A stretch of 37,716 nucleotides of DNA from Oscillospiraceae bacterium. Lineage in GTDB: Bacteria > Bacillota > Clostridia > Oscillospirales > Oscillospiraceae. The stretch covers positions 1 to 37,716 of the forward strand of contig JAFTVV010000035.1 of assembly GCA_017465625.1 (NCBI GenBank). Direction: 5' to 3'. Position 1 is the first letter of the stretch. Each line of letters opens with the position of its first letter. Shown here piece by piece: positions 1-37,716 of this stretch. Below the pieces are notes generated by a model. The model made no database searches. It worked only from the letters and a program-made list of their open reading frames with translations, and had not been told where the DNA came from. The position numbers and the translations under genes are program-made.

Positions 1-1
1 A

Positions 2-238
2 GGCGGCCGTCACACCCCCTTCTTTAACAACTATCGTCCCCAGTTCTACTTCCGTACCACCGACGTTACCGGCATCATCACCCTGCCCGAGGGCGTTGAG
101 ATGTGCATGCCCGGCGACAACGTTGTTATGAACGTTGAGCTGATCACCCCCATCGCTATCGAGAAGGGCCTGCGTTTCGCTATCCGTGAAGGCGGCCGTA
201 CCGTTGGTTCCGGCGTTGTTACCGAGATCTACGAGTAA
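2..238 (+). CDS. tuf: Elongation factor Tu, C-terminal part (5' cut by window)
   Basis: The reading frame is open from base 2 to a TAA at 236-238 and encodes 78 residues of the EF-Tu C-terminal beta-barrel (domain III). Visible landmarks are the stretch [16 protein letters not shown], the MPGDN turn and the terminal [13 protein letters not shown] motif, all diagnostic of bacterial EF-Tu. The protein delivers aminoacyl-tRNA to the ribosome as a GTP complex. The GTPase domain lies outside the window. Codon use (almost only GTT, ACC, CGT, AAC) is strongly biased as expected for a very highly expressed gene. A strong terminator follows 32 bases after the stop, so this is the last gene of its operon. 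Confidence 0.97.
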
Positions 239-270
239 TTCTCAATAACAGGGAAATTCTTTCTAAAACA

Positions 271-304
271 AAATCCTCCAGTCTTCGGACTGGAGGATTT
301 TTTA
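271..304 (+). terminator. Intrinsic terminator of tuf
   Basis: A 13-bp perfect stem (AAATCCTCCAGTC, 271-283, with its complement 288-300) closes a stable TTCG tetraloop and runs into a T stretch at 298-303. It lies directly after tuf. Confidence 0.93.
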
Positions 305-323
305 CTGTCCATCTTCCGTGTCA

Positions 324-354
324 TTGCCATACCGACCCCACGCCGGTGTGGCAA
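324..354. repeat. Short inverted repeat between two terminators
   Basis: TTGCCATACC (324-333) pairs with GGTGTGGCAA (345-354) with one G-U pair. It has no T run and lies between the tuf terminator and the rnpB terminator. The role is unknown; nothing else is seen in the 239-417 gap. Confidence 0.4.
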
Positions 355-372
355 TCCGTTCCTTAAAAATGA

Positions 373-410
373 CAAAGCCCCAAGCTGACAAAAAATGTCA
401 GCTTGGGGCT
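373..410 (-). terminator. Intrinsic terminator of rnpB
   Basis: The arms CAAAGCCCCAAGCTGACA (373-390) and TGTCAGCTTGGGGCTTTG (397-414) form an 18-bp stem. On the minus strand it follows the 3' end of rnpB within a few bases and is followed by a T-rich stretch (complement of 360-372). It thus closes the rnpB transcript. Confidence 0.8.
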
Positions 411-417
411 TTGCTAA

Positions 418-790
418 CGCAACGCGAGTCTATAAGCCGGGTTCTGTCTTGATAGTCATCTATCTAAACCTGCAATTGCTCACAGGTTTTAGCCGCCTCC
501 TCGGAACGGTCGGGCAAACCTATTGTTCCTCCACGGCGTTGCTCCGGATAGAGTTTACATCGTAAAACCTGTGTTTCCACAGGCCGGGTGGGCTCTTGCC
601 CCACCTTTTCACCCTTACCTCATCGTCGATTCGCGTTAGGATGATCGCGCTGAGGCGGTATATCTCTGTTGCACTTGTCCTGGGGTCACCCCCGGCGGGC
701 GTTACCCGTTATCCTTGCCCTGTGGAGCCCGGACTTTCCTCACCTGATGCCCGTTGGGGCATCAGCCGCGACTATCCAACTCGGTTGCGC
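418..790 (-). ncRNA. rnpB: RNase P RNA, class A
   Basis: This is the catalytic RNA that removes 5' leaders from precursor tRNA. On the minus strand the 5' part carries the universal GAGGAAAGTCCGGGCTCC block (complement of about 725-742) and the 3' part carries ACAGAACCCGGCTTAT (complement of about 431-446), both hallmarks of bacterial RNase P RNA. Helix P1 can be read directly: the 5' end CGCAACCGAGT pairs with the 3' end ACTCGCGTTGCG (418-429), which sets the ends. About 373 nt is a normal length. An open frame on the plus strand across this gene (596-850) is a by-product of the RNA sequence. It is transcribed from its own promoter at 797-825. Confidence 0.96.
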
Positions 791-796
791 GTACAC

Positions 797-825
797 ATTG
801 TAAACCAAGAACGTCAAAATGTCAA
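797..825 (-). promoter_or_regulatory. Sigma-A promoter of rnpB
   Basis: On the minus strand a perfect TTGACA (820-825) is followed after 17 bp by TACAAT (797-802). Initiation about 7 bases on falls at ~790, the 5' end deduced from helix P1 of RNase P RNA. Confidence 0.9.
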
Positions 826-830
826 ACATC

Positions 831-859
831 TTGCAAAAAACATATTTTAGGTATATACT
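831..859 (+). promoter_or_regulatory. Sigma-A promoter of murD operon
   Basis: TTGCAA (831-836), 17-bp spacer, TATACT (854-859), ending 37 bases before the murD start. Its -35 box lies only 5 bp from the -35 box of the divergent rnpB promoter, so the two are back to back. Confidence 0.8.
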
Positions 860-896
860 AAAAAAAGATATTCTTTGAATGTAAAGGAAGCTTAAA

Positions 897-2258
897 ATGC
901 ATTACGATACGTATTTTAATTCCCTGCGGGGAAAGAAGATTTTAGTGATGGGTCTCGGCGTCAGCAACCGTCCCCTGGTACGGATGCTGCTGCGCTATGG
1001 ATGCGACGTCACCGGCTGCGATAAAACCCCTCGGGAGAACTTTGACCCGGAGCTGTGCGAGTTGGAAGCATTAGGCTGTAAAATGAAGGTGGGTCAGGGA
1101 TATTTGGAGGACCTGCAGGCGGATTTGGTATTTCGAACCCCCGGAATGCATCCGGATATTCCTGCGCTTTGCAGCTTGCGCCAATCCGGTGCGGAAGTCA
1201 CCAGTGAGATGGAAGTGTTTTTTGAACTGTGCAATTGCCATCTGATTGCCGTTACCGGTTCTGACGGCAAGACGACTACCACCACTTTGATCTCTGAGAT
1301 GCTGAAGGCATCCGGTAAGACGGTGTGGCTGGGCGGCAATATCGGCACGCCCTTACTGCCACTGATTGATAAAATCCGTCCCGATGATTATGCGGTGGTG
1401 GAATTAAGCTCCTTCCAGCTGATGGATATGCACCAAAGCCCCCATATTGCGGTGGTTACGAACTTAGCGCCCAATCATCTGGATGTGCATAAGGATATGC
1501 AGGAATACATTGACGCCAAGGTCAATTTGTTCCGTTATCAAAGACCTGAGGATGTGCTCATCGTCAATGCAGATAATGCCATTACCTCCGCATTTCAGGG
1601 CAATGGCACAATGAAGTATTTCAGCTATTCCGGCAAAGTCAAAACAGGCACTTATCTGGAAAATGATATGCTGTGCCGTAACGGAAAGCCCTTGTTCCAC
1701 AAAAAGGACATTGTGATTCCCGGGGAGCATAATGTGGAAAATTACCTGACGGCCATTATGGCGGTGGAGGGTTTGGTAGAGGACGAGATCATTCACCAGG
1801 TTGCCAAGACCTTTGGAGGGGTGGAGCATCGCATCGAATTTGTCCGGGAGAAGGACGGCGTGCGTTTTTATAACGATTCCATTGCGTCTTCTCCCACCAG
1901 AACCATTGCCGGATTAAAGAGTTTCCCCCAAAAGGTACTACTCATTGCCGGCGGTTATGATAAAAAGATTCCCTATGACGTGCTGGGACCGCATATTTGT
2001 GAGCACGTGAAGACCTTGTATTTAGGGGGCGCTACCGGGCCTCAGATTCGCAAGGCCACGGAAAATGCCCCCAATTATCGGGAAGGTTGCCCCCGTATTG
2101 TGGAATGTGCCGACTTTACCGACGCGGTAAAGAAAGCCGCTGCCGATGCGGTCAGCGGAGATGTGGTACTGATGAGTCCGGCCAGTGCGGCATTTGACCA
2201 GTTTAAAAACTTTGAATATCGGGGAAGGTATTATAAAGCGCTTGTAAAGGAGCTGTAA
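897..2258 (+). CDS. murD: UDP-N-acetylmuramoyl-L-alanine:D-glutamate ligase
   Basis: Cytoplasmic Mur ligase that adds D-glutamate to UDP-MurNAc-L-Ala with ATP, the second peptide-adding step of peptidoglycan synthesis. The 453-residue product has the N-terminal Rossmann-like UDP-binding domain (KKILVMGLGVSNRPLVR, from residue 13), the ATP P-loop GSDGKTTT at residues 121-128, the central Mur ligase domain, and the C-terminal domain with EHRIEFV and YNDSIASSPTRT motifs. The length is usual for MurD. The ATG at 897 follows an AAAGGA site; nothing upstream competes. It heads a three-gene run with ispD (2-bp gap) and ispF, linking wall synthesis with isoprenoid (undecaprenyl carrier) supply. Confidence 0.96.
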   Translation: MHYDTYFNSLRGKKILVMGLGVSNRPLVRMLLRYGCDVTGCDKTPRENFDPELCELEALGCKMKVGQGYLEDLQADLVFRTPGMHPDIPALCSLRQSGAEVTSEMEVFFELCNCHLIAVTGSDGKTTTTTLISEMLKASGKTVWLGGNIGTPLLPLIDKIRPDDYAVVELSSFQLMDMHQSPHIAVVTNLAPNHLDVHKDMQEYIDAKVNLFRYQRPEDVLIVNADNAITSAFQGNGTMKYFSYSGKVKTGTYLENDMLCRNGKPLFHKKDIVIPGEHNVENYLTAIMAVEGLVEDEIIHQVAKTFGGVEHRIEFVREKDGVRFYNDSIASSPTRTIAGLKSFPQKVLLIAGGYDKKIPYDVLGPHICEHVKTLYLGGATGPQIRKATENAPNYREGCPRIVECADFTDAVKKAAADAVSGDVVLMSPASAAFDQFKNFEYRGRYYKALVKEL

Positions 2259-2260
2259 AT

Positions 2261-2983
2261 ATGGAATTATCCCGTGTGGCGGAAGTTGCCGGAAAGCTGA
2301 TAAAAGTAAAATACTGCGGTGCAGTGATTGTGGCGGCAGGCAACGCCTCCCGTATGGGCGGTATTGACAAGGTAATGGCACCGCTGATGGGAGAGCCGAT
2401 GATTGTGCACACCGTCCGCGCATTTGAAAAGGCGGATGTGATTCGGGAAATTGTGGTGGTCACACGGGAAGACCTGGTAGAAGTTGTTACGGAACTGACG
2501 AAGCCTTTTTCCAAGGTGCGCGCAGTGGTTGTCGGTGGAAAAGACCGTCCCGAATCCGTCAGAAACGGCATCCTTGCCCTGTCTAAGAAGGTGAAATTGG
2601 CGGCCATACAGGACGGCGCAAGACCGCTGGTGTCTGTGCAGGTTATCGACCGCACCGTTCGTGCCGCCCATAGTTATGGCGCGGCCGCACCGGCAGTGCC
2701 GGTGAAAGACACCGTCAAGCAGGTCCAGGGCGGCGTGGTGCGTGCCACCCCCGACAGAAGCGCATTGCAGGCTGTGCAGACACCACAGGTGTTTGATGTA
2801 GATCTTCTGACAGGCGCGCTTTACAAGGCAGAGCAGGAAAAAACGGTGATTACGGACGATTGCTCTGCGGTGGAAAATATGGGCTTTACGGTGAAAATTG
2901 TGGCAGGTGATGAGTGCAATATGAAGGTCACCACGCCTATGGATTTGAAAATTGCCCAGATGTTGATGGAGGAACGCAAATGA
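2261..2983 (+). CDS. ispD: 2-C-methyl-D-erythritol 4-phosphate cytidylyltransferase
   Basis: MEP-pathway enzyme that couples CTP to methylerythritol phosphate. The 240-residue protein carries the nucleotide-binding signature [14 protein letters not shown] near residues 25-38, the [12 protein letters not shown] motif near the middle and [10 protein letters not shown] near residue 195, all typical of IspD. The start ATG lies 2 bp after the murD stop, with AAAGGAG (2246-2252) inside the end of murD, so translation is probably coupled. The first ~18 residues are a small N-terminal extension before the usual family start. The stop overlaps the ispF start (ATGA). Confidence 0.95.
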
Positions 2984-3447
2984 GAATTGGACACGGCTAT
3001 GATGTTCATCGGCTGGTGGAGTGCAGAGATTTGGTTTTAGGCGGTGTCACCATTCCCTTTGAAAAAGGCCTGCTTGGTCATTCTGATGCGGATGTATTGC
3101 TTCACGCGGTGATGGATGCGCTGCTGGGTGCGGCAGGCTTAGGGGATATCGGCAAGCTTTTTCCCGATACCGACAGCGCCTATAAGGGCATTTCTTCTAT
3201 GATCTTGCTGGAAAAGGTGGCAGTGGCGCTGAAAGAAAAGGGCTATACCGTCGGCAATGTGGATGTGACGATGATTGCCCAAAAGCCCAAACTGCGCTCC
3301 TATATTCCCCAAATGGAGGAAAATATTGCCCGTGTTTTACAGGTCAGTGCAGACAAAATCAACGTAAAAGCCACCACGGAGGAGCACTTGGGCTTTACCG
3401 GTGACGGCAGTGGAATGTCTTGCCACGCAGTGTGCATATTGGAATAA
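2980..3447 (+). CDS. ispF: 2-C-methyl-D-erythritol 2,4-cyclodiphosphate synthase
   Basis: Trimeric, zinc-dependent lyase that forms the cyclodiphosphate of the MEP pathway, the step after IspD and IspE. The 155-residue product begins [12 protein letters not shown] with the metal-binding D-x-H pair. It contains [29 protein letters not shown] and [10 protein letters not shown], all canonical. I chose the ATG at 2980, which overlaps the ispD stop by 4 bases and has GGAGGAACGC before it. A longer in-frame start at 2914 would add 22 residues foreign to the family. ispD and ispF are often adjacent or fused in bacteria, which supports both calls. Confidence 0.97.
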
Positions 3448-3464
3448 TTTTTTGGAACAAGAAA

Positions 3465-3501
3465 CCCTCCTGTGACATAATTTGTCACGGGAGGGATTTT
3501 T
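3465..3501 (+). terminator. Terminator-like hairpin that contains the next gene's ribosome binding site
   Basis: CCCTCCTGTGACA (3465-3477) pairs with TGTCACGGGAGGG (3483-3495) over 13 bp with one G-U pair, followed by ATTTTT. It looks like the terminator of murD-ispD-ispF, yet its 3' arm GGGAGGG is the only visible Shine-Dalgarno for the ATG at 3502, which starts right after the T run. Confidence 0.8.
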
Positions 3502-3744
3502 ATGGAGAAATGTATGATTACCTTCCGTTCCGTCACCCCTGCCCAACGGGCAGAACAGCTGCTTCGACGGGCGGGAGTACGCTGTGAATTGCATCGTACA
3601 CCACGGTATTTGGCACAACAGGGATGCGGTTACAGCCTGCGGATACAGTCCCATCAGCTTGAACAGACGATCAGTTTTCTGCAGGAGCATCAGATCCCTT
3701 ATCAAAAGGTGTATTGCGGAGAGTCTATGGAGGCTTTTCAATGA
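3502..3744 (+). CDS. DUF3343 family small protein (putative Se/S carrier-like)
   Basis: The 80-residue protein matches the DUF3343 pattern: an N-terminal beta strand (MITFRSV), the helix AQRAEQLLRRAGV, then a conserved Cys-Gly (C42-G43 in QQGCGYSLRI) and a C-terminal helix. From comparative genomics the family is associated with selenium and sulfur handling, often beside a class V desulfurase such as the next gene, and is proposed to carry S or Se on the conserved cysteine; this role is unproven. The Shine-Dalgarno lies inside the 3' arm of a terminator-like hairpin. The stop overlaps the start of the next gene (ATGA at 3741-3744), so the two are translated together. Confidence 0.75.
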   Translation: MEKCMITFRSVTPAQRAEQLLRRAGVRCELHRTPRYLAQQGCGYSLRIQSHQLEQTISFLQEHQIPYQKVYCGESMEAFQ

Positions 3745-4835
3745 TTTATCTGGATCACGGAGCGACCTCCTTTCCAAAACCGCTTTCGGTGCGCCGCCAG
3801 GTGCAGGATGCCATGGCGCGGTGCGGAAACAGCGGCAGGGGAGGACACGGGCCTGCAATGGAAGCGGCAAGAACCATATACCTGTGCCGTACAGCGGCGG
3901 CGGATTTTTTCGACTGCGTGCCGGAGCAGGTGGTGTTTACCTCAGGCTGTACCCACAGCTTAAATATTGCACTGCGTTCCCTTTTTAAAAAAGGGGAACG
4001 GGTGGCGATCTCCGGCTTTGAGCATAATGCGGTAACACGTCCGCTATATGCAATGGGCGTGGAGACGGTGGTTGCAGGCAGGAAGCTTTTCGACTGGGCA
4101 GACACACTGGAGCAATTTGAAAATGTTCTGAAAAAAGGCGTTTCCGGTGCGGTTTTTACCCATTGCTCCAATGTTTTTGGTTATATTCTGCCGGTGGAGG
4201 AAATGGCGTTTCTGTGCCGGAAATACCGGGTGCCCTTTGTGGTGGATGGCGCACAGTCTGCAGGGTGCTTGCCCATCAGTCTGCGAAATTGGGGTGCATC
4301 CTTTGTGGCAATGTCCGGGCATAAGGGTCTGCTGGGGCCAATGGGAACGGGACTTCTTTTATGCGGTGATACCCCAGTGCCTTTGATGCAGGGCGGTACG
4401 GGAAGTCGCTCTGAAAGTGTGGAAATGCCCTCGTTTTTGCCGGATTTGGCAGAGGTTGGCACAATGAATGTTGGAGGTATTGCAGGTGTTCACGCAGGAC
4501 TGTCTCTGGTAAAAAGGATGGGACTTTCCAAGATCCTGCATCGGGAACAGCAGGCGGCAGAGCGATGCGTCAAGGGACTAAAGCAGTTGGGGTATCAGGT
4601 GTTTTCCGGAGCGCATCAAAACGGGACGGTCAGCTTCGTGCCGCGTATGGACTGTGAGGAGCTGGCGGAAAAACTGGGAAGCAAAGGCATTGCGGTGCGC
4701 GGAGGACTGCACTGTGCGCCCCTTGCCCACGAAAGCGCGGGAACGCTGGCAACCGGCACGGTGCGGCTCAGCTTCGGTCACGAAGCAACTGTGGAGCAGG
4801 CGGAACGATTTTTGTCGGTGTTGACCCGTATATAG
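3741..4835 (+). CDS. Class V aminotransferase, cysteine desulfurase / selenocysteine lyase-like
   Basis: PLP enzyme of the NifS/Csd fold, 364 residues. It begins MIYLDHGATSFPKP, the normal start of this subgroup. It has the VDGAQSAG cofactor-binding strand, the PLP lysine in MSGHKGLLGPMGTG, and a catalytic-loop cysteine in RGGLHCAPLAH as in group II desulfurases. Likely reaction: removal of S (or Se) from (seleno)cysteine as an enzyme-bound persulfide. The ATG at 3741 overlaps the DUF3343 stop; a start at 3714 would add nine non-homologous residues. The subfamily paired with DUF3343 has been linked to orphan SelD/selenium-dependent hydroxylase systems, but no selD, yqeB or xdh gene is in this window, so substrate is uncertain. 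Confidence 0.85.
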   Translation: MIYLDHGATSFPKPLSVRRQVQDAMARCGNSGRGGHGPAMEAARTIYLCRTAAADFFDCVPEQVVFTSGCTHSLNIALRSLFKKGERVAISGFEHNAVTRPLYAMGVETVVAGRKLFDWADTLEQFENVLKKGVSGAVFTHCSNVFGYILPVEEMAFLCRKYRVPFVVDGAQSAGCLPISLRNWGASFVAMSGHKGLLGPMGTGLLLCGDTPVPLMQGGTGSRSESVEMPSFLPDLAEVGTMNVGGIAGVHAGLSLVKRMGLSKILHREQQAAERCVKGLKQLGYQVFSGAHQNGTVSFVPRMDCEELAEKLGSKGIAVRGGLHCAPLAHESAGTLATGTVRLSFGHEATVEQAERFLSVLTRI

Positions 4836-4836
4836 C

Positions 4837-4899
4837 AAAAAATGCAGGAAGGGCAATGGATTGCTGCGGTAAACGGCCCAACTTTCCTGCATTTTTTTT
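4837..4899 (+). terminator. Intrinsic terminator after the desulfurase gene
   Basis: AATGCAGGAA (4841-4850) pairs with TTCCTGCATT (4884-4893), followed by a run of eight Ts. GGGC (4851-4854) and GCCC (4876-4879) extend the stem inward. Confidence 0.8.
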
Positions 4900-4909
4900 G
4901 CAAATCCTA

Positions 4910-4938
4910 TTGCCATCAGCAACGAAATCCGTTATAAT
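4910..4938 (+). promoter_or_regulatory. Sigma-A promoter of the cdaA operon
   Basis: TTGCCA (4910-4915), 17-bp spacer, perfect TATAAT (4933-4938). It lies between the preceding terminator and cdaA and probably drives much of the long 4978-18821 run. Confidence 0.88.
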
Positions 4939-5004
4939 AATAAGAATAATAGGGTGACTATGTCATAGTGGCAAAAAATGAAGAAAAAGGGGATACAGGC
5001 ACTT

Positions 5005-5862
5005 ATGGAACAGATTAAAGGTTTTCTTGAGCAACTTTCCAGAATGCAGTGGACAGACATTCTGGACATCATCATTGTTGCCGGATTGATATACTGGTTG
5101 GTGCCGATGCTCAAGTCCACCGGCACAGGCAAAATTGCCCGTGTTGTGGTGATTGTCCTGGTCATTTCCTGGCTGACGGAATTGCTGAATCTGCATACGC
5201 TGCATTTTATTTTCAATCAGGTGCTCACCGTTGGTTTGATTGCTATTGTGGTGCTGTTCCAACCGGAATTGCGTCGTATGATTGATCGGCTGAGCAACGT
5301 GAAGGTACATAAAATATTCGGTGTACAGGAAGACAATCAGCAGCTTGTGCCGGTGATTCGTCAGACGGTGCAGGCCTGCGAAGTGATGAGTAAGGAACGG
5401 GTGGGTGCGCTGATTGTATTTGCCCGGGATACCCATATGGGCGAATACATCAAAACCGGTACGGTGATTGATGCACAGCCGTCCGAGCAGCTGATTCGTA
5501 ATATTTTCTTCCCCAAGGCTGCACTGCACGATGGCGCAATGATTATCAGCGAGGGTCGTGTGCTGGCCGCAGGCTGTGTTCTGCCGCTGACTGAATCCAC
5601 CCGTATCAGTGCCGATTTGGGCACACGCCACAGAGCCGCGCTGGGTATGAGCGAAAATACCGATGCGGTGGTGGTTGTGGTTTCGGAGGAAACCGGTGTT
5701 GTTTCGGTTGCTGTAGGCGGTATGCTGAAGCGGCATCTGGCACCGCAGACGCTGGAGCGACTGCTGCGCAGTGAGCTGTGTCCGGAAGAGCCGGAGCAGA
5801 ACAATAAGATGAAGCTTCTGCAAATGCTGAAGAAAACTGGCAAGGAGGGAAGCGACAAATGA
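5005..5862 (+). CDS. cdaA: Diadenylate cyclase CdaA (c-di-AMP synthase)
   Basis: Membrane-bound enzyme that condenses two ATP into cyclic di-AMP, the messenger controlling potassium, osmolyte and wall homeostasis in Firmicutes. Three N-terminal membrane helices (DILDIIIVAGLIYWLV, IARVVVIVLVISWLT, VLTVGLIAIVVLF) precede the DAC domain with DGA (about residue 176) and GTRHRAALG (about 206), the two ATP-binding motifs. I prefer the ATG at 5005 (285 aa): GGGG at 4989-4992 precedes it by 12 bases, while the in-frame ATG at 4978 has no visible ribosome binding site. cdaR follows with a 4-base overlap, as in other Firmicutes; the usual third gene glmM is absent here. Confidence 0.95.
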   Translation: MEQIKGFLEQLSRMQWTDILDIIIVAGLIYWLVPMLKSTGTGKIARVVVIVLVISWLTELLNLHTLHFIFNQVLTVGLIAIVVLFQPELRRMIDRLSNVKVHKIFGVQEDNQQLVPVIRQTVQACEVMSKERVGALIVFARDTHMGEYIKTGTVIDAQPSEQLIRNIFFPKAALHDGAMIISEGRVLAAGCVLPLTESTRISADLGTRHRAALGMSENTDAVVVVVSEETGVVSVAVGGMLKRHLAPQTLERLLRSELCPEEPEQNNKMKLLQMLKKTGKEGSDK

Positions 5863-7082
5863 AAAGAAAGATCATTACCGCTGTCATTTCCCTGGCTGTG
5901 GCGTTTGCGCTTTGGAATTATGTGGTCTCTGTGGTAGGTCCGGAATACGAGGATACATTCCGTGACGTGGCGGTGAGTGTGGACGGCGAATCCATGCTGG
6001 AGCAGCGTGGTCTGATGCTGATCTCGGATAAGACACCGACCGTTACACTGCGTCTATCCGGCAACCGGTCGGATTTGAACAAGCTGAACGCATCCAATAT
6101 TAAAGTAGCCGTGGATTTGTCCAAAATTTACGAACCGGGCACAAAAACCCTGACACCCTCCATCTCTTTCCCCGGCAACGTTGCCAGCGGCGCCATTACC
6201 GTACAAAGCCGCAATCCCTCGTTTGTAACGCTGGAGATTGTCAAGCGGCAAGCCAAGGAAATTCCTGTAGAGATTCAGTATATTGGCGAAGGCCTGTCTG
6301 AGGAATATGTGAAGGGAAAGGCAGATCTGAGCCTTGAGAAACTCCACATTGCCGGACCTGAGGATGAGGTAAGCAACGTGGCGAAGGCGGTTATTCAGGT
6401 GGAGCTGAACAGCAGCACCAAGACCGAGATTACAGGCGCCTTTGATTATATTTTAAGCGACGCATCCGGCAACCCCGTGAATACGAAACACACCAAGGTT
6501 ACCACCGAGGATGCACAGCAGATTACCCTGTCTCTGCCGATCGAACGTGTTGTGGAACTGCCTCTGGTGCTGGAAATCATAGAAGGCGGCGGTGCAACCA
6601 AGGAACACGTGAAGATCACACCGGAAACCATTATGGTATCCGGTCGGGAAGAATTGCTGACAAACCTGACGGAGATCTCTTTGGGCAAGCTGGACTTGTC
6701 CACGATGACGGAGTCTGCGGATTTGGTGTTTGAAATCACTCTGCCGGAGGGACTGACCAACAGAACCATTCCCACTGCAACCGTAAAGGTCTCCTTCGAG
6801 AACCTGACGACCAGAACCATCACGGTCAGCAATTTCAAGGTCATCAACGTGCCGAAGGGGATGCAGGCAACGGTTTCTGCCCACGAATTGAACGTTACCA
6901 TCCGCGGCGAACAGGTGATGCTTAATGCGTTGACCGCAGAGAAAATTACCGTTCAGGTGGACTGCACAGGACTGGAAGCAGGCAAGCATTTGGTGGATGC
7001 GCAAATTGTGGTGGCCAATGCAAACGGGAAGGCGGGTGCAGTCGGTCCTTACCCCGTTGTGATTACCATCAGTGATAATTGA
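5859..7082 (+). CDS. cdaR: CdaR, YbbR-domain regulator of CdaA
   Basis: Extracytoplasmic, membrane-anchored partner that modulates CdaA. The 407-residue product starts with a signal anchor (IITAVISLAVAFALWNYVVSVV, residues 4-25) and then has about four tandem YbbR beta-domains (roughly residues 30-110, 125-220, 230-315 and 320-400). The repeated theme is an acidic strand followed by V-x-[VI]-x-G-x-x-x-x-[LV] such as LHIAGPEDEV, IMVSGREELL and VTIRGEQVML. The ATG overlaps the cdaA stop (ATGA) with AAGGAGGG upstream. Four domains is within the family range. It ends just before yicC; no terminator is visible between them. Confidence 0.93.
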   Translation: MKRKIITAVISLAVAFALWNYVVSVVGPEYEDTFRDVAVSVDGESMLEQRGLMLISDKTPTVTLRLSGNRSDLNKLNASNIKVAVDLSKIYEPGTKTLTPSISFPGNVASGAITVQSRNPSFVTLEIVKRQAKEIPVEIQYIGEGLSEEYVKGKADLSLEKLHIAGPEDEVSNVAKAVIQVELNSSTKTEITGAFDYILSDASGNPVNTKHTKVTTEDAQQITLSLPIERVVELPLVLEIIEGGGATKEHVKITPETIMVSGREELLTNLTEISLGKLDLSTMTESADLVFEITLPEGLTNRTIPTATVKVSFENLTTRTITVSNFKVINVPKGMQATVSAHELNVTIRGEQVMLNALTAEKITVQVDCTGLEAGKHLVDAQIVVANANGKAGAVGPYPVVITISDN

Positions 7083-7113
7083 TTACAATATAGAGTAAAA
7101 GGGGATAATCACC

Positions 7114-7992
7114 TTGATAAAGAGTATGACCGGCTACGGCCGTGCGGTAGAAACCGTTAATGCCCGTGAGTATACAGTGGAGCTTCGCTCTGTCAACAAC
7201 CGCTATTTGGATTGTTCTGTGCGTCTGCCCCGGATCTTGACCTTTGGTGAGGAGGCGGTGAAGCAGGCGGTGAAGAGCTTTGTCAGCCGTGGCAAGGTGG
7301 ATGTGTTTATTTCTGTTCGCAGTGAATGTGGCGATGAGCTGCAGGTAACTTTGAACGAAGCAGTGCTCAAGAGCTATTTGGATGCGATGCACCGAATGGT
7401 TCAGGAATACGGCGTCAAGGACGATATTCAGGTGTCTACGGTTGCCCGTATGCCAGAGGTATTTCAGATTGAAAAACCCCAGGTAGACGAGGATCAACTG
7501 CTGGCGGATCTGATGCAGGTGGTTCAAAAAGCACTGGAAAGCTACGATGCTATGCGTGTCACCGAGGGTGCTGCTTTGGAGCAGGACTTGCGTAGCCGCG
7601 GAAATACCATTTTGGAATATGTTTCCGTGGTGGAGCAGGGAAATGCGCAGACCGTGGAAGATTACCGTACCCGTTTGGAAAATAAGCTCAGAGAAGTGCT
7701 GGAAAACCGCAATCTGGACGAAAGCCGGATACTGACCGAAGCCGCGATTTTTGCGGACAAGGTGGCAGTGGACGAGGAAACGGTCCGTCTGCGCAGCCAT
7801 ATCGCTCAGATGAATACCATGCTCACCCAGGGTGGCGCAGTGGGGCGTAAGCTGGATTTTCTGCTGCAGGAGATGAATCGGGAGGCCAATACCATCGGCT
7901 CCAAGTGCACAGATGTGAACCTGGCCCGTGTGGTTGTGGATATTAAGGCGGAACTGGAAAAGATTCGGGAGCAAACCCAGAACATTGAATAA
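7114..7992 (+). CDS. yicC: YicC family endoribonuclease
   Basis: The 292-residue protein begins [10 protein letters not shown] and ends [31 protein letters not shown], the two most conserved ends of the YicC family. It also contains [11 protein letters not shown] and [16 protein letters not shown]. coli YicC is reported to be an endoribonuclease acting on small RNA; its role in Clostridia is not settled. The start is a TTG at 7114: AAAGGGG (7097-7103 area) is correctly spaced and the family start MIKSMTGYG falls exactly there. It precedes remA, gmk and rpoZ, a gene order conserved in Firmicutes. Confidence 0.93.
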
Positions 7993-8000
7993 GAGGGCCT

Positions 8001-8255
8001 ATGAAACTGATAAATATTGGATTTGGCAGTATGGTTGCCCCCGGACGTGTATTGTCGGTGTTAGAGCCTGAATCCGCACCCATTAAACGGGTGATCCAGG
8101 AGGCAAAGGAACGAGGGATGCTGATTGATGCATCCTACGGACGGAAAACCCGTGCAGTACTCCTGATGGACACTGACCACGTGATTTTATCCGCCCTTAC
8201 CCCGGAGGCGCTGAGTAACCGCTGGGAAGAGAAACAGGAGGATGCAGATGAGTAA
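8001..8255 (+). CDS. remA: RemA-like DNA-binding regulator (DUF370)
   Basis: 84 residues beginning [21 protein letters not shown], with [25 protein letters not shown] in the centre, the signature of RemA/DUF370. In Bacillus subtilis RemA is a DNA-binding activator of biofilm matrix and osmoprotection genes that assembles in rings; the target here is unknown. It lies 8 bp after yicC and overlaps gmk by 8 bases. The yicC-remA-gmk-rpoZ cluster supports the assignment. Confidence 0.93.
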
Positions 8256-8805
8256 AGGAAGACTTTTCGTATTTTCCGGCGCGTCCGGTGTGGGGAAGAG
8301 CACGGTGCTGTTTCACGTAATGGACAAGCGGCACGACCTGCAGTTTTCTGTGTCGGCAACCACCCGTGCGCCCAGACCCGGCGAAAAGGACGGCGTGAAT
8401 TACTACTTTGTATCCAAAGATGAATTTCGTCAAATGATCAGTGACGATGCATTTGTGGAGTACGATGCCCATATGGGCAATTTCTACGGCACACCCCGTA
8501 AGCAGTTGGAGGAAAAACTGGAAAAAGGGGATGTGATCCTGGATATTGAGCCTGTGGGTGCTTTTGCGGTGAAGAAGGCGCGTCCTGATGCGATCTTGGT
8601 TTTCATTGCACCGCCCTCGTTGGAGGAACTGGAGCGTCGTCTGCGCAGTCGGGGCGACACCGGCGAGAAGCAGATCGTAATGCGTTTGGAGCGTGCTTCC
8701 TGGGAAATGGAGCAGAGCAAGCGCTATGACTATGTGGTCATCAATGAGCAGGTGGAAACCTGTGCAGAAGAAATTATAAAAATAATTGCCAATGTGGCGG
8801 AATAA
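8248..8805 (+). CDS. gmk: Guanylate kinase
   Basis: Phosphorylates GMP to GDP with ATP. The 185-residue product has the P-loop [12 protein letters not shown] near the N terminus, the GMP-binding [20 protein letters not shown] segment, and ends in a helix typical of Gmk. AGGAGG (8236-8241) is 6 bases from the ATG at 8248, while the earlier in-frame ATG at 8242 abuts it, so 8248 is the start. It overlaps the end of remA and is 16 bp from rpoZ. Confidence 0.96.
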
Positions 8806-8821
8806 TTGGAGGAAAAGAAAT

Positions 8822-9028
8822 ATGTTGTACCCCCCTGTAGCAGATATGCTGAAGTATGTAGACAGCCGTTATTTACTGGTGAATGTGGTTGCCCAGCGGG
8901 CAAGACAGATTGCCGAAGAGGCGGAGGAATTTCAGGAGGAGCTGTCGGAAAAGCCTGTCACACTGGCCATTCGTGAAGTGGCAGATGGCAAGCTGTCTGC
9001 ATCCCTGAAGGAAGAATACAAAAACTGA
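8822..9028 (+). CDS. rpoZ: RNA polymerase omega subunit
   Basis: 68 residues beginning MLYPPVADMLKYVDSRYLLVNVVAQRARQIAEEAEE, which contains the conserved SRY-LV--A-RARQI core of omega. TTGGAGG lies 9 bases before the ATG at 8822. An open frame starting at 8786 adds 12 residues that overlap gmk and is not credible. Omega stabilises beta-prime during RNA polymerase assembly. In many Firmicutes coaBC lies between rpoZ and priA; here only 33 bp separate them and coaBC is absent. Confidence 0.92.
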   Translation: MLYPPVADMLKYVDSRYLLVNVVAQRARQIAEEAEEFQEELSEKPVTLAIREVADGKLSASLKEEYKN

Positions 9029-9061
9029 TTCAAAAACCATTTACTAATAAGGAGGGGCTTT

Positions 9062-11509
9062 ATGATTGCAAAAATTGCTGTAAGTGCGGCCAATTTTGCC
9101 ATTGATAAGCCCTATTCCTATTTTGTGCCGGAGGGTATGCTTCCGGAGATCGGGATGCGGGTGACCGTTCCCTTTGGCCGGGGCAATAAAACCTGCGAAG
9201 GCATCGTGTTGGCGTTGGAGCAGGGAAGCCCGGAGGGGCTGAAGACGGTTTTGGCGCAGCTGGACGAAAAGCCGCTGCTGACCGACCGGATGCTGCATCT
9301 GGCTTCTTTTCTGCGTCAGCGGTGCTACTGCAGCTTTTACGATGCAGTACGGGGAATGTTGCCGGCGGGTCTGTGGTTTCAGACGAAGGAGCAGATTTGC
9401 CTGACAGAGGATCGCTCCTGGCAGGATAAAAGCTTGCGCCAAAAGGATGCAGTACTGCTTCTGCAGGCACTGACCGATTGCGGTGGAAGCTGTGATGCCT
9501 CGGTGTTGCGGCAATATGTGGAGGATGAGGAACGTCTGCAAAAGGCGATCTCCTACCTGTTGGGTAAAAAATGGATTACGGCCCATCAGGAATACAGCCG
9601 CAGAGCAAACGATAAAAGCGAGAAAATTGCAACGCTGGCATCCTCTCAGGAGGAGGCACTGGAATATGCATCCGGTCGCCCCAAATCGGCCATTCAGCAA
9701 AGAAATATTTTGCAAACACTGTGCGCTGTGGGCAGTGCCTCCGTAAAGGAGCTGTGCTACTACACCGGCGCAAAGCCTGCAGCGGTGAAGCGTTTGGCAG
9801 AGCTGGGCTACATTCACCTGTGGGATCGACCGGTTCTGCGTTGTAAGGAGATTCGCCCTGCACAGGTGGAAAAGCCTTTAATATTAAATGACGAGCAGCA
9901 GAAGGCCTTTGAAGGATTAAGCCTGCAAATGGCACAAAAAGACCCGGGTGTGGCACTGCTTTACGGTGTGACAGGCTCCGGAAAAACAGCGGTGTATATC
10001 CGCCTGATTCAGCAGTGCATTGAAAACGGAAAGCAGGCAGTGCTGTTGGTGCCGGAAATTGCCCTGACGCCGCAGCTGTTGGGGCTGATGGCCGCATGGT
10101 TTGAGGATGGTGTTGCTGTACTGCATAGCTCTCTGCCGGTAGGCGAGCGTTATGACCAGTGGAAGCAGGTACAGTCCGGTCAGGCCAAGGTGGTGGTGGG
10201 CACACGCTCAGCCGTGTTTGCGCCCTGTAAAAATCTGGGCCTGATGATCATTGATGAGGAACAGGAACACTCTTATAAATCGGATAACAGTCCGCGCTAT
10301 CACGCCCGGGATGTGGCGTTGTGGCGTGGTTTGAAAGAACAGGCGCTGGTGGTGCTCGGCTCGGCTACTCCCTCGGTAGAGAGTATGTATAAGGCGAAAA
10401 CCGGCATCTATCAGCTCTATACCCTCAAGAACCGCTTCGGTGGCAGAGCACTGCCACAAGTGGAGATTGTGGATATGAAAGAGGAAGTGAAGGAAGGAAA
10501 CGATACTTCCTTGAGCCATCCTCTGCAGGATGCTTTGAGTGAAAACATCCAAAACGGCAAGCAAAGCATTCTGTTTTTGAATCGCCGCGGCAATAGCCGC
10601 GCGGTGGTGTGCGTAGACTGTGGAGAAGCACCGGAGTGCCCCCGATGCAGTGTGCGCCTTACTTACCATTCTGCCAATGAACGACTGATGTGTCACTATT
10701 GCGGCTTTTCCCAACCGGTACCGAAGCGGTGTCCTGCCTGTGGCGGACCGACTAAACGCATCGGTGTAGGTACGCAAAAGGTGCAGGAAGAACTGCAAGT
10801 GCTGTTTCCGGATGTGGAGCTGGCCCGTATGGATGCGGATACAGTCAGTGCTACTAATACCCATCAGCAGATTTTAGACAAGTTCCAACAGGAAAATACC
10901 CCTGTTTTGGTGGGCACGCAAATGGTGGCGAAGGGGTTGAATCTGCCCAATGTTACCTTGGTTGGCGTGCTGGATGGGGATTTGGGGCTGTATAACGACA
11001 GTTTCCGCGCTGCAGAGACCACCTTTAATATGCTGACCCAGGTGGTAGGTCGTGCAGGACGGGGGGATACACCCGGCAAAGCACTGATTCAGACCCTTGT
11101 ACCGGAGCATCAGGTGATCCGTTTGGCGGCAGTGCAGGATTACGACCGCTTCTACGAACTGGAAATCGGCATGCGCAAAACCTTAGGCTATCCGCCTTTT
11201 CAGGATGTGGTGCAATGCACCCTTACAGGGCCGGATGAAGCAAGAGTTCTGCGTGGCGCGGCGAAGCTTGCAGAGAGTCTTCGCGGACTATTAAAAGATC
11301 CCCAATACGGGGCAGGCAATGCGGTGGTGTTAGGGCCTGCGCCTTGTCCTGTGCCCAAAATAAACTATAACTTCCGTTACCGTCTCACCCTTCGGTGCAG
11401 TCTGACCGGTGCCATTCGGAATTTACTGGGGCATCTTCTGCGGCAGTTTAGCACCGATAAGGACAATCGGGGCGTTTCGGCATTTATAGACATTAACGGA
11501 TACGATTAA
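9062..11509 (+). CDS. priA: Primosomal protein N', replication restart helicase PriA
   Basis: 815-residue 3'-5' helicase that reloads replisomes at stalled forks. The N-terminal DNA-binding domain (IDKPYSYFVPEG) is followed by a helicase core with Walker A GVTGSGKTAVY (about residue 301) and the DEEQ box (DEEQEHSYKSD). A zinc-binding insertion has eight cysteines in CxxC pairs between about residues 516 and 565, followed by GVGTQKVQEEL and VGRAGRGDTPG. The ATG at 9062 has AAGGAGGGG upstream. It precedes def-fmt as in many Firmicutes. Confidence 0.96.
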   Translation: MIAKIAVSAANFAIDKPYSYFVPEGMLPEIGMRVTVPFGRGNKTCEGIVLALEQGSPEGLKTVLAQLDEKPLLTDRMLHLASFLRQRCYCSFYDAVRGMLPAGLWFQTKEQICLTEDRSWQDKSLRQKDAVLLLQALTDCGGSCDASVLRQYVEDEERLQKAISYLLGKKWITAHQEYSRRANDKSEKIATLASSQEEALEYASGRPKSAIQQRNILQTLCAVGSASVKELCYYTGAKPAAVKRLAELGYIHLWDRPVLRCKEIRPAQVEKPLILNDEQQKAFEGLSLQMAQKDPGVALLYGVTGSGKTAVYIRLIQQCIENGKQAVLLVPEIALTPQLLGLMAAWFEDGVAVLHSSLPVGERYDQWKQVQSGQAKVVVGTRSAVFAPCKNLGLMIIDEEQEHSYKSDNSPRYHARDVALWRGLKEQALVVLGSATPSVESMYKAKTGIYQLYTLKNRFGGRALPQVEIVDMKEEVKEGNDTSLSHPLQDALSENIQNGKQSILFLNRRGNSRAVVCVDCGEAPECPRCSVRLTYHSANERLMCHYCGFSQPVPKRCPACGGPTKRIGVGTQKVQEELQVLFPDVELARMDADTVSATNTHQQILDKFQQENTPVLVGTQMVAKGLNLPNVTLVGVLDGDLGLYNDSFRAAETTFNMLTQVVGRAGRGDTPGKALIQTLVPEHQVIRLAAVQDYDRFYELEIGMRKTLGYPPFQDVVQCTLTGPDEARVLRGAAKLAESLRGLLKDPQYGAGNAVVLGPAPCPVPKINYNFRYRLTLRCSLTGAIRNLLGHLLRQFSTDKDNRGVSAFIDINGYD

Positions 11510-11569
11510 ACAAAGCTGTTCAAATGGTCTTTTGACCTGCTTTGAGTTGTATGATAGAGAGGAACAAAT

Positions 11570-12040
11570 ATGGCAATCAGAAAGATTTTAACGGTAGATG
11601 AAGATGTACTGCATAAAGTATGCAAACCTGTAGAAAACTTTGATCAGAAGCTGCACACCCTGTTGGACGATATGCGTCAGACGCTGATCGACTCTGAGGG
11701 TGTTGGTTTGGCAGCGCCCCAGGTGGGCATTTTGCGCCGTGTGGTGTTGGTGGATAACGGTGAGGAAATTTTGGAATTAATCAACCCCACCATTTTGGAG
11801 ACCGACGGTGAACAGGAGGGGGCAGAGGGTTGCCTCAGTGTACCCGGCAGATATGGCTGGGTGAAGCGCCCCTACTACGCCAAGGTGCGTGCGCAGGACC
11901 GCAACGGCAACTGGTTCGAGGTGGACGGGGAGGAATTGACTGCCCGTTGCTTCTGCCACGAGCTGGATCATCTGGATGGCATCATCTATACGGAGAAAAT
12001 GGATCGGGATGTCACCGACGAATTGATGGGAGAAGAATAA
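11570..12040 (+). CDS. def: Peptide deformylase
   Basis: Metalloenzyme that removes the formyl group from nascent proteins. All three family motifs are present in the 156-residue chain: GVGLAAPQVG, EGCLSVPG (metal-ligand Cys) and HELDHLDG (HExxH metal site). The ATG at 11570 follows AGAGAGG. The next gene, fmt, starts at the base after the stop, so the enzymes that add and remove formyl are coupled. The 60-bp gap before def contains a weak stem (CAAAGC/GCTTTG with GGTC/GACC inside) but no clear promoter. Confidence 0.97.
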   Translation: MAIRKILTVDEDVLHKVCKPVENFDQKLHTLLDDMRQTLIDSEGVGLAAPQVGILRRVVLVDNGEEILELINPTILETDGEQEGAEGCLSVPGRYGWVKRPYYAKVRAQDRNGNWFEVDGEELTARCFCHELDHLDGIIYTEKMDRDVTDELMGEE

Positions 12041-12952
12041 ATGCGTGTAGTTTTTATGGGAACGCCGGATATTGCGGCAACCTGTCTGCAAAAGATTCTC
12101 ACAGAGGGCTTTGATGTTGTAGGCGTTTATACCCAACCGGACCGCCCCAAAAACCGTGGAATGAAGCTGTGCTTCTCTCCGGTGAAGGAGGTCGCACTAA
12201 AACACAATATTCCTGTGTATCAGCCGGAAACATTCCGCGAGGATGAGACGGTGCAGCAGCTTCGTGACCTGAAGCCGGATGTGGTGGCGGTGGTGGCCTA
12301 TGGCCGTATTCTGCCCCAGAGGGTGCTGGATATTCCGCCTAAAGGCTGTATCAACATTCACGCCAGCCTGCTTCCTGCCTACCGTGGCTCTGCTCCGTAC
12401 CAGTGGGCAGTGCTGGACGGCTTGCAGGAGACCGGTGTGACGGCAATGTATTTGTGCAGGGAAATGGATGCCGGTGATATGATTGATACCGCCAAAACAG
12501 CCATCGACCCCAATGAGACGGCAGGCGCACTGCTGGAGAGACTTTCGGTACTGGGCGCAGATCTGCTTTGCAAAACACTGCATCATGTGGAGCAGGGAAC
12601 GGCTTGCCGTATACCTCAGGATCACAGCAAAGCAACCTATGCACCCATGCTGGATAAGAGTATGTGCCCCATCGACTTTACCAAATCCGCTTTGCAGGTG
12701 CACAATCACGTTCGGGGAATGAATCCATGGCCTGTTGCCACGATGGAACTGCAGGGCAAGCGCTTTAAGGTGTACGAAACGGCTGTGCTGGACTACACTT
12801 GTGAGCAGGAAGCAGGAACGGTTCTGGGCATCAGTAAAACCGGTCTGCAAATTGCCTGTGGCAGTGGTGTGATTGAGATTCGTGTTCTGCAGGCAGAGGG
12901 CGGCAAGCGCCTGAATGCCCCCGATTATTTCCGAGGACATCCTCTAAATTAA
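12041..12952 (+). CDS. fmt: Methionyl-tRNA formyltransferase
   Basis: Transfers formyl from 10-formyl-THF to initiator Met-tRNA. The 303-residue protein starts MRVVFMGTPDIAATCL and contains the folate/catalytic segment INIHASLLPAYRGSAPYQWA with catalytic Asn-His, the GDMI loop near residue 146, and the C-terminal tRNA-binding domain (from about residue 205, VHNHVRGMNPWPVA). It begins directly after the def stop; the AGGAG-like site is within the end of def (GGGAGAAG). Confidence 0.96.
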   Translation: MRVVFMGTPDIAATCLQKILTEGFDVVGVYTQPDRPKNRGMKLCFSPVKEVALKHNIPVYQPETFREDETVQQLRDLKPDVVAVVAYGRILPQRVLDIPPKGCINIHASLLPAYRGSAPYQWAVLDGLQETGVTAMYLCREMDAGDMIDTAKTAIDPNETAGALLERLSVLGADLLCKTLHHVEQGTACRIPQDHSKATYAPMLDKSMCPIDFTKSALQVHNHVRGMNPWPVATMELQGKRFKVYETAVLDYTCEQEAGTVLGISKTGLQIACGSGVIEIRVLQAEGGKRLNAPDYFRGHPLN

Positions 12953-12966
12953 GGAGGTGCGCTGTT

Positions 12967-14283
12967 GTGGCAGCCCGAGAAACGGCACTGAATGTACTGA
13001 TTGCCTGTCGTAAGGATGGGGCTTGGTCCAATGGCGTGCTGAAAACCTATATTGCCCGTGACCGACTGGATAAACGGGAAGCGGCACTGGCATCCCGTCT
13101 GTGCTATGGCGTATTGCAAAACAGAGGAAAGCTGGATTTTTATTTACAGCAGCTTCTTACAGGCAAACTGAAAAATCTGCATCCGGTGGTACGGGATATT
13201 CTCCATTTGGGGCTTTATCAGCTGTTTGAAACAGATAAAATTCCCGATTCTGCCGCTGTAAATGAGTCGGTCAGTCTGGCCAAAAAATATTGTCCCAAAT
13301 TGCAGAATGCACCGTCTTTGGTAAACGGTGTTCTGCGCAATGGGGTGCGGCAGAGAGAAACACTTCAAAAGCCTACTGCTTTTAAAGATCTTTATTCCCA
13401 CCCCCAAAACCTGATCGATTTGCTGTCTTATTATGTAGGTCCGCAGCGGTTAGAGCCAATGCTGCAGGCCAACAACAGCGCCCCCCATACCTTTGCGCAG
13501 GTCAACACACTGCGCACTGATGTAAATACTTTACGCTTGCAATTGGAACAGGAGGGCGTGAGCGCGCAAATACACCCGTGGCTTCCCGACTGCCTGATTC
13601 TTTCAGATACAGGCAATCTGGAAAAGCTTTTAAGCTTTCAACAGGGACTATTCTACATACAAGACCCGGCAGCAAAGCTGAGCGTGCTGTGTGCGCAGCT
13701 TCCCCAAGGGCCTATTCGCATTTTAGATTGCTGTGCCGCACCCGGCGGTAAGTCCTTTGCCGCGGCAATGGCTACGGCAGGTCAGGCGGAGATCATCTCC
13801 TGCGACATCCATCCCCATAAGGCGGAACTTCTGCAAAAGGGTGCGGAACGACTGGGCATTGACCGATTGCAGGCGCAGTGTCGGGATGCTTCTGTGTTTT
13901 ATGCGCCGTGGGAAGGCTGCATGGATGTGGTCATTGCGGACGTACCCTGTTCCGGCTATGGCATCATCCGCAAGAAGCCGGATATTCGTTACAAAGACCC
14001 GGATACCATGCAGGAGCTTCCTGCATTGCAGTTATCCATTTTAAATAATCAGGCGCGTTACGTGAAAAAAGGCGGCCTGCTGATGTATTCCACCTGCACT
14101 TTGGTGCGCAGAGAAAATGAAGGGGTTGTGGAAAAGTTTTTAAAGCAAAACCCGGATTTTCACACAGAAATTCTGCCTTTACCAAACAATTTTCCTAAAA
14201 ATGACACCGGAATGCTGGCATTAGTACCCGGTGAATATGATACCGACGGCTTTTTCATCTGCCGTCTGCGGAGAGAACAATGA
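12967..14283 (+). CDS. rsmB: 16S rRNA m5C967 methyltransferase RsmB
   Basis: 438 residues. The N-terminal NusB-like domain (about 1-140, ARETALNVLIACRKDGAWSN) is followed by a SAM-dependent methyltransferase with CCAAPGGKSFA (about residue 254), the catalytic PCSGYG (about 327) and TCTL (about 375) cysteines of the m5C family. The start is GTG at 12967, preceded by AAGGAGGTG. The last codons overlap rlmN (ATGA at 14280-14283). The order def-fmt-rsmB-rlmN is conserved in Firmicutes. Confidence 0.95.
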   Translation: MAARETALNVLIACRKDGAWSNGVLKTYIARDRLDKREAALASRLCYGVLQNRGKLDFYLQQLLTGKLKNLHPVVRDILHLGLYQLFETDKIPDSAAVNESVSLAKKYCPKLQNAPSLVNGVLRNGVRQRETLQKPTAFKDLYSHPQNLIDLLSYYVGPQRLEPMLQANNSAPHTFAQVNTLRTDVNTLRLQLEQEGVSAQIHPWLPDCLILSDTGNLEKLLSFQQGLFYIQDPAAKLSVLCAQLPQGPIRILDCCAAPGGKSFAAAMATAGQAEIISCDIHPHKAELLQKGAERLGIDRLQAQCRDASVFYAPWEGCMDVVIADVPCSGYGIIRKKPDIRYKDPDTMQELPALQLSILNNQARYVKKGGLLMYSTCTLVRRENEGVVEKFLKQNPDFHTEILPLPNNFPKNDTGMLALVPGEYDTDGFFICRLRREQ

Positions 14284-15308
14284 AACATATCAAATCCATG
14301 ACCGTTCAGGAAATTGAAGCGGTACTCAAGGAGCTGGGGCAGCCTGCATTTCGTGCAAAGCAGGTATTCTCCTGGCTGCACAAGGGCGTTTCCTCCTATG
14401 AGGAAATGTCCAATCTGCCCAATGCATTGCGGCAGATTTTAACTGAACAGTATCCGCTGTACATTCCGAAGATCCTGCGCAGGCAGGAATCTCAAAAGGA
14501 CGGCACGGTAAAGTACCTGTGGCAGTTGGAGGATGGCAACTGCGTAGAGACGGTGCTGATGCGCTATCACTACGGCAATTCCGTCTGTATTTCCACAGAA
14601 GTTGGATGCAAAATGGGCTGTGCCTTCTGCGCTTCTACACTGGCCGGTTTTGTACGGCAGCTTGAGCCTCACGAGATGCTGGATCAGGTACTATTTGCAC
14701 AAATAGACTCCGGTGCACCCGTTTCCCATATTGTGCTGATGGGCATCGGTGAGCCACTGGATAATTACGATCATGTACTGCGGTTTTTGGAGCTTGTAAA
14801 CCATAAAGACGGGATGAACATTTCCATGCGTCATATCAGCCTGTCCACCTGCGGTCTTGTGCCGATGATTGACAAGCTGGCGGAAAAGAAATTGCAAATC
14901 ACCCTGTCCGTATCTTTGCACGCACCTTGTGATGCGGTACGCGACCGGATTATGCCGGTCAATAAAGCCTATCCTACTGAGCAGCTTTTGGACGCCTGCC
15001 GGCGGTATTATAAAGCCACAGGCCGACGCATATCCTTTGAATATGCAATGATTGACGGCGTGAACGACACACCGGAAAGTGCCCGATTGCTCATTGGAAG
15101 GTTAAAAGGACTTCCTGCCCACGTGAATCTCATTCCCTTGAATCACGTAGAGGAAAGTCCCTTAAAACCCAGCTCTAAGCAGGCAGTTGCCCGCTTTCAA
15201 AAGCAGCTGGAGGACGCAGGAATTCCTGCTACGGTACGTCGCAGCTTAGGCGGCGATATTGAGGCATCCTGCGGTCAGCTGCGCAGAACACACGAAAGGA
15301 GAGAATGA
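14280..15308 (+). CDS. rlmN: 23S rRNA A2503 / tRNA A37 methyltransferase RlmN
   Basis: Radical-SAM enzyme that makes 2-methyladenosine. The 342-residue product has the [4Fe-4S] motif CxxxCxxC at C110, C114 and C117 (CKMGCAFC), the SAM-binding GIGEPLDNYD, and the C-terminal methyl-carrying cysteine C331 in EASCGQL. It begins MKHIKSMTVQEIEAVLKELG, overlapping the rsmB stop by 4 bases, and overlaps the region of the next start. Confidence 0.97.
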   Translation: MKHIKSMTVQEIEAVLKELGQPAFRAKQVFSWLHKGVSSYEEMSNLPNALRQILTEQYPLYIPKILRRQESQKDGTVKYLWQLEDGNCVETVLMRYHYGNSVCISTEVGCKMGCAFCASTLAGFVRQLEPHEMLDQVLFAQIDSGAPVSHIVLMGIGEPLDNYDHVLRFLELVNHKDGMNISMRHISLSTCGLVPMIDKLAEKKLQITLSVSLHAPCDAVRDRIMPVNKAYPTEQLLDACRRYYKATGRRISFEYAMIDGVNDTPESARLLIGRLKGLPAHVNLIPLNHVEESPLKPSSKQAVARFQKQLEDAGIPATVRRSLGGDIEASCGQLRRTHERRE

Positions 15309-15310
15309 CA

Positions 15311-16042
15311 ATGCAATACTGGTATATAACAGATGCCGGCTGTGTCCGCGCCAGCAATCAGGACGCGGTAGCAGTTGAGGAATTGGATAAAGACACCCTT
15401 TTGTGTGTGGTGTGCGACGGAATGGGCGGTGCGAAATCCGGCAATGTGGCAAGTGCTTTGGCACTGGATGTGTTTAAGCAGGAGGTCAAACAAAGCTGGA
15501 AGCCCGATATGGAGGACGAAGAGGTAGACCGTATGCTCCAAAATGCGGTAAAGCTTGCAAACTTTACGGTATTTGATCAGGGTAAGCAGGTGGAGGAATT
15601 TGCCGGTATGGGTACAACCCTGGTTGCAGTACTGGTACATAAAAACTATGCCACCTTCGTCAATGTGGGCGATAGCCGCGGCTATTTGATCTACAATTCC
15701 GGCATTGAGCAGGTGACGATCGACCATTCTGTGGTGCAGATGATGGTGGATCGGGGCGAATTGCTGCCCGAACAGGCACGCACATATCCCGGCAAAAATC
15801 TGATTACCCGCGCTGTTGGTACAGAGGCGGTTACGGAGTGCGACTTGTTCCACCGCAGTGTGGAGCAGGGGGAATTTCTGTTGCTGTGTACCGACGGTCT
15901 GAGCAATCAGCTGGACGATCAGGAGATTCTTTTTGAGGTGGCACACGGCTTGGAGAAGCAAAAATGCTGCCAAACGTTACTGGATATTACCAAAATGCGC
16001 GGCGCACCGGACAATGTAACTTGTCTTCTGGTGGAGCTGTAA
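15311..16042 (+). CDS. prpC: PP2C-type protein phosphatase PrpC/Stp
   Basis: Mn-dependent Ser/Thr phosphatase that reverses PrkC phosphorylation. The 243 residues show the PP2C motifs in order: TDAGCVRASNQDAV, VCDGMGGAKSGNVAS, FVNVGDSRGYLI, LLCTDGLSNQLDD and APDNVTCLLVEL, with the metal-binding aspartates intact. I chose the ATG at 15311, 8 bases after AGGAG. The ATG at 15305 is only 2 bases from it and would add two residues. prkC follows after 25 bp, the usual phosphatase-kinase pair. Confidence 0.95.
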   Translation: MQYWYITDAGCVRASNQDAVAVEELDKDTLLCVVCDGMGGAKSGNVASALALDVFKQEVKQSWKPDMEDEEVDRMLQNAVKLANFTVFDQGKQVEEFAGMGTTLVAVLVHKNYATFVNVGDSRGYLIYNSGIEQVTIDHSVVQMMVDRGELLPEQARTYPGKNLITRAVGTEAVTECDLFHRSVEQGEFLLLCTDGLSNQLDDQEILFEVAHGLEKQKCCQTLLDITKMRGAPDNVTCLLVEL

Positions 16043-16067
16043 CTCTGCAGGAAAGGAGTAGCGTAAG

Positions 16068-17921
16068 ATGGATAAGTATATAGGCCGTCTGCTGGACAAC
16101 CGATATGAGATTTTGGAAAGCATCGGTACCGGCGGTATGGCAGTGGTATATAAAGCCCGTTGCCATCGACTCAATCGATTGGTTGCCATTAAGATTTTGA
16201 AGGATGACTATCTGGAAGACGAGGATTTTCGCCGCCGTTTCCATACGGAAAGTCAAGCTGTTGCAATGCTCAGTCATCCCAATATTGTGTCGGTTTACGA
16301 CGTGTCCACCTCCGTCTCCATGGAGGCAGACTACATTGTAATGGAACTCATTGAGGGCATCACCCTGAAGCAATATATGGAGAAGAAGGGCTGCCTGAAC
16401 TGGAAGGAAACACTGCATTTTGCAATGCAGATTGCAAAGGCGTTGGAGCACGCCCACAGCCGTGGCGTGGTGCATCGAGATATTAAGCCTCATAACGTCA
16501 TGGTGCTGAAAAACGGCTCAGTAAAGGTGGCTGACTTTGGCATTGCCCGTATGATGTCCAAGGGCGACACCCTGACAAAAGAGGCGTTGGGCTCTGTGCA
16601 TTACATCTCCCCGGAGCAGGCCAAGGGCGGCCGTGTGGATAACCGTTCCGATATTTATTCGTTGGGCGTCGTGATGTACGAGATGATGAGCGGCAGACCG
16701 CCCTATGAGGGGGATTCTCCCGTGGCGGTGGCCATTCAGCATATCAACGGCGGTGCCATTGCCCCTTCTGCGCTGAATCCCAACATTCCCGGCGGTATGG
16801 AGCAGATTATTATGAAGGCGATGGCTCACGAGTTGAAGGATCGCTACGAGACTGCCACCCAAATGCTGGCGGATATGGAGGAATTCCGGCAGAATCCTGC
16901 AATGGTCTTTGGCTATAAAGTACCGGAGGCAGGACCTGCGCGCCATACACCAAAAGCACCCATTCCCTTTAACCCCGATACTCCCAAAACTGCGGCTGAG
17001 CGGATGGAACAGCGGCAAAGGGCACGGCAAAACAGCCGTCAGCAGGCACAAAAGCGCAAGCCGGAAAGCCGTGGCAGCAAGGCGGCGACGGCGGCGATCA
17101 TTGCCTGCTCTATGGTGGCGATCCTTGCGATTGTGCTGTTTCTGATTTTCTGGCTCAATGGCGGTATGGATACAAAACCGCACACGGTGGAAGTGCCGCT
17201 GCTGGCAGGAAAATCCTACGATATTATTGAAAATAAATACGATGATTTTGTGCTGGAAAAAAGCACCTATCTATACGATGCGGAGCTGGAAGAGGGCTAT
17301 ATCATTGAGCAGAATCCTGCGGCAGGTACCCACGTCGTACCGGGGACGAAGATTTATCTGACCTTGAGCAAAGGCCCTGCACCGGAGGAACTGACCATGC
17401 CCAACCTGACCGGTCTGACGGAAAACGATGTGCGCAACCACCCGGATATTAAGGCGCTGAGCATTCAGATCGAGGTATACAGAGAAAACGGTGATACCCA
17501 AAAAGATCGGGTCATTCGTTCCGAGCCTGCGTATAGTGAGCCCATCACTGCCGGACAGACGGTGAAGATCTGGATCAGCCTTGGTCCGGACGAGACGGTG
17601 GAAAAGAAGGGTATGCCCAATCTGGTGGGGCAGGATTTGGAAAAGGCCATCACCATTTTGCAGACCTACGGATTCCCCGAGCCGGAATACGAGCTGGTAT
17701 TTAGCATTGTTCCGGAGGGCAAGGTGGTCACCCAGTCCATTGAGAAAAACAAGAAAGTGCCGCTGACTACGGTGGTGAAGCTGGAAGTGTCCAAAGGGCC
17801 TGAGCCCACAACCCAGCCTGCAACCACAGAGCCTGAGCCTACGGAGCCGCCTACGTCTGCACCTCCTGTAGAGCCTGATCCCACAGAAGAGGAAATTATT
17901 TTTCCGGAAGACGGGGAATAA
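16068..17921 (+). CDS. prkC: Membrane Ser/Thr kinase with PASTA repeats (PrkC/Stk type)
   Basis: 617 residues. The cytosolic kinase domain has the glycine loop GTGGMAVV (20-27), K42, the catalytic loop HRDIKPHN with D138, DFG (ADFGIARM) and GSVHYISPEQA in the activation segment. A basic juxtamembrane stretch (about 300-345) precedes one membrane helix (AAIIACSMVAILAIVLFLIFWL, about 345-366). The extracellular part has three PASTA domains (about 372-437, 440-510, 515-580), which bind muropeptides or lipid II in homologues, and ends in a Pro/Thr/Glu-rich tail. AGGAAAGGAG precedes the ATG. Targets are not shown by sequence; the FHA-RodA protein encoded at 26246 is a candidate. Confidence 0.96.
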   Translation: MDKYIGRLLDNRYEILESIGTGGMAVVYKARCHRLNRLVAIKILKDDYLEDEDFRRRFHTESQAVAMLSHPNIVSVYDVSTSVSMEADYIVMELIEGITLKQYMEKKGCLNWKETLHFAMQIAKALEHAHSRGVVHRDIKPHNVMVLKNGSVKVADFGIARMMSKGDTLTKEALGSVHYISPEQAKGGRVDNRSDIYSLGVVMYEMMSGRPPYEGDSPVAVAIQHINGGAIAPSALNPNIPGGMEQIIMKAMAHELKDRYETATQMLADMEEFRQNPAMVFGYKVPEAGPARHTPKAPIPFNPDTPKTAAERMEQRQRARQNSRQQAQKRKPESRGSKAATAAIIACSMVAILAIVLFLIFWLNGGMDTKPHTVEVPLLAGKSYDIIENKYDDFVLEKSTYLYDAELEEGYIIEQNPAAGTHVVPGTKIYLTLSKGPAPEELTMPNLTGLTENDVRNHPDIKALSIQIEVYRENGDTQKDRVIRSEPAYSEPITAGQTVKIWISLGPDETVEKKGMPNLVGQDLEKAITILQTYGFPEPEYELVFSIVPEGKVVTQSIEKNKKVPLTTVVKLEVSKGPEPTTQPATTEPEPTEPPTSAPPVEPDPTEEEIIFPEDGE

Positions 17922-17933
17922 TCGAGGCGCTGT

Positions 17934-18821
17934 ATGACGGAAAAAACAATCGGACGCATCGTGCGCTCCCTGAGCGGCTTTTATGATGTGCAAACGGAAA
18001 AAGCAGTCATTACCTGCCGTGGACGGGGCAGCTTGCGTAAAAATAACGATACACCCTTGACCGGTGATATGGTAGAGATTACGGTAGAGGGCGGCAAGGG
18101 TATGGTGGAACGGATTTTGCCCCGCAAAAACCGCTTTATCCGACCTGCCGTTGCCAATATGGATGCACTGGTGGTATTTGCCGCCAACGTCAATCCGGTT
18201 ACCGAGCCGTATCTCATTGATCGGGTTGCCGCCATTGCAGGTGATCAGGAGGTGCAGGTGATCATCTGCATCAATAAATGTGATATGGATCCGGCGGTAG
18301 ATCTTCGGAAAATCTACCAAAATGCAGGCTTTTCGGTTATTTCTGCCAGTGCGGAAACCGGAGAGGGCGTAGAGCAGCTGCGTGCCCTGCTGATGGGAAA
18401 GTTCACCGCTTTTACCGGCAATACCGGTGTTGGGAAATCCAGTATGCTCAACAGGCTCTGTCCGGAACTGAACCTGCCCACCGGTGAGGTGTCTCAAAAG
18501 TTAGGCAGAGGCCGCCATACCACACGCCACGTGGAGCTGTTTGCCATTGCACCGGATACCTATGTGGCAGATACACCCGGCTTTGCATCCTTTGATACAG
18601 AGCAGATGGATGTGATTTTAAAGGATAATCTGCAGTACGCCTTCGGAGATTTTGCGCCGTATATCGGCGATTGCCAGTTCCACGACTGTACCCACCGATC
18701 AGAGCCCGGCTGTGCCGTTCGTCAGGCGGTGGAGACGGGGAAGCTGGAAAAAACCCGTTACGACAGTTATCTGCGGCTTTATGAAAAATCCAGCCAAATT
18801 AAAGACTGGGAACTGAAATAA
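17934..18821 (+). CDS. rsgA: Ribosome small subunit-dependent GTPase A
   Basis: Circularly permuted GTPase that matures the 30S subunit. The 295-residue protein has an OB-fold N-terminus, then NKCD (G4) before the P-loop GNTGVGKSSM (G1) and DTPGF (G3), the permuted order. It ends with a zinc-binding domain with Cys-x(4)-His-x-Cys spacing (DCQFHDCTHRSEPGC). It starts 12 bp after prkC with a modest GAGGCG site. In other Firmicutes rpe and thiN often follow; they are missing here. Confidence 0.96.
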   Translation: MTEKTIGRIVRSLSGFYDVQTEKAVITCRGRGSLRKNNDTPLTGDMVEITVEGGKGMVERILPRKNRFIRPAVANMDALVVFAANVNPVTEPYLIDRVAAIAGDQEVQVIICINKCDMDPAVDLRKIYQNAGFSVISASAETGEGVEQLRALLMGKFTAFTGNTGVGKSSMLNRLCPELNLPTGEVSQKLGRGRHTTRHVELFAIAPDTYVADTPGFASFDTEQMDVILKDNLQYAFGDFAPYIGDCQFHDCTHRSEPGCAVRQAVETGKLEKTRYDSYLRLYEKSSQIKDWELK

Positions 18822-18844
18822 GAGGATCAATAATTGAAGATGTA

Positions 18845-18880
18845 GGGGCTGTGAGAAATGGATTGTTTTTTCACAGCCCC
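18845..18880 (+). terminator. Hairpin after rsgA, probable operon end
   Basis: GGGGCTGTGA (18845-18854) pairs with TCACAGCCCC (18871-18880). The T run is in the loop rather than after the stem, so termination strength is uncertain. Confidence 0.5.
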
Positions 18881-18957
18881 TTGCACATTATTGGTCTATG
18901 GGAATATCTTGGAATGAACGGCAGTGCCGTGAATTCTATTTTTCGGAGGTATTTTCT

Positions 18958-19101
18958 ATGTGTAACAATGGCTTTTGCGGTGGCAATATGTGCTGGATTA
19001 TCATTTTGTTGATTTTGTTCTGCGGCTGCGGCAACAACGGCTACAACACCTACAACGGCAATAACAACTGCGGTTGCGACAACAACTGCGGCTGCTGCTA
19101 A
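18958..19101 (+). CDS. 47-residue Cys/Asn/Gly-rich membrane-associated peptide
   Basis: I do not recognise a named family. CGGAGGT precedes the ATG at 18958 by 8 bases and a terminator follows, so it looks like a real single gene. Of the 47 residues 10 are cysteines (2, 7, 12, 22, 24, 38, 40, 44, 46, 47). A hydrophobic stretch WIIILLILF (13-21) is followed by an Asn/Gly/Tyr-rich linker and a CGCDNNCGCC tail. The make-up recalls small YjcZ-like or coat-associated peptides of spore formers and metal-binding peptides, but that is only resemblance. An upstream in-frame ATG at 18898 has no ribosome binding site. Confidence 0.7.
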   Translation: MCNNGFCGGNMCWIIILLILFCGCGNNGYNTYNGNNNCGCDNNCGCC

Positions 19102-19108
19102 AATAAAA

Positions 19109-19138
19109 AAGGAGAGGGGCACAAAAGCCCCTCTCTTT
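19109..19138 (+). terminator. Terminator of the Cys-rich peptide gene
   Basis: A 12-bp stem, AAGGAGAGGGGC (19109-19120) with GCCCCTCTCTTT (19127-19138) with one G-U pair, followed by a T/C-rich tail. It starts 8 bases after the stop. Confidence 0.8.
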
Positions 19139-19213
19139 CCTCTTTGCCCTCTGAGGATTGTGAAACAGGTCGGATATTTGTAGGGAAAACTTGTAATTCT
19201 TTGGGAATAATCC

Positions 19214-19242
19214 TTGACTTTTGGAACAATTGCCGCTATAAT
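19214..19242 (+). promoter_or_regulatory. Sigma-A promoter of rpsF-ssb-rpsR
   Basis: TTGACT (19214-19219), 17-bp spacer, perfect TATAAT (19237-19242). Transcription from about 19249 gives a ~73-nt leader before rpsF. Confidence 0.9.
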
Positions 19243-19250
19243 AACTGAGC

Positions 19251-19300
19251 CTGCGCAAGTAGGTAAATCCTTGCTTCCGGCGAGACCGGAGGCCAAAAGT
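19251..19300 (+). promoter_or_regulatory. rpsF leader hairpin, candidate S6:S18 autoregulatory site
   Basis: CTTCCGG (19274-19280) pairs with CCGGAGG (19286-19292) around a CGAGA loop; GCAAG (19255-19259) and CTTGC (19270-19274) can form a competing stem. A CCG-containing leader hairpin bound by the S6:S18 complex is known upstream of rpsF in many bacteria. The position and the CCG fit, but I cannot confirm the consensus by eye. Confidence 0.4.
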
Positions 19301-19321
19301 CCAAAAGGAGGTGCAAACAAC

Positions 19322-19618
19322 ATGGCTAAGATCACCGGTAAGTACGAAGCGCTGTATATCATCGACCCTGCTCAGGGCGAGGAAGGCATCGCCGCACTTG
19401 TGGAAAAGTTCAAGGCAATGGTGGAAGCGGAGGGTACCCTGACCAATATCGATGAGTGGGGCAAGCGCCGTCTGGCCTATCCCATCAACGATTTGAACGA
19501 GGGCTACTACGTTCTGATGAACTTCGAGAGCAATCCTGCTTTCCCTGCAGAGCTGGAGCGTGTGATGAAGATCACTGAAGGCGTCCTGCGTTGCCTGACC
19601 ACCGTCGTGGCAGAGTAA
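19322..19618 (+). CDS. rpsF: 30S ribosomal protein bS6
   Basis: 98 residues beginning MAKITGKYEALYIIDP, with DEWGKRRLAYPINDLNEGYYVLMNF and a terminal VLRCLTTVV, all typical of bS6, which binds the 16S platform with bS18. AAAAGGAGGTG precedes the ATG at 19322. An open frame running upstream to 19214 covers the promoter and is not coding. First gene of rpsF-ssb-rpsR, the classical bacterial order. Confidence 0.97.
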   Translation: MAKITGKYEALYIIDPAQGEEGIAALVEKFKAMVEAEGTLTNIDEWGKRRLAYPINDLNEGYYVLMNFESNPAFPAELERVMKITEGVLRCLTTVVAE

Positions 19619-19630
19619 GGAGGAATCTCT

Positions 19631-20080
19631 ATGCTCAACCACATCACAATTATGGGTCGTCTGACCCGTGACCCCGAACTGCGTCGCACCGGTACAGGTG
19701 TAGGCGTAGCCAGTTTCCGCGTAGCTGTCGATCGGGACTATGCGCCCAAGGATGGCGGCGAAAGAAAGACCGACTTTATCGACTGCGTTGCTTGGCGTCA
19801 GACCGGAGAATTTATCTCCAAGTATTTCACCAAGGGCCGTATGATCGTTGTAGAGGGTCGGCTGGAAATGCGTGACTGGACCGATAAGGATGGCAATAAG
19901 CGTACTTCTGCCGAAATCAATGTAGACAATGCCTACTTTGGTGACAGCAGAAGAGATGGCGATGGCGGTAGCTACGCGCAGGCAGCTCCTGCACAGAGCT
20001 ATGGCGGCTATTCTGCCCCCACTCCTGCAGCATCTGATTTTGCGATGCTGGACGATGACGACGCACAACTGCCGTTCTAA
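19631..20080 (+). CDS. ssb: Single-stranded DNA-binding protein
   Basis: 149 residues. The N-terminal OB fold starts MLNHITIMGRLTRDPELRRTGTGVGVASFRVAVDR and contains DFIDCVAW and GRLEMRDW. A Gly/Ala/Tyr/Pro-rich linker follows, and the chain ends in the acidic tip DDDDAQLPF that binds partner proteins such as PriA and RecD2-type helicases. AAGGAGG lies 7 bases before the ATG. Confidence 0.97.
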   Translation: MLNHITIMGRLTRDPELRRTGTGVGVASFRVAVDRDYAPKDGGERKTDFIDCVAWRQTGEFISKYFTKGRMIVVEGRLEMRDWTDKDGNKRTSAEINVDNAYFGDSRRDGDGGSYAQAAPAQSYGGYSAPTPAASDFAMLDDDDAQLPF

Positions 20081-20124
20081 GGTAAAACTGAACTTTTCTA
20101 CATTTAACGAAGGAGGAACATTCC

Positions 20125-20361
20125 ATGGCTAACGAACAGCGTGTTCGTCCCCGCAAGCGCAAGAAGGTATGCGCGTTCTGCGTGGACAAGATGACTGCTA
20201 TCGACTATAAGGACACTGCAAAGATCCGCCGTTACCTGTCCGAGCGCGGCAAGATTCTGCCCCGCCGTACCACCGGCACCTGCGCAGCTCACCAGCGTGA
20301 CCTGACCACCGCTATCAAGCGCGCCCGTCAGATTGCTCTGCTGCCCTACGTCGCTGAATAA
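20125..20361 (+). CDS. rpsR: 30S ribosomal protein bS18
   Basis: 78 residues with the family core [51 protein letters not shown]. It keeps the cysteine pair CAFC and a third Cys before His (CAAH), i.e. the zinc-binding (C+) form. AAGGAGG precedes the ATG. Last gene of rpsF-ssb-rpsR, with a strong terminator after it. Confidence 0.97.
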
Positions 20362-20368
20362 AAACCAT

Positions 20369-20400
20369 CGCACCCCAAAAGTTTTGGGGTGCGGTTTTTT
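20369..20400 (+). terminator. Terminator of rpsF-ssb-rpsR
   Basis: CGCACCCCAA pairs with TTGGGGTGCG (stem arms 20369-20380 and 20382-20393), followed by G and six Ts, 8 bases after the rpsR stop. Confidence 0.93.
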
Positions 20401-20495
20401 GTCCGTAAAACCCTCTGCACCTTCCGTGATTTTCCGCATAAACTGTCCTATAAGCCTCACATTATGGCTTGTGAACAGTATTGGGAGGTAATGAT

Positions 20496-21314
20496 ATGGC
20501 TGACGTAACAAGAAACGCAGTGCCAACCGGGTGCGATCCCCAGCAGGCGCTGTCTATTCACACCAGGAAGATTACCGATAGCTGCCGGGATAAGGATTGC
20601 ATAGAAGATTTACGGGTGTATTTAACTGCCGCATCCCAGGCGGTTTTGGATACGGCCACTTCTGCAAAGGTGCGCTGTGCCGATTTGATTTATACCTATA
20701 TTGATGTAGAACCTGTAACCTTTGACCCCAACCACTATTGCGTGGATGTGACCTTCTATTATCGCATTTTGGCGGATGCAGTGGTAGGGGTAGCCCGTCC
20801 TGCGGCACTGACAGGCTTAGCAGTGTTTACGAAGCGGGCAGTGCTGTGCGGTGAAAAAGGCGGCGCACGGATATTTACCAGCGATACCGTCTTGAACGGA
20901 CGGGACGGTCTGAGTGCATATTCTGCCAATCTGCCCACAGCAGTAGTGGAGGTACTGGAACCGATGGTGCTCTGCTCTGTGGTAAAGGATGTATGCCAAT
21001 GTGCAGAGTGTGCAGCCTGCCAGATCCCCCAGGCAATCCTGGGCGCATTTGACGAAGAATTGGTACTCAACGGGGAAGCGCGTCGGCTGTATGTGACCTT
21101 GGGACAGTTCTCCATCATTCGGCTGGAACGGGATGCACAGCTGATTGTGCCGGTGCTGGATTACAGTATTCCCAATAAAGAGTGCTGTGACGCGGTGTGC
21201 GGTGGGGAAGATCCTTGCGAGATGTTCTCCCGTATTCCGTTCCCTGCGGAGCGCTTTGCCCCCCGGGATTGTGACCGGGAAGCCTGCCCCTATCATACAA
21301 CCGGCAGCTGCTAA
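20496..21314 (+). CDS. Cys-rich conserved hypothetical protein (272 aa)
   Basis: I do not recognise a characterised family. GGGAGGT precedes the ATG at 20496 by 7 bases. The product has no signal peptide or membrane helix. It has 18 cysteines, clustered as SCRDKDC near residue 30, CQCAECAAC near 170 and four pairs or singles in the last 50 residues (ECCDAVC, DPCEM, DCDREAC, GSC). Between these are beta-rich segments (YCVDVTFYYRILADAV, RLYVTLGQFSIIRLERDAQLIVPVLDYSIPNKECC). The Cys content and its occurrence in a spore-former suggest a disulfide- or metal-rich structural protein, possibly spore coat; this is only inference. It ends in a bidirectional terminator shared with mreB. Confidence 0.8.
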   Translation: MADVTRNAVPTGCDPQQALSIHTRKITDSCRDKDCIEDLRVYLTAASQAVLDTATSAKVRCADLIYTYIDVEPVTFDPNHYCVDVTFYYRILADAVVGVARPAALTGLAVFTKRAVLCGEKGGARIFTSDTVLNGRDGLSAYSANLPTAVVEVLEPMVLCSVVKDVCQCAECAACQIPQAILGAFDEELVLNGEARRLYVTLGQFSIIRLERDAQLIVPVLDYSIPNKECCDAVCGGEDPCEMFSRIPFPAERFAPRDCDREACPYHTTGSC

Positions 21315-21325
21315 ATGAAGATAAA

Positions 21326-21358
21326 ACAGGGCTGTAAGGAATTTCCTTACAGCCCTGT
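21326..21358. terminator. Bidirectional terminator between convergent genes
   Basis: ACAGGGCTGTAAGGAA (21326-21341) is perfectly complementary to 21343-21358. It lies between the stops of the Cys-rich protein gene (plus) and the mreB homologue (minus) with A/T flanks on both sides. Confidence 0.88.
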
Positions 21359-21361
21359 ATA

Positions 21362-22411
21362 TTATCCTTGCGTGCGGCTTCTCAGCAGACGTTTTCTGGC
21401 GATGTTGATAGGTCCTTCGGTCATATGATTGATCCAGGAAAGACTCTTGCCGCAGCCATAGGCCACGCAGGAGGCAGGATCATCCGCCACGGAGAAGGGA
21501 ATGTTCATACGCTCCTGAAGCACCTGTGCCAGACCGGTAAGCTGACTGCCGCCACCGGTCAGGGTAATGCCGTTTTCGGCAACGTCGCTCACCAGTTCAG
21601 CAGAGGCATCCTCCAGCACGGATACAATTTCGTCGTAAATGGCGCGCACAGCCTTCTGAATCGGGGCACTGAGATGCTCTGTAGTGACTATGACCTCTCG
21701 GGGCGCACCGTTTTTTACATCCCGTCCTTTTACCGCAATGGACAGATTTTCACCGTGTTCGTAAGCACTGCCGATTTGAATCTTCAGTTCCTCCGCAGTG
21801 GTCTGCCCCACAATAATTCCCAAAGAGCGGCGCAGCTGTTTCATAATGGCGTCGTCCATATAGTTGCCGCCCACCTTAATGGAGGAGGAAACGGCCACAC
21901 CGTTCATTGTTAAAATCGCAACGTCGGTAGTGCCTGCACCGATATCCACAACCATGTGACCCTTCGGACCGGAGATATCCAGTCCTGCACCCAAACCGGC
22001 GGCAAGAGGCTCTTCGATCAGATATACCCGTCGTGCGCCTGCTTCAATCACCGCATTGATGACCGTCCGTTCCTCCACCTCAGTAATACCACTGGGGACG
22101 CTGACCACAACACGGGGCTTCGGGGTAAACAGACTGGATTTAGAGGATACCCGGAACAAATGCTGCAGCATTTTGACGGTCATTTCGTGATCGGAGATCA
22201 CACCGTCCTTCAGCGGATGCATCGCCACCACGTTGCCGGGTGTGCGTCCCAGCATATTGTGGGCGGCACTGCCCACCTGCAGAATACGGCCGGAGGTGCG
22301 GTCCACAGCCACAACGGAGGGCTCACGGCTGACAACGCCGCTTCCTTCAACGTAAATCAGCACATTGGAAGTACCTAAATCAATACCTAAGTCATGGGAA
22401 AAAAGTTGCAT
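21362..22411 (-). CDS. MreB/Mbl-family actin homologue
   Basis: 349-residue bacterial actin that organises rod-shape wall synthesis. It shows the actin-fold nucleotide motifs DLGIDLGTSNVLIYVEG (phosphate 1), VVDIGAGTTDVAIL (phosphate 2) and GITLTGGGSQL (adenosine), plus EEPLAAGLGAGLDI and VGGNYMDDAI typical of MreB. I favour the ATG at 22411, 7 bases after AGGTG; a GTG at 22420 has no such site. It lies 14 bp after comF in the recD2-comF-mreB order and away from mreC/mreD, so it may be a second MreB-like paralogue (Mbl or MreBH). The exact paralogue cannot be decided here. Confidence 0.93.
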   Translation of the reverse strand: MQLFSHDLGIDLGTSNVLIYVEGSGVVSREPSVVAVDRTSGRILQVGSAAHNMLGRTPGNVVAMHPLKDGVISDHEMTVKMLQHLFRVSSKSSLFTPKPRVVVSVPSGITEVEERTVINAVIEAGARRVYLIEEPLAAGLGAGLDISGPKGHMVVDIGAGTTDVAILTMNGVAVSSSIKVGGNYMDDAIMKQLRRSLGIIVGQTTAEELKIQIGSAYEHGENLSIAVKGRDVKNGAPREVIVTTEHLSAPIQKAVRAIYDEIVSVLEDASAELVSDVAENGITLTGGGSQLTGLAQVLQERMNIPFSVADDPASCVAYGCGKSLSWINHMTEGPINIARKRLLRSRTQG

Positions 22412-22425
22412 ATCGTTCACCTACA

Positions 22426-23076
22426 TTATTTGTTGTTGCTTGCCACACAAAGGGCAGAAACCTCTTTTGCACCGGCAGTGAGTAATACCCGGGCGCATTC
22501 GGAGATGGTAGAGCCGGTGGTAATAATATCATCAATCAGCAGGATGCGTTTTCCTGCAATCGCTTTAGGGTCTAATACGGTGTATGCGCCTAAAACGTTG
22601 GCCTTGCGATGGGCACTGCTTTGCATATAGGATTGCTTTTTGGTGTGCCGGATTTTCTTCAGGGTGGGGGTAGCAGGCGTATCCAATTCCTGACCCATAG
22701 CAACGGCAATCAGCTCCACCTGATCAAACCCACGACGATTTTTGCGTTTGTTGCTGATGGGCACCCAAGTGAGTATGTCGTAGTCGCAAAGCGGTTTGGT
22801 GCTATAGTGCATTGCAAGCAGTCGCCCATAGATTTGCCCGTAAGCGGACATCCTGTAGAACTTAAACCGCAGCATACTGTAGCGCACATCATCATTATAA
22901 TACCACATCGAAGCCCATCGCGCAACAAAAGAAATTTTTCGCCGGGGCGTGGGAAATTCTTCAGTGTATGCGCGGCATTTGCGGCAAATGTCGGTCTCTT
23001 CCGACCGAAGGGTTTTCTGACATAAAATACACTTTGCCGGAAAGAAAATGTCGTAAATACGGTGTAAAAAATTCAT
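22426..23076 (-). CDS. comF: ComF-family phosphoribosyltransferase-like protein
   Basis: 216 residues with an N-terminal four-cysteine zinc finger (C16, C19, C31, C34), then a type I PRTase fold. That fold has VPISNKRKNRRGFDQVELIA (the ComF RGFNQ-like motif) and the PRPP loop ILLIDDIITTGST near residue 180. In competent bacteria ComF helps take up single-stranded DNA together with ComFA and PriA; many non-competent species keep it. The ATG overlaps the recD2 stop by 4 bases. No comFA is present. Confidence 0.9.
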   Translation of the reverse strand: MNFLHRIYDIFFPAKCILCQKTLRSEETDICRKCRAYTEEFPTPRRKISFVARWASMWYYNDDVRYSMLRFKFYRMSAYGQIYGRLLAMHYSTKPLCDYDILTWVPISNKRKNRRGFDQVELIAVAMGQELDTPATPTLKKIRHTKKQSYMQSSAHRKANVLGAYTVLDPKAIAGKRILLIDDIITTGSTISECARVLLTAGAKEVSALCVASNNK

Positions 23077-25271
23077 TTTTTCTCCTGAAGACGCAGCTTC
23101 AATCCGGTGTAGCGTCGTCCCACCTTGGCGTTTTCGGTCATAGTGGCTACGGTATCCTCCCGACCAACCAGCACCAATAAATTACGGGCACGGGTGATGG
23201 CGGTATATAAGATGCTCCGATTGAGCAAATAGGGCGAGCCACCCCAAACCGAAAGGACCACTGCCCGATATTCACTGCCCTGACTTTTGTGTACCGTCAT
23301 TGCAAAGGCAGGCTCCAATTCGCTGAGCTCGGTGAAATCATAAATAACCTCCCGATCGTCAAACCGAACGGTCAGTTCCTCGTTATCCTGATCGATGTGG
23401 GTAATGCTGCCCACGTCACCGTTAAAAACACCGGTGCCGATTGTGCCGTCGTCCTTTTTCCATAAAATATCGTAGTTGTTTCGGATCTGCATTACCCGAT
23501 CGCCCTCACGGAAAATATATTCACCGAAGCGTTTTTCCCGTTTGTTGGGGGCGGCAGGATTCAGGCAGGCCTGCAGACGGCGATTGAGTTCCATCGTGCC
23601 GGTGCCGCCTTTTTTGGTAGGCGTCAGCACCTGAATCTGATCAGCAGGGATACCCATATTTTGGGGCAGTCTGGCAGAGCAAAGACTGGCAATGGTTTGC
23701 GCCGCTTCCTCCTCAGAACGGGCGCTGATGAAGAAAAAGTCACTTTTTACATTCCGAAGCTCCGGCATCTGCCCACGGTTGACTCTGTGGGCGTTCATCA
23801 CGATCAGACTTTGCTGTGCCTGACGGAAAATCTCGGTTAGCTTTACACTGGGAAGCACATCGGCGCGGAGCATATCGTTCAGGGGAAAACCGGGACCCAC
23901 AGGGGGAAGCTGATCCGGGTCGCCTACTAAAATCAGTCGGGCGTTGGGACGGATTGCCTGCAAAAGACTGCTGAGCAGTTCAATATCCACCATAGACATC
24001 TCGTCAACAATGACCGCATCTGCCTTCAGGGGATTGCGTTCATCGTGGGTGAAGAACAGCCGCCCACTGCGGGGTTCAATGCCTGCACCCAGCAGGCGGT
24101 GAATGGTGGAGGCCTCTCTTCCGGTTACCTCCGTCAGGCGTTTGGATGCCCGTCCCGTAGGGGCGCACAGCACCGTGTTCATCCCCATTTGGTCGTAAAG
24201 GGACAGAACGCCTTGCAAAATGGTGGTCTTGCCTGTGCCCGGACCGCCGGTGATGATCAAAAGACCGGAGACGGCGGCTTGCCGAATGGCCTGTTCCTGG
24301 GTGTCGGAGTAGTCTACCTTTCCGGTCTCTGCGGCTTTTTTCAGCTTTTTTGAAAAAGCCGCAGGTTCGGGATAGGTGCAAAGACGAAATGCCTTTAATC
24401 GTTCACAGCAGTACAATTCTGCCTTGTAAAGCTGCTCTAAGTATATCACATCTATATTGGCTAAAACGTCAGCCACCAACCGATCTGCGTCCAATAGACG
24501 CTGGATGCCGGCTGTAACGGTGTCGCTGTCTGCGGAAATCAGCTGTCCGGTGGCGGCGATCAATTTGTCTTTCGGCAGAAAGACGTGTCCCATCGTACTG
24601 TTGTACTTTAGTTCAAACAAAATACCTGCTTCCACACGACGGGGATCATCGGCAGCAATGCCCAGCTCAATGGCAAAACGGTCCACTGCGCCGAAGGGCG
24701 CTTCCAGTTCTTCGTCCATCAGCAGATAGGGGTCATCATATAGCAGGTCAATGGCCTGCTCACCGTATAGCTTGTAGGTTTTTACAGCCAGCTCTGCGGG
24801 TAAATGATGGAGGGCGAAAAACTCCATCAGCTGCCGCATTCCGATTTGCAGACGAAATGCTTCGCCGGCGGCAATGGCCTTTGGCATAGAGATGCCGCTG
24901 ACTTCGCTCAGACGCTCCGGCTCCCGTTCCAAAATGATCAGCGTTTGATCACCGAATTTGCGCACAATACGTCCTGCCAGCACAGGACCGATGCCCTTGA
25001 CAGAACGCGCAGAGAGAAAAGCGAGAATTTCGTTGGTGGTTTGCGGCATCAGCCGTTCTAAAAATTCTGCCTCAAACTGTTTGCCGTAGTTGGCGTGGTT
25101 ACTCCACTTGCCGGTGACCAGCAGCTTTTCACCCACGCTGGGCAGAGGAATTGTGCCCACCACCGTTACAGTCTGTCCGTCCTCACAGCTAAGACGCAGG
25201 ACTGCGTAACCGTTGTCGTAGTTTTGGTAAATTACGGACGCGATTGTACCTTGCAAAATTTCCATTTCCAC
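23073..25271 (-). CDS. recD2: RecD2 (RecD-like) 5'-3' DNA helicase
   Basis: 732-residue SF1B helicase for repair independent of RecBC. The N-terminal OB-like segment (MEILQGTIASVIYQNYDNGYAVL) is followed by helix-hairpin-helix repeats (FLSARSVKGIGPVLAGRIV), Walker A ITGGPGTGKTT (about residue 340), Walker B VDEMSMVD, DPDQLPPVGPG and the late motif AMTVHKSQGSEY. AGGAGG (25279-25284) is 8 bases from a GTG at 25271, which I take as start; GTG 25280 overlaps the site and ATG 25265 is 14 away, so the start could shift by two residues. Confidence 0.94.
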   Translation of the reverse strand: MEMEILQGTIASVIYQNYDNGYAVLRLSCEDGQTVTVVGTIPLPSVGEKLLVTGKWSNHANYGKQFEAEFLERLMPQTTNEILAFLSARSVKGIGPVLAGRIVRKFGDQTLIILEREPERLSEVSGISMPKAIAAGEAFRLQIGMRQLMEFFALHHLPAELAVKTYKLYGEQAIDLLYDDPYLLMDEELEAPFGAVDRFAIELGIAADDPRRVEAGILFELKYNSTMGHVFLPKDKLIAATGQLISADSDTVTAGIQRLLDADRLVADVLANIDVIYLEQLYKAELYCCERLKAFRLCTYPEPAAFSKKLKKAAETGKVDYSDTQEQAIRQAAVSGLLIITGGPGTGKTTILQGVLSLYDQMGMNTVLCAPTGRASKRLTEVTGREASTIHRLLGAGIEPRSGRLFFTHDERNPLKADAVIVDEMSMVDIELLSSLLQAIRPNARLILVGDPDQLPPVGPGFPLNDMLRADVLPSVKLTEIFRQAQQSLIVMNAHRVNRGQMPELRNVKSDFFFISARSEEEAAQTIASLCSARLPQNMGIPADQIQVLTPTKKGGTGTMELNRRLQACLNPAAPNKREKRFGEYIFREGDRVMQIRNNYDILWKKDDGTIGTGVFNGDVGSITHIDQDNEELTVRFDDREVIYDFTELSELEPAFAMTVHKSQGSEYRAVVLSVWGGSPYLLNRSILYTAITRARNLLVLVGREDTVATMTENAKVGRRYTGLKLRLQEKK

Positions 25272-25295
25272 AGCCTGCACCTCCTTTTTCTATTC

Positions 25296-25324
25296 AATAT
25301 ACTATAATTCCCCTTTAAAGTAAA
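25296..25324 (-). promoter_or_regulatory. Promoter of recD2-comF-mreB
   Basis: On the minus strand TTTACT (25319-25324), 17-bp spacer, TATATT (25296-25301). The inferred start at about 25289 leaves a very short leader before the ribosome binding site. Confidence 0.65.
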
Positions 25325-25347
25325 GTGCGGGATGGGATTTTACTCGA

Positions 25348-25376
25348 TTGCAATTTAGAGCAATCTGTGGTATTAT
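25348..25376 (+). promoter_or_regulatory. Sigma-A promoter of nfo
   Basis: TTGCAA (25348-25353), 17-bp spacer, TATTAT (25371-25376), ending 20 bases before the nfo ATG. It is divergent from the recD2 promoter, pairing two repair genes. Confidence 0.8.
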
Positions 25377-25396
25377 AAAAACAGGAGGCGAGAGCT

Positions 25397-26224
25397 ATGA
25401 TTTTTGCAGGATGTCATTTATCCAATTCCGCAGGGTATGTGGCAATGGTGGAAACGGCCAAATCCATCGGTGCCAATACCTGTGCTTTTTTTACGAGAAA
25501 CCCCCGGGGCAGTAAGGCAAAGCCGGAAGATCCGGTGGATTGCGCCCGTGCTGTGGAGCTGCTGAAGGAGTATGAGTTCGGACCGCTGGTGGCCCACGGT
25601 GCATATACAATGAACCTTTGTACCGCAGAGGAGAGTGGCAGGGAATTTGCCGCAAGCGTGCTGTGCGACGATTTGCGTCGTATGGCATCCTTGCCCGGGA
25701 ATTTTTACAATTTCCATCCCGGCAGCCACGTGGGACAGGGCACACAGCAGGGCATCGAGTATATTGTAAAGGCACTAAAAAAGGCCTTAGAGCCTCAATA
25801 TCCGGTGACGGTGTTGCTGGAGAGTATGGCAGGCAAGGGAAGCGAGATTGGCGGTCGTTTTGAGGAACTGAAGGATATTTTGGACGGCGTTGGGGATGAT
25901 TCTGTAGGTGTCTGTCTGGACAGCTGTCATATCCACGACGGCGGCTATGATATTGTGGACGATCTGGAGGGCGTCTTGGCAGAGTTTGATCGGGTCGTGG
26001 GTCTGCACCGACTGAAGGCACTGCACCTGAATGATTCCAAAAACCCCTATGAAAGCCATAAAGACCGGCACGAATTGCTCGGTGAGGGGCATTTGGGCGT
26101 GGAAACTTTCCGCACCATCGTCAATCATCCCTACCTGAAAACACTGCCGATGATTTTGGAAACTCCCAATGAATTACCCGGTTATGCAAAGGAGATTGCA
26201 TTGCTGCGTTCAATGGAAAAATGA
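25397..26224 (+). CDS. nfo: Endonuclease IV (AP endonuclease)
   Basis: Zinc-dependent AP endonuclease of base excision repair, 275 residues, TIM-barrel. The start MIFAGCHLSNSAG, the metal-ligand motifs NFHPGSHVG, VLLESMAGKG, VGVCLDSCHIHDGGYD and LNDSKNPYESHKDRHELLGEGHLG are all typical of Nfo. AGGAGG lies 8 bases before the ATG. It is divergently transcribed from recD2. A 21-bp gap separates it from the FHA-RodA gene, which has its own strong ribosome binding site and may be cotranscribed. Confidence 0.96.
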   Translation: MIFAGCHLSNSAGYVAMVETAKSIGANTCAFFTRNPRGSKAKPEDPVDCARAVELLKEYEFGPLVAHGAYTMNLCTAEESGREFAASVLCDDLRRMASLPGNFYNFHPGSHVGQGTQQGIEYIVKALKKALEPQYPVTVLLESMAGKGSEIGGRFEELKDILDGVGDDSVGVCLDSCHIHDGGYDIVDDLEGVLAEFDRVVGLHRLKALHLNDSKNPYESHKDRHELLGEGHLGVETFRTIVNHPYLKTLPMILETPNELPGYAKEIALLRSMEK

Positions 26225-26245
26225 TTTTGGAAAGGAGGCGTCAAA

Positions 26246-27967
26246 ATGGAATTTGTGGAATCTTTGCAAAACGCACTGCCCACTTATATAAATGTATTTA
26301 TAGCGGTATTTCGCTATGCTGCCCCTGTTTTGGCGCTTTTGATTTTGGCAAGGGCGATTTTGCCCTTGCTTCGTTTCCGTCGCGAACCTGAAATTTGGGC
26401 GTGGCTGTGTTTTGACGACGGCAAGAAGATTCCCATCACCCACTGGGAGAACGTCATCGGCCGCCATAAAAACAGTGATGTGGTGTTAGATCTTGCCACA
26501 GTCTCCCGTAACCACGCTGTGCTGACCCGTTATGACGACGGAAGCTGGACCATTGCGGACGTGGAAAGTGTGGGCGGCGTTCGGGTCAATGGTAAAAAAG
26601 TAAGTATTCACGCCATCAAGCCGGAGGATGTGATTTCCATCGGTGGAGTGGAGATGCAGCTGCAGCCCATTTCCGAAAAGCAGGAAAAACGGCTGGCGCA
26701 ATTGCGGACAAAAGCTTCCTCTTATGGTACAAGCTTTGCCAATGTGGTGCTGCTTTCCGTGTTTCAGGCACTGTGCTGCATCGGTTATCTGATGACAGGG
26801 GAGGGGCGCTATGCTGCGTCATACCTGATCGGCTTTGGCGGCATTTTGCTGTGCCAGTGGCTGCTTTTTTTGTTCTATTCCTTTATCCGCAGACCGGCCT
26901 TTGAGGTGGAAACCATTGCGTTTTTCCTCTGCACTATGGGAATGTGTGCCATCTGTACAGTGGTGCCCGGGGAGGCGGTCAAGCAGCTTTTGGCTATGGT
27001 GCTGGGCATTGTGATTTTTCTGGTGATCGGCTGGTCTTTGCGCAATTTGGAACGGGCAAAGATGATCAGAAATATTGCCGCGGTAGCCGGTGTTGCGTTT
27101 TTGCTGGCAACAATGGCACTTGGCACAGTGGTCAACGGTGCAAAGAACTGGATTTTTATTGGGGGCATATCCTTTCAGCCCTCGGAGCTGAGCAAGCTGT
27201 GCTTTGTGCTTGTAGGTGCTTCCGCAATGGATAAAATCCTGACAAAGCGGAATTTGATGATGTTCATTGTCTACTCCGTGGTGATTTGCGGCTGTTTGGC
27301 AGTGATGCAGGACTTTGGCGCGGCACTGATTTTCTTCATTGCGTTTTTGGTGATTGCTTATATGCGTTCAGGCAGTGTCGGGACTATCGGACTGGCACTG
27401 ACCGGCTTGGGCTTTGCAGGCGTTACGGCTCTGCGGATTGCACCCCACGCAGTGCAACGCTTCAAAAACTGGCGGCACATCTGGCAAGACCCCTGGGGCT
27501 TCGGCTGGCAGCAAACAAGAGCGCTGATGTGTATGGCATCCGGCGGCTTTTTTGGCTTAGGATTAGGGCAGGGTTGGATGAAAAATAACTTTGCGGCGGA
27601 ATCCGATATTGTGATTGCCACCATCGGAGAAGAATGGGGACTTTTGATGGTGCTGTTTTTAGTGCTGGCAGTGGTGGCACTGGCGCTGTTTAGCGTGCGT
27701 TGTGCACCCATGGGACGCAGCAGCTTTTATACCATCGGCAGTTGTACTGCCGCCGCAATTTTGCTGGCACAGGTGATTTTGAACGCCTTAGGCACATTGG
27801 ATGTATTGCCTCTGACAGGTGTGACTTTCCCCTTCGTGTCCAATGGCGGTTCCAGTATGCTGTGCGCCTGGGGACTTTTGGCGTTTATCAAGGCTGCCGA
27901 CACACGGCAGAACGCCAGCTTTGCAGTACGGCTTTTCAAGGGAAGGGCAGGTGCGAAAGATGAATAA
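26246..27967 (+). CDS. FHA domain fused to RodA/FtsW/SpoVE glycan polymerase
   Basis: 573 residues. One N-terminal membrane helix (about 14-34) leads to a cytosolic FHA domain (about 50-145). Its phosphothreonine-binding signature is visible: GRHKNSDVVLDLATVSRNHAVL with G-R, S-R-N-H, then VGGVRVNGKKV. From about residue 165 on there are about ten membrane helices of the SEDS family, with GAKNWIFIGGISFQPSELSKL and the C-terminal PLTGVTFPFVSNGGSSML motifs. SEDS proteins polymerise glycan strands from lipid II, with a class B PBP as partner, here the next gene (overlap 8 bases). FHA should bind a phosphothreonine, plausibly one made by PrkC. AAAGGAGG precedes the ATG. Confidence 0.93.
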   Translation: MEFVESLQNALPTYINVFIAVFRYAAPVLALLILARAILPLLRFRREPEIWAWLCFDDGKKIPITHWENVIGRHKNSDVVLDLATVSRNHAVLTRYDDGSWTIADVESVGGVRVNGKKVSIHAIKPEDVISIGGVEMQLQPISEKQEKRLAQLRTKASSYGTSFANVVLLSVFQALCCIGYLMTGEGRYAASYLIGFGGILLCQWLLFLFYSFIRRPAFEVETIAFFLCTMGMCAICTVVPGEAVKQLLAMVLGIVIFLVIGWSLRNLERAKMIRNIAAVAGVAFLLATMALGTVVNGAKNWIFIGGISFQPSELSKLCFVLVGASAMDKILTKRNLMMFIVYSVVICGCLAVMQDFGAALIFFIAFLVIAYMRSGSVGTIGLALTGLGFAGVTALRIAPHAVQRFKNWRHIWQDPWGFGWQQTRALMCMASGGFFGLGLGQGWMKNNFAAESDIVIATIGEEWGLLMVLFLVLAVVALALFSVRCAPMGRSSFYTIGSCTAAAILLAQVILNALGTLDVLPLTGVTFPFVSNGGSSMLCAWGLLAFIKAADTRQNASFAVRLFKGRAGAKDE

Positions 27968-29306
27968 AGTGGCAAAACGCGCTTGGGCGGTATGTATTTT
28001 AGCCGCTATGCTCGTCGGCGGTATGGGCTTTTTCGTGGTGGAATTTACCGTCAGGGCAGATAAATGGGTGGTTACCGCCGGTTCTCCCCACGTCTATAAC
28101 GGAGACAATATCAATACCGGTGCAGTGACCGATTGCAACGGCATCCTTTTATTAAATATGCACGATACCCGTACCTACTCCGGTGCAGAATCCATTCGTA
28201 AATCCACGCTCCATTGGGTAGGGGATCGGGAAGGTTATATCAGCGCACCGGCCATCTCCAGGTATGCTTCCCATATTGCAGGCTTTGATATGGCAAACGG
28301 ACTTTATGCCTACGGTGGCTCCGGCGGCGTGGCGAAGCTGACCATCTCTGCACAGGTGCAGACAGTGGCACTGGAAGCGCTGGGCAATTACAAGGGCACT
28401 GTGGCAGTATACAATTATAAAACAGGAGAGATCCTGTGTGCGGTAACAAATCCCACCTATGATCCGGACAACGTGCCGGAAATTGAAGGAAATCCTGCCT
28501 ATGAGGGGGCATATCTGAATCGCTTCACCCAGTGTACCTATGCCCCCGGTTCGATTTTTAAAATTGTCACCTTGGCGGCGGTGCTGGAGGAATTACCTGC
28601 ATTGCAGGAAAAGACCTTTACCTGTACCGGCACGCGCGCCTATGGACCGGATACCATTACCTGTGAAAGTGTCCACGGCACCCAAAGCCTGAAGCAGGCG
28701 TTCTGTAATTCCTGCAACTGCGCCTTTGCAGAGCTTTCGGAGCTTTTGGGTGGACAGACCTTAAAAAAGTATGCAGATGCCTTTGGGCTGACAGAGCATC
28801 AGTCCTTTGACGGCATCCAATGCGAAAAAGGCAGTTTTCAGGTGGCAGCGGACGCAGTAAATGTGGCGTGGAGTGCAATCGGTCAGTATAACGATCTGGT
28901 CAATCCCTGCAGCTTCCTCACCTTCGTTGGTGCGGTGGCAAATGGCGGTAAAGCGGCAAAGCCCTACATTGTTGCCCGGGCAGGGGACAGTTATCAGGCA
29001 AAAACCGCCTATACGGAGCAAATGATGGACAAGGAGGTCGCGGCCTTGGTTGCGGAATATATGCGCAACAATGTGGCAACCAAATACGGTGACTCCAATT
29101 TTAACGGATTGAATGTGTGCGCAAAGACCGGTACAGCAGAATTTGACGGGGATCAGGCTTCCAATGCAATGTTTGCCGGTTTTGTGGCGGACGAAGAATA
29201 TCCGCTGGCGTTTATGGTCTGCGTGGAGGGCGGCGGATACGGAATGTATACCTGTGTTCCCATCGCTTCCAAGGTACTTGCCGCCTGCACAGAAATTCTG
29301 CAGTAA
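27960..29306 (+). CDS. Class B penicillin-binding protein, PbpA-like transpeptidase
   Basis: 448 residues with a signal anchor (about 8-29) and a reduced N-terminal region that starts RADKWVVTAGSPHVYN. The transpeptidase domain has the active-site Ser in APGSIFK (S198, K201), SCN (251-253) and KTGTAE (389-394). It crosslinks peptidoglycan stems made by its SEDS partner. The layout (short N-terminal part, no large dimerisation domain) resembles PbpA of Actinobacteria more than PBP2 of E. coli. The ATG at 27960 lies inside the end of the RodA-like gene. Frames starting further upstream overlap it and are spurious. Confidence 0.93.
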   Translation: MNKVAKRAWAVCILAAMLVGGMGFFVVEFTVRADKWVVTAGSPHVYNGDNINTGAVTDCNGILLLNMHDTRTYSGAESIRKSTLHWVGDREGYISAPAISRYASHIAGFDMANGLYAYGGSGGVAKLTISAQVQTVALEALGNYKGTVAVYNYKTGEILCAVTNPTYDPDNVPEIEGNPAYEGAYLNRFTQCTYAPGSIFKIVTLAAVLEELPALQEKTFTCTGTRAYGPDTITCESVHGTQSLKQAFCNSCNCAFAELSELLGGQTLKKYADAFGLTEHQSFDGIQCEKGSFQVAADAVNVAWSAIGQYNDLVNPCSFLTFVGAVANGGKAAKPYIVARAGDSYQAKTAYTEQMMDKEVAALVAEYMRNNVATKYGDSNFNGLNVCAKTGTAEFDGDQASNAMFAGFVADEEYPLAFMVCVEGGGYGMYTCVPIASKVLAACTEILQ

Positions 29307-29372
29307 GTGCTATTGTGCAGAATATATAAAAAGCAGAATTTACAGTCTGTTGCTTTTGGTGTATTTTTGTGG

Positions 29373-29401
29373 TTGACAAATGTATTTCTGTGGGATACAA
29401 T
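29373..29401 (+). promoter_or_regulatory. Sigma-A promoter of livJHMGF
   Basis: Perfect TTGACA (29373-29378), 17-bp spacer, TACAAT (29396-29401). The predicted leader to livJ is ~112 nt. Confidence 0.9.
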
Positions 29402-29407
29402 ATGCCT

Positions 29408-29519
29408 ATCCTAAACGGGAGATCGCAAGACGATATATACCGTTGCAGCGAATGAATTTGTATATAGGAGGTTGCAAATAAAAGCTGCCTCTTAGTTTTT
29501 AAAAGTAAAGGAGAAGAAA
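29408..29519 (+). promoter_or_regulatory. Leader of livJ, unassigned structure
   Basis: The ~112-nt leader holds TATATAC (about 29434-29440) facing GTATATA (about 29460-29466), small stems ACGG/CCGT and ATCG/CGAT, and an extra AGGAGG (about 29466-29471) not followed by a start codon at normal distance. The AAAGGAG used by livJ is at about 29506-29512. No known riboswitch or T-box could be recognised. Confidence 0.35.
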
Positions 29520-30686
29520 ATGATGAAGAAGATTTTAGCAATGCTGTTGGCAGTTTTGATGACTGTCGGTGTGCTGGCCGGTTGCGGCGGCGCAGATGTA
29601 AGCGGCAAAAAGGAAAACGACGGTGCAAGTGTTATTAAGGTCGGCACCAGCGGCCCCCTGACCGGTGACAACGCGGTTTACGGTGTTGCGGTCAAGAACG
29701 GCCTGGAGCTGGCATTTGAAGAGATCAATGCCCTGGGCGATCTGCAGTTCGCGGTAAAGGCTGAAGACGACGAAGCCGATAGCGAAAAGGCAGTCAACGC
29801 TTATAACACCCTGATGGACTGGGGTATGCAGATCATGGCCGGTCCCACCACCTCCGGTTCTGCTGCTGCTACCGCTCAGAAGTGCGCGGCAGATAAGGTC
29901 TTTATGCTGACCCCCTCTGCATCCGATCCTGCGGTTATTGCCGCCGGCGATAACGTTTTCCAGATTTGCTTTACCGACCTGAACCAGGGCAAGGCTTCCG
30001 CACAGTACATCAAGGATCATAACCTGGCTGCCAAGATCGGTATCATTTACGATTCCTCCTCTCCCTATTCCGCCGGTATCTACAATACCTTTAAGGCAGA
30101 GGCAGCCGCACTGGGTCTGGAGATCGCTGTCGAAGCCCCCTTCACCGAGGGCACCAAGGGCGACCTGACTACACAGGTAACTATGTGCCAGCAGGCAAAC
30201 TGCGACCTGGTATTCTTGCCCATCTACACCAGCGAAGCTGTGAAGGTTCTGTCTGTTGCCAATTCCAACGGCTATAGCCCCAAGTACTTCGGCTGTGACG
30301 GTCTGGACGGCATCCTGTCCGTTGAGAACTTTGACACCAGCCTGGCTGAAGGCGTTATGCTGCTGACTCCCTTCGATGCCACCGCTACCGATGAAAAGAC
30401 CCAGTCCTTTGTAACCAAGTACACCGAAAAGTACGGCACTGCACCCAACCAGTTTGCTGCAGATGCTTACGACGTAGCTTACGTTATTTATGAGGCCTGC
30501 AAGGCAGGCGGTGTTACCGCGGATATGTCTGTAGAGGAAGTCAACGCCATTATGGTAGAGCAGATCACCAAGATGTCCTTTGATGGCCTGACCGGCCAGG
30601 CAATGCAGTGGAGCGCTGACGGCGCAGTCAGCAAGGATCCCATGGCTGTTGTGATCGAAAACGGCATCTACGTTGGTATGGACTAA
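29520..30686 (+). CDS. livJ: Branched-chain amino acid ABC transporter, substrate-binding lipoprotein
   Basis: 388 residues. A lipoprotein signal with lipobox LAGC (Cys 22-23) anchors it outside the membrane. The mature protein is a periplasmic-binding-protein type I fold: VIKVGTSGPLTGDNAVYGVAVKNGLELAFEEINALG is the classic LivJ start, and FAADAYDVAYVIYEACKAGG lies near the C terminus. Ligand is likely Leu/Ile/Val or another amino acid; sequence alone does not fix it. The codon use is more biased than in its neighbours, in line with high expression. ATG at 29520 or 29523 are both compatible with AAAGGAG. A stable hairpin separates it from livH. Confidence 0.93.
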   Translation: MMKKILAMLLAVLMTVGVLAGCGGADVSGKKENDGASVIKVGTSGPLTGDNAVYGVAVKNGLELAFEEINALGDLQFAVKAEDDEADSEKAVNAYNTLMDWGMQIMAGPTTSGSAAATAQKCAADKVFMLTPSASDPAVIAAGDNVFQICFTDLNQGKASAQYIKDHNLAAKIGIIYDSSSPYSAGIYNTFKAEAAALGLEIAVEAPFTEGTKGDLTTQVTMCQQANCDLVFLPIYTSEAVKVLSVANSNGYSPKYFGCDGLDGILSVENFDTSLAEGVMLLTPFDATATDEKTQSFVTKYTEKYGTAPNQFAADAYDVAYVIYEACKAGGVTADMSVEEVNAIMVEQITKMSFDGLTGQAMQWSADGAVSKDPMAVVIENGIYVGMD

Positions 30687-30707
30687 AAATAATATACAGT
30701 GATTGGA

Positions 30708-30738
30708 CCCGCATGGGGGGACTATCCCCTCATGCGGG
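30708..30738 (+). promoter_or_regulatory. Intergenic hairpin between livJ and livH
   Basis: CCCGCATG (30708-30715) pairs with CATGCGGG (30731-30738) and the inner GGGGG with CCCCT, 13 bp with an ACTAT loop. There is no T run. Such stems often stabilise the binding-protein part of the mRNA. Confidence 0.65.
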
Positions 30739-30765
30739 AAAACCCTGACTAGAGGGGAGAGAAAA

Positions 30766-31647
30766 ATGGACTTTTTACAGTACTTTATTGACGGACTATA
30801 TATCGGTGCCATCTATGCCATCATCGCGTTGGGCTATACAATGGTCTACGGCATTGCAAAAATGCTGAACTTTGCCCACGGCGATGTGATTATGGTGGGC
30901 GCCTATATGTCCTACACATTTGTGTCCGCGTCCGGTATGCCGGTGTACCTGAGCATTCCCATTGCAATGGTGATTTGTACGGTGCTGGGTATCGTGATCG
31001 AAGGACTGGCGTATAAGCCGCTGCGCGGCACGTCCAGTCTGGCAGTGCTGATTACCGCCATTGGTGTCAGCTATTTCCTGCAAAATGCGGCACAGCTTAT
31101 TTGGGGCCCTGCTGAGATCGGCTTTAACAGGCTGGTGAATGCAAAGCCCTTCTTGTTGTTTGACGGCAAACTCCGTGTTTCTCCGGAGGCGATGGTAACT
31201 TTGGCCATTGCCGTGGTGATCATGGTGGCGCTGACCACATTTGTAAACAGGACCCAAACCGGCAAGGCGATGCGTGCAGTGGCAGAGGATCGGGATGCGG
31301 CGCAGTTGATGGGCATCAATGTCAACCGCACCATTTCCATCACCTTTGCCATCGGCTCTGCTTTGGCGGCAGTGGCAGGCGTTTTGCTGTGCTCCAAGGT
31401 GCAGTCTGTCAGCCCCACAGTAGGCTCTATGCCCGGTATTCGTGCATTTACTGCAGCGGTATTTGGCGGCATTGGCTCTATTCCCGGTGCAATGCTGGGC
31501 GGTATGCTGTTGGGTCTGATCGAGACTCTGACAGGTGCATTTATTTCCACACAGTTTAGTGACGCCATCGTGTTTTTGATCCTGATTATTGTGCTGCTTG
31601 TAAAGCCTGCAGGCTTGCTGGGCAAGCAGGTACAGGAAAAGGTATAA
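30766..31647 (+). CDS. livH: Branched-chain amino acid ABC transporter permease LivH
   Basis: 293-residue membrane protein beginning MDFLQYFIDGLYIGAIYAIIALGYTMVYGIAKMLNFAHGDVIM, the standard LivH start, with about eight helices and the ABC-coupling loop around AMRAVAEDRDAAQLMGIN. I chose the ATG at 30766, after AGAGGGGAGAG. An upstream in-frame ATG at 30703 lies in the intergenic hairpin. It forms the channel with LivM. Confidence 0.95.
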   Translation: MDFLQYFIDGLYIGAIYAIIALGYTMVYGIAKMLNFAHGDVIMVGAYMSYTFVSASGMPVYLSIPIAMVICTVLGIVIEGLAYKPLRGTSSLAVLITAIGVSYFLQNAAQLIWGPAEIGFNRLVNAKPFLLFDGKLRVSPEAMVTLAIAVVIMVALTTFVNRTQTGKAMRAVAEDRDAAQLMGINVNRTISITFAIGSALAAVAGVLLCSKVQSVSPTVGSMPGIRAFTAAVFGGIGSIPGAMLGGMLLGLIETLTGAFISTQFSDAIVFLILIIVLLVKPAGLLGKQVQEKV

Positions 31648-31659
31648 GGGGGTCGCAGT

Positions 31660-32919
31660 ATGATTTTTCTGATTTGGTTACTGTATATCCCTGCGCTTTA
31701 TCTGGTGTACGGTCTGCGATTGGCGCTGGCCGGTATGGGAATTTACCTGCATACATTCCCCACAATGCTGCTCCACGGTGCAGTGTTTGTAGGCGTGTAT
31801 CACCTTGTGAAGCTCCTGAAAAAGCTTTTGAAGGTACAGCCGAGAATCCCTGCAAACGCAGGCAAGAAGGATAAGACCATCTCTGTTTACGGTGTTGTTA
31901 CTGTGGGCTTTACTGCGATGACGGCATTGCAGGGCTACGGTATGCTGAGCCGTTCTATGCAAGGCTATCTGGTGCCGATTTGTGCCTATGTGGTGCTGGC
32001 ACTTTCCCTGAACCTGGTAGTGGGTATTTCCGGTGAATTGAGCTTAGGTCACGCCGGATTTATGGGCGTTGGCGCGTTTACCGGTATTGTTGCCGCAACC
32101 TGCGCACAAAACGCTGTTGGCGATCCCTTCCTGCGACTGGTCATCGGTATGTTGGCCGGTGGTTTGATGGCAGGCGTTGCCGGTCTGATCGTCGGCATTC
32201 CTGTTCTGCGCCTGCGCGGTGACTATTTGGCAATCGTCACATTGGCGTTTGGCGAAATTCTCAGAAGTTTGACCGAAAACCTGCACGTTGGTTTGGACAG
32301 CGCCGGCTTGCATTTGTCTATGTCCAATGGCGGCGTACAGCTGCAGGAGGGCGGCAAGATGATTATCAGCGGTGCGTTGGGCGCAACCGGCATCAAGCCG
32401 ATTTCCACCTTCGTTGCCGGTATTCTGTTGGTGCTGTTTACTGTGGCCGTGGTGCTGAATCTGGTGCACTCCCGTGAAGGTCGCGCCATCAAAGCGGTAC
32501 GGGACAACCGTATTGCTGCAGAATCCGTGGGCATCAATGCCACAACCTTTAAGCTGAAAGCTTTTGTCATTTCTGCAGTTTTGGCAGGTATGGCAGGTGC
32601 GCTGTTTGGACTGAATCTGGGCAGTGTGCAGGCATCCAAGTTCAGCTATACCACCTCCATTGATATTTTGGTGTACGTGGTTTTGGGCGGTATGGGCAAT
32701 ATGCTCGGCTCCATCATTTCCACCGTGGTGCTGTATTTGATTCCCGAATTTTTGCGCAGCTTGGCAGACTACCGTATGATTATGTATGCAGTCGTGCTGA
32801 TCGTGGTAATGCTGTGTACCTGGTCTCCCAAGATCAAAAATACCATCAGCCTGTTTACCTACACCATGCGCACATATTGGAACCGCTTGATGCGAAAGAA
32901 AGGGGGTAGCGGAAAATGA
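31660..32919 (+). CDS. livM: Branched-chain amino acid ABC transporter permease LivM
   Basis: 419 residues. A longer N-terminal part (about 1-105) with two or three hydrophobic segments and a basic stretch precedes the conserved core LNLVVGISGELSLGHAGFMGVGAFTG, then GDYLAIVTLAFGEILR and the coupling loop IKAVRDNRIAAESVGIN. It pairs with LivH. AAGGGGG precedes the ATG at 31660; the stop overlaps livG by 4 bases. Confidence 0.95.
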   Translation: MIFLIWLLYIPALYLVYGLRLALAGMGIYLHTFPTMLLHGAVFVGVYHLVKLLKKLLKVQPRIPANAGKKDKTISVYGVVTVGFTAMTALQGYGMLSRSMQGYLVPICAYVVLALSLNLVVGISGELSLGHAGFMGVGAFTGIVAATCAQNAVGDPFLRLVIGMLAGGLMAGVAGLIVGIPVLRLRGDYLAIVTLAFGEILRSLTENLHVGLDSAGLHLSMSNGGVQLQEGGKMIISGALGATGIKPISTFVAGILLVLFTVAVVLNLVHSREGRAIKAVRDNRIAAESVGINATTFKLKAFVISAVLAGMAGALFGLNLGSVQASKFSYTTSIDILVYVVLGGMGNMLGSIISTVVLYLIPEFLRSLADYRMIMYAVVLIVVMLCTWSPKIKNTISLFTYTMRTYWNRLMRKKGGSGK

Positions 32920-33758
32920 GTGATTACTCCAAGAAAATTCTCCGTGTACCTACCTACAGTCTGCTCCGTGAGCAGGATGCAGATAAGCAGCCGGTACTGG
33001 TTGCCAACAATTTAGGTATTGACTTTGGCGGTCTGACGGCGGTGGATAGCTTTAACATCGCCATTGGCCCGACCGAGATTTCCGGTTTGATCGGTCCCAA
33101 CGGCGCCGGTAAAACCACCATTTTCAATTTGCTGACCGGTGTTTATCAGCCGACCCGCGGTGCGGTGCTGCTCAAAGGCATCGACACAAAGGGTATGCAG
33201 CCCAGCAAGGTGACCCGTATGGGCATCGCCCGTACATTCCAGAATATCCGCCTGTTTACAGATATGACCGCGAAAGACAATGTGAAGGTGGGTATGCATA
33301 AGGATATCCGATGCTCCTTCTTCTCCTCTTTACTGCGTTTGCCCTCCTACTACAAGTCGGAGCGTGCCGCAGACGAAAAAGCAATGGAACTTTTGGAATT
33401 TATGGGTCTTGCAGATGTGGCGGACGTGAAGGCAGGCAGCCTGCCTTACGGTGTTCAGCGCCGTCTGGAAATTGCCCGCGCACTGGCAACCGATCCGGCA
33501 ATTTTGCTGCTGGACGAGCCTGCGGCCGGTATGAACCCCAGCGAAACGGCAGAGCTGACTGCGCAGATCCGCCGCATTCGGGATACGTTCCAAATTGCGG
33601 TTTTCCTGATTGAGCACGATATGAACCTGGTGATGAATGTTTGCGAGGCTATTGCGGTGGTGAACTACGGCAAGATTATCGCCAAGGGCACACCGGACGA
33701 AATCAAGAATGATCCGGCAGTTATCGAGGCGTATTTGGGCAAGAAGGAGGAATCGTAA
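32916..33758 (+). CDS. livG: Branched-chain amino acid ABC transporter ATPase LivG
   Basis: 280 residues with Walker A GPNGAGKTT, Q-loop region RTFQNIRLF, signature LPYGVQRRLE (usually YGQQRRLE, here Val at the first Gln), Walker B ILLLDEPAAGMNP and H-switch IEHDM. An extra ~28 N-terminal residues precede the first domain strand. It overlaps livM (ATGA) and shares one base with livF (TAATG). Confidence 0.95.
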   Translation: MSDYSKKILRVPTYSLLREQDADKQPVLVANNLGIDFGGLTAVDSFNIAIGPTEISGLIGPNGAGKTTIFNLLTGVYQPTRGAVLLKGIDTKGMQPSKVTRMGIARTFQNIRLFTDMTAKDNVKVGMHKDIRCSFFSSLLRLPSYYKSERAADEKAMELLEFMGLADVADVKAGSLPYGVQRRLEIARALATDPAILLLDEPAAGMNPSETAELTAQIRRIRDTFQIAVFLIEHDMNLVMNVCEAIAVVNYGKIIAKGTPDEIKNDPAVIEAYLGKKEES

Positions 33759-34456
33759 TGCTGAAAGTAGAAGATATGCATGTGTTTTACGGTGCCATCC
33801 ACGCCATAAAGGGTGTGTCCTTCCACGTAGATGAGGGAGAGATCGTTGCGCTGATTGGTGCAAACGGTGCAGGCAAGAGTACCATTTTGAAGACGGTCTC
33901 CGGTCTGATGCATCCCCGCAGCGGCAGTATCTCCTTTATGGGGCAGAGTATTGCCCATACCGATGCCTATAAGCTGGTGCGTCATGGCCTTGCCCACGTC
34001 CCGGAGGGACGGCGCATCTTCCTGCAGATGACTGTGCAGGATAATCTGGCAATGGGCGCATTCACACAAAAGACGGTGTCCAAAGCGGACCTGGATATGG
34101 TCTTTGACCTGTTCCCCCGACTGAAAGAGCGTCGCACGCAGATTGCAGGCACGCTGTCCGGTGGTGAACAGCAGATGCTGGCAATGAGCAGAGCCCTGAT
34201 GAGTCATCCCAAACTGATGATGCTGGATGAGCCGTCTATGGGTCTTGCACCGATTTTGGTGGATCAGATTTTCAGCATTATTAAAGACTTGCATAAGGCA
34301 GGCACAACAATTTTGCTGGTGGAGCAGAATGCAAGCAAGGCTCTGCAGGTTGCAGACCGTGCCTATGTATTGGAAACCGGAAAAATCACCTTAGAGGGAA
34401 CCGGTGACGAGCTGGCCCACAGCGACGCAGTGCGAAAAGCCTACTTAGGCGGTTAA
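33758..34456 (+). CDS. livF: Branched-chain amino acid ABC transporter ATPase LivF
   Basis: 232 residues with Walker A GANGAGKST, VPEGRRIFLQMTVQDNLAMGA, signature LSGGEQQMLAMSRALM, Walker B MMLDEPSMGLAP and VEQNA, all standard for LivF. It heterodimerises with LivG. The start overlaps the livG stop by one base; AAGGAGG is inside the end of livG. A 15-bp terminator follows 4 bases after the stop. Confidence 0.96.
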   Translation: MLKVEDMHVFYGAIHAIKGVSFHVDEGEIVALIGANGAGKSTILKTVSGLMHPRSGSISFMGQSIAHTDAYKLVRHGLAHVPEGRRIFLQMTVQDNLAMGAFTQKTVSKADLDMVFDLFPRLKERRTQIAGTLSGGEQQMLAMSRALMSHPKLMMLDEPSMGLAPILVDQIFSIIKDLHKAGTTILLVEQNASKALQVADRAYVLETGKITLEGTGDELAHSDAVRKAYLGG

Positions 34457-34460
34457 ATAC

Positions 34461-34500
34461 ACACCCCCTGCATACAGTCGTATGCAGGGGGTGTCATTTT
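34461..34500 (+). terminator. Terminator of livJHMGF
   Basis: ACACCCCCTGCATAC (34461-34475) pairs perfectly over 15 bp with GTATGCAGGGGGTGT (34480-34494) around AGTC, followed by CATTTTT. A diverged copy of this hairpin lies at 34744-34777. Confidence 0.93.
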
Positions 34501-34530
34501 TGTCAAAAACTTGTTTTTTGGCAAAAATGA

Positions 34531-34741
34531 CAGAGGTCAAAGAAGCGCCAAAGACAAACAAATCGCACTCGTCGGCGTACAGGTGGTACGTTAGAGTGCG
34601 ATTTGTGCAGTAAGTCAAAATATATTGCGCCGCAAGGCGTTTTAGAAAAATTGCGTTCGGAACGGCAGACCCGTCCCCTACGCTATGAATCAAAAAATTT
34701 AAATTTATATTTTGACGGTTTGGGGGATCTTTGACACTCTG
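34531..34741 (+). repeat. ~212-bp structured element, copy A
   Basis: 211 bp between livF and a small membrane-peptide gene; nothing coding is seen. The ends pair: CAGAG (34531-34535) with CTCTG (34737-34741) and GTCAAAG (34536-34542) with CTTTGAC (34729-34735). Inside lie CCAAA/TTTGG (34548-34552 and 34719-34723) and GTCAAAA/TTTTGAC (34614-34620 and 34710-34716). There is a 13-bp hairpin (34558-34570 with 34594-34606) and a small GNRA-looped hairpin CGCC-GCAA-GGCG (34628-34639). Conserved unpaired blocks are AAGCG (34543-34547) and GCAGTAA. The orientation is set only by analogy with the flanking genes. Copy B is at 36512-36724. Confidence 0.85.
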
Positions 34742-34743
34742 AA

Positions 34744-34781
34744 ACATCCTCTGCATACGATTGTATGTAGGGGGTGTTTTT
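34744..34781 (+). terminator. Terminator-like hairpin carrying the next gene's ribosome binding site
   Basis: ACATCCTCTGCATAC (34744-34758) pairs with GTATGTAGGGGGTGT (34763-34777) over 15 bp including G-U pairs, followed by TTTT and then ATG at 34782. The 3' arm AGGGGGTG is the only plausible Shine-Dalgarno for that ATG. The hairpin is a diverged copy of the one at 34461-34494. Confidence 0.7.
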
Positions 34782-34928
34782 ATGTGCAGGCCCAATCAGT
34801 TACGGGGATATATACTGCTGAGTATCGGTTGCGGAATGGTGCTGGGGGTGTGGATGAGCAGTGCATTTCTGACCTACTGTGTGGCAGGAGTTATGGTGTT
34901 TGCAGGAGTCTCTGTGGTACGCAGGTAA
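34782..34928 (+). CDS. 48-residue membrane peptide
   Basis: No named family recognised. MCRPNQLRGYILLSIGCG begins a short basic N terminus followed by two hydrophobic segments (about residues 10-23 and 29-45) and a basic VVRR end, so it should sit in the membrane as a hairpin. Its ribosome binding site is within the terminator-like hairpin. It lies 56 bp upstream of the SPOCS/LysM gene in the same direction, and similar tiny proteins beside such genes in Clostridia come to mind, which suggests a sporulation link. Function unknown. Confidence 0.6.
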   Translation: MCRPNQLRGYILLSIGCGMVLGVWMSSAFLTYCVAGVMVFAGVSVVRR

Positions 34929-34984
34929 TATCCTTGTCCCCGGGCGCATAGGCTACTATAGAATCTTAGAAGGAGTGATTTTAT

Positions 34985-36472
34985 ATGGAATATCAACTGG
35001 ATGTGCAGCATTTGCCGTACCTGCGCCAGCTTCATACACAGCCGCAAACACGGGAAGAGACGCAGGAATTGCGCATTGGTGACGGACTGGGGAACATTGG
35101 AAGAGTGCTGTGTGCTTGGGGGCAGGTGGTGCTGCGTGGAAAGCAGTGGCAACCGGATGGCGTAGGTGTTCAGGGCGGCGTGATGGTATGGGTGCTGTAT
35201 GCCCCGGAGGATGGCGGTCCTGCCCAGTGCGTGGAGGACTGGATTCCGCTTTCTGTAAAATGGCCGGCAGAACAAAGCGAAGGGGACGGAAAGCTGTTCA
35301 CCACCTGGCTTTTACGGGGTGTGGATGCCCGTACCGTGGATTTGCGCAGACTGATGGTTCGGGTGACGGTGGATGTATATGCCGCCTGCTTTGTGCCGGA
35401 CCGTCTGCCGGTCTATTCGCCCAAGGAGTTGCCCAAGGATATTCTGCTGCTGGAAAAGAAAAAGCCGCTGTGTCTGGTGCAGGAGGTGGGCGAGAAAGCC
35501 TTTGTGCTGGATGAGGAACTGACACTGCCGTCCTCTGCACCGTCACCGGAAAAACTGGTGCGCTACAGTCTGGAAACAGAAATCAGCGACTGTAAAATCA
35601 TTGGGGATAAGGCGGTATTTCGGGGGAAGGGACTTTTGCACATTCTCTACCGTACCGCAGAAGGGGGAATGCAAAGCTGGGACTTTGAGATTCCCTTTTC
35701 CCAGTATACAGAATTGGATGATCACTATTCTGACGACAGCGGATTGTGGGTGCAGGCGATGGTTACCGCGCTGGAGGTAGAAGTGGCGGCGGAACGTATT
35801 CGCTTGAAGGCAGGTCTTGCAGGACAGTATATCCTTACAGCAGACAAGGAATATCCGATTGTAGAGGATGCCTACAGTCCGGATCGCACACTGCAGATGC
35901 AGCGAGAAAAGGTACAGGTCAGGAATCTTGTTTCTTTTCAGAGTGTGCCCATGCGCGCGGATGAAACAGGGCGCTTTGGCAGCAATCGGGTGGCAGACCT
36001 GAGCCTGAACATTGGTCTGCCTGAAAAACGTCGTAACAGTGATGGAGCAGAGCTGGAAATTCCCTGTCAGTTCAGTGCGCTGTATTACGATACAGAGGGA
36101 CTTCTGCAGTCGGCAACCACCAAATTTAGCGGCACGCACGGGGTAGATGCGGACAGTATGGAAGCCTGGACACAGCTGGATGGCACTTTGCAGGCCATTG
36201 CCGGGATGGACAGCACCATTATGCGGGGGGCCTACAGTCTGCAAATAGGGCATACAGAGGATGTGGAACTGATGCCTGTATCTGCTTTAACTGCAGATGA
36301 GCCACGGGAAAAAGATCCGGCACGTCCCAGCTTGATTTTACGAAAGGCAGGAAATAGCAGCCTTTGGGATATTGCAAAACAATGCGGTGCAACGGTAAAA
36401 GCCATTCAGGAGGCAAACGACCTGCAAGGGGAGCCCGATCCTGACAGGGTGCTGCTGATTCCCGTTTTGTAA
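34985..36472 (+). CDS. SPOCS (DUF3794) and LysM domain protein, probable spore coat/cortex-associated
   Basis: 495 residues, no signal peptide. The N-terminal two thirds contain DUF3794-type segments (about residues 30-140 and 190-290, e.g. LVRYSLETEISDCKIIGDKAVFRGKGLLHILYRT with the following FEIPFSQYTELD). A third beta-rich region follows, and a C-terminal LysM domain (about 448-495, NSSLWDIAKQCGATVKAIQEANDL ending in LLIPVL). LysM binds peptidoglycan; DUF3794 occurs in coat-morphogenesis proteins of the SpoVID/SipL kind. SipL of Clostridioides difficile has the same architecture, so a role at the spore cortex-coat boundary is likely but not proven. AGGAG is 9 bases before the ATG. Element copies lie on both sides of this gene and the 48-aa gene. 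Confidence 0.88.
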   Translation: MEYQLDVQHLPYLRQLHTQPQTREETQELRIGDGLGNIGRVLCAWGQVVLRGKQWQPDGVGVQGGVMVWVLYAPEDGGPAQCVEDWIPLSVKWPAEQSEGDGKLFTTWLLRGVDARTVDLRRLMVRVTVDVYAACFVPDRLPVYSPKELPKDILLLEKKKPLCLVQEVGEKAFVLDEELTLPSSAPSPEKLVRYSLETEISDCKIIGDKAVFRGKGLLHILYRTAEGGMQSWDFEIPFSQYTELDDHYSDDSGLWVQAMVTALEVEVAAERIRLKAGLAGQYILTADKEYPIVEDAYSPDRTLQMQREKVQVRNLVSFQSVPMRADETGRFGSNRVADLSLNIGLPEKRRNSDGAELEIPCQFSALYYDTEGLLQSATTKFSGTHGVDADSMEAWTQLDGTLQAIAGMDSTIMRGAYSLQIGHTEDVELMPVSALTADEPREKDPARPSLILRKAGNSSLWDIAKQCGATVKAIQEANDLQGEPDPDRVLLIPVL

Positions 36473-36481
36473 AGCAGAACG

Positions 36482-36509
36482 TGACAGTTTGAGTTTTCCT
36501 TGACATTCT
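36482..36509 (+). repeat. Solitary 3'-end remnant of the ~212-bp element
   Basis: These 28 bp match the last 28 bp of copy B (36697-36724) at all but about five positions, including GTTTG, TTTCCTTGAC and TTCT. They sit immediately upstream of copy B, head to tail. Confidence 0.7.
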
Positions 36510-36511
36510 AG

Positions 36512-36724
36512 CAGAGGTCAAGGAAGCGCCAAAGACAAGCAACTCGACCCCGAAGTGTATATAGATACTCGAGAGGGGAGAGTTGCGCAGTAAGTCAAAA
36601 CGCCTTGCACAGCAAGGTATTTTGGGAGATGCTTTTTTTTGAGACGGGAGACCGGCTTTTTGCAGTTTGAAACAAAATATGTTTATTTTGCGTTTTGACG
36701 GTTTGGGGTTTCCTTGACGTTCTG
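36512..36724 (+). repeat. ~212-bp structured element, copy B
   Basis: 213 bp after the SPOCS/LysM gene. CAGAG (36512-36516) pairs with TTCTG (36720-36724) and GTCAAGG (36517-36523) with CCTTGAC (36712-36718); both arms differ from copy A in a compensating way. CCAAA/TTTGG (36529-36533 and 36702-36706) and GTCAAAA/TTTTGAC (36594-36600 and 36693-36699) are identical to copy A. The first hairpin has a different sequence (GCAACTC 36539-36545 with GAGTTGC 36580-36586, then CCCC/GGGG), as does the second (CCTTGC 36603-36608 with GCAAGG 36612-36617). A third, CAAAAT/ATTTTG, is at about 36672-36689. Confidence 0.85.
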
Positions 36725-36758
36725 ACCGCCGCTGTGGGGGCTCACAGCGGCGGTCTTT
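36724..36758 (+). terminator. GC-rich hairpin after copy B, probable terminator
   Basis: GACCGCCGCTGTG (36724-36736) pairs perfectly over 13 bp with 36743-36755, followed by TTT. It begins on the last base of copy B and probably ends transcripts from the SPOCS/LysM operon. Confidence 0.7.
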
Positions 36759-36790
36759 GACGGCGTGTCGCATCGGGGGTGATGCCGTCA
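36758..36790. repeat. Second hairpin downstream of copy B
   Basis: TGACG (36758-36762) pairs with CGTCA (36786-36790), with GCATC (36770-36774) and GATGC (36781-36785) inside. Its role is unknown. Between it and the cobW promoter (36791-36878) I see only A/T-rich sequence with a small GCAT/ATGC stem. Confidence 0.45.
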
Positions 36791-36878
36791 GAATATACTT
36801 TAGCGTTTGTAGTTTGCGTATTCAAGAATATCCTGTCGATGAAAAAATCGAAAGCATAGAAAAATGCTCAAATAGGTG

Positions 36879-36920
36879 TGGAAAAATAAATTTCTCTGTG
36901 TTATAATAAAGGACAGAGAA
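36879..36920 (+). promoter_or_regulatory. Promoter of the CobW-like gene with overlapping inverted repeat
   Basis: TGGAAA (36879-36884), 17-bp spacer, perfect TATAAT (36902-36907). The perfect 8-bp inverted repeat TTCTCTGT (36892-36899) / ACAGAGAA (36913-36920) brackets the -10 box, the placement of a repressor operator. It does not match the Zur consensus that I know. Confidence 0.65.
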
Positions 36921-36941
36921 TCTGAAAGGAGCATTTTTTTT

Positions 36942-37716
36942 ATGACGATTATCGATATTTTTTCCGGCTTTTTGGGTGCCGGTAAAACAACCCTGATCAA
37001 AAAGCTGCTGCAGGAGGCTTATGCCGGTCAAAAGCTGATGCTTATTGAAAATGAATTTGGTGAAATCGGCATCGACGGCGGTTTCTTGCAGGATGCAGGC
37101 ATCAACATTACCGAGATGAACTCCGGCTGTATCTGCTGCAGTCTGGTGGGCGATTTTGGAAAGGCGCTGAAAGAAGCGATTGATACCTATGCCCCCGATC
37201 GCATCATCATTGAACCCTCTGGTGTGGGCAAGCTGTCCGATGTCATTGCCGCTGTTGAAAAGGTTGACGGCATTCAGTTGGGCTATACCGTAGCGGTTGT
37301 GGATGCCGGCAAGGTGAAAATCTACACCAAGAACTTTGGAGAGTTTTACAACAATCAGGTGGAGACGGCCTCTACCATCATTTTGTCCCGTACAGACGGT
37401 ATTTCCCAGGAAAAGTTAAACCTGGCGGTGGAAATCCTCCGCGGAATGAATGACCACGCCACCATTGTGACCACGCCCTGGCATCAGCTTTCCGGTCTGC
37501 AGCTGCTGACTGCGATGGAAGGCGGCGCTTCTGTGGCGGCAGAATTGCGGAAATTAGAGGAAGAGGCACACCATCATCACGCAGATCATTGCTGCTGTGG
37601 TCATCACGACCACGAGCATCACCACGACGAGGATGGTCATTGCTGCGGTCACCACGACCACGACCATCACCACGACGAGGATGGTCATTGCTGCGGTCAC
37701 CACGACCACGACCATC
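36942..37716 (+). CDS. COG0523/CobW-family GTPase with His/Cys/Asp-rich repeat tail (3' cut by window)
   Basis: At least 258 residues, open to the window end. Walker A GFLGAGKTT (9-17), ENEFGEIGIDGG, the metal-binding CxCC (C63, C65, C66 in NSGCICCS), IIEPSGVGKL and a SRTD guanine-specificity motif identify a G3E GTPase metallochaperone. From residue 210 (HHHH) comes a tail of 16-residue repeats of the type DGHCCGHHDHDHHHDE, three of them seen (37584-37631, 37632-37679, 37680 to the end); the last two are identical in DNA as far as visible. Such tails bind Zn, Ni or Co. Metal and client are not shown; the C-terminal CobW domain is not reached within the window. AAAGGAG precedes the ATG by 10 bases. 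Confidence 0.93.
   Translation, partial: MTIIDIFSGFLGAGKTTLIKKLLQEAYAGQKLMLIENEFGEIGIDGGFLQDAGINITEMNSGCICCSLVGDFGKALKEAIDTYAPDRIIIEPSGVGKLSDVIAAVEKVDGIQLGYTVAVVDAGKVKIYTKNFGEFYNNQVETASTIILSRTDGISQEKLNLAVEILRGMNDHATIVTTPWHQLSGLQLLTAMEGGASVAAELRKLEEEAHHHHADHCCCGHHDHEHHHDEDGHCCGHHDHDHHHDEDGHCCGHHDHDH
37584..37716 (+). repeat. 48-bp in-frame tandem repeat coding for metal-binding tail
   Basis: Unit 1 (37584-37631) is diverged; unit 2 (37632-37679) and the visible 37 bases of unit 3 (37680-37716) are identical. The array continues beyond the window. Confidence 0.95.

Follow-up and report, generated by a model that had tools for sequence, protein, structure and literature searches.

A short, dispersed element of gut Clostridia is very probably a non-autonomous, MITE-like member of the IS1182 family of insertion sequences, which targets terminators, duplicates the stem-loop into which it inserts and has a conserved three-way-junction body in the place of the IS1182 transposase gene. 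At the level of sequence, this reading brings together the dispersal of the element, the duplication at its target, empty sites, ends shared with IS1182 elements, a fused locus and covariation in the body. In the mechanism we propose, the element would land in the terminator stem-loops of genes, presumably by a cruciform step at the target and with the transposase acting in trans, and gap repair would leave the whole terminator stem-loop duplicated. With a stem-loop kept on both sides, insertion would probably be close to silent, and the fold of the body may work as RNA.

The window is the whole stretch of DNA analysed, 37,716 nucleotides from a 1.70-Mb draft genome of 80% completeness (G000). 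A preliminary description had reported a structured unit of ~212 bp present twice in it, as copies A (34531-34741) and B (36512-36724), with shared fixed blocks, an outer helix that covaries (GTCAAAG/CTTTGAC in A and GTCAAGG/CCTTGAC in B) and dissimilar hairpins at equivalent positions. We re-found both copies at these positions together with the fixed blocks, the covariation and the hairpins, and this observation is confirmed. Blocks of 211 and 213 nt are indeed present, but as limits they are too narrow: in relatives read with their flanks, the full unit is larger and consists, in order, of a terminator stem-loop, a terminal hairpin, the three-way-junction body and the identical terminator repeated. 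The terminal hairpin, the terminator duplication and the link to a transposase were all absent from the earlier account. The parts of the two copies are as follows.

34461-34494, no strand: left duplicated terminator stem-loop of copy A, with 82% identity to 34744-34777 and a perfect 15-bp inverted repeat
34495-34529, + strand: terminal hairpin (hp), an inverted repeat in which the left terminal repeat faces its own inverse
34531-34741, + strand: body of copy A, with the three-way-junction fold (P1, P2, P3)
34571-34594, + strand: conserved P2 core, GTCGGCGTACAGGTGGTACGTTAG in copy A; family pattern GTCGGCGTACANNGGTACGGTAG
34614-34716, + strand: P3 domain, formed by pairing of GTCAAAATATA with TATATTTTGAC around a variable region
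34744-34777, no strand: right duplicated terminator stem-loop of copy A, imperfect
36482-36509, + strand: right-end remnant of an earlier copy (tandem remnant), directly upstream of copy B
36512-36724, + strand: body of copy B, with a P2 core variant that recurs in other copies of the same genome
36725-36754, no strand: palindrome ACCGCCGCTGTG...CACAGCGGCGGT adjoining copy B, without a left partner in the window's genome

In a terminator scan, the left stem-loop of copy A scored as terminator-like, with the tail CATTTTTGTC, and the right one did not, a result that counts against assuming termination in both directions there. The terminal hairpin adjoins the left terminator in relatives too, and the outer P1 arms of the copy A body are similar to the terminal repeat. 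Copy B has neither a left terminator nor a terminal hairpin; the remnant upstream of it is 86% identical to 36696-36723 and matches the right-end pattern with 2 mismatches. Tandem copies also occur at other places, and some distant copies are likewise without the left terminator and hairpin. Compared with dinucleotide shuffles, the predicted folds of copy A (-83.1 kcal/mol, z -7.7) and copy B (-82.5 kcal/mol, z -7.2) are both exceptional, with 0 of 200 shuffles as good in either case. Elsewhere in the window, histidine-rich repeats with a 48-bp spacing (37569-37716) lie in the C-terminal part of a CobW-type gene that leaves the contig end.

A search of the whole genome and of relatives, as the preliminary description had proposed, found further copies in the window's own genome and in gut Clostridia. 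With copy B as the query, 12 places in the own genome matched, 10 of them over at least 147 bp and 2 over short lengths. With copy A as the query, element matches were found in 19 of 99 genomes, the own genome included; four genomes (G004, G015, G060 and G096) have an interior piece of 26-35 bp alone, which we do not count as a copy, and G070 gave short pieces for this query but has a full core at another place. The exact P2 core pattern GTCGGCGTACANNGGTACGGTAG has 0 matches in the window's own genome, where the copies carry variants. Across the order it is present in 12 of 394 genomes (8 of 168 genera); it was also matched in 2 viral contigs and, among named genomes, in at least 120 stretches. 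Hosts among the matches listed include Ructibacterium gallinarum DSM 107454, Candidatus Faecousia excrementipullorum and many drafts of gut Oscillospiraceae and Clostridia. A second viral pattern gave 0 matches in viral contigs, and one element copy searched against named plasmid and phage DNA gave no match. The right-end pattern has as many as 21 matches in one genome (G033) and 20 in another (G056).

Some loci depart from the usual arrangement. At L157 (contig C8 of G241, ~1455-1690), the body, which sits between two convergent reading frames, combines a three-way junction and the exact P2 core with a P1 unlike the terminal repeat; it is the sole exact core match in its genome and possibly a non-mobile relative of the RNA. 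On contig C15 of G000 (L011), a right end of the element lies 3' of a stretch resembling another dispersed repeat (TGTCATTCCGAGC...), probably a nested repeat. The variable region of P3 (e.g. in L065 and L075) often contains further short repeats (CACCTTCTCCC...GGAGAAGG or, in other cases, GGATTGCCACGG...CGCAATGAC) and looks as though it had received other insertions.

To measure target duplication, we compared the two flanks of each copy and scored their best direct repeat. In a first set, a score of 18 was reached by 95 of 162 copies and by ~2 of 484 flank pairs taken from different copies, the latter figure being derived from rounded fractions. Under stricter rules (a palindromic repeat, distinct copies and full flanks), a palindrome was duplicated around 83 of 158 distinct copies, with repeats of 21-36 bp (mean 28.8), and 0 of 623 mismatched flank pairs qualified; by score alone, the figures were 93/158 and 2/623. 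The remaining 75 of the 158 copies are without a clear duplication under the strict rules and, on reading, some of them are truncated, tandem or diverged, copy A being one of the diverged. The sequence of the terminator varies between copies, yet it matches on both sides of one copy.

Empty sites were sought in a sister species (G457), in which a neighbour gene is 90% identical, and two sites were compared. At the positions of two copies in G000 (L008 and L009), the sister species has the same neighbours, one terminator and no element. The duplication of palindromes, the absence of qualifying mismatched pairs and the two empty sites therefore lead us to conclude that insertion duplicates the whole stem-loop. 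At the site of copy A, the sister species keeps both stem-loops and a 3' remnant of the element, and the insertion of copy A consequently looks older than the species split. By eye, the site of copy B in the sister species (contig C103, L297) has two versions of the palindrome flanking a remnant in the opposite orientation; either two insertions into this terminator or an inversion of the insert may explain the arrangement. Overall, from these sequence comparisons, the mobility of the element, its target and its duplication of the terminator are well supported. The preliminary description had offered two readings, a selected RNA fold and a hairpin-rich miniature mobile element, and both are supported, the second by the multiple copies, the terminator target duplication, the two empty sites and the IS1182-type ends described below.

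We aligned 39 element copies with duplications, less than 88% alike by our measure, and named the structure from single-sequence folds placed on one copy (L065): the terminal hairpin, the outer helix P1, P2 with its core and P3. As three poorly placed pairs were removed before covariation was counted, the figures refer to the 56 remaining pairs. Of 2165 cells, 91.0% were paired, compared with 35.8-43.6% in slid versions of the structure; two-sided changes were found in 39 of the 56 pairs, with 0 of 500 shuffles as high, and the covariation score was 0.455 against 0.159 in shuffles, these controls not being probabilities, given that the copies are related to one another and that a single one of them served for placing the structure. 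Every pair of the P2 stem (13/13) has a two-sided change. Unaided, RNAalifold recovered the terminal hairpin and P2 and did not recover P1 and P3. On the + strand, G-U pairs outnumbered A-C pairs (which would be G-U on the other strand) by 123 to 38 cells; these cells are not independent, and p values calculated from them are therefore too small. Counted by pairs, 21 have G-U only, 6 have A-C only, 13 have both and 16 have neither. The bias points to the + strand of the body as the one under selection, whether in the form of RNA or of single-stranded DNA.

The preliminary description had not recognised the element as a known Rfam-type class, and no covariance model exceeded its gathering score at the element. 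The Rfam scan of the window matched a single family, bacterial class A RNase P RNA (416-787, minus strand, 265.2 bits); a permissive scan of 34440-36800 gave only matches below the gathering scores; and among 20 scanned loci, of which 19 have the core, one tRNA and one GP20-b were matched, neither at the element. A known RNA family is rejected on these scans. With copies present in relatives, a fold that covaries and no match to a described family, the results are the reverse of what that description had set down as evidence against it.

The body may be a working RNA that acts in trans or in cis, for example by regulating, by binding a protein or as a cofactor of transposition, its fold being kept by selection for the RNA rather than for transposition. 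We consider this quite possible, if somewhat short of an even chance; mobility would then be its means of spread, and the reading is compatible with the IS1182-type explanation. It is favoured by the covariation of P1, P2 and P3 across genera, by the nearly fixed P2 core and by the distribution of the G-U excess (G-U/A-C cells), which is strongest in P1a (53/9) and P2 (25/4), smaller in P3 (20/12) and P1b (17/7) and absent in the terminal hairpin (8/6). The three-way fold of L157, with its P1 unlike the terminal repeat and the single exact core match of its genome, points the same way. Within the terminal hairpin, a promoter-like match (9 of 12; 34500-34528) is directed towards body A, but it is weak and is mirrored on the other strand (34524-34496), as palindromes would give, and we attach little weight to it. 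Against a working RNA stand the absence of an Rfam match and the variable orientation relative to host genes. Using a codon model trained on the genes of the window, we scored the contexts of 73 duplicated copies (10 more were too short): 20 were convergent, 8 had both genes in the same direction as the element, 6 had both in the opposite direction and 39 were uncertain on one or both sides. No orientation bias was seen in the tandem contexts (8 same and 6 opposite). Both orientations occur, which fits a symmetric target, and host read-through therefore cannot be the sole route of transcription. A narrower version, in which an IS1182-type transposon spreads the body as a functional RNA, for example as a transposase partner or as a mobile regulator at gene ends, is offered more tentatively; if it were true, a DDE-transposase family would gain a previously unknown RNA partner or RNA cargo.

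Alternatively, the fold could be needed as single-stranded DNA in transposition or replication rather than as RNA, which we regard as possible but rather unlikely. The terminal hairpin is a near-perfect palindrome without G-U bias, and the insertion target is itself a hairpin, both as this alternative would have it. Because G-T pairs are tolerated in DNA, the strand bias cannot separate DNA from RNA. On the other side, IS1182 elements from this order, which do without the body, show the same duplication at their insertions; the body is accordingly dispensable for the reaction as such. Of the selected RNA fold proposed at the outset, the part that stands is an interior fold kept by compensatory change in distant copies, which may act as RNA or as single-stranded DNA.

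For IS1272, a member of the IS1182 family, the passages concerned in two papers (PMC4923244, PMC5678879) report stem-loop and terminator targets without target duplication, the inverted repeat being replaced according to one and the target partly deleted according to the other; in Wan et al. 2017 (PMC5678879, Fig 13, pathway b), a cruciform attacked at its 5' feet is said to allow duplication of the stem-loop in full. In view of these reports, we searched for IS1182 transposases. Matches were found in 29 of 99 genomes, 12 of them above the family cut-off, including two genomes that bear the element (G000 and G022). In the window's own genome, an element copy adjoins an IS1182 transposase gene at a fused locus (L428), where a terminator is followed by the element body (minus strand), the shared hairpin, the transposase gene, the IS1182 right end and a second terminator. 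The two outer terminators are identical over 37 bp. The gene is

L428:2514-3938: transposase gene of 474 codons

and its product scores 379.7 bits (cut-off 270) with NF033551, the NCBIfam model for IS1182, and has the Pfam domains DDE_Tnp_1_6, DUF772 and DDE_Tnp_1. On the simplest reading, one end of the element and one IS1182 end would have been used jointly in a single insertion; a stepwise origin may be the alternative.

IS1182 elements themselves duplicate palindromes. In the order, 12 stretches were taken and 11 examined, a G029 fragment at a contig edge being omitted: 5 of the 11 loci have a palindrome duplication of 25-64 bp, and the other 6, one of which has no left flank in its contig, are without a clear one. 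The longest, a target duplication of very great length, lies at L436 (G039, contig C51), where identical 64-bp palindromes stand on either side of an IS1182 element. Among eight annotated plasmid and phage loci, hand-picked from 1790 plasmid and 23 phage records with clinical strains avoided (Sutcliffiella, Exiguobacterium, Thermocaproicibacter, Acetoanaerobium, Rhizobium, Sphingobium, a faecal phage record and Streptococcus satellite phage Javan256), 5 have the duplication and 3, one of them cut by the record end, do not. Combined, palindromes are duplicated at 10 of 19 IS1182 loci and not at 9. The ends of the ten duplicated loci and of seven element copies form one class: the left end is CAGCTTGTCAAAAAACT in the element at L003 and CAGCTTGTCAAAAAACT in the IS1182 of G022, and the right ends have TGTCAAAGAACCCCC in common.

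When five IS1182 transposases were compared by tblastn with the element loci (IS1182 loci excluded), the matches were three overlapping loci, all from the fused place in G000; we term the element non-autonomous because it has no IS1182 transposase gene of its own. When 14 other element-bearing genomes, half of them (7) at least 90% complete, were searched with the IS1182 transposase model, 13 gave no match and the fourteenth a 52-residue fragment; of 15 element-bearing genomes searched with the DDE domain model, 14 gave no match. Any IS1182 match was seen in 7 of 19 genomes with element matches and in 22 of 80 others, so that co-occurrence of element and transposase is weak. If the helper is IS1182, it would often be missing from the genome that bears the element; the loss of repeats from drafts and the survival of miniature elements beyond their helpers may account for this. 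No longer, autonomous form of the element was seen in 30 right-end loci and 40 further stretches, in which 330-500 nt upstream were read and some were without the left part, mostly through contig-end cuts with a few shortened or eroded, nor was one found in the 182 of 295 loci that were scanned for unattached terminal repeats.

These observations bear on whether an unidentified enzyme outside the IS1182 family, with the same ends and target preference, could move the element, the IS1182 fusion being coincidental or a late capture. The absence of an IS1182 transposase from most element-bearing genomes tested would suit such an enzyme. However, IS1182 members of Bacillota and Pseudomonadota resemble the element both in terminal sequence and in the way they use their targets, the fused locus has one element end and one IS1182 end inside identical terminators, and no longer element with other genes was present in the stretches inspected, which together make it improbable. 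We conclude from its ends, its target behaviour and one fused locus that the element is best assigned as non-autonomous and IS1182-type, the fused locus being circumstantial support for movement by an IS1182 transposase. Finally, that the paired terminators are the element's own part, or were selected as two terminators, is hardly credible: stem-loops do stand on both sides and some pairs have diverged, but the terminators are copy-specific and the same on both sides of one copy, flanks do not match across copies, and the single terminator at each of the two empty sites tested refutes the idea for those sites.

The element supplies natural cases, empty sites included, in which transposition has left an entire terminator stem-loop duplicated, and it ties to a DNA transposon a structured body that is without an Rfam match and is conserved across gut Clostridia. 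The cruciform-directed target choice of IS1182 elements is now directly testable, and annotators might otherwise take the doubled terminators for chance or for regulation.

Bacterial MITEs are short, non-coding and multicopy, have terminal inverted repeats and a target duplication and are presumably mobilised in trans. The element has all of these traits in common with them; unlike theirs, its target duplication is variable in length and set by the hairpin, and its interior keeps, throughout families of the order, a fold that covaries and is biased to one strand. Group IIC introns are structured RNAs at terminators, and the element resembles them in having a structured body at such sites, but it has no Rfam intron match and has terminal repeats and a target duplication of the DNA-transposon type. 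Long direct repeats are known from IS1634-type elements. With the IS1182 family, including IS1272 (NF033551), the element shares its class of ends (CAG, then TGTC or TGTA, then an A-rich stretch), a left-end hairpin, seen by eye in several members, a palindromic terminator as target and the whole-palindrome duplication of 10 of the 19 IS1182 loci; it differs in its structured body and in having no transposase gene. It is unlike IS1272 itself, for which the passages cited above describe replacement or partial deletion of the stem-loop and no duplication (PMC4923244, PMC5678879). Its behaviour is like the attack on the 5' feet of a cruciform in the model of Wan et al. 2017 (PMC5678879), where duplication of the whole stem-loop is, in the part concerned, drawn as a theoretical branch and not as the behaviour of IS1272, whereas here it is a genomic pattern. 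No IS1182-derived miniature element with a structured RNA was found in the literature covered (titles and abstract openings, with few subscription papers and no preprints). The new part is the cargo, a covarying, strand-biased fold without an Rfam match.
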